A stretch of DNA of 41,926 bases, taken from a virus. The stretch lies in the IMG/VR virus record IMGVR_UViG_3300010160_000090, positions 1 through 41,926 of that record; one strand, written 5' to 3'. How positions within the stretch are numbered: the first letter of the stretch is position 1; each line of letters begins with the position of its first letter. Below, piece after piece: positions 1-41,926 of the stretch. The notes under the pieces were generated by a model. The model had not been told where the DNA came from, searched no databases, and saw only the letters and a list, made by a program, of their open reading frames with translations. The translations under genes and the position numbers were made by a program.

Positions 1-389
1 GCAGTAATTAAAATACTGAAACTGTCCATAACTTCATTATCGCTAAACCCTAAATTCACTAAAGAATTAGCAAGGTTATTTATTTGGGCATACGTTTCTT
101 TTGAAGTATCACCCATAGCCTTTAATGAAGTAATTAACTTTGCATTTGCTATTTCATTTTCCATAGACGCTTTTGTGGCGTACGCTCCAAATGCCGCTAC
201 TGCTATACCTGCGGCAAGAAAAGCAGCCTTAGCCAACGTAGCGCTTTTACCTACTCCGTCAAGTGCTATACCAGTTTTTGCGGCAGTTGCTTGTAATCTA
301 GTTAATTCGGCATTAACTTTTTCAAATCCAGCAATCGCTGGACCAGCAATAACTTCAACTACAAATTGGACAGGGGGAAAGAAACTCAT
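1..389 (-). CDS. Tape measure protein, N-terminal part (runs off left edge)
   Basis: This is the start of the protein that sets tail length and fills the tail tube. About 129 residues are visible. It opens MSFFPPVQFVVEVIAGPAI, followed by an Ala-rich hydrophobic stretch around residues 50-70 and an amphipathic segment, the usual opening of siphophage tape measures. The ATG overlaps the stop of the preceding gene as ATGA, so the start is firm. The frame stays open to base 1. The matching C-terminal part lies at the right edge of the window, on the same strand. The last codon is cut after two bases, and the right-hand frame begins on a full codon, so the pieces do not join directly. Confidence 0.88.
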   Translation of the reverse strand, partial: MSFFPPVQFVVEVIAGPAIAGFEKVNAELTRLQATAAKTGIALDGVGKSATLAKAAFLAAGIAVAAFGAYATKASMENEIANAKLITSLKAMGDTSKETYAQINNLANSLVNLGFSDNEVMDSFSILIT

Positions 390-778
390 AATAACCCCTT
401 ACTTCCTAGATGTTTCTTAATGATACTAGGCGCTACTAATTTTAACTTGTTAAAAGCAGGAGACATATAAGGGTATTTGTTACCGTTAGGAAAACCAAGT
501 TCCAATACGCGACCATAAATAACACCTGGTCCAACAATAGCCTTGTAACTACCATAACCAGTACGAGTTTTTACACCGTGAATACTTCTACGTAAATTAC
601 CAGTTCTGTTAACAGGTGGACCACCAGCAATAGGCAAACCGCTTTTTCTTATCTCTCTTTGTGAAAGTTGGATTAAACCTGTCATCATTTCATCACGAGC
701 CATACGAGCCTTAATATCAAGGTTGCCAGTAAAACTCGTTACATTTGCTCTAACAAGGTTAAGATTTGAGGTTATCAT
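386..778 (-). CDS. HK97 gp10-like tail/neck protein
   Basis: 130 residues. The central pattern (GNLRRSIHGVKTR, then a VGPG...Y...LELG block and a final PYMSPAF block) is that of the HK97 gp10-like family, small proteins of the head-tail joint or tail completion. It lies between the tail assembly chaperones and the tape measure, a slot where actinophages often carry a minor structural protein. It overlaps the end of the upstream chaperone frame by 20 bases and the tape-measure start by 4, so translation is probably coupled. The purine-rich GGTGGAG lies very close to the ATG, which is tighter than usual. The family match is by motif only. Confidence 0.6.
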   Translation of the reverse strand: MITSNLNLVRANVTSFTGNLDIKARMARDEMMTGLIQLSQREIRKSGLPIAGGPPVNRTGNLRRSIHGVKTRTGYGSYKAIVGPGVIYGRVLELGFPNGNKYPYMSPAFNKLKLVAPSIIKKHLGSKGLL

Positions 779-973
779 TCTCCACCTGTTTCACTAGAGT
801 TGAAATGGAAAGTAGCCAATCTACTGTTCCTGCTGGTTGTTCATCTACCTGTGTAGGTGTCCAACCAAACCTATCCGCACAAAGAAAGTAAAACCATTCA
901 TCATCTGGATAAGTAAATTTGTCGTTTCTTTCCCCACCTTCCAGCAACCACTTTAGTCGCTGGACTCTACGAA
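759..973 (-). CDS. Tail assembly chaperone, frameshift extension (GT-type)
   Basis: This frame holds WLLEGGERNDKFTYPDD, then EWFYFL and GWTPTQVDEQ, typical of the second part of siphophage tail assembly chaperones. It has no good start of its own: the first possible one is a TTG at 947 without a clear ribosome site. It lies in the -1 frame relative to the upstream chaperone. A slippery heptamer CCCTTTC (977 to 971, minus strand, read C CCT TTC in the upstream frame) precedes the upstream stop. The product is therefore most likely made as a fusion with that protein. The chaperones coat the tape measure during tail building and are absent from the finished virion. Confidence 0.75.
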
Positions 974-1306
974 AGGGGATTCAGAATCTTTTTCACTTTC
1001 ATCAGTTTTTGCTAACGCTGGAAATAAAATACTTTGTGCTGTTTCTGCTTCTTTAGCCAAAAAGTCATAATCAGCCATTTCTAATTCGTCAAGCGTTTCT
1101 AATTTGATAGAAGGAATAATTAAATCCAACGACCAAGAATCAATAAGAATTGCTATCAAGCCATCAATAAGAGATATGGCTTGCATAATTCCTTCTTGTC
1201 CGTTTGCGGCACGATAGACTTTTTTACGGTCTTTTACACGTAACGTACTTGGGTCACGAAGTTCTACTGTTGCGCCACTTGGTAGTGTTAGTTTTTTATT
1301 CGCCAT
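953..1306 (-). CDS. Tail assembly chaperone (G-type)
   Basis: 117 residues. It starts MANKKLTLPSGATVELRDPS, has a hydrophobic middle (LIDGLIAILIDSW) and an acidic, Ser-rich tail. Its length and its position between the major tail protein and the tape measure fit the lambda G-type chaperone. The last third carries the slippery heptamer CCCTTTC in the reading phase required for a -1 shift, seven codons before the UAA stop. The start has an AAAGG-type ribosome site shortly upstream. A hairpin separates it from the major tail protein gene, consistent with the chaperones being needed in smaller amounts. Confidence 0.82.
   Translation of the reverse strand: MANKKLTLPSGATVELRDPSTLRVKDRKKVYRAANGQEGIMQAISLIDGLIAILIDSWSLDLIIPSIKLETLDELEMADYDFLAKEAETAQSILFPALAKTDESEKDSESPFVESSD
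971..977 (-). promoter_or_regulatory. Candidate -1 ribosomal slippery site
   Basis: The minus strand reads CCCTTTC, a perfect X XXY YYZ heptamer in the chaperone frame (C CCT TTC). A -1 slip here joins the G-type frame to the downstream frame that encodes WLLEGGERN. The shift direction is the one used by most siphophage tail chaperone pairs. I did not find an obvious stimulatory pseudoknot by eye. Confidence 0.65.
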
Positions 1307-1342
1307 CTTCTTGCCTTTCGTTAATTGCCTTCCAAATTAAAA

Positions 1343-1401
1343 GTGACGGTGAGGTGGGAGCAGGGAAGGCGACTGCTACAACCATTAACCCCCACCGTCA
1401 C
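1343..1401 (-). terminator. Hairpin downstream of the major tail protein gene
   Basis: GTGACGGTG (1343-1351) pairs perfectly with CACCGTCAC (1393-1401). Inside it, GGTGGG and CCCACC offer an alternative or nested pairing. It lies just past the stop of the major tail protein and ahead of the chaperone gene. There is no long U run, so it may act as a partial terminator or as a 3' mRNA stabiliser that keeps major tail protein output above that of the chaperones. Confidence 0.55.
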
Positions 1402-1415
1402 ACTTGTCCTAAGTA

Positions 1416-2399
1416 CTACTGATATGTACCAGAAGCCTTAGCATTTTTCAATGTCCACTTGATATTGGAATAACCAACGCTTCCTGTATCTGTGGTATTT
1501 GCTTGCGCATTAACATCAACCGTTACTTGAACAAAATCTTTTGAACGGTCAATAACTGCGGCGGTATAAGCGCCTTTTGTCATAGTACAAGAAATTGTAA
1601 CTAACGCGGCAGAAGTACCGCTAGTCCAATCAAGTGTAATTGCTGGTTGTGTATTTGTTAAGAAACGAGTTAATTCAGTATTGTTTTCCATAACAAATGT
1701 GAACTTACCTGTAGTTTCTAGTGGACCAACAAATACAGAATAAGGATTTTGTGTATTAGAAATACCAAAAATAGGTGTTACTGGTCGTTTCATATCTAAT
1801 GAACCGTCAACTGCGTTAGAAACTTGACTGCTAGCAATCGTTACAGTTCCAATCCATACTGGAGATGGAACTATAGTTGAAAATGTAGGTGTTGGCGTTG
1901 ACGCAGAAGCAGAAATAAAACCTGTTCCTTTTGCGTCATATTCCAACATACCTTCTGAAGAAAATTTAATACCAAAATCACTAATTTGAATACCAGGATA
2001 AGCGCGTACTGCTGATGAATAAAAATCAGTAAGCGTAAAAGAAGTTGGTTGTGCGTCGGCTGCCGCAGTTGCACTATTTTCTAAAGAAATTACGTGTGTG
2101 TATGGAGCAGTAGAACCTGTAGTTGTAACTTCTCCAAGAAGTCCTGCGATTGGATAACCAATAGTGTCGGCAAACGCTGGACCACCAAAATCAAATGTTG
2201 AATAATTACGACCAGGAATATAATTGTAACTCTTTACATTTGAGCCACGTAAGCCGTCATCATAAAGAGCGTCAATAATATCTACTGGTTTAATTTTACT
2301 TACGCTAACAGGAATAAAATCTGTTGGTGCTACTGCTGTACCTTTAGTTGCTTCTTTAGCAATACCAAGGTAACTTCTAACTGACGCTTGTACGGACAT
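1416..2399 (-). CDS. Major tail protein (tail tube subunit)
   Basis: 327 residues. The opening SYLGIAKEATKGTAVAPTDFI, shortly after the start, is the classic start of siphophage tube proteins, as are the later beta-rich, Ser/Thr/Ala-rich blocks (FDFGGPAFADTIGY, then an ITLDWTSGTSAALVTISC-like C-terminal beta domain). It polymerises around the tape measure to form the tube that carries DNA. Gene order (tail terminator, small protein, this gene, chaperones, tape measure) matches the standard morphogenesis order. The C-terminal 90 residues probably form an extra surface domain. The start is an ATG that overlaps the stop of the small gene before it. Confidence 0.88.
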   Translation of the reverse strand: MSVQASVRSYLGIAKEATKGTAVAPTDFIPVSVSKIKPVDIIDALYDDGLRGSNVKSYNYIPGRNYSTFDFGGPAFADTIGYPIAGLLGEVTTTGSTAPYTHVISLENSATAAADAQPTSFTLTDFYSSAVRAYPGIQISDFGIKFSSEGMLEYDAKGTGFISASASTPTPTFSTIVPSPVWIGTVTIASSQVSNAVDGSLDMKRPVTPIFGISNTQNPYSVFVGPLETTGKFTFVMENNTELTRFLTNTQPAITLDWTSGTSAALVTISCTMTKGAYTAAVIDRSKDFVQVTVDVNAQANTTDTGSVGYSNIKWTLKNAKASGTYQ

Positions 2400-2608
2400 T
2401 ATTTCACCTCATCTACGGTTGTGTCTGACGGAACAGACGGTTCTGGTGCTACCGCAGTTGCGGCGCTTTTCTTAAATGTTGAGTTAGCGCTGAAACACCC
2501 ATAAGCCGAAAAATCTTCTGGGGCTTCAAACACGTCACCCTTGTTCACGGTAATACCAAGAGACACAATTACGCGTTCTTCATCACCGTCATATTTAAAT
2601 TGACTCAC
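2399..2608 (-). CDS. Small conserved protein before the major tail protein
   Basis: About 69 residues. I chose the GTG at 2608 because AAGGAG sits at a good distance in front of it. The ATG 57 bases further upstream lies inside the preceding gene and lacks such a site. The protein contains SQFKYDGDEERVIVSLG, then VFEAPEDF, and an Ala/Pro/Ser/Thr-rich acidic tail. Similar small proteins sit beside tail-tube genes in other phages, but I do not know a tested function. It abuts the major tail protein start, so the two are probably translated together. Confidence 0.65.
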   Translation of the reverse strand: MSQFKYDGDEERVIVSLGITVNKGDVFEAPEDFSAYGCFSANSTFKKSAATAVAPEPSVPSDTTVDEVK

Positions 2609-2619
2609 GGGTTTCTCCT

Positions 2620-3114
2620 TTATGCGTTTATCATTTGGGTTACAGTAAAACGGATAGCGCACCACGTTTCCGTAGCGCCACCATCATTAGTAGCAGGTTC
2701 TCCATAAGATACGCTTATAGAAGGTTCTGCCGCTTGCCAGACTACTGAACCATCTGACAATCCTAGTGTATGCCCACCTGCTCTTAGTTGAGTTTTCACA
2801 CCATCAACAATCGCGTCGAAAGCAGTCATAGCGTCCTCTGCGTTGCGATACATTGCGTGAGTAAAAATTTGAAAATCAATTACGTAATCAATTCTTTTCC
2901 AACCGTTATATGCGCCACCTATCGCAACGCGTTCTTCACTTTCATCTGCAATAAAAACTACACCTGCGGCTCGCATTTGTTGACCTGCTGTTGCATTAAC
3001 TTGAAAATCAATACGTTTAGGAAATGAAGTCCAGATTTGATTTAAGTTAGTAACGTTTCCTGCAGATATCCAATTAGAAACTGCCGTGCGTACATCTGCA
3101 CGTGTGCCACCCAT
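2620..3114 (-). CDS. Tail terminator-like protein
   Basis: 164 residues. Features are an N-terminal helix (RADVRTAVSNWI), a central beta region (DYVIDFQIFTHAMYR), a helix AMTAFDAIVDGVKTQL and a C-terminal strand WCAIRFTVTQM. This alpha/beta layout, the length and the location between the head-tail connector and the tube protein fit the tail terminator (gpU-like) group. That protein caps the growing tube and joins it to the head. There is no catalytic motif. Its ATG touches the stop of the connector gene. The function is inferred from position and fold-like pattern. Confidence 0.6.
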   Translation of the reverse strand: MGGTRADVRTAVSNWISAGNVTNLNQIWTSFPKRIDFQVNATAGQQMRAAGVVFIADESEERVAIGGAYNGWKRIDYVIDFQIFTHAMYRNAEDAMTAFDAIVDGVKTQLRAGGHTLGLSDGSVVWQAAEPSISVSYGEPATNDGGATETWCAIRFTVTQMINA

Positions 3115-4007
3115 TAACGAATCCTACGATATAGGTCAACCATCTTTAACGCTAACCCGATTTCATCACCAACCATATTTTGAGTTGCATTACCGCTACG
3201 AGTTGGATTAACTGTTACATTCATAACCATAGAACTATCACCACGTACCTTGATTAAAGCCGTTGTAACAAGGATACAAGCCTGTTTAATTGCATTAGGT
3301 AAATTACCAAAGGCTATACCGCTTACGTGGCTGTATGACAGCGCAGAGGCTAAGGGAACGGTAGTTGAGCCATAAGTATAAGAAGAAGCAACTGTAACAT
3401 TTTCACTACTAGCACCATCATAAATTTTCATTTTCATACCAGCAACAATTCCAGTTCCGTCTTGAACTGTCATAGTACTTTGTGTAGCGGTAGCACTAGA
3501 AATTAAATTGTTAACGTATCCTGCTGTATATGTGTATTCAACAAAAATTTGATTACGAGAACTGCCACCCCCACCAAAAGATAATGGTCCCTGAGTACTA
3601 TAAGAGGTTGACATCTGTGATACAGGAATAATGATTTGTTGGTTTTCAAACCATACTGTAGAACAATCTGTTAACGTTACAAGATTGTTAGGTGTAGAAC
3701 CGTATTGAAAAGATTGTAAAGAAATAATTGGGTCATTATTAGGGTGTAACGCTATAAAACCTTCTGGCGTAAATCTTGTTCGTTGAGTTTCAATTACAGT
3801 TTGCGCATTAAGATTTTGATTTAAGTATTCGTCCATAAAAGAAGAAGCGCGAGCAATAACGTTTTTTAATTCTGCGTCTTGCGCGTTACTATTACCACCT
3901 ACAACTAAATTATCAATGTCAATCGCCGTTGGAGCATTTTTATATTCTGCAACTGTTAGATAAGAAAGTTCATTAAAAGATGTAGTAGGTGCAATACCAG
4001 TTGTCAT
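3114..4007 (-). CDS. Head-tail connector/adaptor protein (gp6-like)
   Basis: 297 residues, longer than the roughly 100-180 usual for gp6-like adaptors. The N-terminal half (LKNVIARASSFMDEYLNQNL) and the C-terminal helix (LPNAIKQACILVTTALI) match the adaptor pattern, in which helices stack under the portal. The middle (about residues 125-220) is Ser/Thr/Gly-rich and beta-like, suggesting an inserted decoration domain. It follows the zinc-ribbon gene almost without a gap and precedes the tail terminator. An adaptor role in closing the filled head is inferred. Confidence 0.65.
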   Translation of the reverse strand: MTTGIAPTTSFNELSYLTVAEYKNAPTAIDIDNLVVGGNSNAQDAELKNVIARASSFMDEYLNQNLNAQTVIETQRTRFTPEGFIALHPNNDPIISLQSFQYGSTPNNLVTLTDCSTVWFENQQIIIPVSQMSTSYSTQGPLSFGGGGSSRNQIFVEYTYTAGYVNNLISSATATQSTMTVQDGTGIVAGMKMKIYDGASSENVTVASSYTYGSTTVPLASALSYSHVSGIAFGNLPNAIKQACILVTTALIKVRGDSSMVMNVTVNPTRSGNATQNMVGDEIGLALKMVDLYRRIR

Positions 4008-4298
4008 TTAAATTTCTCCATCTCGTAACGTGTCTTTGTTTTCTGTACCGCAACGCCCACATTTGCGAAAGAAACTACCAAACCCACATTCAATACAAGT
4101 GTATCCAATAACTGAACCATTTGTAGTTGGACCCATTAACGACGCTTCAAAAAAACCTTCTGATTTCATTTGTGCTACGTGCTTAGGATTTTCTACATTA
4201 ATAATACCTTTACGGTCTGTATTATAAGAATGTGTTCCGTTTGGAGTTTGCACATCTATACCACGAACGCCTTTATCACTTGCTACTAATCTTGTCAT
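4008..4298 (-). CDS. Small zinc-ribbon protein of the head-tail region
   Basis: 96 residues. The C-terminal part carries CIECGFGSFFRKCGRCG, a CxxC...CxxC zinc ribbon. The N-terminal part (GIDVQTPNGTHSYNTDRKGIINV) resembles small proteins often found next to capsid genes of actinophages. It follows the capsid terminator and starts the next transcript segment. An AAAAGGAAG ribosome site lies ahead of the ATG. Its role is unknown; a structural or assembly-accessory role is suggested only by position. Confidence 0.7.
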   Translation of the reverse strand: MTRLVASDKGVRGIDVQTPNGTHSYNTDRKGIINVENPKHVAQMKSEGFFEASLMGPTTNGSVIGYTCIECGFGSFFRKCGRCGTENKDTLRDGEI

Positions 4299-4320
4299 TT
4301 GCTTCTTCCTTTTAATTTAT

Positions 4321-4356
4321 AAAGGTGGCGCGCCCGTTATATGACACGCCACCTTT
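4321..4356 (-). terminator. Hairpin downstream of the capsid gene
   Basis: AAAGGTGGCG (4321-4330) pairs perfectly with CGCCACCTTT (4347-4356), a 10 bp GC-rich stem with a 16-base loop. Read leftward, the stem is followed by ATAAATT. It sits just past the capsid gene and its tiny companion, and before the connector genes. This is a good candidate for ending or attenuating the capsid transcript. Confidence 0.65.
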
Positions 4357-4367
4357 CGTAAATTGAT

Positions 4368-4466
4368 TTAGCAGGGTGTTTCGTCTGGTGTAATCATTAC
4401 AGCAGTTGAAACATCATTACGCCCGTGATTATTTTGTGGTTGTTGACAACCGCACTCTAAACACAT
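4368..4466 (-). CDS. Tiny CxxCxC protein coupled to the capsid gene
   Basis: 32 residues, starting MCLECGCQQPQNNHGRND and ending in Cys. Its ATG overlaps the TGA of the major capsid gene (TGATG), so it can be translated by re-initiation at high level. The CxxCxC cluster could bind a metal. It lies between the capsid gene and the hairpin terminator, so it shares the capsid transcript. I do not know a function; a small virion or assembly factor is possible. The coupling and codon-level integrity make it likely to be real. Confidence 0.6.
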   Translation of the reverse strand: MCLECGCQQPQNNHGRNDVSTAVMITPDETPC

Positions 4467-6169
4467 CAGGCTGATGTAATTCCCGATACTGCGCCATTCC
4501 AAGCAGGTGCAGTACAGAAGAATGTTCCTCGGAAGTAAGTTGAGAACTCATAAGCGAATTGGTTAACTGGCCATTGAATACCCATATAATCCTGAACCAT
4601 AAAGTTAGCCCAAACATCTGATACCTGAGTATCAGGAATTGGCAACGAATAGGAAAGAATTGGTGCAACGCCTTGTGGTAACCAAGGGTGAACTGTAAGG
4701 TTCACAAGTTTTCCTGTAATTTCGTTATGAAGTCCACCCATAACAGCGCCACCAATATAATTGCCGACGTTATCTTGTTGTAGATTCAAACGATAGTTAG
4801 CAGTAGAACCACTCTTGATTGCGTCTGAGAGTTGCTTGCGGTCTGAACCGTTAAGGAAAACTTCATCTGGGTCAGCCTTAACAGCGTCAAACATAGCGCT
4901 AAATGCAGTTTGGAATTCAGCGCCAGGATTTGAAGTTGAAAAAGTTGAGTTAATACGGTTGTTATAACCAGTAGAAGAACCAAGAACAGTTGCAAGGATT
5001 CCGTCGTAACCTGTTGCATAAGCAGAAGTATCTGCTGTAGCGCGAGTTGCGGCGGCACCAGTAGTAGTTAATGGTGCTGTATTACCAGTAGTCACGGTTG
5101 AAGCGGCACCTTGAACTGTAAATGTCAAGCCTGTAGTACGACCTTGATATTTGCAGTTAGCAAGACCAGTTGTAGTACCAACATAAATGTTATAACCAAG
5201 TGCGCCAGTAACGGCTGTAATAGTAACAAGAAGAACTGCTGTAGAACCAACAACCTGAGAAACTACGGAAGAAGCGATTGACTCACCAAAACCGTTAGTT
5301 GAAACACCAGCGTCAGTTGTTACATAAACATAATAAGTTGTTGCTGCAAGTGAAGTCTGTCCTGTACCTGTGGCTGGTGCTGAAAGAGTAAATGTAGGAG
5401 CAGCAAGCGCACCAGCATATCCCGAAGCAGTTCCACGAGCCATTAACATCATTCTTTCTTCCATCAACATTGTTGCGTAAAGTGTTGAAGTTGAAGATAG
5501 TTGACGCAAATCTTGATATCCCATACCAGAGAAGTTAGCGTCAAATGAAACGCTATCTGATAGTGAGTATGAGTTGTAAGGCAGGATTAAATCATCAGCA
5601 GTATAAGTAATCTTTGCGCCACGTTCGTATGAAATTGAACCAAATGAAGTGGTTGTTGATTCTGTAATTCCTGGCCAGATGTTTGCGTTACTGCCTGTAC
5701 CTGTACCTGTGTAACCAGTAATGCGCTTTACACGGTGAGAAGTACCCACTCCTTTGTTGCGAGGAATTTTGTTACGAAGTGGGGTTGGACGTGGTGTAAG
5801 CAACTTTGCTGGTGCTTCCAAATCGAAAGCAGCAAAAGAAGTTGAAAGTGGAGATGTAAGTGTCACATCTTTTTGGATATCAGACATAGCCATACGTTGA
5901 GAAGCAAGAGCGTTATTTAATCCTGCTAATGCGTCTGGCGTGAGTGACTTGTTTGTTGCAAGACGTTCCATAAGAGCAACAGAACTTCCACTTGCTTCCG
6001 CAAATGTGGATTGTCCTGCTTTAATTGACATAATAGAATTTGGGTCAGATACAGCATTGTTTACTGATTTATTTAATTCGGAAGTGAATTCGTCCATACG
6101 TGTAGCAGAATCCTTTGCGGATACCGCGTCACTAAACAAGTCACTTGCCTTAGGTGCATTAAGCGCCAT
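4466..6169 (-). CDS. Major capsid protein with inserted Ig/FN3-like domain
   Basis: 567 residues. The N-terminal 120 are helical and probably serve as a scaffold-like delta region. HK97-fold-like sequence follows (ITYTADDLILPYNSYSL, MGYQDLRQLSS, ATMLMEERMMLMARG). Residues about 255-370 interrupt this with an all-beta segment (TYYVYVTTDAG, GESIASSVVS, GALGYNIYVGTTTGL) that has the repeat pattern of an FN3/Ig domain. The capsid fold then resumes (YATGYDGILATVL, AMFDAVKADPDEVFLNG) and ends with a QWPVNQFAYEFSTYFRGTF-type strand. It forms the head shell, and the insertion is expected on the outer surface. Neighbouring protease and portal genes support the call. Start: AAAGGAAC precedes the ATG. 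Confidence 0.9.
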   Translation of the reverse strand: MALNAPKASDLFSDAVSAKDSATRMDEFTSELNKSVNNAVSDPNSIMSIKAGQSTFAEASGSSVALMERLATNKSLTPDALAGLNNALASQRMAMSDIQKDVTLTSPLSTSFAAFDLEAPAKLLTPRPTPLRNKIPRNKGVGTSHRVKRITGYTGTGTGSNANIWPGITESTTTSFGSISYERGAKITYTADDLILPYNSYSLSDSVSFDANFSGMGYQDLRQLSSTSTLYATMLMEERMMLMARGTASGYAGALAAPTFTLSAPATGTGQTSLAATTYYVYVTTDAGVSTNGFGESIASSVVSQVVGSTAVLLVTITAVTGALGYNIYVGTTTGLANCKYQGRTTGLTFTVQGAASTVTTGNTAPLTTTGAAATRATADTSAYATGYDGILATVLGSSTGYNNRINSTFSTSNPGAEFQTAFSAMFDAVKADPDEVFLNGSDRKQLSDAIKSGSTANYRLNLQQDNVGNYIGGAVMGGLHNEITGKLVNLTVHPWLPQGVAPILSYSLPIPDTQVSDVWANFMVQDYMGIQWPVNQFAYEFSTYFRGTFFCTAPAWNGAVSGITSA

Positions 6170-6194
6170 TAGGTTTGTTCCTTTCGTAAAGAGG

Positions 6195-7322
6195 TTATTT
6201 GATTAATAATTCGTTGGCTTTGGATTCAAAATCCTGCGCCATTTCTTTCCAACCTTTTGACAAGATTGGGTCTGTTGTTGCGTTGGCTTTAGCACGATAT
6301 TCTGCGGCTTTATTAACAAGTTCATTAATACCGTTATTAGAAGGTTGTAATGCCGTGCGCTTTGGTCCACCGCTTACTGCTTTGGATTTTGCCGTTGCTA
6401 ATTCTGATTCAAGTTTATTGATAATTTCCATATCAGCCTCTTTTGCTGATTTCAAAATTTCAACCTCGCTACGAATCACATCAATCGCACTCTTTACGGC
6501 TTTTTCAATAATGTCACTAATAGTAACATCAGTTAGAGCAGACTTATTTGAATCTGATGATTCAAAAATATCTTCTTCATCAACACTACCTACACGTTCG
6601 ATAGTAGGTAGTGGCGTGATAGTTGATTTTTCTGTTGCTGTTTCTTCAATAGTAGTTACAGACTTCTCTGCGCCTTCTGCAACTTCCTCTGTAACTTCTT
6701 CGGAGACATTTTCAATAACTTCTTGTACCACTTCTGGTACAACTTCTTCAACAATGGTTTCTTCAACTTTAACTTCTGTTACTACTTCTTCTGCCACTAC
6801 TTCTTCAGCAACGGTAGTTTCTTCTTGTTCAATAAGTTCTTCCACTTGGATTACTTCCGTTCCATCTGATTTAGCCAACATTAATTTGGCGTTTGGGTTG
6901 GCAGGTCGGTCAACTAAAGATACTTCAACAATTTGTCCATCAATAATTCTTCCACCAAGAGCCTTGTCGTCACGTTGTACGCGCGCGCCACGAATCCCAA
7001 TAGAAAATCCTTTTAATACTCCTGTTTCAACTTTCTTTATAGAAGTAGGGTCCACTACTAACGCAGAAATGTAATGTCCGTCAGATTTTGAATCTAACTC
7101 TTTTGCTACTCCTGCGGCAATATTTGAATGTTGTTCGCGGATATTACCGCCCGATTTAAACCATTCTGGCATAGCCTTACTTAACCAATTAGAATCGCAT
7201 ATTTGGTTATCGCTATCAATAGCGTCATCTGTCGCTTTACCATAAACAAGAAGCGTTCCGTCAAGTTGTTTTTCTTGTTTTACGATTGCTGCATATGAAG
7301 TTGCGAAAGTTGTGTTAGCCAT
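6195..7322 (-). CDS. Prohead protease fused to a scaffold-like domain
   Basis: 375 residues. The N-terminal 150 match the HK97-type (S78) prohead protease: His65 in REQHSNIAAG and Ser107 in GFSIGIRG are the likely catalytic pair, and IVEVSLVDRPANPNAKL closes the domain. Residues about 155-220 are an unusual Glu/Val-rich stretch built of EEVV-like repeats. The C-terminal 110 are a coiled coil (KEADMEIINKLESEL) followed by a Lys/Ala-rich helix. Such fusions supply scaffold and protease in one chain, and the protease is expected to cut itself and the capsid N-terminus. It lies directly upstream of the capsid gene. Confidence 0.85.
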   Translation of the reverse strand: MANTTFATSYAAIVKQEKQLDGTLLVYGKATDDAIDSDNQICDSNWLSKAMPEWFKSGGNIREQHSNIAAGVAKELDSKSDGHYISALVVDPTSIKKVETGVLKGFSIGIRGARVQRDDKALGGRIIDGQIVEVSLVDRPANPNAKLMLAKSDGTEVIQVEELIEQEETTVAEEVVAEEVVTEVKVEETIVEEVVPEVVQEVIENVSEEVTEEVAEGAEKSVTTIEETATEKSTITPLPTIERVGSVDEEDIFESSDSNKSALTDVTISDIIEKAVKSAIDVIRSEVEILKSAKEADMEIINKLESELATAKSKAVSGGPKRTALQPSNNGINELVNKAAEYRAKANATTDPILSKGWKEMAQDFESKANELLIK

Positions 7323-7361
7323 TAGAGTCCTTTGCTGTAAGTGTTAATAACATTTTAATAA

Positions 7362-7649
7362 TTAAATTCCTGAATAAATAACAGAAATATCTCCTGCTAC
7401 TAATGAAGTAGTGCTAATAGCATAAAGTTTATCGCCAGCATTTAACGTTAAAGAAACAGACGCTTTTGCAGCAATTTGAACTCCTTGTGTTGAACCAGAA
7501 GAACCAACAGAAGCACCGCCAACAAAAATAACTGCTGCGGCTGTGTTATTACCAACCGTAACTACGGTTAATGGTAATCCAGCAGGTAATTGAAATATCA
7601 AACCTATTGACGTTCCTAACGCACCTGGATTTACTTGAACAAATGCCAT
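7362..7649 (-). CDS. Small beta-rich protein, possible head decoration
   Basis: 95 residues with no Cys and rich in Gly, Ala, Val and Ser. It has a run of beta-like segments (LTVVTVGNNTAAAVIFVGG, SVSLTLNAGDKLYAIST). It sits between the MuF-like gene and the protease. Its composition and position suggest a trimeric decoration or fibre-head protein, but I do not recognise a family. An AAGGAGAAT ribosome site lies ahead of the ATG. Confidence 0.55.
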   Translation of the reverse strand: MAFVQVNPGALGTSIGLIFQLPAGLPLTVVTVGNNTAAAVIFVGGASVGSSGSTQGVQIAAKASVSLTLNAGDKLYAISTTSLVAGDISVIYSGI

Positions 7650-7659
7650 TTAATTCTCC

Positions 7660-8568
7660 TTATTCATTTAACAATAATGATAACGCTTCTTCACCCAAAC
7701 CGCGAGTATCTATCGTGTATGGCGAAAGAGCGCAAGCGCAATTTGGGTGAGCAGGTGGTTCGGTATCTCCACTTGGAAATGTTTCATCAATACCGATAGG
7801 CGAAACATCTTCATTTTCTTGACACTCATCACAAGGGTCAGCAGTAAGCCACTCTACCAACTCTACGCCAGTATCTTGATACATTTCGCGCGACGCAACG
7901 CTGACTGCTCTTGACATTTCTGTTTGAGCAATCATTAAAGCACGTTCAGGGTCACGAAGCATAACATCAATTTCTTTATATCCTTGCTGAACTAAATATG
8001 CCGTGCGTTCTGGACTTGGTTTACCAAGTAAATCCATAATTGCTAACGTAGTTGAACTAGGCGATAAACCGTGTTGTAACGCATAAGCAAGTTGCGTACC
8101 AATACGGTCAACTGTAGTTTTACTAATTCCTTTAATCGTTACGTTACGTGAAGTCATTAACTTCTTTAATCCATTAGGCGGTTTAAGTAAAGCGCTTGCG
8201 GCACGATTACCAGGTTTCCACGTATCCCAATTAATTCCTTGCGCACGTTGAAAATCTTTTAATGTAGGCGCTTTATTTATTACTACTTTAGCAATCGCAG
8301 ATAAAGCAATATCATCTCCAAGAATATAACTTTCTGCGTGTAATCTTTTTATTATTTTATCTAAATCATTTGTTTTAGGTTGTATATGTAAGAACGCCCA
8401 AGTACGTGCTTGTTGGGGTGTTACTTCTACCGTTTGAAAAGAAATAATAAAATCTTCAACTATTTGTTTAACATCAACAGAATTAATTAAAGCCTGACGG
8501 ATAGGGTCGCTATATTTAACAGATAGTCGAATCTTTGTTCCTTGTTGTTGTCTTTGTAACTTATTCAT
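7660..8568 (-). CDS. MuF-like head morphogenesis protein
   Basis: 302 residues. The C-terminal third holds EWLTADPCDECQENEDV and then PPAHPNCACAL, the Cys/His pattern of the Mu gpF-like minor head protein domain. The helical N-terminal part (LKDFQRAQGINWDTWKPGN, ALMIAQTEMSRAVS) also fits. These proteins sit near the portal inside the prohead, and a few copies enter the virion. It follows the portal gene by a few bases, the usual order. No toxin domain is fused at the C-terminus. Confidence 0.85.
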   Translation of the reverse strand: MNKLQRQQQGTKIRLSVKYSDPIRQALINSVDVKQIVEDFIISFQTVEVTPQQARTWAFLHIQPKTNDLDKIIKRLHAESYILGDDIALSAIAKVVINKAPTLKDFQRAQGINWDTWKPGNRAASALLKPPNGLKKLMTSRNVTIKGISKTTVDRIGTQLAYALQHGLSPSSTTLAIMDLLGKPSPERTAYLVQQGYKEIDVMLRDPERALMIAQTEMSRAVSVASREMYQDTGVELVEWLTADPCDECQENEDVSPIGIDETFPSGDTEPPAHPNCACALSPYTIDTRGLGEEALSLLLNE

Positions 8569-8571
8569 TTG

Positions 8572-10401
8572 TTACGCCAGATAGCGTTCGGCATACCAAC
8601 GTGCGCTGTCGTAATCTTTGACAGATATAAATTTATTTAACACTTCTGAATAAACAACTGGAACTGATTGAAAGTTAAATTGACGGTCTGGTGATTTTTT
8701 AATCCAACGTAAAAACCTTTTAATTTCATCTTGCGCTTTTACTGCGTCATTAATTTCTTCTTTTGGATTATCTATTATTTCTGGTTCTTCTATTTCGTTA
8801 CCGTTAACAGAAGGTTGTAGTTCATTAAGGTTATTAAAGGTGTCAAAAGGTTGCGCCCCTTCTTCTGTAATGAAATAAGCACCGTTGCCTAATACCATAA
8901 TTGGCATATCTGCTTGTTCAGAATCAATAAGAGAACGTCCAGCCATAGAACGCATTTCATTAATTGTTATAGCGCCATTTTTAACTTCTATGTCGTTTGT
9001 ACGTGCTATTGATTCTGAATCTTGTCGTCCACTTGGCATAAACTTAAATTCAAGTTCGCGTGGCATACCAAGAAATACATACGAAAGATTTGTAAGCATA
9101 CGTCCAACCCAATTAGATAATGGTAACGAACCAATTATTTCACCTGATTGCGCTTGTCCTTGTTGATGTCCTGCGCCACCTAATCCACTTTTAGGAGTAA
9201 AGCCAATTTCAGAAGGCATAACCCCAAAGTGACCGCAAATAGAGTTAACTAAATAATCATCTAATACATCTTTAAATCTTTCTGCATAACCGTCAAATTG
9301 AATTGGTTCCATACCTACAGGAAGAAGGCGAACACGTTTGCGTTGTTCTGTTTGCCCTGCTAAATCATTATTAAATATATTTTCATAAGCGCGTAACAAG
9401 TCTGGGTTATTACCAAAATTAGCGTCAGTTTTCATCATTAGTTCAGGAGTTACGCCATCTGTATATTCAGCACGAATCCATTGTTGTCTGCGTAAATAAA
9501 TATCTGCTACCGCTAATGCGCGTTCTGTAGGTGAATAACCATATAGAGTCATAGTCCTACGATTTTTTATCATATAACTAAGTTCATCTGTACTGAACTC
9601 GCCATCTGCTTCTTCTGTTTCAGTTGCAGCAGAAAATTCCGAACGTGGGAATCCATAAAGTATTTGTTGATAAGCAGGATACGGTGGTGATGGTCGCATA
9701 CCTCTTTCATCAATCAAAGGTTTAATAGTTGCGCCATCAAGAATTTGTAATGCTAATAAATCTCCACCGACACTTGTTTGCGGCCAGACAGCCCACGCGT
9801 CAAGTACAAGTACTTCTTCTAATGCTATGTTTAACCAATCAGCAAACACGAGTCCGTTAGATTTATCTGGCGTTTCCCAAAATTGACGTGCGCGAGAAAT
9901 TTCATCGCTGAATTGTTCTCTTGCCGATTGCGCGGCACGTATTTGATTGCCGCCAATTTCAGCAATAAGTTTTTCTGACGCGTCCTCTGCTAAAACAATA
10001 TCCCAATCAAGAGAAGTAACTTTTGATTTTAACACTTCAATACATCTACGTAAAATATCAATTTGGTCTGCGGCAGCACGTAAAGTTTGAAACGGTACTA
10101 ATCTGGTTTCAGTAACATTAATGTTTTGTGCAACTTGAAATTCATAACGTCTTGGTTCTGGTCGTCCTGTTACTGGATTAGGCGGATTGATAGCGCCAGG
10201 AATAATAGGAATACCAGGAGAAAATGGAACAGATGTCGTAATAGGGTTACGTGGTAATCCAATACTTTGATTGTAAGTTGTATTGTTATTAGAACCACTA
10301 CGCATTTGCGTTTCAGTCATAGTAACTGCACCTACAGGTAGGTTTGGAGATTTAACAATTTCATTTGCTACTCTTTTAGCAAAATTATCTAACAAACCCA
10401 T
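8572..10401 (-). CDS. Portal protein
   Basis: 609 residues. Landmarks are the N-terminal block VAQNINVTETRLVPFQTLRA, the stem and wing motifs (LRRCIEVLKSKVTSLDWDI), a long helical region (ADIYLRRQQWIRAEYTDG), and FKDVLDDYLVNSICGHFGVMP followed by a Gly/Gln-rich loop. The C-terminus is acidic and contains ISVKDYDSARWYAERYLA. Twelve copies form the DNA entry channel to which terminase docks. A GGAGAAGTAA ribosome site precedes the ATG. Portal, MuF, decoration, protease and capsid follow one another in the standard order. Confidence 0.88.
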   Translation of the reverse strand: MGLLDNFAKRVANEIVKSPNLPVGAVTMTETQMRSGSNNNTTYNQSIGLPRNPITTSVPFSPGIPIIPGAINPPNPVTGRPEPRRYEFQVAQNINVTETRLVPFQTLRAAADQIDILRRCIEVLKSKVTSLDWDIVLAEDASEKLIAEIGGNQIRAAQSAREQFSDEISRARQFWETPDKSNGLVFADWLNIALEEVLVLDAWAVWPQTSVGGDLLALQILDGATIKPLIDERGMRPSPPYPAYQQILYGFPRSEFSAATETEEADGEFSTDELSYMIKNRRTMTLYGYSPTERALAVADIYLRRQQWIRAEYTDGVTPELMMKTDANFGNNPDLLRAYENIFNNDLAGQTEQRKRVRLLPVGMEPIQFDGYAERFKDVLDDYLVNSICGHFGVMPSEIGFTPKSGLGGAGHQQGQAQSGEIIGSLPLSNWVGRMLTNLSYVFLGMPRELEFKFMPSGRQDSESIARTNDIEVKNGAITINEMRSMAGRSLIDSEQADMPIMVLGNGAYFITEEGAQPFDTFNNLNELQPSVNGNEIEEPEIIDNPKEEINDAVKAQDEIKRFLRWIKKSPDRQFNFQSVPVVYSEVLNKFISVKDYDSARWYAERYLA

Positions 10402-10467
10402 TTACTTCTCCTGTCGCTCTTTTGGTTCAGCGTTACGGTAATGATAGTGGTTATTCTTGATTGGCGC

Positions 10468-10761
10468 TTACAATTCAATGTCTGATATTGGCATTATCCA
10501 TTGACAAGTTTCTTCATTAAACCCTATATTGCCTTCGGGTTCCTGTGAATAAAAAGCGTCTCTAATAGGGTCATAAACCATTCCTTCACCAGCAAAATTC
10601 TTTCTAATGTTGCCGTTGTAACTTGTACGGATACAAGTTTGACCTCTGTAATTGCCATACCATTGCTCAGGCGTTAATCCATCGAGTAATTCATTTTCAT
10701 CTTTACCTGGGATAACTTCCGTTACAATATTATTTTTATCTAAAAATGCGTAATGTGCCAT
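10468..10761 (-). CDS. Fibre-associated small protein, copy A
   Basis: 97 residues: MAHYAFLDKNNIVTEVIPG, then RTSYNGNIRKNFAGEGM and YDPIRDAFYSQEP. This is the same family as the protein at 36605-36922 in this window (shared TSYN..IR..AG and D...D.F patterns). It is also a type I associate with aquatic phages, where it travels with tail fibre genes. Here too it follows a glycine-rich fibre gene with no gap. The function is not known; binding to, or folding of, the fibre partner is plausible. Between its stop and the portal start lie 66 bases with no clear signal. Confidence 0.65.
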   Translation of the reverse strand: MAHYAFLDKNNIVTEVIPGKDENELLDGLTPEQWYGNYRGQTCIRTSYNGNIRKNFAGEGMVYDPIRDAFYSQEPEGNIGFNEETCQWIMPISDIEL

Positions 10762-11576
10762 TAGATTGTCACCGTTCCCGTTCCTGCTGTAAATTGATAA
10801 ATTGTATTACCGCCTGAGGTTGTTTTTGTATAAGTCAGCCCTACGTCAATAGAAGTGAAATCGGCAAATGTATTGGCATACGTAATAATCACAATTCCTG
10901 AACTGCCAGCACTACCGTTACCACTATTTTGTCCACCGCCACCACCACCACCCGTGTTAACGCCTCCACCAGAAGCACCTGCATAACTCGATGAACCACC
11001 AGTACCACCAGTAGCATAAGTAACGGCGCTACCAGAATATGAATTAGATGTACCCGTACCGCCTGGACCACCAATACTACTATAACCACCTTGCCCATTT
11101 GCACTTGCTCCACCACCACCGCCAGCAGTTCTAGAACCATTACCAGCACCAGTACCTTGACCGCCATTGTTTCCCTGAGAAGGAGAAGTTGCAGGAGTGT
11201 TACCTGCGCCACCAGGATTAGAATAATAACCGCCACCGCCACCGCCAGAACCGCCTGCACCACCAGCACCTGGAGCCAGAGCAGAACCATAACCGCCACG
11301 CGTTGATGTAATACTAGAAAATACAGAATCGACACCATAACTACCTGATTGGCTTGATGGGTTGGCAAGACCACCAGCACCACCAGCGCCAACAGTTACA
11401 GTAAATGAACCCGAAATTGCAAACCCTGTTGATGTCCTAAATCCACCTGCACCACCACCGCCACCATATGCACCACCACCACCACCGCCAGCAACAACAA
11501 GATAATCAACGCTACTGGGTGGGTTTACAGAACTACCCTTAGGTTGAACAATAATACTTTTGATAACGGTTTTCAT
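10761..11576 (-). CDS. Glycine-rich tail fibre/adhesin-like protein, copy A
   Basis: About 271 residues, counted from the ATG at 11576, one base past the previous stop. An upstream ATG at 11600 lies inside that gene and was not chosen. It begins MKTVIKSIIVQPKG, a leader it shares with the gene at 11790-12353. The middle is a very glycine-rich sheet-like block (VVAGGGGGG, GGAGG repeats), typical of glycine-rich fibre domains of aquatic phages. The C-terminus (GIVIITYAN, then YTKTTSGGNTIYQFTAG) is a beta cap. A second glycine-rich protein lies at 36925-37884. Receptor contact is inferred. Confidence 0.68.
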   Translation of the reverse strand: MKTVIKSIIVQPKGSSVNPPSSVDYLVVAGGGGGGAYGGGGGAGGFRTSTGFAISGSFTVTVGAGGAGGLANPSSQSGSYGVDSVFSSITSTRGGYGSALAPGAGGAGGSGGGGGGYYSNPGGAGNTPATSPSQGNNGGQGTGAGNGSRTAGGGGGASANGQGGYSSIGGPGGTGTSNSYSGSAVTYATGGTGGSSSYAGASGGGVNTGGGGGGGQNSGNGSAGSSGIVIITYANTFADFTSIDVGLTYTKTTSGGNTIYQFTAGTGTVTI

Positions 11577-11577
11577 A

Positions 11578-11778
11578 TTATTCTTGCTCGGTGCTTTCAA
11601 CTGGCAACGGCAAGTTCAATATAACACGTGCTTCCGCTTCACTATCAGCCCATATCCAGCCTTCTACGGGATAGACGTAAGTGTCTTTTAGATTTATCCA
11701 TAGTTGAAAGTTGTCATTGATGACTCTATCAGCAGACCAAAGAAGTGAGCCGTTATCATTTTTGTAAAAACCTGGCAT
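11578..11778 (-). CDS. Small Trp-rich protein in fibre cassette
   Basis: 66 residues: MPGFYKNDNGSLLWSADRV, a central FQLWINLKDTYVYPVEGWIW and an acidic end. It lies between the two fibre-like genes that share a leader peptide motif and is separated from its downstream neighbour by one base. An AAAGGAAATACAA ribosome site is present. I do not recognise the family. Its place suggests a fibre accessory protein. Confidence 0.6.
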   Translation of the reverse strand: MPGFYKNDNGSLLWSADRVINDNFQLWINLKDTYVYPVEGWIWADSEAEARVILNLPLPVESTEQE

Positions 11779-11789
11779 TTGTATTTCCT

Positions 11790-12353
11790 TTAGTTACTTG
11801 AATTAGTAAAATAACGAACAGGACGCATATATGTTGTTTGACCTTTGAATGTGATGTTTACCTGTCCGTTAGTCATAGTTTGTGAATTGCCAAAAGCACT
11901 ATTAGCGGCATATTCTTGTGACGACCAATAAGCATAACTAAAAGAGTTCAAAGTACCCATTTGCGCTACGTTAAGCCAGCATTGATTCAAATCACCTGGT
12001 GATGGTGCTTGCCAATTAGTTTTACCACCACCTGTATAATTTCTTGCGCTTTTACCAATATAAAGAGTACTACTACTTTGAGCAATTAAAAGGTCAGTAT
12101 TTGTAACGGCTGTTCCAATACTGCTTAAAGTTCCAGATATAGAAGAACTTATACCAAACTTGAAGTCCATTTGGTCTATTCCACCTGACCAAGTATCAGG
12201 TGCTACTTCAATATATCTGCCCCACGATAAAATAGAACCAGCGTCATAAATAACTTTTCCGCCACCTGGACCTGTATCTCCGATATTGTAAATAGTTTGA
12301 ATAGACGCGCCACCTTTAGGTTGAACAACAATTCCTTTAATAGCGATTTTCAT
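11790..12353 (-). CDS. Putative fibre tip protein with DUF1566/Lcl-like fold
   Basis: 187 residues from the ATG at 12353, two bases past the terminase stop. An ATG 27 bases upstream lies within terminase. It starts MKIAIKGIVVQPKGG, the leader shared with the next fibre gene. The body shows IGDTGPGGGKVIYDAG, GRYIEVAPDTWSG, then YWSSQEYAANSAFG and a terminal YMRPVRYF. This is the pattern of DUF1566/Lcl C-terminal domains, which have a C-type-lectin-like fold used for receptor binding. No reverse transcriptase or template repeat was seen nearby, so diversity generation is not implied. A receptor-binding role is inferred. Confidence 0.62.
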   Translation of the reverse strand: MKIAIKGIVVQPKGGASIQTIYNIGDTGPGGGKVIYDAGSILSWGRYIEVAPDTWSGGIDQMDFKFGISSSISGTLSSIGTAVTNTDLLIAQSSSTLYIGKSARNYTGGGKTNWQAPSPGDLNQCWLNVAQMGTLNSFSYAYWSSQEYAANSAFGNSQTMTNGQVNITFKGQTTYMRPVRYFTNSSN

Positions 12354-12355
12354 TA

Positions 12356-13708
12356 TTAACCTTTCAGTTGCGCGGCACAATTAAAACATATAGTTGCTGT
12401 TCGTGGTGAAGGCATACCGCACTTACCGCATATTATAGACATACCAGCCAAAGCAATCATACTGGCACCACCAGTATTAAGTTCTGTTAACGCCCATACT
12501 AAAGCGTCTAGCCTGTCAGGTGATTGCTTATCTAATGGAGTCCATTCGCACATCTGCGTTTCTAGTTCAGCAAAATAACCTATGTGATGAACTCTGCCTT
12601 GTTCGTATAAAGAAGATATTGGCTCAGCGCGTAATTGTTTTCCTCTTGTTGCTGTTACTTTCATAACGCTTATAGATGGGTCAACTTGTCTCATTAGTAT
12701 TATGACCATATCGCCACCGTTATTTGTTTCAGCAACTATCTTATCAGCGTTACGGTCTTGATAAAGATTAACTGCTACACGCGCCCACGTATCAGGACTA
12801 GCGCGTAACGATTTATCATCAAGTATGTAGTAATGACCAGAAGCGTCTATACCTGCCGCCACTATTCCAGTTAAGTCGCTTGTCTCTCCACTTGTTACAG
12901 CAGGGTCAACACCTATAACAATACGTACTAATGGTGGCGCAGTTTTAGCGCGAGCATTTTCAATTAACTCTCTTGTCCACAGCGCGCCTTCAACAACGTC
13001 AAGTATTTCACCGTAAAGTTCTTGACGACCTAACCTTGTGTTGTCATATTTAAATTTCAAGTCAGCAAGCGCAGACGGCGCAAGATTCTTAGCGTTATCA
13101 AAAGTTGAACCACGAACAATCTTTACGGTTTCATCTGCTATTAAATCTTTAATCAACTTAGTTGGTCTAGGCGTAGTTGTAACAATAGTTCTAGGGTGCG
13201 TACCTAAACGCAAACCAAACTTATATTGGTCCCACGCTTCGGGATATTTAAATGCCGCTAACTCATCAAACCAACCGCCGTGAAATTGTGGTCCACGAAA
13301 TCTATCTGGTTCTTCACCAGAAAATAATTTCATACGGCTACCGTTATCAAGAAAGATTTCAGAAATAGAACGGTTGTAATCTTTTAATACGCCATACTCA
13401 CGCAAGATATTTAATACGCCAGACTCACCTTCTACGCACGTATCTCTAGCGTCAGCGTGAGTCGGTGCGGCAATAGCCCAACGTGTCTTTGGAAATCTAA
13501 TTGCTTGCCAACAAATCCATTCTGCGGCAGTACGAGTTTTACCAAATCCTCTCCCTGCTAACAAAGCAAATGTATTCCACTCTGCTTCATCATCAGGTAA
13601 CTGTTCAGGACGTGCTAGGTGGTGCGTCCAAAGAACGCGTCTCGCTGTCCGTTGAGCCAAGTAATCTGATAAGTCTTGCGACTTCTGAATCAATAGTTCC
13701 TGTGTCAT
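12356..13708 (-). CDS. terL: Terminase large subunit with C-terminal zinc ribbon
   Basis: 450 residues. The packaging ATPase has Walker A AGRGFGKTRT (51-60), Walker B WFDEL (146-150) and the coupling motif in TIVTTTPRPTK. The nuclease domain has an acidic motif in VIGVDPAVTSGETSD and a late DRLDALVWAL. It pumps DNA into the prohead and cuts the concatemer. The last 25 residues, CGKCGMPSPRTATICFNCAAQ, form a zinc ribbon that is not part of the usual core and may help bind DNA or a partner. A strong GGAGGTAACC site precedes the ATG, which overlaps the small-subunit gene by about 100 bases. Confidence 0.93.
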   Translation of the reverse strand: MTQELLIQKSQDLSDYLAQRTARRVLWTHHLARPEQLPDDEAEWNTFALLAGRGFGKTRTAAEWICWQAIRFPKTRWAIAAPTHADARDTCVEGESGVLNILREYGVLKDYNRSISEIFLDNGSRMKLFSGEEPDRFRGPQFHGGWFDELAAFKYPEAWDQYKFGLRLGTHPRTIVTTTPRPTKLIKDLIADETVKIVRGSTFDNAKNLAPSALADLKFKYDNTRLGRQELYGEILDVVEGALWTRELIENARAKTAPPLVRIVIGVDPAVTSGETSDLTGIVAAGIDASGHYYILDDKSLRASPDTWARVAVNLYQDRNADKIVAETNNGGDMVIILMRQVDPSISVMKVTATRGKQLRAEPISSLYEQGRVHHIGYFAELETQMCEWTPLDKQSPDRLDALVWALTELNTGGASMIALAGMSIICGKCGMPSPRTATICFNCAAQLKG

Positions 13709-14069
13709 ACGTGGTTACCTCCACTTGTGATTTGACTGGCATATCTAAGCCAAGCAATTTTGCTCGTCTATCCATAATGCGTAACAACGTATTTATTGCT
13801 GGTATATCCCCTTGATTAACCGCTTGCATAATTCTCATTTGAGCGTTGTCTAGCCTATCCATTTCCATCTTGCGCGTTTCTTCAACTTCTTCATAAATAA
13901 TTTTTAAACACGCACGGCGATAAGCGTTATATGCACCGCTTCCGCTTGCGTATCCAAGTTGTTGTGCGATATGGTCAAACGTTACACCTAACCTGCGAAG
14001 CGATAACACACGTGCTTCTTTTTCTAACGTATCAGGGTCTAAATGTTTTCCTTTTTTTGAATTAGCCAT
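13605..14069 (-). CDS. terS: Terminase small subunit
   Basis: 154 residues. The N-terminal half is a DNA-binding region (ARVLSLRRLGVTFDHIAQQLGY) with a helix-turn-helix pattern, followed by an oligomerisation helix (YEEVEETRKMEMDRLDNAQ). It recognises the packaging site and recruits the large subunit, whose gene overlaps its 3' end by about 100 bases. The tail (TDSETRSLDAPPSTS) is disordered. It follows the glycosyltransferase gene with no gap. Confidence 0.8.
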   Translation of the reverse strand: MANSKKGKHLDPDTLEKEARVLSLRRLGVTFDHIAQQLGYASGSGAYNAYRRACLKIIYEEVEETRKMEMDRLDNAQMRIMQAVNQGDIPAINTLLRIMDRRAKLLGLDMPVKSQVEVTTYDTGTIDSEVARLIRLLGSTDSETRSLDAPPSTS

Positions 14070-14924
14070 TTATTCACTCCCTATGTATTCACTAACAGTT
14101 TCTTTTTTTACTGGTATTAATTGTTGTTTAAATTTTGAAAAATCTACAACGTGATGAACTCGGTTAAACTTCACTACAGTTTTAGCACAATCAGGGTGAA
14201 GGCGTACAAGTTCAGCAGACTTTTTAATGAAACCACCTTGCGCATAAAAGTCTGTCATTCCACCATCTAATCTAACTTTTCTGCTGGTGTTTGTTTTGAT
14301 AATACCAACAATATGACTTTCCGCAGTACACCAATAACCAGTTTTCAATATGTCAAGACTAACAATCGTGTCATCGTTTAATCCTCTACGATACGTTATA
14401 CCGTATTTGTTTAAATCATTTCGATACAACACCGCACAATACAAACGTGTATTAAGCCCTATTGGTTTTGATTTCATAGTAAACGCCATACCTAAACTAA
14501 TACCAGCAAGGTTTTCATATTTAAGCATAAAATCTTCGTGCCAAAGTAACGCTTTAGGATTAGCGACGTATGCTCTCCTTCCTTTATTCCATACATAAAA
14601 CGCGCGTATATTGTCGTCCATAATCCAATGATGTGTAAAACCTAAATCGCGTGAATGGTCCCAAGCAAAGTTATGCCCTACGCCTGTTGTGGGGTGTGGG
14701 TCTAATTCAGGCGTTTTTTCATAATCATCAAAGTATCTTTGCGGCCAAGCAACTACATTGCATTCGGGGTTATGAATTTTGTATATTTCTTCTTCGGCTT
14801 TTTCAACTACAAGTGTAGGAATTATCCCTAATTTTAGTAACGCATTAGCAGTTAATTGAGTTTTGGGTCTGCCACGCGTATTGATATACACAGGAAAAGT
14901 AAGTGGCGAATTTATCCTTTCCAT
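14070..14924 (-). CDS. TET-associated-type glycosyltransferase
   Basis: 284 residues. The start FPVYINTRGRPKTQLTANAL, the following GIIPTLVVEKAEEEIY and the WIMDDNIRAFYVW block (Asp103-Asp104-Asn105 as the likely metal-binding motif) match the TET-associated glycosyltransferase family, GT-A-fold enzymes predicted to add sugars to modified bases in phage DNA. No TET/JBP hydroxylase or hydroxymethyl-pyrimidine synthase is visible in this window, so the acceptor is unclear: an oxidised base made by an unrecognised enzyme, or a virion protein. Its immediate neighbours are a ParB-like protein and two nucleotide-sugar enzymes, which could supply the donor. It overlaps the ParB-like gene by 13 bases. 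Confidence 0.72.
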   Translation of the reverse strand: MERINSPLTFPVYINTRGRPKTQLTANALLKLGIIPTLVVEKAEEEIYKIHNPECNVVAWPQRYFDDYEKTPELDPHPTTGVGHNFAWDHSRDLGFTHHWIMDDNIRAFYVWNKGRRAYVANPKALLWHEDFMLKYENLAGISLGMAFTMKSKPIGLNTRLYCAVLYRNDLNKYGITYRRGLNDDTIVSLDILKTGYWCTAESHIVGIIKTNTSRKVRLDGGMTDFYAQGGFIKKSAELVRLHPDCAKTVVKFNRVHHVVDFSKFKQQLIPVKKETVSEYIGSE

Positions 14925-15601
14925 TGTTCTGCTGTTTCTCTTATAAAAGTTTTAGGATAACGAATTGATGATTGTGTTTTTCCTTCGTTTTTGTATTCAA
15001 TTAAATTGAAAAATTCTTGGCGCGATTCTTCTGTTTGAAAATATACTTTTAACACAGTTGAATAATGCGCAATTCTTCCTTCTATATCTACGCCTGTTTC
15101 GGAAATGAATTCATCAATAGCATTAGTTAAATCTTGCGTAAATACTCCTTCTGCTTCTAACGCTCGTTGTAACATAGTTACATCTGTATTTAAAAATCCA
15201 ACTAAATCTAATTTGTCTGTTGCTAAAAGTTCTTCAAGGATTGTGAGCAGATTTTCTCTATCCCACCCACCCATTTCGTTAGTGCGGTTTAACGCTACAA
15301 GTGCAGCGTTTGCTTCTGTATCATCTTTTGACGACCACCCTTTTACTACTGGAACAAACCACGTTCCATCTTTGACTGTTATTCCTTCGGGTGCGCTTTC
15401 ATTGTTTTCTTGCATTTGTCTTAATACTTCTTGGCGACCGTGACCACTAATCATAAAATTTGTACGTTCATCAATAACAATCGGGTCTATGTATCCAAAA
15501 GCAGAAAAAGATTTATTAATTAACGCGTCGTTATGGCTTTTAGGGTTTAAAGGGTTAGCAATTAAATCTTTTAATGCTACGAGTTCTATACTGTGTGACA
15601 T
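14912..15601 (-). CDS. ParB-like domain protein
   Basis: 229 residues. The N-terminal 95 form a ParB/sulfiredoxin-type domain (VALKDLIANPLNPKSH, then GYIDPIVIDE and the nucleotide-binding ISGHGRQEVLR at 51-61). The rest is helical and acidic (WDRENLLTILEELLATD, then a region with VDIEGRIAHYSTVLKVYF). Phages often place such proteins beside DNA-modification genes or terminase, where a nucleotide-dependent or DNA-binding role is predicted rather than plasmid partition. No centromere-like repeats or ParA partner were seen. It overlaps both neighbours slightly, which marks it as part of the glycosylation cassette. Confidence 0.78.
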   Translation of the reverse strand: MSHSIELVALKDLIANPLNPKSHNDALINKSFSAFGYIDPIVIDERTNFMISGHGRQEVLRQMQENNESAPEGITVKDGTWFVPVVKGWSSKDDTEANAALVALNRTNEMGGWDRENLLTILEELLATDKLDLVGFLNTDVTMLQRALEAEGVFTQDLTNAIDEFISETGVDIEGRIAHYSTVLKVYFQTEESRQEFFNLIEYKNEGKTQSSIRYPKTFIRETAEQWKG

Positions 15602-16710
15602 TGTGCCTCCAAATAGGGTTTAATTTTATTATTCCAAAGTGTTAGCGCAGAAGCAATCACAGCGTCCATATCAAGATATTTATATGAACCTAAACGACCC
15701 CCAAGCCACACACCTTTTAACTCTTTAGTTGCTTCTCTATATTTTTGCAGTTTTTCTCTATCTTGTATTGCGTTAATTGGGTAAGCGCCTGTTTCATAAG
15801 GTTCTGTATTGCGTGGGTATTCCTTATGAATAACAGTTCCAATAGTTTTTATATCAGGGCGATAATGTTTATATTCGTGTATTCGCGTGTAAGGAATGTT
15901 TGCGTCAGCATAATTCATTTGTGCGCACCCTTGAAAGTCATTCGTATCAGGGTGTGATTCAATTAAATCTATGCTACGCCAGCCTAAATGCCCAAATTTA
16001 TATTTAAAAAAAGCGTCAAGTGCGCCTGTATAAACAAACGGTATATTAGTGGGAACAAAATCTAAAACATTTGTATTTAATAAAACCGTTATATTTGGGT
16101 GATTAGCCATTTTGTTTAACCACGTTTGGTAACCGTTAGACGGTATTCCTTGGTATTTATCTGTAAAATACCCATCTTCCCAAGTGCGTCGAACTGGAAG
16201 TCTTTTAATAACACTAACAGGAAGTTCATCAGGGTCGCAACCCCAATGTTTTTTTGTATAACTTTCTACAACTTCTCTGTATAAATCTTCTCCTATAGAT
16301 GAAATAGCAGTTTCTTTAAAAGTATTATTTATATTTGCAGGTAATAATCCGTTATAAGTATCCATCAACGCAGGTGTAAATTGTATATTATAATAAGTGC
16401 TATAAGTTGCTAATCCAAAAGGAAGCGGGATTACTCGACCATCTGCTATAACGGTTTTAACTTTATGTTTATACGGTATAAAAGAAGTAAATTTGTTTAC
16501 ATATTTCCATACTATTTCATTATTGGTATGAAAAATATGTGGACCGTACGTATGAACTTCAATTCCAGTTTTAGAATCTTTATGGCTGGCGGAATTGCCA
16601 CCAATTTTATTTCTTTGTTCAACCACAAGAACTTTATAACCTTGCGAAGCGGCTTTTTCGGCAATAGTCAAACCAAAAAACCCAGCGCCCCCAATTATTA
16701 AATCAGGCAT
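15586..16710 (-). CDS. glf: UDP-galactopyranose mutase
   Basis: 374 residues, the usual length. The FAD-binding GGAGFFG is at 7-13, EQRNKIGGNSASH follows, and the family signature GPHIFHT is at 56-62. Later blocks are YTKKHWGCDPDELP and the C-terminal YPRNTEPYETGAYPI. It converts UDP-galactopyranose to UDP-galactofuranose with reduced FAD. Galactofuranose is a component of cell walls in many actinobacteria, so the enzyme may have come from a host. In the phage it sits between a sugar dehydratase and a ParB/glycosyltransferase pair, suggesting it supplies a donor for glycosylation. It overlaps both neighbours by a few bases. Confidence 0.9.
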   Translation of the reverse strand: MPDLIIGGAGFFGLTIAEKAASQGYKVLVVEQRNKIGGNSASHKDSKTGIEVHTYGPHIFHTNNEIVWKYVNKFTSFIPYKHKVKTVIADGRVIPLPFGLATYSTYYNIQFTPALMDTYNGLLPANINNTFKETAISSIGEDLYREVVESYTKKHWGCDPDELPVSVIKRLPVRRTWEDGYFTDKYQGIPSNGYQTWLNKMANHPNITVLLNTNVLDFVPTNIPFVYTGALDAFFKYKFGHLGWRSIDLIESHPDTNDFQGCAQMNYADANIPYTRIHEYKHYRPDIKTIGTVIHKEYPRNTEPYETGAYPINAIQDREKLQKYREATKELKGVWLGGRLGSYKYLDMDAVIASALTLWNNKIKPYLEAQCHTV

Positions 16711-17746
16711 TAGGCAAAAGCCAAACTTTATTTTTCATTGTCCACTCTACGGTGTGTTTAAGTGAATTTTCAAATGGAATAGGTGCTACCCAACCCCAGT
16801 TATTTAACGTAGTTCGTTCAAGCGCGTAAGTAAGGTCGTGTCCTGCTCTACCCATTTTTACATCTTCATATTCAATCCAATTACCTTCCTTACCCATATA
16901 ACTAGCAATCATATTTACCATTTCATCATTAAATACTTCTCTTTCGCCACCTACGTGAAACCTATGTGGACGTTTAATTCCTTCAGAAAACTTGTTTGGA
17001 TTATTTAAACAATGTTTTATTGCGAATAATAATGCGTCTGCTTGATTGCGCGCGTGTAAATAATAACGGCTACCCGAAGCCCATTTTCCATCAATAAAAC
17101 TTGAATGAATTTTTATTTTATTACCTAAAAGAATTTTTGCCATAGTAAGCGGTACAAACTTTTCAATATCTTGACGTTCGCCGATTATATTCATTGTGTT
17201 AGAAATTACAACTGGTATGTCATAAGTACGCCAATAAGAAATTGCTACTGCTTCTTGCGATACCTTACTCGCTGAATAAGGATTTGATGGAAGCATCATA
17301 TCGTACTCAGGGTGAGGAAGTCCGTTTACGGCAGGACCATAAACTTCATCGGTACTAACTTGTATAAATAATTTAAGGTTTTTAAGTGTTCGTGCGTATT
17401 CTAACATTGTAACAATAAGTGATACGTTGTTTTCGATAAATGGGCGTGGGTGAGTAATACTTCTATCGACGTGTGATTCTGACGCATTATTTATTATTAC
17501 ATCAATATCCCCAATATTTTTATTTGTAACAATATCAATGGGGGAAGTTAAATCGTGCGTAATAACAGTAACGCGTTTAATTTCGTTAGGGTTTGCTGTA
17601 AATATATCTCTTAATCTTGCACTTAACCCTTTATTTCTAAAACTATCTAAAACAACAATTTCCCAATCAGTATTTTTTAATAAATGTTCAAGCGTGTGGT
17701 GTCCAACAAATCCACCGCCACCTGTTAAAAGTACTCTTGTTGTCAT
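16703..17746 (-). CDS. NAD-dependent nucleotide-sugar 4,6-dehydratase/epimerase
   Basis: 347 residues. Extended SDR fold: NAD-binding GGGGFVG at 9-15, STDEVYG at 131-137 and the YSASK catalytic pair (Tyr157, Lys161). The STDEVYG signature is that of dTDP-glucose 4,6-dehydratase relatives, whose Asp-Glu pair removes water from the sugar. Substrate identity cannot be read from sequence. It is the first gene after the terminator at 17.8 kb, with GGAGAAGG before the ATG, and overlaps the UDP-galactopyranose mutase gene. It probably works with it to make an activated sugar. Confidence 0.85.
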   Translation of the reverse strand: MTTRVLLTGGGGFVGHHTLEHLLKNTDWEIVVLDSFRNKGLSARLRDIFTANPNEIKRVTVITHDLTSPIDIVTNKNIGDIDVIINNASESHVDRSITHPRPFIENNVSLIVTMLEYARTLKNLKLFIQVSTDEVYGPAVNGLPHPEYDMMLPSNPYSASKVSQEAVAISYWRTYDIPVVISNTMNIIGERQDIEKFVPLTMAKILLGNKIKIHSSFIDGKWASGSRYYLHARNQADALLFAIKHCLNNPNKFSEGIKRPHRFHVGGEREVFNDEMVNMIASYMGKEGNWIEYEDVKMGRAGHDLTYALERTTLNNWGWVAPIPFENSLKHTVEWTMKNKVWLLPNA

Positions 17747-17758
17747 TACCTTCTCCTA

Positions 17759-17764
17759 ATTATA
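17759..17764 (-). promoter_or_regulatory. Candidate -10 element for the sugar/terminase operon
   Basis: The minus strand reads TATAAT just downstream of the strong hairpin at 17.8 kb and 13 bases before the ATG of the dehydratase gene. Transcription from it would start just ahead of, or at, the GGAGAAGG ribosome site. No convincing -35 box is seen 16-18 bases upstream, so it may need a phage or host activator. Confidence 0.4.
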
Positions 17765-17785
17765 AATAGTATTTTAAATTGTAGG

Positions 17786-17818
17786 AGAGGTGCGTTACTG
17801 AACGGGTAACGCACCTCT
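17786..17818 (-). terminator. Strong hairpin between early and late operons
   Basis: AGAGGTGCGTTAC (17786-17798) pairs perfectly with GTAACGCACCTCT (17806-17818) around a 7-base loop. It sits after the last early gene and before the sugar/terminase operon. It is the longest perfect stem noticed in the window. A run of U is lacking on the leftward side, so it could also act as an mRNA 3' stabiliser. Confidence 0.7.
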
Positions 17819-17842
17819 TATAACTCGCTTCACCGAAAGGGA

Positions 17843-18037
17843 TTACGGCAAGCGAGAAACTTTTAACGTTTCTACATCAATAAGATTAAATGTAGAACGC
17901 CTTTTATATCTTCCTGTGGGTACTAACACTTTACGAAATACAAGTTGGCGCAAGTTAGTCTTTGTAATACCAAGTATTTCGCAGGTACGGATTGAATCAA
18001 TTATTTCCGTATCTAATTGAACTTCTTGAATAGTCAT
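17843..18037 (-). CDS. Small helix-turn-helix protein (MerR/excisionase-like)
   Basis: 64 residues. SIRTCEILGITKTNLRQLVFR followed by VPTGRYKRRSTFNLIDVETL is the winged helix layout of excisionase or MerR-type DNA-binding domains (helix-turn-helix, then a wing and a DVE motif). It is the last gene before the terminator at 17.8 kb. Since no integrase is visible, a regulator of the adjacent operon is more likely than an excisionase. It starts 10 bases past the SSB stop. Confidence 0.65.
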   Translation of the reverse strand: MTIQEVQLDTEIIDSIRTCEILGITKTNLRQLVFRKVLVPTGRYKRRSTFNLIDVETLKVSRLP

Positions 18038-18046
18038 AATGCCTTC

Positions 18047-18445
18047 CTATAACCAAGGGTCATCTATCGGGTCTTCACTTTTTATTTCTGAACTAACTGT
18101 AACAGGTTCGATAACATTTTTTGGAACCATACCGTAACCCTTCATTGTTACTTCAAACGATTTAACTTCTACGCCTTCTTTATTTTTGTATGTAGTTTGG
18201 TCTAACGTACCGTTGAACGTAATTAACATACCTTTGCGTAATTCATTTGCCGCGCCAGTCGCGTTCTTGCCCCATACAAAACAACGTAACCAAATAGTTT
18301 CTTTGTCAGTCCATTCGCCACTTGCGTTAGTACGCGCAGTACAAGCAAGAGAAAATGACGTTACATTTTTTCCATCATTTAATACGCGAATTTCTGCGTC
18401 ATTACCTAAACGACCTTCACCGAAAATTAATAATTCACCAGCCAT
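18047..18445 (-). CDS. ssb: Single-stranded DNA-binding protein
   Basis: About 132 residues from the ATG at 18445. An in-frame ATG nine bases earlier is possible, but its AAAGGA site would be too close. The OB fold is clear: EGRLGNDAEIRVLNDG, NVTSFSLACTART, then ETIWLRCFVWGKNA, and a C-terminal acidic tip ending DDPWL, the contact point for partner proteins. It coats single strands during replication and recombination with RecT. It ends in TAG, showing that amber is a working stop in this phage. Its start overlaps the broken HNH gene. Confidence 0.9.
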   Translation of the reverse strand: MAGELLIFGEGRLGNDAEIRVLNDGKNVTSFSLACTARTNASGEWTDKETIWLRCFVWGKNATGAANELRKGMLITFNGTLDQTTYKNKEGVEVKSFEVTMKGYGMVPKNVIEPVTVSSEIKSEDPIDDPWL

Positions 18446-18785
18446 AGCCTTCATTCCTTTCGATATAGTTGTATTTACCTTCTGCCGTTAGTGTAACAAT
18501 AGAACCGTTAAAAAGGGTTAACGGATACTCATTTGGATTAGCGTGTGTCGGAACAATATGCCCTGTTGATTCTGATAACGCTATATTAAAATGAACCGCA
18601 TTAGTATTACCGTTATGACAGCCGTGATGTAGCGCTATTAAATTGTCAGGCGTATCTTTACCGCCTCTGGATTTTAATTTACGGTGATGTAACGCAAAGT
18701 TTTCTGGTAATCCATTACCGCAAAATTCGCAGTAGCCTTGTGCGCGTGACTAAACCAACTCGCGTAACTCTTTCGATAGTGCCAT
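18435..18785 (-). pseudogene. HNH endonuclease interrupted by an amber codon
   Basis: One continuous frame encodes MALSKELRELV, a TAG codon (18750-18752), then SRAQGYCEFCGNGLP, HHRKLKSRGGKDTPDN and ALHHGCHN. These are the CxxC and HH...N...H motifs of phage HNH nucleases. Without the TAG the protein would have about 115 residues. The start has a good AGGAAGGATT site. There is no ATG, GTG or TTG between the TAG and the first Cys pair. TAG ends other genes here (SSB; the genes at 22518-22757 and 30223-30603), so general recoding is unlikely. Either the gene is dead, low-level readthrough makes some enzyme, or the base is an assembly error. Confidence 0.75.
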
Positions 18786-18814
18786 TTGAATCCTTCCTTG
18801 AATACTCAGATGGC

Positions 18815-19279
18815 TTAGTTAGTATTGTTATTGATTATCAATTCATTCATAACGATTGATTTATCTATAACTGTAATCCAAACGCCTTGATTTTCCCCGT
18901 ACGTTTTGCTAGCGGTTATATTAGTTACTTGCTGGTCATCTAAATAAGCCACGTCAGTTAATCCATCTAACACAGCGCGTATTAATTTATCCAAATCTGG
19001 TCTAACAAAAGGCTCTGCTCGCTTAACTGTTTTAGGTTTAGCCATTACGAAAGTTAATATAACTTCGACAGCGCTTTCTGCTTTATTAACTCTTGCGTAT
19101 CTTGCTTGATTAGCAATATCAGCGCGCCATAAAGCCAAATCCTGAGCGCGTACGTGTATTGCGTGTCCATTAATAAACTTTAATGACCCTTGCGGAATAG
19201 GTCGCCCTGCTACAAAAAACGGCGTGTTAGTACCAGTAATGTCTTTGCCAATAACTCCAAGCGGAACAGGGATTATCAT
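18815..19279 (-). CDS. rusA: RusA-like Holliday junction resolvase
   Basis: About 154 residues. FFVAGRPIPQGSLK, the VEVILTFVMAKPKT strand and RPDLDKLIRAVLDGLTDVAYLDD match RusA, with the Asp residues of the latter block as catalytic metal ligands. It cuts four-way junctions left by recombination or branched packaging substrates. The start is uncertain: ATG at 19279 overlaps the preceding gene by about 50 bases and has no clear ribosome site, and other starts (TTG at 19291) are possible. It fits the RecT/nuclease/SSB recombination set. Confidence 0.85.
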   Translation of the reverse strand: MIIPVPLGVIGKDITGTNTPFFVAGRPIPQGSLKFINGHAIHVRAQDLALWRADIANQARYARVNKAESAVEVILTFVMAKPKTVKRAEPFVRPDLDKLIRAVLDGLTDVAYLDDQQVTNITASKTYGENQGVWITVIDKSIVMNELIINNNTN

Positions 19280-19631
19280 AACGGCGTTCAATATAGCGCA
19301 AACCGTTATTGATTTGTGTTACTGCGTCTTTGGCGGTTTCGTTTAACATTTGAGCAATACCAAACGCAGTACTGTGGGGATTATTTGCTTTGGGATTCCA
19401 ATGTGATTCTTTAGTCCAAAGATTTTCAAGGCATTGATAATGGCTTCTCTTCCACCCATAATCTTTCATTTGAGTTAGCGCGTACATTTTGGGTGGCGTT
19501 TGTAACGCTAGTATTTTAATTTTCCAACTCTTACTTAAATGTGGTGCGTGTGCTTGCGCTGGACTTGCTACAGTAAATAACAATCCTGTTGCTATTATCA
19601 ATACGATTTTTTTATTTGCGATTGATTTCAT
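19227..19631 (-). CDS. Secreted lysozyme-like (SLT/aggregation-factor type) protein
   Basis: 134 residues. A clear signal peptide: Lys-rich start, hydrophobic IVLIIATGLLFTVA, and an AQA cleavage site near residue 27. The mature part has LENLWTKESHWNPKANNP with Glu75 as probable catalytic acid, then STAFGIAQM and a C-terminal CSAWSYWQRHYWY. This is the lysozyme-like fold seen in actinobacterial resuscitation or aggregation-promoting factor proteins. It should act on peptidoglycan outside the membrane. It lies in the replication region and not with the CHAP endolysin, which is unusual. A strong GGGGGAAG ribosome site precedes the ATG. Confidence 0.75.
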   Translation of the reverse strand: MKSIANKKIVLIIATGLLFTVASPAQAHAPHLSKSWKIKILALQTPPKMYALTQMKDYGWKRSHYQCLENLWTKESHWNPKANNPHSTAFGIAQMLNETAKDAVTQINNGLRYIERRYDNPCSAWSYWQRHYWY

Positions 19632-19641
19632 TTCTTCCCCC

Positions 19642-19941
19642 TTACAGGGTTCGAGTTTTGCTCGCTTCAGATTTATCGTAGTTCTCTGCCACTTTGAAAT
19701 GCGAGCGCTGTTGGAGTTTTTGCGTCAATTCTTCTGACGTCTTTGATGTGTCAACTATCTGCGCTCTTTCAGGGTCGCAGGTCGGACAAGGACGAACGCC
19801 ATCATACTCTTTAGTGGTTTCATAGATAACGCCACGCACAACTCTTTTTGTAGTATCTGCGTAACGTATAAATACCCAACCCTGCGTACACGGGTCGCTA
19901 TGGTCACATTGACAATTAATTTTTTTGCAAGGTTCGTTCAT
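19642..19941 (-). CDS. Small Cys-rich protein
   Basis: 99 residues. The N-terminal part has CKKINCQCDHSDPCTQGW, and VRPCPTCDPER follows about 35 residues later. The Cys pairs could form one split zinc site. The C-terminus is charged and probably disordered. The ATG overlaps the previous stop as TAATG. The function is unknown. The motif order (CxxxxCxC...C, then CPTC) resembles small zinc-binding proteins common in actinophage early regions. Confidence 0.7.
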   Translation of the reverse strand: MNEPCKKINCQCDHSDPCTQGWVFIRYADTTKRVVRGVIYETTKEYDGVRPCPTCDPERAQIVDTSKTSEELTQKLQQRSHFKVAENYDKSEASKTRTL

Positions 19942-20102
19942 TACAATTCCCTTCTAAGTTCATTCATAGCGTTATCTATTGCTGTTTCATATCCTTCTTT
20001 CCAGTAAAAAGAAAACCCATTTTGCGGTTCATCTTTCCACCGTATAGATTCTAAATGCGCTAACAACTTTTGAATCAATTCATAGTGGTCAACTAGCGCC
20101 AT
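19941..20102 (-). CDS. Small hypothetical protein
   Basis: 53 residues: MALVDHYELIQKLLAHLESI, then WKDEPQNGFSFYWKEGYETAI and a basic end. It reads as mostly helical. It overlaps the upstream gene by 14 bases and the downstream ATG by one base (TAATG), an arrangement typical of coupled early genes. No family is recognised. Confidence 0.65.
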   Translation of the reverse strand: MALVDHYELIQKLLAHLESIRWKDEPQNGFSFYWKEGYETAIDNAMNELRREL

Positions 20103-20367
20103 TTTTTTTGCCTAACGCTACGTCAGCGCATAACGCTTGTATGGCTAACACTAAATTATCTAAATTGCCTTTACTGTATTTCATAATCATTTTACGGTTA
20201 TCAGTTAATTTTAAATCGCAAATCTCTTCATATATTTGAAGTCTTACTTGCGCTTCTAATACTTTAACCATTTTTCTTGTTACTTCATCTTGTTTTCCAT
20301 TAGGAGTATCTAAAATAAGTTGCCCTTGTTGAATACTCCAATGATTACTTTTACATAATAACTTCAT
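20089..20367 (-). CDS. Hypothetical protein in the replication operon
   Basis: 92 residues with a central helix pair (EVTRKMVKVLEAQVRLQIYEE and LDNLVLAIQALCADVAL) and Lys-rich ends. The ATG overlaps the stop of the replisome-organiser-like gene as ATGA, so it is made together with it. A role as helicase loader or replication accessory is possible from position, but there is no ATPase motif to support it. Confidence 0.65.
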   Translation of the reverse strand: MKLLCKSNHWSIQQGQLILDTPNGKQDEVTRKMVKVLEAQVRLQIYEEICDLKLTDNRKMIMKYSKGNLDNLVLAIQALCADVALGKKNGAS

Positions 20368-21275
20368 TTGCCTTGCCTTTCTTTATACATATTTTGTGCT
20401 ACGCGATATGCGTAACTAACTAAGTCCGTCAAATCTTTGGTTGCCGCTTCGTCTATAGCGAGTAACGCTATCCGACCAAACCGTTTTGTCATCTGTCCTA
20501 TCCTGCCTATGTCAGATGAAGATAATTCACGCGATTGCAGTTCGGATACATACCAAACGGTTAACGCGATACAGCCACCAATATCGTTAGCGTTATGTAA
20601 TAAATCCCACTCATCTTCTACAAGCCTAGAAAGGTTCCAAGCGTTTATGCCATTTTTACGCGCTTCATCTAGGCGCGTAGAAAGTCTTTGCACGCTTTCT
20701 AAGGCGCTTTTAACTCTCGGTAAAGGTGGAAAGTAGGGAACAAGATTTTGCTGGTCTAAAATCCCTTTTTCAAGGCTTTTCTCTGAATCCGCAAATTCTT
20801 TTGTTTCCTCGTCCGTGTAAGTACTTGTTTCTGTATTCTGTATTCTGTTTTCTGTATTCTGTATTCTGTATTCTGGTGCTGTTACATTTAAGTTAGTAAC
20901 AGAGTTACTAGGTTCATCTAAATCCCAATCATCAGACTCTTTGGTGTTGTATAATTTATTTCTGTAACGTTTAACTCGTTCCCTTACCGCTTTACGTTTT
21001 TCTTCTACTTGTGATTTTGAGGTTTGATGTTCTAAGTAATTAAGAATTACAAACCCGTTAGCATTTAAATCTTCTATCCACAACTTTGCTTCTACTAAAG
21101 CAATAACAGTTTCATTAGTGCCAAGTTTATTTATTGCGGCGATAGGTATAAACCCGTCTGTTAAAAATCTTCCGCAATAACATAAACCGTGTATGTGAGT
21201 TCTAAACGCTTCGTTCGATAACCCAATAATTTTTGGGTGGTCTGGAAATGAATCATTTATTTTTATCCAAGTCAT
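20364..21275 (-). CDS. Replisome organiser-like protein (winged helix N-terminus)
   Basis: 303 residues. The N-terminal 110 (WIKINDSFPDHPKIIGLS, ALVEAKLWIEDLNANGFVILNYLEH) match the winged-helix domain of phage replication initiators of the lambda O/DnaD-like group, followed by a basic helix (EEKRKAVRERVKRYRNK). A linker with RIQNTEN repeats comes next, then a helical C-terminal domain (LVEDEWDLLHNANDI, YVSELQSRELSSSDI). It probably binds the origin and recruits host helicase, since the phage shows no helicase of its own. It starts with an ATGA overlap with the nuclease gene. A 7-base tandem repeat encodes the linker. Confidence 0.7.
   Translation of the reverse strand: MTWIKINDSFPDHPKIIGLSNEAFRTHIHGLCYCGRFLTDGFIPIAAINKLGTNETVIALVEAKLWIEDLNANGFVILNYLEHQTSKSQVEEKRKAVRERVKRYRNKLYNTKESDDWDLDEPSNSVTNLNVTAPEYRIQNTENRIQNTETSTYTDEETKEFADSEKSLEKGILDQQNLVPYFPPLPRVKSALESVQRLSTRLDEARKNGINAWNLSRLVEDEWDLLHNANDIGGCIALTVWYVSELQSRELSSSDIGRIGQMTKRFGRIALLAIDEAATKDLTDLVSYAYRVAQNMYKERQGK
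20827..20875 (-). repeat. Seven tandem heptanucleotide repeats inside a coding linker
   Basis: On the plus strand the unit is TATTCTG, repeated seven times with two variant copies (the first and the fourth). The unit is not a multiple of three, so gain or loss of one copy would shift the frame of the replisome-organiser-like gene. Three units make the 7-residue repeat RIQNTEN. Confidence 0.85.
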
Positions 21276-21919
21276 CTACTTCCCCTTCCCTTTCCTTGGC
21301 ATTTATCTCCAAAATAAGAACAATAAAGATTACAGAACGCCGCATAATTTTCTGGGTCTGGTATCTCAGTTCGACTTTTAACATCTTCTAACCAAGATAA
21401 CGCTTGTAACGCTATGGCTTCTACATACGGTTCAGTATGTATTTTGATTTGGCGTTCGTCTCCGTCTCTAGGTATTGCTACTAAAGAAACAGTATTGACG
21501 TTCTCGCCATTTTTAGAAAGCAAATAACCGTATAACTGAACCTGCCACACTTGATTCATTTTTGGAAAACTATCCAACCCTGCTTTCTTTGTAGTTTTCC
21601 AATCTACAACAGCACCGATAGACGGAATAAATAAATCAATATGACCCATTAATCCTTCAAAAGAAACTTCTCTTTCAAGTTCATAATCGTTATCCCAATC
21701 AATATCTTTTATTGCTTTCTCTATCATTGTATGAATAGCGGTTCCCATTAACGCTGGTAGTCGCATAGTGTCATTAGTTTTTTCTTCTCCTTGAAGATGA
21801 AACCAAACTTGTCTACGGCAACTACCAACAGAAGAAACGCCTAACTCCACTTGCTTAGAGCGCGCTCTACTTTTATCATAAGTAGTTAACGCCTTCATTA
21901 ACAGTTCTTCTATTTCCAT
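21272..21919 (-). CDS. RecB/Cas4-type PD-(D/E)XK nuclease with Fe-S-like cysteines
   Basis: 215 residues. GHIDLF supplies Asp95, VVDWKTT supplies Asp106 and Lys108, and QVQLYGYLL is the QxxxY motif that follows the active site. Cys34 (SVGSCRRQVW) and three C-terminal Cys (CNLYCSYFGDKC) are arranged as in Cas4/AddB nucleases that hold a 4Fe-4S cluster. It probably resects DNA ends and hands the strand to RecT, whose gene lies about 1.2 kb upstream in the same operon. AAAGGGATAAAA precedes the ATG. Confidence 0.82.
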   Translation of the reverse strand: MEIEELLMKALTTYDKSRARSKQVELGVSSVGSCRRQVWFHLQGEEKTNDTMRLPALMGTAIHTMIEKAIKDIDWDNDYELEREVSFEGLMGHIDLFIPSIGAVVDWKTTKKAGLDSFPKMNQVWQVQLYGYLLSKNGENVNTVSLVAIPRDGDERQIKIHTEPYVEAIALQALSWLEDVKSRTEIPDPENYAAFCNLYCSYFGDKCQGKGRGSR

Positions 21920-21921
21920 TT

Positions 21922-22062
21922 TTATCCCTTTCTAAGTTTAATAATACCCTCTTGTATTTTTACACAATCCATAAAGCATTTTTCGCAAGTGTTACCGTCT
22001 CTACTGTAATCATCTTTGCTAAAGCACTCGTGGTACTCACAATCGCATTTATTTTTACTCAT
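21922..22062 (-). CDS. Small Cys-rich protein
   Basis: 46 residues: MSKNKCDCEYHECFSKDDY, then NTCEKCFMDCVKIQEG. The CxC...C and CxxC...C clusters suggest a zinc site. It ends two bases before the nuclease ATG, and AAAGGGAAAAAA precedes its own start. It is translated in the recombination gene set; the function is unknown. Confidence 0.68.
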   Translation of the reverse strand: MSKNKCDCEYHECFSKDDYSRDGNTCEKCFMDCVKIQEGIIKLRKG

Positions 22063-22083
22063 TTTTTTCCCTTTAGTTAGTAG

Positions 22084-22422
22084 TTACATTTCTAGTGAAG
22101 CACGTACAGACGTTCCGATAGAACGCGCTATGTCAACCTGAGTTCGTATTCTTGTAGCGTTAGCACGTGCGGCTTTTACGGTAGCCTCAGAAGAATTAAT
22201 TAAACGATACAAATGCGCGTTATCTCGTAACGCTATGTCTTGTATGTCTTGAACTCTTAATTTATCTGCCGCAAAAGATAAACGCACAGTTGCCATTCCT
22301 ATTTCGTAATCAGTTTTGGCTTTGTGATAAGCGATTTCTGATTGCTCTAAGAACGCGTGTGCCTCATCTACTTCTTTACTTAACGCAAGCAATCTATTTT
22401 CTATACCCTGAGGTGTAACCAT
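22084..22422 (-). CDS. Coiled-coil hypothetical protein
   Basis: 112 residues, almost wholly helical with heptad patterns (NRLLALSKEVDEAHAFLEQ, ADKLRVQDIQDIALRD, then ATRIRTQVDIARSIG). It lies between RecT and its nuclease partner. No enzymatic motif is seen. It could be an accessory protein of recombination, but that is only from position. Confidence 0.7.
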   Translation of the reverse strand: MVTPQGIENRLLALSKEVDEAHAFLEQSEIAYHKAKTDYEIGMATVRLSFAADKLRVQDIQDIALRDNAHLYRLINSSEATVKAARANATRIRTQVDIARSIGTSVRASLEM

Positions 22423-22531
22423 TTGGTTTTTCCTTTCCTACGTTTCCGCACAAAGTACATTGTGCTAGTTCATCTGTTTTCCATTGACCGCAATACCAAC
22501 ATCTAATTGGTTTTTCGCTAGATGGTCGCAT
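22394..22531 (-). CDS. Small zinc-ribbon protein
   Basis: 45 residues with CWYCGQWKTDELAQCTLCG, a compact CxxC-x11-CxxC zinc ribbon. It overlaps the end of the gene before it by 14 bases and the start of the coiled-coil gene by 29 bases, and ends in TAG. The motif argues for a real gene despite weak ribosome-site support. Confidence 0.6.
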   Translation of the reverse strand: MRPSSEKPIRCWYCGQWKTDELAQCTLCGNVGKEKPNGYTSGYRK

Positions 22532-22757
22532 TAGAAGCAACTTGCGTAGTGATTGATAATGCTTCGGCTTCTGTAAATCCGCTATAAATTAAATTATCGC
22601 GTAACTCAATTAACTTATCTACAGGAATCAAGATAACAGAATCAGTATCCATAGGCGCAAGAGTTCTTATGGTTACTTTTGTAGTAGTAACAGTTTTATT
22701 AACGGTATAAATTTTATTTAAAAAATCTAACCAAGTTGTATCTATATCTGTAGTCAT
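22518..22757 (-). CDS. Hypothetical protein
   Basis: 79 residues: DTTWLDFLNKIYTVNKTVT, a Thr-rich middle, and PVDKLIELRDNLIYSGFTEAE, where a helix carries a pattern like a small regulatory domain. The ATG overlaps the previous stop (TAATG). It ends in TAG. No family is recognised. Confidence 0.68.
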   Translation of the reverse strand: MTTDIDTTWLDFLNKIYTVNKTVTTTKVTIRTLAPMDTDSVILIPVDKLIELRDNLIYSGFTEAEALSITTQVASNATI

Positions 22758-23083
22758 TAGTTACGCCTCATCATTCTTAGTTCAAATACGTCAGCCCAAT
22801 TTGGGTGACGTTCTATTAATAAACGTGCGTACCAAGGTGCGTAATTATTATTAAGTTTAAAATCCGAGTTAGGGTCATCAGTTTTCATCTGATAATTCCA
22901 ACGCAGAACTTCCATAAGCATTTTTATCCCTACGCGATTACGTCCACGTGAAATAAGTTCGTCAGCCATATCTTCTAACGTATCCGCAACTTGCGGATTA
23001 AGTTTATGAAATTCAATAAACTTATCTTGGTTACCCGTATCTATATGTAAAAAAACTAACTGTGTTGCGTAGTCTGTTTCCAT
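22757..23083 (-). CDS. Conserved phage hypothetical protein
   Basis: 108 residues: FIEFHKLNPQVADTLEDMA, ISRGRNRVGIKMLMEVLRW, then NNNYAPWYARLLIERHPNW and a basic end. The helix-rich pattern with conserved Trp and Tyr is one I associate with small proteins next to recT in aquatic phages. The function is unknown. It starts as TAATG with the RecT stop. Confidence 0.7.
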   Translation of the reverse strand: METDYATQLVFLHIDTGNQDKFIEFHKLNPQVADTLEDMADELISRGRNRVGIKMLMEVLRWNYQMKTDDPNSDFKLNNNYAPWYARLLIERHPNWADVFELRMMRRN

Positions 23084-23901
23084 TACGCAAACTCCTTTCT
23101 TGCTTTATCGAACTCTGCGCGTAACGTAGTAGTATCACTTTCGTCTGCTAATAAAAACTTGAAATCTAAAAGATTTTTAAATTGACTATAAAGCACTTTT
23201 AATTCTTCAAGGTCATTAACTTCGTGTATTTCTTTGAGGTAACTTTGTAAAGTACTAAAGAAATTTACGTCAGCCTCTACAGTTTCGATAGCCTTATCTG
23301 GAATTGATACAGGAGTATTAATCCGCGTGACCGCTTCTGAACTAACCGCTACGGGCGCTACAACGTCAGCCTGAGCCATTTCTTCGGCGGTATAGATACC
23401 CGAAAGGTCATTTGGAAATGCCTTACGTAACGCTAAAGATTCCGCGCACTTAGCCAACATAACGTCGGGCATTTTTTTCCAGATAGGGTTATTAGGAACT
23501 GCGTATGAATCGAACTTTGCTACTGCGTATAAAGGCTCATCAAAGTCTTTATGCGATACGCCAACTTTGGCGGCAACTGGCGGTGAGTTAGATAACCAAA
23601 CATCTTTCCATTCGCCATCTTCACCGCACCAGAACGGACCAACTTGTCCTGCGTATTTATCAGAACGGTTAGCGATAATACGCAAGCCATCAATACTCGC
23701 TTGGATTGTATATTTACCACCTCTCGCAATCATATAAAGTTGTCGAGCGAATGGGTCAAGACCAGTTCGTTGTGCGTAATGTAGGAATACAGCAAGTTCC
23801 GCTTTAGGTGCGTCTGCTAATCCGATTTGTTTTAGTGCGGCTAATTGCGTATCAGCCCACCAAGTCTGGTCGGAATTTACTTTGAGTATGGAATTATTCA
23901 T
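23083..23901 (-). CDS. recT: RecT/Bet-family single-strand annealing protein
   Basis: 272 residues. The N-terminal core fits the RecT/Bet family: a short helix (AELAVFLHYAQRTGLDPFAR), QLYMIARGGKYTIQASIDG, then DGLRIIANRSDKYAG and PVAAKVGVSHKDFDEP. The later LAKCAESLALRKAFPNDLSGIYTAEEM is a second hallmark. The C-terminal 80 residues are acidic and variable. It anneals complementary strands during phage recombination and concatemer formation. The start overlaps a tiny upstream frame as ATGA. The nuclease, SSB and RusA genes further down complete the set. Confidence 0.92.
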   Translation of the reverse strand: MNNSILKVNSDQTWWADTQLAALKQIGLADAPKAELAVFLHYAQRTGLDPFARQLYMIARGGKYTIQASIDGLRIIANRSDKYAGQVGPFWCGEDGEWKDVWLSNSPPVAAKVGVSHKDFDEPLYAVAKFDSYAVPNNPIWKKMPDVMLAKCAESLALRKAFPNDLSGIYTAEEMAQADVVAPVAVSSEAVTRINTPVSIPDKAIETVEADVNFFSTLQSYLKEIHEVNDLEELKVLYSQFKNLLDFKFLLADESDTTTLRAEFDKARKEFA

Positions 23902-23972
23902 CTGATTTTTCTCCCTTTGATAGTTGGATTTGGTATCGTTATGTTTGCTATTACTTTTACTTGTTTAGCCAT
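23898..23972 (-). CDS. Possible 24-residue basic peptide ahead of recT
   Basis: MAKQVKVIANITIPNPTIKG with a basic end. GAAGG precedes the ATG, and its stop overlaps the recT ATG (ATGA), so it could be a translated leader that couples to recT. It is too short for any family call. Confidence 0.4.
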   Translation of the reverse strand: MAKQVKVIANITIPNPTIKGRKIR

Positions 23973-23995
23973 TTGTAACGCCTTCTTTCTTTTAG

Positions 23996-24226
23996 TTATA
24001 ACCAACTAATACGACAAACGCCCGTTGCGTTTGTTCGTAAATCGCAGGTCAGGTAGAAATGTGTAGCGACTAAATAAAAAAGAAACCCCATCACTATCGC
24101 GGTAGCAAATACAACACGCTTGCCGCGTAAAGTTAAATGATGTGGGTTTCCGTTTTTTTCATTTACATAAGAGATTAAACCGCCAAAGAAAATGGCGAAT
24201 AAAACGCTAAGAATTAAACTGAACAT
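23996..24226 (-). CDS. Small membrane protein with two transmembrane segments
   Basis: 76 residues. Hydrophobic segments at about 3-22 (SLILSVLFAIFFGGLISYV) and 38-56 (VVFATAIVMGFLFYLVATHF) flank a basic loop (NPHHLTLRGKR). The C-terminus has two Cys. A strong GGAGG site lies ahead of the ATG. It follows a terminator and starts the recT transcript segment. A membrane role at the early stage, such as exclusion of other phages, is possible but untested. Confidence 0.7.
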   Translation of the reverse strand: MFSLILSVLFAIFFGGLISYVNEKNGNPHHLTLRGKRVVFATAIVMGFLFYLVATHFYLTCDLRTNATGVCRISWL

Positions 24227-24299
24227 TGGGTTGCCTCCATAGATTATTTTACACGGAATTTAGATATTGGGAAATGACTTTTCATAGGGTTATGAAAAG

Positions 24300-24336
24300 A
24301 GTGTGGCGCGTAGTCACCTTCTCTACGCGCCACACT
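24300..24336 (-). terminator. Hairpin terminator after the DUF932 gene
   Basis: AGTGTGGCGCGTAG (24300-24313) pairs with CTACGCGCCACACT (24323-24336), a perfect 14 bp GC-rich stem with a 9-base loop. Read leftward, it is followed by CTTTTC. It lies 10 bases past the end of the DUF932 gene. This is a convincing leftward terminator that divides the early operon in two. Confidence 0.75.
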
Positions 24337-24346
24337 TTAGTTAACG

Positions 24347-25360
24347 TTATGAAATAAGTGCTAACGCCTTATTCTTGAAACGGTCTCCAAGACCAGTAAC
24401 AATTTTTTCGGCTCTAGCGCGTTCAGGATTAGTCGAACGAACTGGCTTTGCCCAATCCGCATATTCGACTATCGTGTTATATGCCGCCCACTTTGTATTA
24501 GCAATATTTAATTGCGTAGGTGCTTTCCATAATCCCATTAACGTTCCGCGAGCAGTCTCAGCAAGGTTACGAGCGCGCTCTTGTTCTTCGTCAATAGGAA
24601 TTAATTTTTCAACGATAGCGGTAAATTGCTTATCCGTCATTGGCTGTGACAGAAGTTTTTCTGCTTCTACTTCAAACGCTTCGACGTACTTAAATGTAAC
24701 GCCAAGTGTTTCTCTTGCGAGTTGTACTTTGCTTCCTACCTTTGGAGTATGACGCCAAGCAAAAGAACTTGTTGCTTGATTAATAGCCATTGATAAAGTG
24801 TTTTGGCATACAACCCGAATAGGTGTAACCATAACGTTAAACGAACTTGTACCGTCGTGTGTATTCCACGCCATAAGATAAAGATTGATAGCGTCCACGC
24901 CACCAACGTTTAATCCTTCGGGCATTTTCATAGTCATAAAAACTTTACGACCATTATCAATCGAACCAGCAGTTTCAAATACAGCGCCCGATTCGTCAGC
25001 AATATTATTTAGAAAAGAGAAGGCTTCTAAATTTTGTACTGGCGTGTAACGAGAACCAACTACACCTAACGCTTCTGGAATAGAAGTCTTAGGATTGAAA
25101 CGGTAAGTCATAAATTTATCAGGAAAAATAATTTTATTATTCTTACCGTTTTTATCTGAAACATTACCGTTCTTATCGGGAACAATAACGCTAACGGGAT
25201 TTTCTGATTTCTTAACTTCCCAATCTAGGTACGCAGTCTTTAACGCTTCCTCTGCGGACAAAGCGCCTTCTGTGACCGTACCTAATTTATGCCACGCTAC
25301 TTCTCTGGCTGAGAAGAACGCTGTTGTACCATCTTGGAACTGCTCTAGTGCGTGTGCCAT
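24347..25360 (-). CDS. DUF932 (TIGR03299-type) phage/plasmid protein
   Basis: 337 residues. The start AREVAWHKLGTVTEGALSAEEAL, then FRFNPKT-like and VVGSRYTPVQNLEAFSFL blocks, and the IRVVCQNTLSMAINQA motif are hallmarks of DUF932. This family is common in phages and plasmids of actinobacteria and has no settled function. The C-terminal part (ANTKWAAYNTIVEYADW) is conserved as well. It stands between the small-gene block and a terminator, suggesting strong early expression. Confidence 0.88.
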   Translation of the reverse strand: MAHALEQFQDGTTAFFSAREVAWHKLGTVTEGALSAEEALKTAYLDWEVKKSENPVSVIVPDKNGNVSDKNGKNNKIIFPDKFMTYRFNPKTSIPEALGVVGSRYTPVQNLEAFSFLNNIADESGAVFETAGSIDNGRKVFMTMKMPEGLNVGGVDAINLYLMAWNTHDGTSSFNVMVTPIRVVCQNTLSMAINQATSSFAWRHTPKVGSKVQLARETLGVTFKYVEAFEVEAEKLLSQPMTDKQFTAIVEKLIPIDEEQERARNLAETARGTLMGLWKAPTQLNIANTKWAAYNTIVEYADWAKPVRSTNPERARAEKIVTGLGDRFKNKALALIS

Positions 25361-25387
25361 TTCTTTTTTGCCTTTCGTTAGTTGGGT

Positions 25388-25540
25388 TTATTCTTCTAAT
25401 CTGCCTTTATTTTTACATAGCGGACATTCGTAATAAGCACGACCACCACATATATTTATATCCATTGAGGATTCAATTAAACATTCTCCACAAATAACTT
25501 CACGGATTTCTTCCGTATCGTTGACGTGTGAACAAGTCAT
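25388..25540 (-). CDS. Small zinc-ribbon protein
   Basis: 50 residues. CSHVN at the start, VICGECLIESS in the middle and YYECPLCKNKGRLEE at the end give two CxxC pairs plus extra Cys. It looks like a rubredoxin-like or zinc-ribbon fold. The ATG overlaps the preceding TGA (ATGA). The function is unknown. Confidence 0.72.
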   Translation of the reverse strand: MTCSHVNDTEEIREVICGECLIESSMDINICGGRAYYECPLCKNKGRLEE

Positions 25541-25791
25541 TGACTTAACGCTTCTATGGAATCGTTCAGTTCAGTCTTAACACGTAACGCAATTTCGTAA
25601 GTATCGCCAACAAAAGAAGGTGGCGGCACTTCTGGGTTACGTTGAAACCTTGCGGCGTTATACCACTTAGTCCAAGCAAAAAAGTCAATAACTAAATACT
25701 GACTTGATTTACAATAAGCGCTGTTATATGCCGCGTTGTGATAATGGCTTCCTGGCGCTACCGTTATATATGAATTTGATTCTTTATTCAT
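25537..25791 (-). CDS. Hypothetical protein
   Basis: 84 residues, Tyr- and Trp-rich: SYITVAPGSHYHNAAYNSAY, then KSSQYLVIDFFAWTKWYNA, and VGDTYEIALRVKTELNDSI. The start overlaps the preceding TGA and its own stop overlaps the next ATG, so it sits in a coupled string. No family is recognised. Confidence 0.7.
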   Translation of the reverse strand: MNKESNSYITVAPGSHYHNAAYNSAYCKSSQYLVIDFFAWTKWYNAARFQRNPEVPPPSFVGDTYEIALRVKTELNDSIEALSQ

Positions 25792-25913
25792 TTTGAATTT
25801 TTTCCCATCTCAAATGCTTCAATTACTGTTTCTAGTATTACATCTAAATCAAGCGGATTTTGAAATAAATCTTTTGCAATTAATTCCAAATCCAGCAACT
25901 CATCTTTAGTCAT
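25788..25913 (-). CDS. Small acidic helical protein
   Basis: 41 residues: MTKDELLDLELIAKDLFQ, then DLDVILETVIEAFEMG. Acidic and helical, it may be a small binding partner or inhibitor. Both its start and its stop overlap neighbouring genes as ATGA, which supports its reality. Confidence 0.62.
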   Translation of the reverse strand: MTKDELLDLELIAKDLFQNPLDLDVILETVIEAFEMGKNSK

Positions 25914-26344
25914 TTTATTTCTCCCTTATAGTAAGTGCCGTCTGGTTTAACCCAGATGTACGGCAAGTTGTTTTTTACTTTGAACTTGTAGAAATTAGAA
26001 TCTTTACGCACTAAATTTGATTGGTGCGAAAGATGTAATTGTCCGTGACCTAACCAGAAAGGCATTTCTGGATTGGTTGTAGTTACTTGTGCTTTGAATC
26101 GCGGTAACAAGGTGTCTTTATATCCCCGTGATATCCACTCTTCACAAATAACTATTGCGTATTGAATTAGCGCTTGTTCGTAATCGCGCCACATAACGGT
26201 ACAAGGGTGGTTGACCCAACCTTTTGTTTGACCGCGTATCGCATTAAGTATTTGTAATGCTTCTACGCGTTGCTTACCTAACCTTTTGTAATCTAAGACT
26301 TGCGCTGATTTGCGAAAGTCTGCGTACGGCAAAAAGGTTTGCAT
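25910..26344 (-). CDS. Pyrimidine-dimer DNA glycosylase-like protein
   Basis: 144 residues. MQTFLPYADFRKSAQVLDYKR, then LGKQRVEALQILNAIRG, WVNHPCTVMWRDYEQALIQY and the PFWLGHGQLHLSHQSNL block match the MSMEG_6728/T4 endonuclease V-type family. These enzymes remove UV-induced pyrimidine dimers by base excision with strand cleavage. A sunlit-water phage could use it to repair its DNA. It is about the usual length. Activity is inferred from the family; the catalytic residues were not assigned. Confidence 0.85.
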   Translation of the reverse strand: MQTFLPYADFRKSAQVLDYKRLGKQRVEALQILNAIRGQTKGWVNHPCTVMWRDYEQALIQYAIVICEEWISRGYKDTLLPRFKAQVTTTNPEMPFWLGHGQLHLSHQSNLVRKDSNFYKFKVKNNLPYIWVKPDGTYYKGEIK

Positions 26345-26566
26345 TTATTTTCTCGCTTCTTTGTGTGCTTGATGTAATGTGAATCTGCCTAACATTCTGC
26401 TACTAAAAATAAGGTTACTAACTACCGCTTGTGCGTGTTCGTAATCCTTATCATTAATAGCGCGAGCAAATATTTGACCTGCCATTTCAATATAAGCAAG
26501 GTCAAGCGTTACGTCGTGTACTGCCAGTTCGTCACATAACGGGCAATCTAAATCGGCGTATGTCAT
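26345..26566 (-). CDS. Hypothetical protein with N-terminal CxxC
   Basis: 73 residues. YADLDCPLCDELAVHDVTLD carries a CxxC. The rest is helical (MAGQIFARAINDKDYEHAQAV, GRFTLHQAHKEA). The ATG overlaps the previous stop. No family is recognised. Confidence 0.68.
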   Translation of the reverse strand: MTYADLDCPLCDELAVHDVTLDLAYIEMAGQIFARAINDKDYEHAQAVVSNLIFSSRMLGRFTLHQAHKEARK

Positions 26567-26826
26567 TCTGTTTTTCCTTGCTTTGTAAATGCGTCGTAGT
26601 AACAGTTACCACAAATTTGATATATTTGTGATTCCTTATTTTTTTGTAGTGCGTAAAAGACTGCTGTTTCATTACCGCAGAAATTACAATGCATTTGTTT
26701 ATCCCCCTTTTCGTTTTTATTAAAACAAGGAATACACAACCATTGTTGATAAGTTTCATAAAATTTGTTTGGAGAATTAATTGAACGTATTTCTCCGCAC
26801 CCGTTACATTTTCTTCTGATAGCCAT
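26563..26826 (-). CDS. Double zinc-ribbon small protein
   Basis: 87 residues with two zinc-ribbon motifs: CNGCGEIRSI with CIPCFNKNE, then CNFCGNETAVFYALQ with ICGNCYYDAF. They probably fold as two tandem ribbons. It is followed by a coupled gene (ATGA overlap). Such proteins may bind RNA polymerase or nucleic acid, but there is no direct evidence for a target. Confidence 0.72.
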   Translation of the reverse strand: MAIRRKCNGCGEIRSINSPNKFYETYQQWLCIPCFNKNEKGDKQMHCNFCGNETAVFYALQKNKESQIYQICGNCYYDAFTKQGKTE

Positions 26827-26839
26827 TACTTGTCCCCCT

Positions 26840-26980
26840 TTAAAGTTTCTTTACGCAAGGTGCGCAAAGAAAATGAGTAGTGCAGTAGCAATCTTGTTGC
26901 CCTTGTGTTTTTTCGGCTACTTCTTTATTGACGGCGATAGCCATTTCTGTATCGCCGTCAAAATCTTCCGCGTTATACAT
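26840..26980 (-). CDS. Small Cys-rich protein
   Basis: 46 residues. The start MYNAEDFDGDTEMAIAVNK is acidic, and the end CYCTTHFLCAPCVKKL has a CxC...CxxC group with a His. AAAGGAGAGC precedes the ATG. The function is unknown. Confidence 0.7.
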   Translation of the reverse strand: MYNAEDFDGDTEMAIAVNKEVAEKTQGQQDCYCTTHFLCAPCVKKL

Positions 26981-26990
26981 TTGCTCTCCT

Positions 26991-27482
26991 TTAGTTTTCT
27001 TCTGCGCTGAAGTCATCTACTTCAGTAGAAACGTCGTCACAATCAACGTCATTGTGGCGTCCGCAATAATCAATGCTGATATCAAAGTCACCGTCATCGA
27101 TTTTTTCTTCGTCAAAGTCAAGTGGAACAGTTAGTTCTGCTTCTACGTTAACTGTGAACGAAACTGATATTGTTTTAGTTAGTTCTATATCAAGTTCTGC
27201 GGCAAGTTCTTTTAGTTCTTCTACTGACGCTGAATCGTTCTCCTTGATATGTTCCTTAAGAAACTCTTCTACTGTATTTGTAACTTCTCGCAAACGAGCG
27301 CGGTGTGTATTAGACGCTTGCTCTGTATACTCTAAACGCTTTTTGAGAGATTCGATTGTATTGAAGTGAATCACAAACTCATCTACAAGGTCGCCAAACG
27401 AATGGTCCTTGATAAATTCTTCTGCGATTTGTGCTGGTGTTTGTTCTACTACTATTTCTGTATTTGTTATATCTGTAGTCAT
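26991..27482 (-). CDS. Acidic coiled-coil protein downstream of ribozyme 2
   Basis: 163 residues. The middle is a coiled coil (ESLKKRLEYTEQASNTHR, REVTNTVEEFLKEHI), and the last 45 residues are very acidic (FDEEKIDDGDFDISID). It could imitate DNA or act as a dimeric inhibitor. An AAAGGGAAAA site precedes the ATG. Its 5' leader holds the stem I hairpin left after cleavage by the hammerhead ribozyme at 27.5 kb. Confidence 0.72.
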   Translation of the reverse strand: MTTDITNTEIVVEQTPAQIAEEFIKDHSFGDLVDEFVIHFNTIESLKKRLEYTEQASNTHRARLREVTNTVEEFLKEHIKENDSASVEELKELAAELDIELTKTISVSFTVNVEAELTVPLDFDEEKIDDGDFDISIDYCGRHNDVDCDDVSTEVDDFSAEEN

Positions 27483-27503
27483 TTTATTTTCCCTTTGTTA
27501 GTT

Positions 27504-27520
27504 CTGATGAGGCTCATCAG
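27504..27520 (-). promoter_or_regulatory. Palindrome masking the ribozyme 2 catalytic core
   Basis: CTGATGA (27504-27510) and TCATCAG (27514-27520) form a perfect 7 bp inverted repeat around GGC. On the minus strand the CUGAUGA core of ribozyme 2 can pair with this downstream copy. That hairpin would compete with the active fold. The other two ribozymes lack it. Confidence 0.75.
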
Positions 27521-27562
27521 CAGTACCGTTCAGTACTGGACTCCCTTACGGGAGTTTCGCCT
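27510..27562 (-). ncRNA. Type II hammerhead ribozyme 2
   Basis: Minus-strand order: AGGC (stem II), GAAA (27555-27558), stem III CTCCC/GGGAG with GTAA loop, cleavage site UC (27539-27540), stem I CAGTAC/GTACTG, core CTGATGA (27514-27520), GCCT closing stem II. Every conserved core base, including the G10.1-C11.1 pair, is present. Predicted cut is between 27539 and 27538. Stem II is the open helix, hence type II. It starts five bases past the stop of a 39-residue gene and lies upstream of the acidic coiled-coil gene. Confidence 0.92.
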
Positions 27563-27566
27563 TACT

Positions 27567-27686
27567 TTATTTTGCTTCTGTTTTATAGTCACACTTTGGA
27601 CATTGTTCGTATTTCTTCCAAGGAAGATTATCAAAATTAATAATCTTATTTGTATACATTTTCGTTCCGCATTGAGGACATTTCAT
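27567..27686 (-). CDS. 39-residue zinc-ribbon protein
   Basis: MKCPQCGTKMYTNKIIN, then LPWKKYEQCPKCDYKTEAK: a textbook CPxCG...CPKC zinc ribbon. GAGAAGGTG precedes the ATG at good distance. It follows the preceding stop by six bases. The hammerhead ribozyme 2 begins right after its stop, so the mRNA end would be set by the ribozyme. The function is unknown. Confidence 0.75.
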   Translation of the reverse strand: MKCPQCGTKMYTNKIINFDNLPWKKYEQCPKCDYKTEAK

Positions 27687-27692
27687 TTAACG

Positions 27693-28058
27693 CTACACCT
27701 TCTCTTTCTCTTGAACGCTGTAAATTGAACCGCGTATTTCTTTGATTTCTGCATCTTCTTTCTTGATGAATCCGAAGTCCGCGCAGATGTAAACCTGACC
27801 GTCGATTTCGATTTCGTCACCGATTGAAATTGAAGTGTGAGTGCGAGTTGCAGATAACTTCTTTTCAATCTGGTTCCAGATTAAACCGCTATAAGTGTTT
27901 GTATCTTTGTAAATCCACTCGCAGATGTTTACGTCAGCGATTTCGTTGATGTTCTGACCAGTAAATGAACCAAGTTCAAACTCCACTGATGAAACGAAAC
28001 GACCAATCTCTGGCTTATCACCGAACGCTTTCCAACTGATTTTGATTTTCTTTGTCAT
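27693..28058 (-). CDS. Hypothetical protein
   Basis: 121 residues: TKKIKISWKAFGDKPEIG, then SVEFELGSFTGQNINEIADV, GDEIEIDGQVYICADFGFIKK and a final KEIRGSIYSVQEKEK. Mixed alpha/beta without Cys clusters. It looks like a small OB or beta-barrel protein by strand pattern, but I do not recognise the family. AAAGGGAGAAAC precedes the ATG. Confidence 0.68.
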   Translation of the reverse strand: MTKKIKISWKAFGDKPEIGRFVSSVEFELGSFTGQNINEIADVNICEWIYKDTNTYSGLIWNQIEKKLSATRTHTSISIGDEIEIDGQVYICADFGFIKKEDAEIKEIRGSIYSVQEKEKV

Positions 28059-28070
28059 TTGTTTCTCCCT

Positions 28071-28262
28071 TTAGTTTAATGAACCGAATTGGCGGATAAT
28101 GTTTGTAGCATTTTTTAATGCGTTTTTAACTGTGGAATTGTAATAAGTTCTTTGTCCTAAATATAAATCACCGAGCCAGGCGTCTATTTGAACTGCCCTT
28201 GGTTCTGCTGCTGGACGTTGTACGACTGTGTGTAAATCTTTGAGGTTTGATTTTGTTAGCAT
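28071..28262 (-). CDS. Small hypothetical protein
   Basis: 63 residues: KSNLKDLHTVVQRPAAEP, then IDAWLGDLYLGQRTYYNST and a helical end. An AAAAGGAGAAAT ribosome site lies upstream. It belongs to the run of short early genes that share this type of site. No family is recognised. Confidence 0.65.
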   Translation of the reverse strand: MLTKSNLKDLHTVVQRPAAEPRAVQIDAWLGDLYLGQRTYYNSTVKNALKNATNIIRQFGSLN

Positions 28263-28276
28263 TTTTATTTCTCCTT

Positions 28277-28474
28277 TTAATTAGTAGTTGAGTAGAATTG
28301 AACTGCGGTTAAAAATAAACCCTTGTCGAACTTAGGGTTTTGTGCTTGAAGCATTTCTATAATTACTTCTGTGTAGTAATCAAGCGCTTTTGTATCAAAA
28401 GCCAAACGGCGCTTTGAATCTTCGATAGTCCAACCGATTGACTTTGCGATTAGTTCGTAATCTTTCTTTGTCAT
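28277..28474 (-). CDS. Small hypothetical protein
   Basis: 65 residues, helical: KKDYELIAKSIGWTIEDSKRR, then LDYYTEVIIEMLQAQNPKFD. An AAAGGGAGAAAG site and a short gap place it in the same transcript as its neighbours. No family is recognised. Confidence 0.65.
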   Translation of the reverse strand: MTKKDYELIAKSIGWTIEDSKRRLAFDTKALDYYTEVIIEMLQAQNPKFDKGLFLTAVQFYSTTN

Positions 28475-28678
28475 TTACTTTCTCCCTTTTTCGATTTGCT
28501 CGTCTAACCAGCATTGGAGTATTGAAACGCTTGCTGTTAGTTCGTTAGCAAGTTGACCGAAATCTGAATCGTTAGTGAAATCGGTAATTGTTTTATCTTT
28601 CATCATCTTGTTTGCTTCTTGCATTAACATTCGTGCGTATTTAAAACTGCTACGAACATCTGACTTTGTATATTCCAT
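28475..28678 (-). CDS. Small hypothetical protein downstream of ribozyme 1
   Basis: 67 residues, helical: TKSDVRSSFKYARMLMQEA, then FGQLANELTASVSILQCWLDE. CAAGGGAT precedes the ATG. Its leader starts with the stem I hairpin produced when hammerhead ribozyme 1 cuts. No family is recognised. Confidence 0.65.
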   Translation of the reverse strand: MEYTKSDVRSSFKYARMLMQEANKMMKDKTITDFTNDSDFGQLANELTASVSILQCWLDEQIEKGRK

Positions 28679-28704
28679 TTTATTATCCCTTGTTTGTTTT
28701 AACT

Positions 28705-28757
28705 GAACTCGTCAGCAACCGCCGTTACGGTTGGACACCCTTTCGGGTGTTTCGTTC
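28705..28757 (-). ncRNA. Type II hammerhead ribozyme 1
   Basis: Minus-strand order: GAAC (stem II), GAAA (28750-28753), stem III CACCC/GGGTG with GAAA tetraloop, cleavage site UC (28734-28735), stem I CAACCG/CGGTTG, core CTGACGA (28709-28715), GTTC closing stem II. The fit to the hammerhead consensus is complete. The predicted cut is between 28734 and 28733. The element begins on the very next base after the TAA of the upstream gene and lies 27 bases before the next ATG. Confidence 0.93.
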
Positions 28758-29093
28758 TTAGTTATGTTTCATTCTGAAAGCGATTAATTTAATAATCGCT
28801 ACTGCGTCGTGATAACTTTGTACGTTTCTGAAATCGTACTTTTCTATTCCGTTAGGTTCATAAGCATTAATTCTGTAACCATCTACGCCTTCATATCTAA
28901 CGAAGATTGAAAAAATTCGCTTATCGTTAACTGTGTGACTGAATTGAAGTTGCTTTGGACGACGGTCTAATTTTGTACCTTCTGGACTATTACCAGCAAA
29001 AGCAATAATGGTATCTAATGCAAGTTCTTGTTTTGTTATAAAACTTGAAATTACTTTATTACTTGCGTCGTGCATTGTATTTGTTGTAGTCAT
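28758..29093 (-). CDS. Hypothetical protein between ribozymes 3 and 1
   Basis: 111 residues: DASNKVISSFITKQELALDTI, GTKLDRRPKQLQFSHTVND, FSIFVRYEGVDGYRINAYE, then FRNVQSYHDAVAIIKLI. Mixed alpha/beta and no recognised family. It is the first clear gene of the early operon. Hammerhead ribozyme 3 lies upstream and ribozyme 1 immediately downstream, so its mRNA would be cut out at both ends. AAAAGGGAAAAC precedes the ATG. Confidence 0.68.
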   Translation of the reverse strand: MTTTNTMHDASNKVISSFITKQELALDTIIAFAGNSPEGTKLDRRPKQLQFSHTVNDKRIFSIFVRYEGVDGYRINAYEPNGIEKYDFRNVQSYHDAVAIIKLIAFRMKHN

Positions 29094-29122
29094 TTTGTTT
29101 TCCCTTTTCTGTAGTGGCTGTT

Positions 29123-29184
29123 CTCATCAGTAACGGTTCGCCTGTCCGTTAGACACCGTGCCTTTTAGTGACACGGTGTTTCGA
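29123..29184 (-). ncRNA. Type II hammerhead ribozyme 3
   Basis: Minus-strand order: C then GAAA (29179-29182), stem III CACCGTG/CACGGTG with an 11-base loop, cleavage site UC (29152-29153), stem I TAACGG/CCGTTA, core CTGATGA (29124-29130), then GA. Core bases are all present, but the closing stem II is only about two pairs, weaker than in the other copies. The predicted cut is between 29152 and 29151. It lies in the leader of the first early gene. Confidence 0.85.
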
Positions 29185-29612
29185 TATAAGGTTGATTTAT
29201 TTTCTAAGGCTGGTTCACCATATTCCATTAACTTTTATTTGCATTGCGCTAAGTCGTGAAGTGTGTATCGCTCGCCGTTTTGATTTCTCTAACGGGTCTT
29301 GAATATCTAGTGCCTAATTTGTTTGTAGTGGCTCCTCACCTCTACAAGTAACCGAACGTCGTGTAACAGTTCGGCTTGGCGTTTTGATATTGGTATCGCG
29401 CTTCTGACTTTAGGTACTTGGTACCGTGCGGTGCTTTATTTTGTTTGGAACCGTTACTTGTAAAAGTTATCCGTTTGTCTTTACCTAAACTTGCTGGTGA
29501 CTTGTGGGGTTTTTACTTTGTCGGCTGGTTACGTGTTGAGAACTTTCCAAGATTTACTTCTTGGATTCTCTTGCCTTCTCTATTTAATTTAATTAGATTT
29601 ACTTTCTATCAC

Positions 29613-29650
29613 CCGATTTAATTCCCTTGGGATTTAAATGATTAAATCGG
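29613..29650. repeat. Hairpin B with CCCTTGGGA loop
   Basis: CCGATTTAAT (29613-29622) pairs with ATTAAATCGG (29641-29650) over 10 bp. The loop contains TTCCCTTGGGA, which recurs in the hairpin 70 bases further on. The shared loop with different stems suggests conserved RNA structure or a paired protein-binding site. Confidence 0.6.
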
Positions 29651-29692
29651 TTCACTAGTTTTGTAAACTAATCTTTGGCTTTTTTCTCTTCT

Positions 29693-29721
29693 GGTTCGCT
29701 TCCCTTGGGAATACCCGAACC
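29693..29721. repeat. Hairpin A with CCCTTGGGA loop
   Basis: GGTTCG (29693-29698) pairs with CGAACC (29716-29721). Between them TTCCCTTGGGA (29700-29710) can form its own small stem. It has the same loop motif as hairpin B and the same orientation. Confidence 0.55.
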
Positions 29722-29743
29722 GCGAGTGCCATATTAATTTGTA

Positions 29744-29772
29744 GTATTAACATTACCCCTAAAGTGTTACAA
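29744..29772 (-). promoter_or_regulatory. Weak candidate leftward promoter
   Basis: Minus strand: TTGTAA (29767-29772), a 17-base spacer, then TAATAC (29744-29749) preceded by TG. This is a sigma70-like layout of modest quality in the right place to drive the early operon. Other promoters in this region cannot be excluded. Confidence 0.28.
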
Positions 29773-29976
29773 ATACCAATACCGTTTATACCCCTTATTA
29801 GGGCGAGCCGTGAGCCTCAGTAAAGGGGCATATAAGCCTGTATGAGCCTGATAGGGGCAGGAAGTAGGTTCTTAGACCCCCAGACCCTTACGGGCATAAA
29901 AAATCAAGCAAAACAGATTTTTTTTGTTAACCTTAAAAAATTAAACACGCGCACGTTAAGCACATAATAAATTTAA

Positions 29977-30007
29977 TTGCGTTAATACCGTGTAACTCAT
30001 TTACAAT
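29977..30007 (+). promoter_or_regulatory. Candidate promoter of a leaderless rightward gene
   Basis: TACAAT (30002-30007) lies exactly six bases before the ATG at 30014. Transcription would then start at or next to the A of the start codon, giving an mRNA without a leader. TTGCGT (29977-29982) is a possible -35 with a long 19-base spacer. No ribosome-binding sequence is present before the ATG, in line with leaderless translation, common in actinobacteria. Confidence 0.5.
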
Positions 30008-30013
30008 AGCGCT

Positions 30014-30226
30014 ATGGCTTATTCATCTGTGGAAATGCGTTGCGGTGGTTTGGTTATTGCCGTTGGTACTGAACTTGCTTATCCAGACGCTATGGACGAT
30101 TTATGTGCGCGCACATTAAATCTATTTCGTGAAGGTGCGGCTACAGCAAAAGAAAATGATATTGATATTTCTAATATGCGATTAATCACTACCGATTATG
30201 GTGATGAATTAGAAGATGATGACTAA
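30014..30226 (+). CDS. Only rightward gene; small hypothetical protein
   Basis: 70 residues: SSVEMRCGGLVIAVGTELAY, then DDLCARTLNLFREGAATAKE and a strongly acidic end (GDELEDDD). Separate promoter and opposite direction suggest a regulatory or early role. It converges on the leftward nuclease-like gene, and the two overlap by four bases at their 3' ends. No family is recognised. The codon-level pattern and the promoter fit support a real gene. Confidence 0.65.
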   Translation: MAYSSVEMRCGGLVIAVGTELAYPDAMDDLCARTLNLFREGAATAKENDIDISNMRLITTDYGDELEDDD

Positions 30227-30603
30227 GCAAACTTTTTTCCATCTGTAACGTTTAAATAACCAACAGTTTTTTGTTTCAAGTTTGTATTTTCAAATTCCGT
30301 AGTAGTAGGAAGTTCTTTCATTTCCCACCTCATAGTAAATTTTCTTAAACTGAATCCCCATATACCATTCGGCGTTGAACAAATATAAACAGGAATCATA
30401 TCCATAATTTGTGCTTGGTTTATTAACCTGTCATATTTGGATTTTTCTATTAACAATTTATCGTAATGTGTCTTACGACATTTCAACTCGATATACATAT
30501 TTTGAGATAACGACAAACAATCATAAGGAGAAAATAAATCACCAGACATTATCAAATCTGGATATAACACTTCTAAAAACTTAAATAAACTTTCTTCATT
30601 CAA
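30223..30603 (-). CDS. PD-(D/E)XK-like nuclease candidate
   Basis: 126 residues. FSPYDCLSLSQNMYIELKCRK contains an Asp followed by E39-L-K41, the D...ExK pattern of this fold, then a helix with HYDKLLIEKSKYDRL and the strand MIPVYICSTPNG. It could be a small Holliday junction resolvase or repair nuclease. It is the last gene of the leftward late operon, ends in TAG and overlaps the convergent gene. The family call rests on a short motif. Confidence 0.55.
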   Translation of the reverse strand: MNEESLFKFLEVLYPDLIMSGDLFSPYDCLSLSQNMYIELKCRKTHYDKLLIEKSKYDRLINQAQIMDMIPVYICSTPNGIWGFSLRKFTMRWEMKELPTTTEFENTNLKQKTVGYLNVTDGKKFA

Positions 30604-31638
30604 TTAATCTAACCAAACTTTATAACTTGCGGTGACTCTACCTTTAACTGGGTCAATAAAATGTAATCGTTGTGAGGGTGTAGCACTAGCGGCAAGATGA
30701 ACTCCTGCGTAACGGTTATCAGATTCAGTTGAACCAGTTTGATAAACAGAACCTAATCCATTTGCCATAGCCCATTCTGCGTGAGTGTGATAGTGACCAA
30801 TGTAAACATCTCTAAATTCCCAAGCATAAGCACCAGAACGCCAACGGTTTGCGTGTTGAACTATTGCGCCAGGACTAGCAAAACCATTTCTTCCCACTTC
30901 GTCTCCGTGAATTAATAGCGCTTTGTAATTTCCTATTTCAACTCTTTGTATATCTTCTGGGCAATCTTGCCAAGTCAAACGCGTTTCTTTATTAAGTAAT
31001 TGTTTTGCTAATTCGTAACACATACGGTCAAAATTATCGCTACGTGGAACGTTGTCACGTTTGCTTCCTATACGTCCGTGATTTCCCCACTCAGGAACTA
31101 CTGTTACTTTTTTATAATTAGCAAGAGCATAACGAACTACATCTGTAACTAACCTTGAAACATTTACGTATTGTTCAAATAACGTCGAATCAATTTCAAA
31201 GGCTTGTCCTGGAAAATTAAATAAGCCTTCAATCATATCGCCACCAAACATAATTGTTACGTCATTAACGGGGTGGTCTGCTCTTTGTATATTAGTAATA
31301 GCAATAGCCTTACTACAAAATTCCATTACGCGTCTTTCCATAATTTTAGAATCGTATGAAGTTGTTTTTTTAGCGCCTTGCCAATCCGTTAAATGCCATA
31401 ACGATACTTCTGCTTTCTTACTTCCTTTAGAAAAAACTGGTTCTGGAACATTATTAATAGGTCCACTAGATAACATAGCGTCGAACGCCGCATTGTGAGT
31501 TGCTTCTACTAATTCGTCAACTTTATGTTTTGTTTCCATTAATTTCTTTTGCGTACGCATTAATGCTTTACGTAGTTCTAAAACGTCAGAAGATTCTATG
31601 CCTTCTGGTAAGTCTGAAAATTGTTTATCAAGACTCAT
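30604..31638 (-). CDS. Calcineurin-like metallophosphoesterase
   Basis: 344 residues. The metal-binding motifs appear in order: TDWQG (84-88, with Gln in place of the usual His), GGDMIEG (132-138), GNHGR (185-189), IHGDE (243-247) and GHYHTH (281-286). A coiled-coil N-terminus (EALRK-like, RTQKKLMETKHKVDELV) precedes the catalytic domain. Such enzymes cut phosphodiester bonds in nucleic acids or nucleotides and are frequent in actinophages. Its place past the lysis genes and next to a nuclease candidate suggests work on DNA. It overlaps the DUF6378 gene by 11 bases. Confidence 0.85.
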   Translation of the reverse strand: MSLDKQFSDLPEGIESSDVLELRKALMRTQKKLMETKHKVDELVEATHNAAFDAMLSSGPINNVPEPVFSKGSKKAEVSLWHLTDWQGAKKTTSYDSKIMERRVMEFCSKAIAITNIQRADHPVNDVTIMFGGDMIEGLFNFPGQAFEIDSTLFEQYVNVSRLVTDVVRYALANYKKVTVVPEWGNHGRIGSKRDNVPRSDNFDRMCYELAKQLLNKETRLTWQDCPEDIQRVEIGNYKALLIHGDEVGRNGFASPGAIVQHANRWRSGAYAWEFRDVYIGHYHTHAEWAMANGLGSVYQTGSTESDNRYAGVHLAASATPSQRLHFIDPVKGRVTASYKVWLD

Positions 31639-31891
31639 TATTTACCGCTATTTTTAAACCGTGTTCTATGTAGCCTTGTTTATCTATCCAAGAATCAATA
31701 TGTAAACCATTATTAAATAACCTTACAGTTTTAAGGCTATCCATAAGCAAAGCCACTTGATAAGCAGGAATAGGTTTTATACCAAGTAACGTTCCCCAAA
31801 TAATCCCTATAGTTGTAAAATTGGGTTCTGCGTCGCCATATTGTTCTTGGCGTTTGTTTAAAATTCCTTTTAAAGTTTCGGACAAGGGCAA
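31628..31891 (-). CDS. DUF6378-type protein
   Basis: About 87 residues. ILNKRQEQYGDAEPNFTTIG, IWGTLLGIKPIPAYQVAL, then MDSLKTVRLFNNGLHIDSWIDKQGY match the DUF6378 family of phage proteins, possibly related to MazG-like nucleotide hydrolases. The start codon is TTG with GAAGGGGAAC just before it. It overlaps the upstream small gene by 22 bases. Confidence 0.75.
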   Translation of the reverse strand: MPLSETLKGILNKRQEQYGDAEPNFTTIGIIWGTLLGIKPIPAYQVALLMDSLKTVRLFNNGLHIDSWIDKQGYIEHGLKIAVNNES

Positions 31892-32109
31892 GTTCCCCTT
31901 CTATGTGCAGAAAGAGATTCGTTGCTTGTTTTATAACCTTCATTTCTTAACGCTCTCATAATGATATTTAATGAGTAGCCTTTTTCCCAAGCGTTATCTA
32001 TTGCTTTTTTATCTTCTGGAAGAAGTGAATCGTAAAGTATTTTATATGGACAACGTAAATTAGGTGTACGTAATACTCTTAACATATCTATTGCTTCTGA
32101 TAGCGCCAT
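31870..32109 (-). CDS. Small putative DNA-binding protein
   Basis: About 79 residues from the ATG at 32109, chosen because GGAGG stands eight bases ahead. An ATG 15 bases earlier overlaps that site. LRCPYKILYDSLLPEDKKAI, YSLNIIMRALRNEGYKTSNE and SAHRRGTCPCPKL look like a helix-turn-helix with a C-terminal Cys pair, as in small phage regulators. The function is not established. Confidence 0.62.
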   Translation of the reverse strand: MALSEAIDMLRVLRTPNLRCPYKILYDSLLPEDKKAIDNAWEKGYSLNIIMRALRNEGYKTSNESLSAHRRGTCPCPKL

Positions 32110-32148
32110 TTGTTTTGCCTCCAAGGATAATGATAGCCCATAATTTTA

Positions 32149-32241
32149 TCAATAAAGGCATATACCTATATTATCTAAATCATCAATAGCGTCATCTATA
32201 TCTCGAAACAAAGGAATTAAATCACTAACAAATGTATCCAT
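32149..32241 (-). CDS. Tiny acidic peptide
   Basis: 30 residues: MDTFVSDLIPLFRDIDDAID, then DLDNIGICLY. Acidic and helical. TTAAGG lies a few bases before the ATG. It lies between a hairpin and the next gene. It may be real but is too short for firm support. Confidence 0.45.
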   Translation of the reverse strand: MDTFVSDLIPLFRDIDDAIDDLDNIGICLY

Positions 32242-32267
32242 TTTGTTAACCTTAACTTAATGCTTTA

Positions 32268-32304
32268 CTTGGGTGGAATAACTTCCCCGATTATGCCACC
32301 CAAG
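32268..32304 (-). terminator. Hairpin after the holin-like gene
   Basis: CTTGGGTGG (32268-32276) pairs with CCACCCAAG (32296-32304) around a 19-base loop. It lies seven bases past the stop of the holin-like gene. The U run is poor, so termination may be partial. It separates lysis genes from the nuclease/phosphoesterase set. Confidence 0.5.
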
Positions 32305-32310
32305 CAAACG

Positions 32311-32553
32311 CTATTTAGTTTTTTTAGAAACTGACGTAAGTTTCGTTTCTACTATACCAGCGACTATGCCAAACGCAGAATCTTTAGGATTTAATGCACG
32401 AATAGCAACTGGCACTACGGCGGATAATCCAGCACAAATTATTGCTTTCCAATCCGTTAATCCTGCTGTATAAACTGCTAACCCTGCCGCAATAAAACTT
32501 CTTAGATAAGAAGCAAGTGCCGCTTTCAATCCATCAATCATTTTTTTATCCAT
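32311..32553 (-). CDS. Putative holin (r1t-like)
   Basis: 80 residues. SYLRSFIAAGLAVYTAGLTD and WKAIICAGLSAVVPVAIRALN are two hydrophobic stretches with a basic tail (TSVSKKTK) and an ALNPKDSAFG motif, as in small phage holins of the r1t type. It directly follows the CHAP endolysin gene. Holins open the membrane at the end of infection. Three other small membrane proteins nearby are rivals for this role. Confidence 0.7.
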   Translation of the reverse strand: MDKKMIDGLKAALASYLRSFIAAGLAVYTAGLTDWKAIICAGLSAVVPVAIRALNPKDSAFGIVAGIVETKLTSVSKKTK

Positions 32554-32563
32554 AACTATCTCC

Positions 32564-33037
32564 TTAATTGGACCATTTTGGACGTACAGCCATTCTGACT
32601 GTACTAGGTGCGCGGTGTTTTAAATAAACTCCATCACCGTTTGCTTGCGAACCTTTTGAATCACCAGCAGTATTACCTTCGACAGTATCAATCAAATGAG
32701 TATGTGCGTTATAACCTAACGCTATGCCCGTATGAATTGATTTGCCTTCTTTATTAAAATCAAATAAAAGAATATCACCACGTTCTACTTGTTCTACAGG
32801 TATATTCATTTTATTTTTCTCAGCCCACGCTTCAAAAGATTCGCAACCAGCAAATCCTTTAGGCGACTGTTTAATCAAACTAATAGCGCCAGCCTGATTA
32901 AAACACCACGAAACAAACATAGCGCACCAAGGTTGCCCGTCTAATCCATACCATTTACCATATTTAGTTTTATTTACTGGTAATTCAGTTGTACCAATTT
33001 CTGCCTTAGCAATCGTTACTACTTCATTACGATTCAT
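32564..33037 (-). CDS. CHAP-domain endolysin
   Basis: 157 residues from the ATG at 33037, which has AAAGGAATCA in front. An upstream start is possible but overlaps the preceding gene. TTELPVNKTKYGKWYG, then QPWCAMFVSWCFNQAG with catalytic Cys38, GDILLFDFNKEGKSIHTGIA with His101 and a later Glu-Gly-Asn (119-121) make up the CHAP amidase/peptidase triad. It should cut peptidoglycan cross-links. No separate cell-wall binding domain and no signal peptide are visible, so holin-dependent release is expected. Confidence 0.85.
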   Translation of the reverse strand: MNRNEVVTIAKAEIGTTELPVNKTKYGKWYGLDGQPWCAMFVSWCFNQAGAISLIKQSPKGFAGCESFEAWAEKNKMNIPVEQVERGDILLFDFNKEGKSIHTGIALGYNAHTHLIDTVEGNTAGDSKGSQANGDGVYLKHRAPSTVRMAVRPKWSN

Positions 33038-33287
33038 TTGATTCCTTTGGTTTATTTCTTTTGTCCACCTTGGCAAAAGCGTCATTAATCTCTTGCGTAG
33101 TTAATTTGCCATCTTCTAAAAAGAATCTGGCAAGTGCTTCTACAACAGTAGCAACTCCAAGTGTACCTGCTAATACCACCGCTTTGAGTGTACTGATACC
33201 AACTAAAGCACCAGCACCTATAACGGATAAACCAGACGCGGCAAATACCGCAACGATACGCATAATTATATTTTTAACGTTTTTCAT
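33027..33287 (-). CDS. Small membrane protein, holin-like
   Basis: 86 residues. IIMRIVAVFAASGLSVIGAG and STLKAVVLAGTLGVATVVEAL are hydrophobic. The C-terminal part (EDGKLTTQEINDAFAKVDK) is soluble and charged. The arrangement fits holins of actinophage lysis cassettes. It overlaps the endolysin start by 11 bases. Together with the neighbouring two-segment protein it may form a holin/antiholin pair. Confidence 0.65.
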   Translation of the reverse strand: MKNVKNIIMRIVAVFAASGLSVIGAGALVGISTLKAVVLAGTLGVATVVEALARFFLEDGKLTTQEINDAFAKVDKRNKPKESNES

Positions 33288-33436
33288 TCTTCATCTTTCG
33301 GATTGCGAAAACGATATGTTACAGCCCAAACAAAAAGAGTAATCCATATTGCTAGACCAACAACTTGTTTGGCGCTACCATCTAAAACTACCCAAGCAAT
33401 AAACATACCTAAAACTGTCCAAAGTTGGTCAATCAT
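33284..33436 (-). CDS. Small two-helix membrane protein
   Basis: 50 residues. LWTVLGMFIAWVVLDG and VVGLAIWITLFVWAVTY are transmembrane segments with a short loop, ending in RFRNPKDEE. The stop overlaps the next ATG (ATGA). It is a candidate holin or antiholin because it precedes another membrane protein and the CHAP endolysin. Confidence 0.65.
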   Translation of the reverse strand: MIDQLWTVLGMFIAWVVLDGSAKQVVGLAIWITLFVWAVTYRFRNPKDEE

Positions 33437-33450
33437 ATCTCTTAATATCT

Positions 33451-35067
33451 TCAAGGTTTTCTTCTCCTTACTGACTCTTTACCGACAGCACCACCACCGC
33501 CAGACTTAGGACTACTAGAAGGTGTTCTAGTAGTAGTTGTGCCTACTGCGTTTATTGCGGCACCTGCCGCAATAACAGTTGCTACAACTGCCTTGGTTGA
33601 TTCCGTTCTTTCTTCTGTACTCATATCAGCGCCGATATTTGATAACGCTGTAATTGCTTCTGCTGGATTACTGAAAATAGTACTAACTAATTCTATTGGA
33701 TTATCAAGAAGAATTAATGCTGTTGCTATTTCTGCGGTAATAGTTACTTCATTACCATTTTCATCTTCTCTAATTGTAACGGGTTGTTCAGGTGGTAAAT
33801 CTGCGTATGTTAAACCTGCGTCAGCAATAGTTTGCGCTGTAATTGGTTCTCCATTTGCGTTACTTATTAAAGAATCAATTACAACCGTTTTTTCTTCTAA
33901 CGTTAACACGCCGTCAGCCAAAGCGTTATTTATAACTTCTTCTGTTGTTGGCGGTGTTTCTTCTACAGGCATAGGTTCTGGTAACGGTTCTTCAATAGGA
34001 AGTTCTTCAATAGGTAATTCTTCAATAGGAAGTTCTTCAATAGGAAGTTCTTCAATAGGAAGTTCTTCTATCGGTGGCAATTCAATAATAGGTTCTTCTG
34101 GCGGTGGTATTTCAATAATCGGAATGTCATCTATCGGCAAAATGTCATCTATTGGGGGAAGTTCATCATCAACAGGCGGAAGCGGTGGTAATTCTTCTAT
34201 TGGTATGTCAATAATAATTATAGGTGGGTCTGGTATTGCTACAGGGGGCGGTTCGTATGTAGGAATTAAAATTGGCGGTGGAGTTGGTTGTGGCGGTGGA
34301 GTTGGTTGTGGCGGTGGAGTTGGTTCTGGCGTTGGAGTTAACGTTGGAGTTGGTGTTGGCGTTGAAGTTGGTTCTGGTGTTGGTTCTGGTGTTGGTTCTG
34401 GTGTTGGCGTTGGTTCACCAGGAGCAGGTGGAATTATTTCTACTTGTATTACACCTGCTTGTTCCAAAGTTACTATTTCGCCAGTAGGCAATCTTGCGCC
34501 AGTACGAGTTCCATCTGGAAGATTATCAACAAGATAAGTAATACTCAGCGTTGTATCTGGATTAATAATTGCTGTAGTAATAATTGTAGTAAGTGTGGGT
34601 GTGTTTTGATTTCCATACGGTCTTGCTGTTAAATCAATTTGAAATCCTTCAACGCTAGTTGTAATAATAAAATGTTCATCAGGGTATTGAGATGGGTAAG
34701 CAACCCAATCTTGACTTCCTATAGATAGAGATGGCGTATTTGGATATGTCCAGTATGTTCCGTCAGGATTACCAAAAGTAATTACAGAATTAGTTGTAGC
34801 GTAAATGGCTTGGTATGTAACGCCAGCAAAAATAATACTGCTAGGCACAGCAACTCGATAAGAGATATCATCTCCACCGCAAGTTACTTGTGTTGTTACA
34901 GTAACAGTTCCGCTTTCATCAACCGCAGGTGGATTATTTATAGCGTTATTATTAGCCTGATTGGAATTTATGCAATCAGCGTAGGCTGGTTCAGAAAATA
35001 ATAAAGGAAAACACGATATTGAAACAATTAATAATATTGAGCCAAATAAATGAAACGCTTTTTTCAA
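33451..35067 (-). CDS. Secreted proline-rich surface-like protein with tandem repeats
   Basis: 538 residues. A signal peptide (MKKAFHLFGSILLIVSISCF, cleavage near AYA) is followed by a Cys-containing beta domain (about 35-205), a long Pro/Thr/Glu repeat region (TPEPTPEP, then PPPQPTPPPQ and many PIEELP units, to about residue 370) and a C-terminal domain (VLTLEEKTVVIDSL, TIREDENGNEVTITAEI) that ends in a hydrophobic segment (VVATVIAAGAAINAVG) and a basic RRRKP. It looks like a cell-surface protein made by the infected host or an unusual virion adhesin. It lies between tail genes and the lysis cassette. Its function is unknown. Confidence 0.75.
   Translation of the reverse strand: MKKAFHLFGSILLIVSISCFPLLFSEPAYADCINSNQANNNAINNPPAVDESGTVTVTTQVTCGGDDISYRVAVPSSIIFAGVTYQAIYATTNSVITFGNPDGTYWTYPNTPSLSIGSQDWVAYPSQYPDEHFIITTSVEGFQIDLTARPYGNQNTPTLTTIITTAIINPDTTLSITYLVDNLPDGTRTGARLPTGEIVTLEQAGVIQVEIIPPAPGEPTPTPEPTPEPTPEPTSTPTPTPTLTPTPEPTPPPQPTPPPQPTPPPILIPTYEPPPVAIPDPPIIIIDIPIEELPPLPPVDDELPPIDDILPIDDIPIIEIPPPEEPIIELPPIEELPIEELPIEELPIEELPIEELPIEEPLPEPMPVEETPPTTEEVINNALADGVLTLEEKTVVIDSLISNANGEPITAQTIADAGLTYADLPPEQPVTIREDENGNEVTITAEIATALILLDNPIELVSTIFSNPAEAITALSNIGADMSTEERTESTKAVVATVIAAGAAINAVGTTTTRTPSSSPKSGGGGAVGKESVRRRKP
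33987..34075 (-). repeat. 15-base tandem repeat encoding PIEEL units
   Basis: The plus-strand unit is TTCTTCAATAGGAAG, present about six times with small changes. It stays in frame, so copy number changes would lengthen or shorten the PIEEL stalk of the secreted protein. Confidence 0.85.
34274..34405 (-). repeat. 18-base and 12-base tandem repeats encoding Pro-rich stalk
   Basis: Three copies of GGCGGTGGAGTTGGTTGT (34274-34327, the last with one change) and three of GGTTCTGGTGTT (34370-34405) on the plus strand. Both are in frame and encode PTPPPQ and PEPT-type units of the secreted protein. Confidence 0.85.
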
Positions 35068-35069
35068 AA

Positions 35070-35264
35070 TTATTTTTCCGCTATTAATTTATACAGTTCA
35101 TCTATTCGTTGCTCCATACGATTTATAGAATCTTTTATTGAACTGCCACCGTTAGGCTTTAATTCCATAAGATAATGAGTTGTAAGAAATTTAACTGCTA
35201 CGGATAAAGCGCCTAATAAAGTAGAAATTGCTACGGCTATTCCAGCCCAATCTAAAGCAGTCAT
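35070..35264 (-). CDS. Small membrane protein with C-terminal coiled coil
   Basis: 64 residues. A transmembrane segment (WAGIAVAISTLLGALSVAV) is followed by a soluble coil (KDSINRMEQRIDELYKLI). This topology resembles small phage holins or DUF2746-like proteins, and it lies just past the tail genes. It could be part of lysis control. No catalytic motif is seen. Confidence 0.65.
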   Translation of the reverse strand: MTALDWAGIAVAISTLLGALSVAVKFLTTHYLMELKPNGGSSIKDSINRMEQRIDELYKLIAEK

Positions 35265-35277
35265 TTGTGAACCTTTG

Positions 35278-35493
35278 TTAAGTCCAAGTCAAAACGCGAA
35301 CAGTTCCATTTGCGTCAACTATCTTGGCAAGATTAGTGGTGGTATTCAACCACGCGTCACCTTTGCGTGGATTTGTCGGGTCTGATGATACATTAGGAAA
35401 AGTAAAACGTACAGCAGTTTCTAATTTACGCAAACGCGAGTCTAAATCAGAAAACATATCATAAAGATTTGGCGTTAAATTTATGTAACCCAT
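35278..35493 (-). CDS. Small tail/fibre-associated protein
   Basis: 71 residues. A short coil (MFSDLDSRLRKLETAVRF) is followed by DPTNPRKGDAWLNTTTNLAK and ANGTVRVLTW. The PxNPxxGDAWLNTTT pattern is frequent at phage tail fibre or baseplate ends. Its ATG overlaps the stop of the hub gene. A role at the tail tip is likely from motif and place. Confidence 0.65.
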   Translation of the reverse strand: MGYINLTPNLYDMFSDLDSRLRKLETAVRFTFPNVSSDPTNPRKGDAWLNTTTNLAKIVDANGTVRVLTWT

Positions 35494-36608
35494 TACACTC
35501 CCGTTCCTGTAGTTAAAGTTAATGTTACTCGTTCTGGTCCATTTTCACCTGGGGATACGTTAAACGCAACAATTCTATAAGTGGAGTCAAGTTGCGTAGG
35601 GAATCTTGAATCTAAAATACGAACGCGAACGTCATCACCAATTTCGTAATTTCCAAACACAGGGTCAACGTAAGGTGGAGCAATAATTTTAAGAGTGGTT
35701 GGCGGATAAGAAACGGCAGTTATTTGCGCCCCTGCTAAATTTGCCAATAACGTTGCGTCTGTGATATCAGAATAATTTGCTTGTTCTTCTAATAACGGCC
35801 AACCAGCAACTAATTTTGCTGTATCGGTAGCGGTAGCAATAAGTTTTCCTTCATTACTTCCAGCGCCAATCGCATAGATAGTATTAGCGGCAATAGAACC
35901 ATCTTCGGGATAATTGTATTCAATTATGTTTCCAGCAGGTAATTCAAATACTGGTATCGTGGCTGATGAACTTGAATATGTTGTACCTGCCCTTGGGTAA
36001 TAAGTATTAAATGATTTTGTTGGGTTTCCGCCACCATCATAATAAACACTAATTTCAAAATCAAACCCTGAACTTTGTTTTGATAAATCTTGAATCGCAC
36101 TTAAAACAGTTTTTAATTCATAAGAATAATAAGTGCGAGATACAAGAACGCCAGAAACAATAGTAGAACCAGAATCTTGATTGTAAAGAAGTCCTATGTT
36201 ACCACCTGTAGCACTAGAAGCATTTAACATTATAGTTTGCGCTATTTGTAGTTGGTCTATATTTGTAAAAACATCTGTAGAAATAATTCTTCTGCGTTCA
36301 TAATAAGAAAGAAATTCACGCGCTTGTAACGTAAGCGTTTGTGATGACGAATCATAATCACGGCTCCAAAGTACGCCACCCCAAACTAAAATACCGTCAC
36401 GGTCAACATAAATAGCAGTTCTTCCAGGAATAGTAGAATTTTCTATATTTAAACCTTCTGCGTCAACGCCAGATAAAAGTAAATGCCCTGTAAAATTTCC
36501 TGCTGAATTAAGTTGTTGTGTAAAATTAACGTTAGTTATAGGCAACTCGCCAAGAATACTATTTGTTAAAAGGTCGGCAAATAAATACCTATATGTTGTT
36601 GCTGTCAT
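35493..36608 (-). CDS. Minor tail protein (baseplate hub-like)
   Basis: 371 residues. ILGELPITNVNFTQQLNSAG, then STIPGRTAIYVDRDGILVWGG, LQAREFLSYYERRRI and a late YEIGDDVRVRILD..., followed by AFNVSPGENGPERVTLTL. This is the pattern of actinophage minor tail proteins related to gp27-type hubs that close the tail tube. No peptidase motif is seen. It belongs to the run of tail tip genes downstream of the distal tail protein and starts with an overlap to the preceding small gene. Confidence 0.75.
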   Translation of the reverse strand: MTATTYRYLFADLLTNSILGELPITNVNFTQQLNSAGNFTGHLLLSGVDAEGLNIENSTIPGRTAIYVDRDGILVWGGVLWSRDYDSSSQTLTLQAREFLSYYERRRIISTDVFTNIDQLQIAQTIMLNASSATGGNIGLLYNQDSGSTIVSGVLVSRTYYSYELKTVLSAIQDLSKQSSGFDFEISVYYDGGGNPTKSFNTYYPRAGTTYSSSSATIPVFELPAGNIIEYNYPEDGSIAANTIYAIGAGSNEGKLIATATDTAKLVAGWPLLEEQANYSDITDATLLANLAGAQITAVSYPPTTLKIIAPPYVDPVFGNYEIGDDVRVRILDSRFPTQLDSTYRIVAFNVSPGENGPERVTLTLTTGTGV

Positions 36609-36922
36609 TTAACAACAGGGCAACCGTTAGAATCAAGAACATATTCAATAGGTTCTGTTACTTCAAAAGGAATATGCGTAATTTCAATTTCTATATTTTC
36701 AATAGGAATATACGGCGGTGCAATAAATATATCTTTTTTACTATCATAGGAATCACCTATGCCAGCGTACTTACCACGAATTTTATTATTGTAACTTGTT
36801 TTAATCCACGTGCCACCAAGGTTATCTATTAACCATTTGTATCCTTCATCGGGTTCATTGTTATCTCCAACAAGTACGCGAAGAACTACATTATTTGAAT
36901 CTATCTCAGCCCAATGTGACAT
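36605..36922 (-). CDS. Fibre-associated small protein, copy B
   Basis: 105 residues: MSHWAEIDSNNVVLRVLVGD, then KTSYNNKIRGKYAGIGDSYD and a hydrophobic/acidic end. It shares TSYN..IR..AG and the overall layout with the 97-residue protein at 10468-10761. Like that copy it follows a glycine-rich fibre gene, here by two bases. This is a family common in aquatic phages with no settled role. Confidence 0.7.
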   Translation of the reverse strand: MSHWAEIDSNNVVLRVLVGDNNEPDEGYKWLIDNLGGTWIKTSYNNKIRGKYAGIGDSYDSKKDIFIAPPYIPIENIEIEITHIPFEVTEPIEYVLDSNGCPVVK

Positions 36923-36924
36923 TA

Positions 36925-37884
36925 TTACACCGCCGTTTTCAAATAACGAATAGTAAGAGAACCACTACCACCTGACGCGGCAACGCTGGTATAACCACCG
37001 CCACCGCCACCGCCACCCGTATAAGTCGTTCCTGCTACTGCGGATACCGCACCAGAACCAGCGCCACCACCACCTGGACCACCAGAACCAGTAGTCACAT
37101 AATTAACAGCAGACCCACCGCCACCGCCACCGCCAAAATATGTATAACCAAATTGTGAATCGCCAATGCTAGTAACAGAATACCAATTTTGACTAGGAGT
37201 TGGACATACCCAACCCCACCCACCACCGCCACCTGTGTTAGTTCCTAAAGCCGCAACACCATCACCAGCAGAACTGCCTGTATATGTTCCACCACCACCA
37301 CCGCCAGCAGATTGTTCATAACTTGCACCGTTCCACCAACTTCCAGATGAAGTTCCACCTTTAGCACCCGTACTACTTGCAGGTGAACCGCCACCGCCTA
37401 ATGTGTATCCACTTCCATAAGTAGAACCTGAAATAGAACCGCCACCACCACCACCGCCTGTTGCAGATGGGTCTGGCACACCTGCCCCACGTCCACCACC
37501 AGGAGCAGTTACAGAATTAAATGTAGAAGCGGTACCACTAGTACCACTAGCACCGCCAGCGCCTTGTGTGAAAGCATAAGAACCAATTCCAAGAGTAGTG
37601 GCGTTTGATAAACTTACAGCACTTCGTATAGCCGCACCACCACCACCACCACCAGCAAAAATGTAGTTAGCAGTTCGACCACCGCCACCGCCACCGCCAC
37701 CAACAAGCATATATTCAATTACAACTGGACCACCTGCAACAGTTAAAGTTCCATTAGCAGTAAACGCCCTGTAATAATAAGTAGAATCGGAAGTTAAAGT
37801 ACCGCCTGTCACTATTGTTTTTGACGAACCTAATTGTCCAAAACCTTTTGCGGCGTTGTTTGCAAATGTTTGTAAAATTGGCAT
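36925..37884 (-). CDS. Glycine-rich tail fibre-like protein, copy B
   Basis: 319 residues. The N-terminal 55 (PILQTFANNAAKGFGQLGSS, FTANGTLTVAGGP) are followed by some 240 residues of Gly/Ser-rich sheet (GGGGGGG and GGAGSG runs) and a short hydrophobic end (SLTIRYLKTAV). The glycine-rich region should form stacked polyglycine or beta structures, as in adhesins of aquatic phages. It lies among tail tip genes, so it is a likely host-recognition protein. Copy A lies at 10761-11576 and shares no leader with it. Confidence 0.72.
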   Translation of the reverse strand: MPILQTFANNAAKGFGQLGSSKTIVTGGTLTSDSTYYYRAFTANGTLTVAGGPVVIEYMLVGGGGGGGGRTANYIFAGGGGGGAAIRSAVSLSNATTLGIGSYAFTQGAGGASGTSGTASTFNSVTAPGGGRGAGVPDPSATGGGGGGGSISGSTYGSGYTLGGGGSPASSTGAKGGTSSGSWWNGASYEQSAGGGGGGTYTGSSAGDGVAALGTNTGGGGGWGWVCPTPSQNWYSVTSIGDSQFGYTYFGGGGGGGSAVNYVTTGSGGPGGGGAGSGAVSAVAGTTYTGGGGGGGGYTSVAASGGSGSLTIRYLKTAV

Positions 37885-38789
37885 TAAGCAAACCTAGTTT
37901 GAGAATTAAAAACAGTATAAGTGGAAGCGGCAGTTTTAAGAATTGTTGCGGAATATGCGTCAATAGAAGAAGCGTTACCAGATGTAGGTGCGGCACTTGC
38001 TACCCATTTAGGAGTTACCGAAGAACCATCAATTTGATACGCGGTTGGATAATATGCAGTTGCTCCATTTGTATTAAGAAAAACAACTGTTATTGATTGC
38101 CCGATTGCCATTAAAGTATTAAGCGTAACCGAACTACTACTTCTGTAATTTAATGTGAAGTTAGCAGTAGCATTAGAAGTGTAATACCAAATACTTGAAG
38201 TCGAAACGTTAACATTGATAGTTCCTGTTGCGGCAGAAGCAACTATATTAGCAGTTTCAATTAAACCATTTACAACCGCATTTGTACCAACTGTAAACGG
38301 GGAAGTTGCTAAAACTCTTGTATCTGTGATATTTGCTGTTACAACAGAAGTTGCATTTGCCGCTATTGCTAAAGTCGCTAACGAAATAGAATTGGCAGGA
38401 GTTGCAGGAGTCGCAGGAGAAGCAGATGGAGTTCCTGCAACTATAGAAAATGTAACGGTATTTGTTGAACCTGTATAATAAGCGTCTGCAATAGTAGCAA
38501 CTACTTTATCAATGCGAGCATTAGTCGGGTCTGCTGTTGTAACTACTACGGTTGTTGCCGCGTCGTTATACGCAACATACGTTCCCATATTTGTTTGCGT
38601 AGTTCCCACTATTGCCGCCCAACCACTAGCAATAGAAATAGACATACCAGGAGTACCAGATTGTGAAACAGCCATATCAGTAGAATTAACTATGCCCGTT
38701 GTTTTCCAAATGGCTTGTGTAGTTAAACGGTCATTTTCAGCAGGGTGACTACCGTTTTGTAACCAACTTGGGGGGGTTCTTAATGCCAT
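37884..38789 (-). CDS. Upper baseplate/tail fibre protein
   Basis: 301 residues from the second ATG, which has AAGGAG at the better distance. ALRTPPSWLQNGSHPAENDR, TTGIVNSTDMAVSQSGTPG and GMSISIASGWAAIVGTTQ are typical of siphophage tail fibre or upper baseplate proteins. A Thr/Ala/Ser-rich middle and a beta-rich C-terminal part follow (NFTLNYRSSSSVTLNTLM). It lies between the distal tail protein and the glycine-rich fibre. A carrier of the fibre is a reasonable guess. Confidence 0.72.
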   Translation of the reverse strand: MALRTPPSWLQNGSHPAENDRLTTQAIWKTTGIVNSTDMAVSQSGTPGMSISIASGWAAIVGTTQTNMGTYVAYNDAATTVVVTTADPTNARIDKVVATIADAYYTGSTNTVTFSIVAGTPSASPATPATPANSISLATLAIAANATSVVTANITDTRVLATSPFTVGTNAVVNGLIETANIVASAATGTINVNVSTSSIWYYTSNATANFTLNYRSSSSVTLNTLMAIGQSITVVFLNTNGATAYYPTAYQIDGSSVTPKWVASAAPTSGNASSIDAYSATILKTAASTYTVFNSQTRFA

Positions 38790-38798
38790 CATTTCTCC

Positions 38799-39662
38799 TT
38801 AGATATATGCTGAACGATATGAAACTGTAGCCTGAGTAGTACCTACAAGTGTACCTGCTCCTGAAAGATAAAATTGTGAATTTCCAGGTGGCGCTGAAAA
38901 CCAGTTAGAACCACCAGCCACTAAATTACGAGCAGAAGAACCATTAAGCGTTACAATTCTATTTTCCAAATCAAGAACAATAATATCGCTAGCAGTATAA
39001 GAACCAGTTAAAGTCGTATAAAGTCCTTGCGTAAAGTTGCCAAGTATCGGATTAGTAATAGGACCATTCAAAGTAATAGTTGGGTATGTAGCAGTCCAAC
39101 CGTTATTTGTAACTAAAGTATAAGTTGCGGCACTTCCACCGCCATATAGTAATGGATAAACTCTGTTATATGTTCTTCCAAGCGGATTGCTTAATGATAA
39201 CGTAGAAAGTTGTTCTGCGTCATCATAATACTTTGGGTCAGGGCAGAAAAAAGAATACTGTGATTTAATATAACCGTATGTGTAATCTGGGTCAACAGAA
39301 GTTACGTTAGTACGAACGCGAGCATTAATTCTTTGTAACGCACTAACATTAGACATTTGAAATTGTAACGGCGTAGTTCCTGTAGTTTGTGGTAAAAGTT
39401 GTGCTTGTAAAAGATTGTAATTATATTGAGCAGAATATCCATTTCCGCCAAGAGTTAGAATAGTAATTGTTACAGTACGACCAGCAAAAAAATCATTACC
39501 TGAAAACATACCATCTTGATAACCGCGATTATCATCTTGATTTCTTATGGCAGGAAGCGCCTCTAATCCTTCTACAGATAAAACTTGATGAACGGAAGAA
39601 CTGCCACCAAAAATATAATTATTCCAAGCAAAAGAATAATACGCTAATGATAATACTGTCAT
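38799..39662 (-). CDS. Distal tail protein (Dit-like)
   Basis: 287 residues. Follows the tape measure directly. The N-terminal part (FGGSSSVHQVLSVEGLEALP, GYQDGMFSGNDFFAGRTVTI) and a C-terminal galectin-like beta domain (ASDIIVLDLENRIVTLNGSS) match siphovirus distal tail proteins that form the ring at the tail end. The start ATG touches the tape-measure stop. Confidence rests on motif and order. Confidence 0.78.
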   Translation of the reverse strand: MTVLSLAYYSFAWNNYIFGGSSSVHQVLSVEGLEALPAIRNQDDNRGYQDGMFSGNDFFAGRTVTITILTLGGNGYSAQYNYNLLQAQLLPQTTGTTPLQFQMSNVSALQRINARVRTNVTSVDPDYTYGYIKSQYSFFCPDPKYYDDAEQLSTLSLSNPLGRTYNRVYPLLYGGGSAATYTLVTNNGWTATYPTITLNGPITNPILGNFTQGLYTTLTGSYTASDIIVLDLENRIVTLNGSSARNLVAGGSNWFSAPPGNSQFYLSGAGTLVGTTQATVSYRSAYI

Positions 39663-41926
39663 TACATAAGCCTTTTTGTCATTGTACCGCCACCGCCAGA
39701 ATAACCATATTTAATGGCGCTGATAGTAGCGCCCAAAGTGGCACTTGCGTCTGGGGTTGAATTTGTAATGTCTTGTTTAATGTTTATAACTTGACCGCCA
39801 AGCGCTACTTGTGAAGTAGCATTTGTAGGTGGAGCCAAAGTTTGAACACCAGCAAAATAATCTGCCGCAGGGGAAGAAGCCATAACATTAACGCCAGCCT
39901 TAGCGCCAGAAATCTTTGCTATAGCGTCTGCCGTTTTCTTTAATTCTATTTGCAATTCTGCAAGTTTATCCATTGAATCTTTTGTAGCAGTAGCAATATC
40001 ATCTTTAAATTGTTTTTGTGAAGAAGCAATAGCGTCTCTTAAAGATTTGTCAGCGTCGAATAATCCATTATTTAATCTGGTTTGCATATCAAATAAAGAA
40101 TCGTTATAAGTTTTTTCAGCGTCGGCTAGGCTATCTTTTAATGTTGAAGCAGCATTAATTTTTGCTTCGTTCAAAGAATTTAAAGAATCGGCAAGACTAA
40201 TGTTGAACTTAGAGTTTTCTTCTGTTAATGCTTTATTTAATGACGCAGAATTATCTCTAAGTGCTTCTTGTAAATCAAGACCAGCCTGAGCGTATTCAGA
40301 AGTTAATGCTGTAGTTGCTAATTTAGCACCGCTATTCATTTGTTTAGCAAGAGCAGTTACTCCTGTTTCAGAAACAGTTTGTATTTGAGCATATAAATCT
40401 TTTAATTGACCCTGTGCTTCTGGCGACGCTGAAAGAATTGCGTCTGCCATTTGATTACCTATATCAGAACCCTGTGAAATAATTGAAGCAATAAAAGTTT
40501 GCGAGTAACCTTGCGCGGCAAGTTTTGCAGCGTTGTCTGAAAGAGTTTTGGCACTATTTAATTTGTTAGTTAAATCTTTTAACAAACCGCTAACGCCAGT
40601 TGAAGCAATAGTTCCCCACCAAGATACTGTGGCACTAACGCCATTTTTAACTTGATTAAATAAAGTTGTAGTTAATTTATTTTCATTTGTAAATGAAGCA
40701 GAAAATAAAGAACCTAAATCAAAGTTGGCGCTATTAGCAAAAGCACTTGTTAAAACTTCAATAGAAGTTTGGACTATAGACGCTTTTTTATCAATATAAT
40801 TTTTTGTGATGTCTATAGATTTTTGTTCATAATCTTGCTGTATTTTTAATACGTTATCGTTATGCGTTATAATTTCTTTTTTGTATGAATCATCATAATT
40901 CTTTTGAGCAGACGCTAAAGATTCATTATAGGAACGTTGTAATGTAAATTTTTTATCAGCGTAATCTCTATCAAGTTTAAATAAATCATCTGCGTTGGAA
41001 CGATTTAAATTAAACAAAGCATTATTGTAATTATCTTGTGCAGATGTTTCTCTTTCTAATGCCGCTTTTTGTAACGCTATACGCTTATTATAAAATTCAA
41101 CAATAACTTTATTCATATTATCGTAAGCAGATTTAACAGTTTCAAGAAGCGGTGTTAATTTATTTTCACCTTTGCTACCACCAGCAACATAAGTATCTAA
41201 ATTAAATGGGTCTGTTCTTGAAGTATTTGGAAAACCACCGCCACCTAACCAATAAGGTAACGTAATTTTTTTATTTTTTAAGTTTTCAAAACTGTCTCCC
41301 CATTTGGCATAATCTTTAATGTTTTCTTTCATACCGTCAGAAAGAGGTTTAAAAATTTTACCAAGGAGAGGAATTTTGGAAAGGTATTCAAAACCTTTTT
41401 GAAATGCGCCTGTAAGATAACCAAAACCTTTGACTATAAGTTGTAACGCGTTAATTACTATTTCACGAAATTTCATACTGTTATTCCACGCATAAACAAA
41501 TGCAGCACCTAACGCCATTATAACAGCAACCGTAGCGCCTATTGGATTACTTAAAAAAGCAAGTTTAAGTGCTTGCAAACTTGCGCTAAGCGCGTTAGTT
41601 CCTGCAACTTGCGCCCATATAAGAGTTACGTATGCTTTTTGAACTGCTTGATAAACAAAAAGTAATGCGCCTGTAGTTTTTAATGCGACGTAAAATACCA
41701 TTACTCCTGTTGCTAACGCTATGAACGCCGTTCTATTATCATCAATAAATCTTACAACTGGACCAAACACAGCACCAATAACTTTTCCAGCAAGGTAAAT
41801 AGCGTCAACAAATTTACTTAATATAGGAATTACAACATTACCAACATTTTCTGCCATCAATTCAAATTTTGCGTGAAGTATTTCAATTTTCACCGCAAGC
41901 GTTTGTGTTGCCGCCTGAGCCTGACC
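39662..41926 (-). CDS. Tape measure protein, C-terminal part (runs off right edge)
   Basis: About 754 residues are visible and the frame is open to the right edge. The part nearest the edge (AQAATQTLAVKIEILHAKF) leads into hydrophobic segments (FIALATGVMVFYVALKTTGA, GATVAVIMALGAAFVYAW). Long coiled coils follow, with DSL..A..TYNDSL-like repeats (KAALERETSAQDNYNNALF, SLADAEKTYNDSLFDM), and a C-terminal SATLGATISAIKYGYSGG. This is the usual tape-measure layout. The N-terminus is at the left edge of the window; together they make at least 883 residues, plus a missing piece. Confidence 0.9.
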   Translation of the reverse strand, partial: GQAQAATQTLAVKIEILHAKFELMAENVGNVVIPILSKFVDAIYLAGKVIGAVFGPVVRFIDDNRTAFIALATGVMVFYVALKTTGALLFVYQAVQKAYVTLIWAQVAGTNALSASLQALKLAFLSNPIGATVAVIMALGAAFVYAWNNSMKFREIVINALQLIVKGFGYLTGAFQKGFEYLSKIPLLGKIFKPLSDGMKENIKDYAKWGDSFENLKNKKITLPYWLGGGGFPNTSRTDPFNLDTYVAGGSKGENKLTPLLETVKSAYDNMNKVIVEFYNKRIALQKAALERETSAQDNYNNALFNLNRSNADDLFKLDRDYADKKFTLQRSYNESLASAQKNYDDSYKKEIITHNDNVLKIQQDYEQKSIDITKNYIDKKASIVQTSIEVLTSAFANSANFDLGSLFSASFTNENKLTTTLFNQVKNGVSATVSWWGTIASTGVSGLLKDLTNKLNSAKTLSDNAAKLAAQGYSQTFIASIISQGSDIGNQMADAILSASPEAQGQLKDLYAQIQTVSETGVTALAKQMNSGAKLATTALTSEYAQAGLDLQEALRDNSASLNKALTEENSKFNISLADSLNSLNEAKINAASTLKDSLADAEKTYNDSLFDMQTRLNNGLFDADKSLRDAIASSQKQFKDDIATATKDSMDKLAELQIELKKTADAIAKISGAKAGVNVMASSPAADYFAGVQTLAPPTNATSQVALGGQVINIKQDITNSTPDASATLGATISAIKYGYSGGGGTMTKRLM

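What the first reader, a model, noticed from the sequence alone, without database searches (positions are those of the whole stretch)
27504..29184. Array of three ribozymes that could cut the early operon into separate mRNAs
The three copies lie in 1.7 kb on the same strand, each between a stop codon or leader and a ribosome site. Cleavage would leave stem I as a 5' hairpin at the start of each downstream mRNA and free 2',3'-cyclic phosphate ends upstream. That would set individual mRNA stabilities by RNA catalysis alone, an operon-processing system I do not know to be described for phages of this type.
Basis: inference. Interest (0 to 1): 0.9.

Follow-up and report, generated by a model that had tools for sequence, protein, structure and literature searches.

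The report
Ribozyme array punctuating a phage operon
This uncultured phage carries three self-cutting RNA elements (type II hammerhead ribozymes) in front of genes of one operon; ribozyme clusters of this kind were reported in prophages in 2011, but many of those in this phage group have an extra, evolutionarily covarying segment that can pair with and hide the ribozyme's own catalytic core.

Summary
Three type II hammerhead ribozymes (HHRs) lie on the minus strand at 27504-27564, 28699-28759 and 29116-29188. Each leaves a 55-58 nt leader before a gene. A covariance model built without the window finds them at E = 1.5e-18, 5e-13 and 9e-7. Related viral contigs hold 176 distinct HHRs, up to 7 per locus, all on one strand within a locus, with a Shine-Dalgarno and ORF just downstream in 168. 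Where an upstream gene exists, its stop codon usually ends 2-10 nt before the ribozyme.

What looks new is a second structure. In about half of this subfamily the tail is complementary to the catalytic core (CUGANGA with UCNUYAG). The core's one variable base covaries with its partner: U-A 27, C-G 20, U-G 0, C-A 0. The window's 27504 copy has it. I read it as a refolding hairpin that caps the new mRNA 5' end, or as an off-state. No cleavage was measured.

The parts
27504..27564 (-). HHR1: type II hammerhead. Stem II 27559-27562/27510-27513, GAAA 27555-27558, stem III 27540-27555, cleavage 27539/27538, stem I hairpin 27521-27538, core CUGAUGA 27514-27520
   Evidence: E 1.5e-18 with a model that excludes the window
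27504..27510 (-). Anticore UCAUCAG: exact complement of the HHR1 core CUGAUGA, 3-nt loop GCC; predicted 7-bp alternative hairpin
   Evidence: covariation
28699..28759 (-). HHR2: type II hammerhead, core CUGACGA 28709-28715, stem I 28716-28733, cleavage 28734/28733; begins directly after the stop codon of 28758-29093; only a 4-bp CUGA/UCAG complement, no full anticore
   Evidence: E 5.2e-13
29116..29188 (-). HHR3: type II hammerhead in the leader, core CUGAUGA 29124-29130, stem I 29131-29151, cleavage 29152/29151, stem III loop ACUAAAA; possible 3-bp pseudoknot GGC 29140-29142 with GCC 29116-29118 (the model match covers 29118-29188)
   Evidence: Rfam RF02276, 31.9 bits; E 9.2e-7
26991..27482 (-). 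Gene downstream of HHR1, 163 aa, acidic coiled-coil-like, unknown function; relatives in other contigs also follow an HHR
28475..28678 (-). Gene downstream of HHR2, 67 aa, unknown
28758..29093 (-). Gene downstream of HHR3, 111 aa, unknown; first gene of the operon
27567..27686 (-). 39-aa CxxC/CxxC (zinc-ribbon-like) ORF whose stop lies 8 nt before GAAA of HHR1
   Evidence: read directly

Best explanation
The three elements are type II hammerhead ribozymes that self-cleave the polycistronic transcript at intergenic junctions (HHR1, HHR2) and in the leader (HHR3). Each acts as a complete punctuation mark: upstream stop codon, then GAAA with stem III (a hairpin left at the 3' end of the upstream RNA, with a 2',3'-cyclic phosphate), cleavage, then stem I (a blunt 5'-OH hairpin on the downstream mRNA), a 30-40 nt tail, Shine-Dalgarno and start codon. 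In HHR1-type copies the tail repeats the complement of the catalytic core. After cleavage the freed core CUGANGA would refold with UCNUYAG into a second hairpin directly next to stem I, displacing the upstream strand of stem II, making cleavage one-way and leaving the mRNA with two stacked 5' hairpins. Shown: sequences, helices, covariation of both structures, placement. Inferred: cleavage in vivo, effect on mRNA stability, and the direction of the refolding.
For: Catalytic fold: 97.9% of cells paired and 14 of 18 pairs changed on both sides, against 30-45% and 4-8 pairs when partners are slid. A strict descriptor gives 106 hits in 1.33 Mb and 0 on reversed sequence. Placement: 168/176 with SD+ORF on the same strand, against 395/880 random positions and 42/176 on the opposite strand; upstream stop codon median 4 nt before GAAA, quartiles 3-10, in 142 cases; 0 of 76 multi-ribozyme loci have mixed strands. 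Anticore: N7 versus the base before UYAG in loci not fetched by the anticore is U-A 27, C-G 20, U-G 0, C-A 0; mutual information 0.95 bit there and at most 0.36 at other offsets. Collection-wide counts in ribozyme context: U/A 22, C/G 16, C/A 0, U/G 0. Four of four independent changes of N7 on a tree of the downstream protein are matched by the partner. Pairing stops at the core boundary, reaching stem I in 3 of 68, so stem I can stay formed. The core/anticore hairpin is favoured over the catalytic pairing by 3.6 kcal/mol at the median in 48 of 48 (tertiary contacts not counted). Precedent for cleavage of a cluster in vitro and in E. coli: PMC3088659.
Against: No cleavage data, RNA ends or half-lives for any of these RNAs. 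Only one of the window's three copies has the full anticore. If the hairpin forms before cleavage it would inhibit rather than help. Many HHRs in other phages lack it (94 of 148 distinct unbiased copies have no UYAG tail). Most of the seven core/anticore pairs involve invariant core bases and cannot vary on both sides without killing the ribozyme, so covariation rests on N7 and a recurrent G-U change.
Confidence: 0.6

Rival explanations
1. The anticore is an off-switch. Before cleavage it sequesters the catalytic core, so that the ribozyme cuts only when something frees the core, for example a ribosome, a protein, Mg2+ or polymerase pausing. Cutting of the operon would then be regulated.
For: The alternative hairpin is the minimum-free-energy fold of HHR1 and beats the catalytic pairing in 48 of 48. 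It would emerge from polymerase only about 6 nt after stem II. Its stability tracks that of stem II (Spearman 0.41, p 3e-4; relatedness not corrected). Upstream stop codons lie so close that a terminating ribosome would cover GAAA.
Against: No conserved sensor domain is shared by the anticore copies; many have plain tetraloops on stem III. Energies omit the core's non-canonical pairs and the stem I-stem II contact.
Confidence: 0.25
2. Ordinary type II hammerheads only: the arrays are selfish or near-neutral, and cleavage has no role in the phage.
For: Ribozyme clusters are common in prophages with no demonstrated function (PMC3088659; PMC6155905 calls the role an open question).
Against: Strict placement at stop-to-SD gaps, single strand, a leader of nearly fixed length (quartiles 50-58 nt), and covarying structure held over about 90 downstream gene families.
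Confidence: 0.1
3. The inverted repeat CTGANGA..TCNTCAG acts in DNA as an operator for a dimeric protein, not in RNA.
For: In the commonest form it is a 7-3-7 dyad.
Against: Spacing varies from 2 to 5, a variant that pairs only through G-U (UCGUUAG) recurs, and it sits exactly on the ribozyme core.
Confidence: 0.03
4. Cleaved RNAs are religated or circularised to make circular or spliced RNAs.
For: Flanking ribozymes of one type could in principle give this.
Against: Perreault et al. looked for such products and found none; refolding of the core would oppose ligation.
Confidence: 0.04

Closest known systems
Clustered hammerhead ribozymes in prophages (Perreault et al. 2011, PMC3088659)
   Same: Several HHRs, often type II, around single genes or short gene blocks of phages; proposed processing of long phage transcripts; a triple cluster in A. 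tumefaciens cleaves in vitro and in E. coli
   Different: That paper, as searched, does not describe a tail complementary to the core or the stop-codon spacing; the present copies come from uncultured phages and fall under Rfam's cut-off
Rfam RF02276 Hammerhead_II
   Same: Same permutation (stem II open), same core; HHR3 and its orthologues have a loop I-tail pseudoknot as in the published consensus
   Different: HHR1/HHR2-type copies have an 18-nt stem I hairpin with a UNNNNG loop and no conserved pseudoknot; Rfam at gathering finds none in six multi-ribozyme loci of this design, but 10 in locus L169
Theta ribozymes of gut phages (PMC10879173)
   Same: Small self-cleaving ribozymes in phage genomes with a proposed RNA-processing role
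   Different: HDV-like fold, linked to tRNAs, not to mRNA junctions

Membership tests
Type II hammerhead ribozyme | Conserved core GAAA ... UH | ... CUGANGA | tested here: met
   All three copies
Type II hammerhead ribozyme | Stems I and III closed by loops, stem II open | tested here: met
   compensatory changes in all three stems among relatives. Stem II of HHR3 is only 2 bp, which is within the published range
Type II hammerhead ribozyme | Score above the Rfam RF02276 gathering threshold | tested here: not met
   31.9 and 27.1 bits against 37; HHR2 not listed. This is a curator's cut-off, not a structural feature; a family-specific model gives E <= 9.2e-7
Type II hammerhead ribozyme | Loop I-tail pseudoknot (in a majority, not all) | tested here: inconclusive
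   Possible 3 bp in HHR3 and possible 4 bp UAAC/GUUA in HHR2 by inspection; none conserved in HHR1
Type II hammerhead ribozyme | Self-cleavage at physiological Mg2+ | not testable with these tools
   Needs in vitro transcription
Prophage-type hammerhead cluster | Several ribozymes on one strand flanking genes of a phage operon | tested here: met
   Window and 40 of 89 locus groups with two or more; 0 of 76 multi-ribozyme loci mixed
Prophage-type hammerhead cluster | Processed mRNAs in vivo | not testable with these tools
   No RNA data available here

The most novel reading that the evidence does not exclude
A natural bistable hammerhead: the phage ribozymes carry a selected anticore that switches the catalytic core between a cutting fold and a hairpin, so that each cut is either gated or made irreversible, and the freed core is reused as a 5' mRNA cap. 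Ribozymes would then be true punctuation marks of phage operons, much as tRNAs punctuate mitochondrial transcripts.
Probability: 0.5. Interest if true: 0.8.

Novelty: new variant of a known kind. Interest (0 to 1): 0.6.

Why it matters
What bacterial and phage hammerheads are for has been open since 2011. This group gives a large, aligned set in which placement (stop codon, ribozyme, SD, start) and a second covarying structure point to mRNA processing at gene junctions. The covariation at the only variable core base says that pairing of the core with the tail is itself selected, which gives a direct experiment on gating or irreversibility of a natural ribozyme.

Tried and rejected
Rfam at gathering threshold finds nothing in the window. 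A nucleotide search of phage records with the array region finds nothing, and the HHR1 downstream gene has no relative in named phages, so no cultured phage with this array was found. A protein search with the gene 28758-29093 gave no relatives. The GTDB scan gave 16 stretches, of which only L235, L246 and L247 pass the full helix test, so it did not reveal a host. Promoter scans gave no signal above shuffles. A Watson-Crick pseudoknot between the UNNNNG loop I and the anticore tail was considered for HHR1 and rejected: the loop varies (UGAACG, UAAACG, UGGACG, UAAAUG) while the tail does not. More distant RecT relatives searched with the model (L032-L065) gave no match at E 0.1.

Full report
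What is there. The window is an uncultured viral record of 41,926 bases, 38.6% G+C, with nearly all genes on the minus strand. Three hammerhead ribozymes of type II (stem II open) lie on that strand. The core pattern occurs three times and in none of 100 shuffles. A covariance model built from 24 relatives, without the window, finds them at E = 1.5e-18 (27504-27564), 5.2e-13 (28699-28759) and 9.2e-7 (29118-29188), with nothing else better than E = 1. Rfam scores two of them below its threshold.

Placement. Predicted cuts fall at 27539/27538, 28734/28733 and 29152/29151, which leaves 56, 55 and 58 nt before the start codons at 27482, 28678 and 29093 (coordinates derived). HHR3 lies in the leader of the operon's first gene, HHR2 directly after that gene's stop codon, and HHR1 8 nt after the stop of a 39-aa ORF. 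Cutting would give a leader RNA, a one-gene mRNA, a five-gene mRNA and the rest of the operon.

Relatives. Homologues of the gene after HHR1, RecT homologues and DNA pattern scans brought in viral contigs. A strict descriptor (core, H17, stems I, II and III) finds 106 hits in 1.33 Mb and none on reversed sequence. In the full set there are 176 distinct ribozymes; 168 have a Shine-Dalgarno and an ORF within 140 nt on the same strand, cleavage site to start codon is 55 nt at the median (quartiles 50-58), and the downstream proteins fall into 90 clusters. In 142 cases with an upstream ORF, its stop codon ends 4 nt before GAAA at the median, with quartiles of 3 and 10. No locus with several ribozymes mixes strands, and 40 of 89 locus groups have two or more, up to seven by the descriptor. 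The catalytic fold covaries strongly: 14 of 18 pairs with changes on both sides and 97.9% of cells paired.

Two designs. In loci of the window's group that have both, copies with the ACUAAAA heptaloop on stem III come first, and nearly all of them have a long loop I; copies with an 18-nt stem I hairpin and plain or larger stem III follow. The first design has the published loop I-tail pseudoknot in many members (for example UUGGC/GCCAA in L011). The second often has a tail complementary to the catalytic core.

The anticore. In HHR1 the tail UCAUCAG is the exact complement of the core CUGAUGA, separated by GCC. N7 is the only variable base of the core. In loci that were not fetched by the anticore, the base before UYAG in the tail is A in 27 and G in 0 of the U7 copies, and G in 20 and A in 0 of the C7 copies; 7 U7 copies have a pyrimidine there. 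Mutual information is 0.95 bit at that offset and at most 0.36 at others. An exact search for the four combinations with the GCC loop gave, in ribozyme context, 22 U/A, 16 C/G, 0 C/A and 0 U/G, although the last two strings do occur elsewhere in the collection, 4 and 21 times. On a tree of the commonest downstream protein, N7 changes four times and the partner changes with it each time; the small DUF932 tree adds one supported case. G-U pairs at G5 and loops of 2-5 nt also occur, which argues for RNA rather than a DNA operator. The Fisher value counts sequences, not events.

Mechanism. Pairing of core and anticore excludes the catalytic fold. By nearest-neighbour energies it is favoured over the catalytic pairing in 48 of 48 copies, by 3.6 kcal/mol at the median and 3.3 in the window, but this ignores the core's own contacts. 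It stops at the core boundary and would reach into stem I in only 3 of 68, so stem I and the new hairpin can stack. I think the likeliest use is after cleavage: the freed core refolds, displaces the upstream strand of stem II, and gives the mRNA a 5' end with two flush hairpins, while stem III closes the upstream 3' end. An off-switch before cleavage is the main rival. Neither was tested.

Novelty. The idea that hammerhead arrays process phage transcripts was published in 2011, with cleavage of an A. tumefaciens triple array in vitro and in E. coli (PMC3088659). A 2017 review still lists the role as open (PMC6155905). I found no description of the anticore in the open papers searched, but subscription papers are not held. 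Rfam at gathering finds none of the ribozymes in six multi-ribozyme loci of this design. I therefore rate it a new variant of a known kind.

Limits. All evidence is sequence. The HHR2 copy of the window has only a 4-bp complement to its core, and HHR3 none, so the anticore statement applies to one of the three copies here and to many in relatives. That the operon is early, and the host, are not established.

Noticed in passing
29131-29188 and L004, L007, L009, L011, L013, L016, L020, L024: Stem III of the first ribozyme in the operon ends in a conserved heptaloop ACUAAAA (AAUAAAA in L004) although the stem below it varies freely; it may bind a protein or RNA.
   Followed up: partly
L018, L020, L021, L074, L082, L085, L101 (stem III): A second kind of stem III carries a conserved insert of the form AGUMRGCAR..UUUAAUCC, possibly a small hairpin with an RGCA loop; conserved unpaired bases inside a ribozyme stem are unusual.
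   Followed up: partly
L169 (contig IMGVR_UViG_3300043750_000009), 6402-14004: Ten Rfam-grade type II hammerheads on one strand within about 7.6 kb of a viral contig.
   Followed up: no
30014-30226 (+): A plausible 70-aa gene on the plus strand, in a window otherwise coded on the minus strand; the 0.8 kb gap 29190-30013 next to it probably holds divergent promoters.
   Followed up: no
L022 5875, L023 5204: Ribozymes with A at core position 7 (CUGAAGA) and a UA cleavage site.
   Followed up: no
L200, L185, L230: Near-identical ribozymes placed before pentapeptide-repeat-like protein genes, several per contig.
   Followed up: no

Follow-up and report, generated by a model that had tools for sequence, protein, structure and literature searches.

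A type II hammerhead ribozyme in a phage genome ends in a short tail, here termed the antibox, that is complementary to the ribozyme's own catalytic box. In general terms, the antibox is a 5-nt tail that can pair with the CUGAN box; in the ribozyme described here, it extends to 7 nt. The self-masking pairing is probably a genuine built-in brake or lock and not a chance palindrome, because about 100 further fragments of viral sequence conserve it with compensating mutations. On sequence evidence, a hairpin that would remove both the catalytic core and stem II appears to be kept by selection beside an intact ribozyme.

The window ribozyme and its surroundings

The DNA analysed (the window) comprises 41,926 nt and covers positions 1–41,926 of the IMG/VR virus record IMGVR_UViG_3300010160_000090. 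It is marked as a tailed phage by PHROG matches to terminase, portal, tape measure, Dit and minor tail proteins, and RecT. Nearly all of its genes are carried by the minus strand, as are three intergenic type II hammerheads, which would be transcribed in the order 29183–29124, 28757–28705 and 27562–27510 (Table 1). The last of these harbours the antibox. Its sense strand reads AGGC-GAAA-CUCCC-GUAA-GGGAG-UC up to the predicted cut, and CAGUACU-GAAC-GGUACUG-CUGAUGA-GCCU-CAUCAG from there on. The core sequences GAAA, UH and CUGANGA are present in the type II order, together with closed stems I and III and an open stem II; the stems are backed by compensatory changes (between stem II types, and in stems I and III of relatives). 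By these features it is a structurally perfect type II hammerhead, for which self-cleavage after UH is predicted. Rfam release 15 returned no hammerhead family for the window, either at the gathering score or at E values up to 5; as none of the three hammerheads is listed, annotation relying on Rfam will miss this class.

On the plus strand, positions 27504–27520 read CTGATGAGGCTCATCAG, a perfect 7-3-7 inverted repeat, which on the minus strand (27520–27504) becomes CUGAUGA-GCC-UCAUCAG. Its first seven bases are the catalytic box. An initial annotation had described this palindrome, had placed the complement of the box downstream of it in the transcript, and had stated that the other ribozyme copies lack it. 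The palindrome is exact at this position, and the complement does follow the box in the minus-strand transcript. The statement on the other copies is right, with one nuance: the full 7-nt version occurs in only one ribozyme and the 29124 copy has none, but the 28709 copy keeps a remnant, in which UCAG overlaps stem II and leaves only a 4-bp CUGA/UCAG hairpin to compete. The 29124 copy has an 11-nt loop on stem III and a stem II of only 2 bp (UC/GA); its loop I (GGC) can pair with its tail (GCC), which is the pseudoknot type. The window as a whole contains 15 CTGATGA sites, compared with 2.9 expected from shuffles; only three of the 15 are associated with ribozymes, even with the reverse strand of the antibox included.

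The antibox ribozyme is framed by an upstream stop codon on one side and the ribosome-binding site of the next gene on the other. Its stem II begins (5′ strand) 4 nt past the stop codon of a small open reading frame (ORF), whose CxxC motifs make a zinc ribbon the likely product. After the antibox, the sense strand continues as AACUAACAAAGGGAAAAUAAA-AUG, the start of a 163-aa gene for which a PHROG match was not found. The genes starting at 27482 and 29093 (minus strand) each follow a ribozyme and have a leader and first codons in common (GGGAAAAyAAAAUGACUACA), which suggests that this leader module was copied or recombined. Further upstream, positions 29190–30010 form a region of about 0.8 kb without an ORF of at least 80 aa, followed by a short plus-strand ORF (about 30015–30226) set against the minus-strand genes; this region may hold a regulatory RNA or a transcription start.

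Table 1. Positions of ribozyme elements and neighbouring features in the window.
Feature	Position	Strand	Remarks
Stem II, 5′ strand, AGGC	27559..27562	minus	
Core, GAAA	27555..27558	minus	
Stem III hairpin, CUCCC-GUAA-GGGAG	27541..27554	minus	CUCCC/GGGAG changed with compensation to CACCC/GGGUG in L003, L070
Cleavage dinucleotide, UC	27539..27540	minus	Predicted cut between 27539 and 27538; hammerhead consensus
Stem I hairpin, CAGUACU-GAAC-GGUACUG	27521..27538	minus	Predicted 5′ end of cleavage product
Catalytic box, CUGAUGA	27514..27520	minus	Also 5′ arm of masking hairpin
Stem II, 3′ strand, GCCU	27510..27513	minus	GCC becomes loop of masking hairpin; U common to antibox
Antibox, UCAUCAG	27504..27510	minus	3′ arm of masking hairpin
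Upstream small ORF, 39 aa	27567–27686	minus	CxxC motifs (MKCPQCG...CPKCD); below listed ORF size; stop codon 27569–27567
Likely Shine-Dalgarno of downstream gene, AAAGGG	27491..27496	minus	From sequence
Downstream gene, 163 aa	26991..27482	minus	Homologue after same antibox ribozyme in L003, L070/L091
Second type II hammerhead, short stem I	28705..28757	minus	CUGACGA box; pattern scan match at 28753–28709 (antibox ribozyme: 27558–27514)
Third type II hammerhead, long-stem-I type	29124..29183	minus	Found by reading the sequence; missed by regular-expression scans

Conservation, covariation and enrichment of the antibox

In related contigs (L003 and L070/L091), the antibox ribozyme precedes a homologue of the same 163-aa gene. 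UCAUCAG is unchanged there despite changes in stems I and III; in L003 and L070, the stem III replacement given in Table 1 is accompanied by compensated changes at several pairs of stem I. The same tail is also found in L299 and L257, where the stems have diverged further.

Covariation was examined by targeted scans that required TCAG at a fixed place and left free both N7 of the CUGANGA box and the base before TCAG (N′). They gave at least 120 stretches at a spacing of 4 and 73 at a spacing of 5. The spacing-4 matches listed include 113 structurally valid short-stem-I hammerheads on 99 contigs, and in 111 of these N7 and N′ are a Watson–Crick pair (U-A 63, C-G 48); the other two are U-U, and neither U-G nor C-A occurs. 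At spacing 5, the combinations are U-A (19), C-G (11), U-G (3) and A-U (1), and the base before N′ is a C, pairing with G8, in 26 of 34. Among the spacing-4 matches listed, the mutual information of N7 with N′ is 0.98 bits, and the next best position reaches 0.33. The rule holds inside different stem II sequence types. Since the sequences are related, such counts are not independent events; this is answered by collapsing the matches listed to clusters, of which 79 of 80 are Watson–Crick (Fisher p 1e-21), and by three contigs (L081, L220 and L273) that each contain both the U-A and the C-G version.

When 72 predicted 3′ products are aligned, without gaps, all six pairs of the hairpin form in every row. 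The N7 pair is U-A in 43 and C-G in 29, the sixth pair is G-C in 68 and G-U in four, and the adjoining stem I covaries at all six of its pairs. Four of the six hairpin pairs are invariant, since catalysis fixes the box and the scan itself demanded TCAG; these are uninformative, so that the covariation rests on one position plus G8:C/U. An overlapping class at spacing 1 (CUGAY-GAG-RUCAG) has a weaker association (U-A 30, C-G 47, U-G 22, C-A 9, C-U 7, others 7) and was left out as proof.

Several controls bear on the association. With the tail reversed to GACT in the same position, the whole collection yields 25 stretches, compared with at least 120 for TCAG, and the 15 short-stem-I hammerheads among them have no N7 association (T with A 7, C with A 6). 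Nor is there one in the 11 short-stem-I hammerheads from 34 stretches with TCAG at a spacing of 8. In GTDB genomes, the pattern gives five hammerheads, all U-A, and 39 non-ribozyme chance matches that are random. A pattern with a fixed downstream AGGG was too specific and gave no matches; of the matches to one anchored on AAGGG, many were chance non-ribozymes, which were reused as a small negative control. Pairing of the antibox with loop I instead of the box was considered and rejected: complementarity is not a general feature of the loops of the short class, and N′ follows N7.

The frequency of the antibox was assessed in an unbiased sample, obtained by scanning IMG/VR for the stem III signature with the tail ignored (at least 119 stretches). 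The matches listed contain 59 distinct hammerheads with a stem I of at most 19 nt (the short-stem-I class) and 84 with a longer one. An exact complement of CUGAN at offsets 2–11 after the box is present in 11 of the 59; shuffled tails give a mean of 0.38 in 59, with a maximum of three in 500 shuffles. In the long-stem-I class, the antibox occurs in one of the 84 listed. Its offsets after the box in this sample are 1 (eight cases, overlapping stem II), 4 (seven), 5 (three) and two singles; the position is almost always directly after stem II (0–1 nt). As the majority of short-stem-I hammerheads do not have the full antibox, it is not essential for the class.

The initial annotation had further claimed that an alternative hairpin, formed by the palindrome, could mask the catalytic core, and had named a lack of conservation as grounds for refuting it. 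Conservation in relatives was looked for and found; the claim survives and, together with the covariation, has strong support. The kinetic or protein-controlled switch that the annotation built on this hairpin is a possibility; no protein or ligand domain that would operate it was identified. Searches with short blastn queries, a method of low sensitivity for RNAs this short and variable, found no cultured phages with the antibox, and the Wentworth and Janus hammerheads examined have none. In viral contig L093 (2913–6754, plus strand), nine type II hammerheads lie within about 4 kb, nearly all directly before a likely Shine-Dalgarno sequence and start codon; only one of the nine has a partial antibox (CGUCA).

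Two competing folds and their possible uses

The masking hairpin uses the box and places the 3′ strand of stem II in its loop, and therefore excludes stem II while leaving stems I and III intact. There are thus two mutually exclusive helices, both conserved, with one strand in common. Nearest-neighbour energies at spacing 4 average −7.1 kcal/mol for the masking hairpin and −4.6 kcal/mol for closure of stem II (n = 112, among the matches listed), and the masking helix is part of the minimum free energy structure in 109 of these 112. For the window precursor, the masked fold is calculated at −23.9 kcal/mol and the ribozyme fold at −20.1 kcal/mol. The masked fold is therefore favoured by a model that leaves out the tertiary contacts of the hammerhead, which could make the active fold win. 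An apparent co-tuning of stem II strength with masking strength was discarded, as it is also seen in hammerheads without an antibox; C at N7 goes with a fully G+C stem II even in short-stem-I hammerheads that have no antibox.

The reading that we favour, with moderate confidence, is a self-masking, bistable type II hammerhead, in which the antibox acts as a brake before cleavage and as a lock after it; pairing and conservation are taken from sequence, and we infer the effects on cleavage. The tail N′UCAG or CN′UCAG, directly past stem II, would pair with the CUGAN(G) box of the same ribozyme. Before cleavage, the RNA would exchange between an active fold with stem II closed and a masked fold with the box held by the antibox, which would slow cleavage or make it conditional. 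After cleavage, the 3′ product would begin with stem I and the masking hairpin stacked end to end, and by keeping this arrangement would be prevented from rejoining the upstream fragment. As an outcome, a polycistronic phage mRNA would be processed in a timed and irreversible way, in the stretch that separates a stop codon from the ribosome-binding site that follows.

A stronger form of this explanation, overlapping it, is that a ribosome, protein or metabolite picks the fold, for example a ribosome that terminates at the stop codon next to stem II, or a 30S subunit that binds at the start codon. Switches typically have two conserved folds that exclude each other; in riboswitch expression platforms and in transcription attenuators, too, competing helices have one strand in common. 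Among the antibox ribozymes, the median distance from the end of the upstream stop codon to the 5′ strand of stem II is 0, and the next start codon follows the antibox by a median of 21–23 nt, so that a terminating ribosome is expected to cover the 5′ strand of stem II and a ribosome that initiates to come close to the antibox. However, short phage intergenic regions explain the compact spacing equally well, and neither a regulator nor an aptamer-like conserved domain was found. Rfam gives no riboswitch match for the window, and no ligand domain or other conserved domain beyond the ribozyme was noticed. In the window the antibox is followed by AACUAACAAAGGG and not by the U-tract of an intrinsic terminator or attenuator. 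Choice of the fold by such a factor is possible but rather doubtful.

Somewhat less probable still is that cleavage always comes first, during transcription, and that the antibox acts solely on the 3′ product, where it would prevent religation and form a double 5′ hairpin that protects the mRNA. The antibox is the last part to be transcribed, and on inspection, antibox hairpins that follow a stem I on the ribozyme strand are accompanied by the GAAA core. The 3′ product folds into two abutting hairpins; in that of the window, the box–antibox pair probability is at least about 0.99 for six of the seven pairs and 0.76 for the innermost. The hairpin would extend into stem I if the last base of that stem paired with the base following the antibox; such pairs are rarer than expected (21 compared with 38.4), as would fit a stem I that stays intact and is stacked on the masking hairpin. 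The pair probabilities and this depletion also count in favour of the brake-and-lock reading. Against an exclusive role after cleavage, the antibox lies only 0–1 nt past stem II, so that there is hardly any time for cleavage to precede it, and the masking helix, predicted to be more stable than stem II closure, should compete before cleavage too.

An element acting at the level of DNA, either a dyad operator or a repeat kept perfect by quasi-palindrome mutation, with incidental RNA pairing, is improbable. Covariation and avoidance of G-U would be expected of a DNA dyad as well, and no G-U is found at N7:N′ in the 113 spacing-4 cases among the matches listed; yet G-U is tolerated at the sixth pair, the spacing between the 5-nt arms varies (3, 6 or 7 nt), one arm is always the catalytic box, and the repeat is nearly absent from the long-stem-I class. 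That the palindrome arose by chance in one ribozyme, as the single full 7-nt version among the three in the window might suggest, is scarcely credible in the face of its conservation, enrichment and covariation.

Relation to known ribozymes

Type II hammerheads, their phage settings and a pseudoknot between loop I and the tail were published in 2011 (Perreault et al., PMC3088659); the pseudoknot was reported for a majority but not all, and regulated cleavage was only speculated upon. The window ribozyme resembles these in its core, its permutation (stems I and III closed, stem II open) and its intergenic location in a phage. As the pseudoknot is frequent in the family but not universal, its membership of type II stands. 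The difference lies in the tail: the published pseudoknot stabilises the active fold, whereas in the short-stem-I subset described here the tail would pair with the box, at the expense of that fold. Among the matches listed, the potential for a loop I–tail pseudoknot is present in 69 of 84 long-stem-I hammerheads (shuffled 16.4), but in only seven of 59 short-stem-I ones (shuffled mean 4.0), of which it is thus not characteristic. The same tail position therefore seems to be put to opposite uses in the long-stem-I and short-stem-I classes.

Masking as such has precedents. Hammerheads of viroids and viroid-like satellites are inactive in their most stable fold, and within the rod their domains are often found facing each other (PMC7461866). 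There, a circular RNA is masked by a long rod with the ribozyme of opposite polarity; here, a tail of 5–7 nt would suffice in a linear mRNA. In artificial ribozymes with competing AltH1 helices, short competitors exchange rapidly in vivo, and downstream ones can inhibit (Mahen et al. 2010, PMC2817708). These constructs have in common with the antibox that a complementary stretch beside the ribozyme competes with an essential helix, but they are artificial chimeras studied in vitro and in yeast, whereas the antibox is natural and conserved. No description of the antibox was found in the open-access literature, to which the search was confined, subscription papers lying outside it; as far as that literature shows, type II hammerheads and the tail pseudoknot are known and the antibox is new.

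More broadly, regulated hammerheads may be widespread in environmental phages. A factor from phage or host, or ribosomes translating the genes on either side, would set the balance between masked (mRNA joined) and cut, and the antibox would then lock the product; this can be put forward only tentatively. The conservation of a pairing that must turn the core off argues, on evolutionary grounds, that at least some type II phage hammerheads are not simply constitutive, and the tail past stem II apparently has two opposite roles, as a stabilising pseudoknot strand in one class and as a masking antibox in the other.

Follow-up and report, generated by a model that had tools for sequence, protein, structure and literature searches.

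The window analysed here comprises 41,926 nucleotides (positions 1 to 41,926 of the IMG/VR virus record IMGVR_UViG_3300010160_000090) and carries terminase, portal, tape-measure, RecT-like and exonuclease genes. A blastn search of positions 26000-33500 against the INPHARED phages returned no match. More than 599 relatives of the exonuclease occur in IMG/VR. The early operon contains three type II hammerhead ribozymes, HH-B, HH-A and HH-C, all on the minus strand (Table 1), which we assume from gene order to sit on one mRNA. HH-B is located between a noncoding leader of about 0.8 kb and the first early gene. This leader (29187-29990, minus strand) holds no convincing gene and ends at HH-B; the HH-B ortholog of the close relative L004 has a similar noncoding leader, while that of L023 contains a small ORF. 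A conserved structured RNA in the leader was considered and rejected, as DNA similarity in relatives is almost nil except for the last ~150 nt in L023. Predicted sigma-70 promoters near the operon were fewer than in shuffled sequences and hence uninformative, and none was convincing. A tblastn search for relatives of gene X gave no match, and a gene X homolog follows the HH-B ortholog in L219. For gene F1, a Pfam search yielded matches below the cut-off only, and the AlphaFold2 model (pLDDT 47) was too poor for a structure search.

Table 1 Hammerheads, associated elements and neighbouring genes in the window
Feature	Position	Strand	Evidence or remark
HH-B, type II hammerhead	29112-29186	minus	RF02276, 31.9 bits; orthologs in L004, L023, L102, L219 and others
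Gene X, 111 aa, no assigned function	28758-29093	minus	lies between HH-B and HH-A; its TAA touches HH-A
HH-A, type II hammerhead	28705-28757	minus	sequence; RF02276, 33.6 bits; covariation of the active fold; 0/300 shuffles
HH-A 3' tail, AGTTAAAA	28697-28704	minus	sequence and fold comparison
Gene Y, 67 aa, no assigned function	28475-28678	minus	first gene downstream of HH-A
HH-C, type II hammerhead	27510-27562 (with tail to 27504)	minus	RF02276, 27.1 bits; covariation
HH-C predicted core-covering hairpin, CTGATGA-GCC-TCATCAG, 7 bp	27504-27520	minus	fold energies; covariation of core position 7
Gene F1, 163 aa, acidic, no assigned function	26991-27482	minus	downstream of HH-C
Gene F2, DUF932 (phrog_1221)	24347-25360		no hammerhead in front in the window

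Reading the minus strand from 28757 to 28705 revealed for HH-A, in this order, GAAC, GAA, ACACCC-GAAA-GGGTGT, C, CAACCG-TAACGG-CGGTTG, CTGACGA and GTTC, corresponding to stem II (GAAC/GTTC), stem III (ACACCC/GGGTGT), the cleavage base C 28734, stem I (CAACCG/CGGTTG) and the core CTGACGA, with stem lengths of 4, 6 and at least 6 bp. Every core letter is present in the correct order, stems I and III are closed by loops and stem II is open; the RNAfold z-score is −3.85. The cut is predicted 3' of C 28734, i.e. between 28734 and 28733, the same bond that the initial annotation of this DNA had named when it proposed a complete type II hammerhead beside a stop codon and between two early genes. This placement was likewise recovered: the TAA of gene X ends at 28758, stem II starts at the adjacent base, and the next ATG, 26 nt downstream of stem II, is found at 28678, with gene Y following. 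The description of type II as a rare arrangement did not hold up, given that a pattern scan matched at least 120 IMG/VR stretches and that Perreault et al. 2011 (PMC3088659) found type II to match types I and III in its frequency in bacteria.

While a scan of the whole window with Rfam listed nothing, the scan of a 2.2-kb region returned the type II hammerhead family RF02276 three times, in every case below the gathering score of 37 bits. The initial annotation had suggested a covariance-model search and taken a score below threshold to speak against the motif; HH-A is matched by the model with an E-value of 8e-7 (one-genome scale), but its 33.6 bits fall short of 37. Both HH-A and HH-C lack the pseudoknot-type 3' tail around which the model is built, and we judged the cut-off too strict for HH-A because an alignment of the active fold from 15 distinct, gap-free hammerheads of identical length (HH-A and HH-C included) keeps 99.2% of pairs with compensatory changes. 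Slid controls of this alignment paired in 30-46% of cells. Compensatory changes occur at 12 of the 16 pairs (77 cells compared with 22±4 in shuffles), and the core is invariant except for position 7. Dinucleotide-shuffling the whole window 300 times produced no match at the stringency of HH-A (stems of at least 4/6/6 bp) against two in the real sequence, and a looser descriptor gave a single match over the 300 shuffles against three real ones. As judged from these sequence data, HH-A is an intact, genuine type II hammerhead and not a chance motif; taken alone, it is one more instance of the known phage type II hammerheads.

The other two ribozymes differ from HH-A in their peripheral elements. 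HH-B has the core elements CTGATGA, GAA and TC, and its stem III is long (CACTAAAAG-type loop); stem II measures only 2 bp, and loop I pairs with the tail in a GGC/GCC pseudoknot. HH-C has the same core elements and a stem II of AGGC/GCCT, and begins 4 nt past the stop codon of a 39-aa ORF. This ORF (27567-27686, minus strand; MKCPQCGTKMYTN...) encodes two CxxC motifs and had been missed by a 60-aa cut-off. Hammerheads occur patchily: RF02276 was detected in three of 49 records at an E-value of 0.1, and a descriptor search added L013 and L023. L004 carries hammerheads at two places matching the window plus a third, and the genes flanking HH-A are entirely different in the window and in L004. 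The third L004 hammerhead (10558-10612) contains an extra U between core and stem II (CTGATGA-T-GGTC), and a U-G pair takes part in the complementarity of its tail to the core. In L101, L110 and L157, the contig stretches each carry five to eight type II hammerheads, with two head to tail in one intergenic gap of L101.

The position of HH-A directly behind a stop codon proved to be the usual placement of phage type II hammerheads. Among 408 such hammerheads with sufficient upstream DNA, 293 (72%) carry, at −2 to +6 nt of the stem II start, a stop that closes a frame of 60 or more codons, compared with 3.3% of random positions. Most frequently (85 cases), a TAG overlaps stem II by its G, which forms the first stem base. 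In the same pool, the downstream start codon follows at a median of 23-27 nt past stem II. The adjacency to the stop and the short distance to the next start therefore indicate that the ribozymes fill the intercistronic gap from the stop codon to the ribosome-binding site, and it follows from the size of the ribosome that one terminating at the adjoining stop would sit over the 5' portion of the ribozyme. The rule indicates where to seek such ribozymes and suggests a coupling to translation termination. HH-A and its L004 counterpart hint at a stem II that continues across the stop codon, but 108 hammerheads gave no support for this (z = −0.5), and the idea was discarded.

A second regularity concerns the 3' tail. 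In HH-C, the tail UCAUCAG is the exact complement of the core CUGAUGA, so that T7 is paired with A within a 7-bp helix. We define a core-covering subclass by a 3' tail that pairs with CUGAN over at least 5 bp with N7 paired, which includes HH-C. HH-A was rejected as a member: its tail and stem II form a core-covering helix of only 4 bp (CTGA/TCAG), and N7 is a C opposite T. A possible pseudoknot of loop I with the HH-A tail (UAAC/GUUA) is absent from the L004 counterpart. HH-A is probably an unblocked form, for which constitutive cutting would be expected.

Scanning IMG/VR for CTGAYGAG-NN-TCRTCAG with Y and R left free retrieved true hammerheads that were all T7/A or C7/G. For the form CTGAYGAG-NNN-RTCAG, the matches listed (at least 120 stretches) comprised 46 C/G, 50 U/A, three U·G and no C/A combinations (Fisher 5e-25), and C/A was still absent when these matches were clustered by identity into 43-89 clusters; two loci hold both the C/G and the U/A kind. 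A covariation count of N7 against the tail gave 100% pairing (39 UA, 33 CG, 2 UG), and none of 500 shuffles was as good. These pools are biased by the pattern scans toward certain stem III sequences, and the clustering handles shared ancestry only roughly.

Hammerheads collected without selection on the tail fall mostly into two classes: stem I hairpins of 17-18 nt are usually combined with a stem II of 4 bp, and those of 21-24 nt usually with one of 2-3 bp. In the short-stem-I class, the core-covering helix reached a score of at least 6 (at least 6 bp) in 17.7% of cases vs 0.9% for shuffled tails, whereas such helices remained at chance in the long-stem-I class (1.2% vs 0.9%), which serves as a natural negative control. 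Pairing of loop I with the 3' tail, a pseudoknot found in the majority of type II hammerheads but not in all (RF02276), was supported over the pool (z = −9 vs permuted partners). The covariation of N7 with the tail is not explained by the active fold, because N7 may be any base in the hammerhead consensus and U7 is unpaired to the tail in a crystal structure of a pseudoknot hammerhead (PMC11300833). The alignments thus indicate that core-tail complementarity, including position 7, is conserved in a large phage subclass to which HH-C belongs.

The tail is also linked to the downstream gene. Relatives of F1 were collected by protein search alone, regardless of the tail, and a type II hammerhead was present directly 5' of F1 in all 27 with upstream sequence. 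Protein identity within this set falls as low as 34%, and the ribozyme is identical in several of the records. The 17 distinct ones checked, HH-C among them, each form a 5-7 bp core-covering helix in which N7 is paired (nine C/G, eight T/A), and their mean score was 6.44 compared with 2.94 for the null. The tails use several registers, among them that of a UCGUUAG form in which one pair is G·U, and F1 keeps an HH-C-type ribozyme while the gene upstream of the ribozyme varies. For F2, an association with hammerheads drawn from tail-selected loci was rejected as biased; a protein-only search found a hammerhead in 10 of 20 relatives, with a core-covering helix of at least 5 bp in nine of those ten.

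The active and the core-tail folds of HH-C are mutually exclusive, and HH-C therefore resembles a natural self-blocking hammerhead. Nearest-neighbour energies, which ignore tertiary contacts and Mg2+, place the core-covering fold of HH-C at −25.2 and the active fold at −20.8 kcal/mol, favouring the tail fold by 4.4 kcal/mol; by nearest-neighbour energies, the two folds of HH-A are level (−21.3 vs −21.1). For the listed matches of the RTCAG form, the core-covering minus the active secondary-structure energy was −2.55±1.0 kcal/mol with C/G and −2.44±1.1 kcal/mol with U/A; we attribute this equal gap to the fact that stem II is all-GC more often when position 7 is C. Stronger tails accompany stronger stem II (p = 2e-4, stratified by GC), a balance that could partly reflect shared ancestry. 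Tertiary contacts, left out of these energies, would shift the equilibrium toward the active fold and may bring both states close to balance, which agrees better with a tuned or switchable ribozyme than with a lock acting purely after cleavage.

Taken together, we infer from the sequences that HH-A would cut the polycistronic early mRNA in cis between genes X and Y. On the upstream message, the new 3' end would lie just past its own stop codon and carry the stem III hairpin and a 2',3'-cyclic phosphate, and the downstream message would have a 5'-OH, followed by the stem I hairpin and then its own ribosome-binding site; after this cut, the halves would be joined by the 4-bp stem II only. As expected from bacterial RNA decay in general, both cut products would be protected at their new ends. 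HH-B and HH-C would cut likewise at two further junctions, and the efficiency seems to be set junction by junction, with HH-B stabilised by its pseudoknot, HH-A unblocked and HH-C restrained by its tail. The pairing of the HH-C tail with the core is predicted to give a fold incompatible with catalysis; HH-C therefore probably cleaves to a limited extent or in a switchable manner, or else the tail acts later and locks the cleaved product, and the core-tail helix may fit both. We assign a probability of about 0.7 to the joint reading that HH-A is genuine and most likely cuts the early mRNA in cis, that HH-B and HH-C do likewise, and that the HH-C tail limits, switches or locks cleavage. A further-reaching proposal, to which we give even odds, is that many phage type II hammerheads including HH-C are natural bistable ribozymes, in which the tail-on-core fold tunes junction cutting or gates it by a signal, possibly the ribosome terminating at the adjoining stop.

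The most serious alternative, somewhat less than an even bet, is that the three ribozymes are ordinary hammerheads that constitutively yield single-gene mRNAs, and that the core-tail helix acts only after cleavage, when it would displace stem II, set the upstream message free and render the cut irreversible. Such a role would agree with stem II being the sole connection of the halves after a type II cut and with the prediction of the stem I hairpin and the core-tail hairpin side by side in the downstream product, and the 2011 model of single-gene processing requires no regulation (PMC3088659). However, a post-cleavage lock needs no narrow energy balance with stem II, and a tail transcribed a few nucleotides from stem II should compete before cleavage as well. 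A second explanation, which we regard as unlikely, sees the hammerheads mainly as conserved junctions of swappable gene cassettes, i.e. recombination points, with RNA cutting being secondary. HH-A and its L004 counterpart indeed sit between unrelated gene pairs, and the genes behind the HH-B orthologs differ between L004, L023 and L102, but the stems drift while pairing stays, which preserves RNA structure rather than DNA identity, and the constancy of HH-C in front of F1 behind varying upstream genes fits a cis effect on F1.

Template switching can produce matched changes in quasi-palindromes, and CTGAY-N-RTCAG is also a perfect dyad in DNA, so that the core-tail repeat might be a palindromic protein-binding site or a template-switch product that overlaps a hammerhead by accident. 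We consider this improbable, since no CTGAY-N6-RTCAG repeat was found outside a hammerhead-like context in 1.15 Mb of hammerhead-bearing contigs, pairing is kept over several registers and loop lengths, G-U pairs included, before one gene family, and it is at chance in the long-stem-I class. That the elements are decayed or chance hammerhead-like sequences without activity is very unlikely despite scores under the Rfam cut-off and four inactive cases among 18 consensus-like hammerheads in the 2011 tests (PMC3088659), as none of the 300 shuffles equalled HH-A, compensatory changes leave the core unchanged and a ribozyme precedes F1 in all 27 relatives.

Cis-cleavage of the early mRNA with a tail-controlled HH-C can be placed among known systems. 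Phage type II hammerheads, their clustering and the likely cutting of long phage transcripts are already known, the cutting of operons having been proposed in 2011, and tandem hammerhead arrays of bacterial genomes were found to cleave in vitro and in one case also in E. coli (PMC3088659). The RF02276 ribozymes described there share the open stem II, the core CUGANGA/GAA/UH and clustered copies flanking phage genes on one transcript, and their pseudoknot of loop I with the 3' tail recurs in HH-B. The HH-C class departs from them: its stem I hairpin is short, its stem II has 4 bp, and a tail complementary to the core, N7 included, takes the place of the pseudoknot tail; in the passages of PMC3088659 covered here, no core-covering tail is described for type II. 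The triple array at ardA of Agrobacterium tumefaciens, which cuts in E. coli, also has three hammerheads flanking small genes on one mRNA, but its genes differ from those of the present operon and, in the same passages, no core-covering tail is described for it. The crystal structure of a pseudoknot hammerhead has the same catalytic core and is relevant to HH-B; in it, U7 stacks on C3 and has no tail partner, so that the N7-tail covariation cannot derive from that active structure (PMC11300833). The nearest analogue is engineered: a designed neighbouring sequence that pairs with the ribozyme lowers cleavage in the manner proposed here for the brake (PMC7192461), although this competitor is synthetic and upstream, whereas the complement described here is natural, downstream and covarying with the core.

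A word search of the main text of PMC3088659 found no mention of stop codons, and neither the stop-codon rule nor a natural core-covering tail was found in the literature searched, which is weak evidence in both cases as most subscription journals lie outside its coverage. The role of hammerheads in phages and bacteria was described as an open question in 2017 (PMC6155905), and the core-tail covariation offers a sequence-level handle on their function in phages. In some phages, selection appears to maintain a fold by which the ribozyme is switched off or its product locked; if the brake is true, it would represent a natural counterpart of engineered self-blocked ribozymes.

Elsewhere in the window, a small gene at 25910-26344 matches the Pfam family Pyr_excise (pyrimidine dimer DNA glycosylase) with an E-value of 4e-26. 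Dense tandem repeats of 15-18 nt were observed at 33957-34431 inside a 538-aa gene and glycine-rich (ACCGCC-type) repeats at 36997-37710 in a 319-aa gene, both of which probably encode structural proteins.

Follow-up and report, generated by a model that had tools for sequence, protein, structure and literature searches.

Sequence comparison identifies the leader of a gene cluster in the window, i.e. the whole 41,926-base virus contig analyzed here, as a large conserved structured RNA with a type II hammerhead ribozyme (HHR3) fixed at its 3′ end. A single self-cleavage at this site probably gives both the 3′ end of the noncoding RNA and the hairpinned 5′-OH end of an early mRNA. The hammerhead is of a known kind; what is new, in the open-licence papers covered, is its connection with a large phage RNA.

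HHR3, including its pseudoknot tail, occupies positions 29116–29184 of the minus strand. It begins with UC (29184–29183) and GAA (29182–29180), followed by a 10-bp stem III (29153–29179; A29179 to C29170 paired with G29162 to U29153) with the loop ACUAAAA, and by a 6-bp stem I (29131–29151; UAACGG at 29151–29146 with CCGUUA at 29136–29131) with the loop ACAGGCGAA. The catalytic core CUGAUGA (29130–29124) comes next, then GA (29123–29122), ACA, and GCC (29118–29116), the last being the pseudoknot strand that pairs with GGC of loop I (29142–29140). An initial annotation had described a third hammerhead-like element in the leader, with GAAA, UC, stem I, and CTGATGA all intact, and every one of these parts is present on the minus strand ahead of the cluster's first gene. 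Its stem III is present as well, but has 10 pairs (9 Watson-Crick and one G-U) rather than the 7 proposed. The features that define the type II core are all found in HHR3 (CUGANGA, GAA, an A-U pair closing stem III, and H17 at the cleavage site), and sequence order and covariation give the type II layout, in which stems I and III are closed by hairpins and stem II is open. On these features HHR3 is a type II hammerhead whose core is intact, and we infer that it cleaves itself in the cell. The predicted cut falls after C17 of the hammerhead, i.e. between C29152 and U29151, and U29151 is the predicted new 5′-OH end, at the same position that had been proposed earlier.

A motif scan requiring the core plus at least 6 pairs in each of stems I and III recovers exactly 3 type II hammerheads in the window, all on the minus strand, vs none in 100 order-1 Markov windows searched on both strands; the element described earlier as the third of its kind is thus not a chance match. 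In a 201-base search, HHR3 matches the Rfam model RF02276 (Hammerhead_II) at 29112–29186 of the minus strand with 31.9 bits (E = 4.6e-5). It was missed by a window-wide Rfam scan at E ≤ 1, and like the other 2 hammerheads of the window it does not reach the Rfam gathering score of 37 bits, which is a statistical cut-off and not a biological defining feature. Several orthologues pass it (L154, 44 bits; L158, 43.7; L156, 42.4; and L278, 41.8).

The short stem II had been read as an anomaly that might make the ribozyme slow. Stem II does have exactly 2 pairs in the sequence (C-G and U-A, followed by A.A and U.C mismatches), but so does the Rfam type II model, and Perreault et al. (2011, PMC3088659) describe stems II commonly reduced to 2 pairs, a pseudoknot between loop I and the nucleotides just downstream of stem II in most type II hammerheads, and a construct with a 1-bp stem II that cleaves faster than 1.2 per minute. 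A stem II of 2 bp is therefore normal for hammerheads of the pseudoknot type. The remote pairing suggested as an alternative is borne out by the pseudoknot between loop I and the 3′ tail, which takes over part of the role of stem II. At 3 bp, this pairing is not significant alone in the window, and the claim is carried by its position and by covariation among orthologues. The pairs at this place are GGC/GCC in the window and L064, UGGC/GCCA in L161, UAGGC/GCCUA in many others, UUGGC/GCCAA in L154 and L156, UAUUGGC/GCCAAUA in L158, and a flipped GCC/GGC in L253. Stem II has 4 pairs in several orthologues, vs 2 in the window, whose pseudoknot and stem II are among the weakest in the family.

Two tertiary classes can be recognized in a set of 170 type II hammerheads, most of them obtained from public virus contigs by motif search. 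Those whose stem II has at most 3 pairs combine a large loop I with long loop-tail complementarity (mean 4.3, vs 2.8 when tails are swapped); a stem II of at least 4 pairs goes with a small loop I and little complementarity (2.7, vs 2.3 when tails are swapped). HHR3 falls in the former class. The 2 siblings in the same cluster, HHR1 (28697–28757, minus strand; 33.6 bits; upstream of the gene at 28678–28475) and HHR2 (27504–27562, minus strand; 27.1 bits; upstream of the gene at 27482–26991), both have a 4-bp stem II and belong to the latter; their small loop I and lack of a clear pseudoknot agree with the earlier suggestion that HHR3 may differ from the other 2 elements. No such structured RNA precedes either sibling.

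Among 169 type II hammerheads from a motif search, 134 (79%) have a Shine-Dalgarno sequence and start codon within 60 nt past the core (median 28 nt), vs 15.6% of random positions. Some virus contigs (L063, L065, L081, L087, L090, L106, and L136) carry at least 4 type II hammerheads, mostly just before a gene. The tail of HHR2 (core at 27520) can also pair with its own core (CUGAUGA GCC UCAUCAG), as in L064, L152, L066, and others. Tail-core complementarity of at least 5 nt is found in 18 of 84 members of the 4-bp-stem-II class, vs 1.9% of shuffled tails. In addition, core position N7, which is not conserved, covaries with the tail (U-A in 10, C-G in 6, and other combinations in 3). This pairing may act as an off-state or as a lock after cleavage.

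Orthologues of HHR3 were reached through the loop III hairpin pattern, relatives of the portal protein, relatives of the exonuclease, the pattern of the upstream RNA, and a looser ribozyme pattern, and all these routes converged on the same family. Stems I and III are paired in 351 of 351 cells across 21 distinct orthologues (100%), and 10 of their 17 pairs have changed on both sides, which none of 500 shuffles matched; kinship of the sequences inflates this significance, an effect that the recurrence of compensatory changes in separate subgroups lessens but does not remove. Even between the window and its nearest relative, L064, stems I and III differ through compensatory changes. Near and distant nucleotide searches with the window or the leaders gave no match among INPHARED phages, and two scans of 84,980 genomes with the RNA or ribozyme patterns gave no match, and hence no host or prophage.

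Loop III (ACUAAAA) is nearly invariant in the orthologues linked to the noncoding RNA, while the loops of the siblings differ. This conservation partly reflects hit selection, as some patterns include part of loop III, although L161, L241, and others were recovered by routes that do not use it. In the 1.85 Mb examined, hairpins that combine a CACUAAAAG loop with a stem of 4 bp or more all belong to such hammerheads. The sequence of loop III is dispensable for hammerhead catalysis, and its retention is what would be expected if the hairpin belongs to the mature RNA. A constant kissing partner for loop III, sought by eye in the upstream RNA, was not found.

Many members of the family (L241, L245, L249, L258, L266, and others) have an additional U after A9 of the core, ahead of stem II (CUGAUGA-U-GG; e.g. 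UGGAA and UGGUA). These copies keep the covarying stems and the pseudoknot, and were not recovered by the Rfam type II model in whole-record searches. In one subgroup (L154, L155, and L244), GGGACAnnnnUUCC lies just before the ribozyme and could self-pair using the UUCC of stem II, a possible switch. In L279, a hammerhead of the other tertiary class stands at the place of HHR3, with the core kept and the same loop III, downstream of an RNA closely related to that of the window; this exchange of class with the core kept points to cleavage as the retained trait.

The structured noncoding RNA upstream of HHR3 spans approximately 29186–29870 on the minus strand (∼600–700 nt), its 5′ limit at ∼29870 being estimated from the onset of conservation in relatives. 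It sits between HHR3 and a small divergent gene (30014–30226, plus strand), which has a TACAAT box ∼8 nt before its AUG, as in a leaderless actinobacterial transcript. This leader stretch contains no conserved open reading frame, and the region 29110–29900 (791 nt) folds better than shuffled sequences (z = −4.2). Folding energy does not choose between the strands (−245 as given and −257 for the reverse complement), so the strand assigned to the RNA rests on its orientation with the ribozyme and the genes. Identity to L064 is 80% over 330 nt and rises to 94% over the 72 nt adjoining the ribozyme. The RNA is conserved in about 40 virus contigs, and no Rfam match was obtained at E ≤ 5 for 29180–29990 or in relatives.

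Covariation also supports this structure. The 3′ domain (29214–29532, minus strand) is closed by GUAACC (29532–29527) with GGUGAAC (∼29219–29213), a helix that reads ACC/GGU in the window, GCC/GGC in L064, and GUU/AAC in L280, L282, and L284. Across 15 sequences of one subgroup, this domain has 65 pairs, 33 of them compensatory, with 97.3% of cells paired and no equal among 500 shuffles. In the subgroup to which the window belongs, 30 of 75 pairs have changed on both sides, vs 3–11 in column-shuffled alignments. A long-range pairing seen in the minimum-energy fold, in which 29458–29451 would mask stem I at 29136–29129, was rejected, being no better than shuffles across 25 relatives.

The RNA and the hammerhead are tightly linked. 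Searching with an RNA pattern that ignores the ribozyme, we find an HHR3 orthologue after the RNA in 25 of 27 homologues, a set that includes the window and loci first met by other routes that also match the pattern, and that leaves out L272, where loop III has diverged and a hammerhead is likewise present. The distance from the conserved RNA pattern to the hammerhead core is 71–157 nt, and in a further homologue, L242, the contig ends inside the ribozyme. The reverse search, with the ribozyme pattern alone, retrieved 11 additional contigs. One of these, L283, matches by chance; the other 10 are genuine orthologues, each with the RNA upstream. The 2 exceptions among the 27, L267 and L273, carry homologues of the RNA that are followed by other hairpins instead of a hammerhead, with no other Rfam ribozyme after the RNA of L267; as such, the RNA does not always need the hammerhead.

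On the other side of the ribozyme, the first gene of the cluster (28758–29093, minus strand) encodes a 111-aa protein of no known family. A Shine-Dalgarno-like AAGGGA (29101–29106, minus strand) lies 7 nt before the AUG at 29093, a spacing conserved in orthologues. A Shine-Dalgarno sequence and AUG are found 26–41 nt past the core in 23 orthologues, whose genes represent several unrelated families, and in most relatives the first gene has been swapped for unrelated genes. No relatives of the first gene's protein or of the tape-measure protein were found, candidate sigma-70 promoters were no more numerous than in shuffled sequences, and none of 20 proteins scanned against Pfam is an RtcB ligase or a polynucleotide kinase, enzymes able to rework the cleavage ends. 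The contig carries terminase, portal, and tape-measure genes. Among named phages its exonuclease is closest to those of Actinomycetia phage DSL-LC01 (46% identity) and Streptomyces phage Dagobah (37%), which leads us to guess at an actinobacterial host, while it is gene content that suggests an early timing of the transcript.

Ribozyme structure, pseudoknot, structured RNA, and the linkage of RNA and ribozyme are established by comparison. From these we propose a long leftward early transcript (minus strand) that would carry the structured RNA, then the hammerhead, and then the first mRNA of the cluster. HHR3 would fold through its 10-bp stem III, 6-bp stem I, 2-bp stem II, and the pseudoknot of loop I with the 3′ tail, and would cut once, between C29152 and U29151. 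Because the hammerhead nearly always lies between the RNA and the first message in relatives, one cut would separate both. Hammerhead cleavage leaves a 2′,3′-cyclic phosphate and a 5′-OH. The upstream product would thus be a noncoding RNA that finishes with the stem III hairpin and is expected to bear the cyclic phosphate. The downstream product would be an mRNA that starts with a 5′-OH and directly with the stem I hairpin; this 5′ end lies 58 nt before the AUG at 29093. We infer that the two RNAs are co-transcribed and that separating or maturing them is the selected function. We tentatively go one step further, i.e. HHR3 could be the dedicated 3′-end maturation ribozyme of an undescribed class of large ornate phage RNAs, the same cut starting the early mRNA.

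Loop III conservation and tight linkage favor a role in finishing the RNA, while the position that phage hammerheads generally take, directly before ribosome-binding sites, favors one in the mRNA; both may operate together. The hammerhead might instead serve only to make the 5′ end of the early mRNA, where a 5′-OH and hairpin may protect the message or cleavage may release it from the upstream structure, the RNA being a by-product or an independent transcript whose 3′ end is not selected. The frequency of Shine-Dalgarno and start sites after type II hammerheads given above (79% vs 15.6%) and the halovirus precedent (PMC3088659) fit this view, as do both siblings, whose position before genes without an upstream RNA means that mRNA processing alone could be the general role. 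We nevertheless consider it rather unlikely for HHR3, since it leaves unexplained both the near-complete linkage to the RNA and the conservation of loop III, which is limited to linked ribozymes. A score below the Rfam cut-off, a 2-bp stem II, and a 3-bp pseudoknot could also indicate that HHR3 has decayed or is inactive in this phage, kept as a pair of hairpins or through recent ancestry. This appears improbable given that every core base is intact, that stems I and III differ from those of L064 by compensatory changes, and that stems II of 2 bp are common in type II hammerheads. We give still less weight to the leader and hammerhead acting mainly as DNA homology, a fixed landing site for exchange of accessory early genes: downstream genes do vary between relatives while leader and ribozyme stay, but base-pair covariation reflects selection on RNA structure, not on DNA identity. 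We thus retain cleavage between the RNA and the message as the preferred reading.

If HHR3 is indeed a dedicated maturation ribozyme, the same element would form the end of a regulatory or structural RNA and, simultaneously, that of a message. The role of phage hammerheads has been a question since their discovery, and tying HHR3 to a specific partner RNA offers a concrete, testable one. The upstream RNA is in turn a candidate member of the small group of very large phage RNAs without an assigned function, and the family shows that hammerheads with an extra U beside stem II escape the standard Rfam search.

Several known systems resemble this one in part. With the type II hammerheads (RF02276) described in PMC3088659, the HHR3 group shares its core, strand order, open short stem II, loop I/3′-tail pseudoknot, and clustering beside phage genes; unlike other type II hammerheads, it has a near-fixed loop III (ACUAAAA) and is located where a large structured RNA ends, and unlike the RF02276 model, many members carry the extra U between core and stem II. 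According to the same source, hammerheads of phage transcripts show cleavage both in vitro and in Escherichia coli, and the 5′ end of a halovirus early mRNA maps within 3 nt of the hammerhead site. That element, HHphage of haloviruses HF1/HF2, likewise lies just upstream of an early gene start codon, but it is a variant hammerhead of an archaeal virus, 13 nt before the start codon, and the passages covered make no mention of a large RNA upstream. Theta ribozymes of gut Caudoviricetes are also self-cleaving elements proposed to end a phage noncoding RNA by trimming tRNA 3′ trailers (PMC10879173), but they have an HDV-like fold and a tRNA partner, vs a ∼700-nt RNA here. GOLLD and ROOL (PMC12286853) are likewise very large structured phage or prophage RNAs whose function is not established. 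They often lie near tRNA genes, of which ARAGORN finds none in the window, and unlike them, the RNA described here matches no Rfam covariance model and is linked to a hammerhead.
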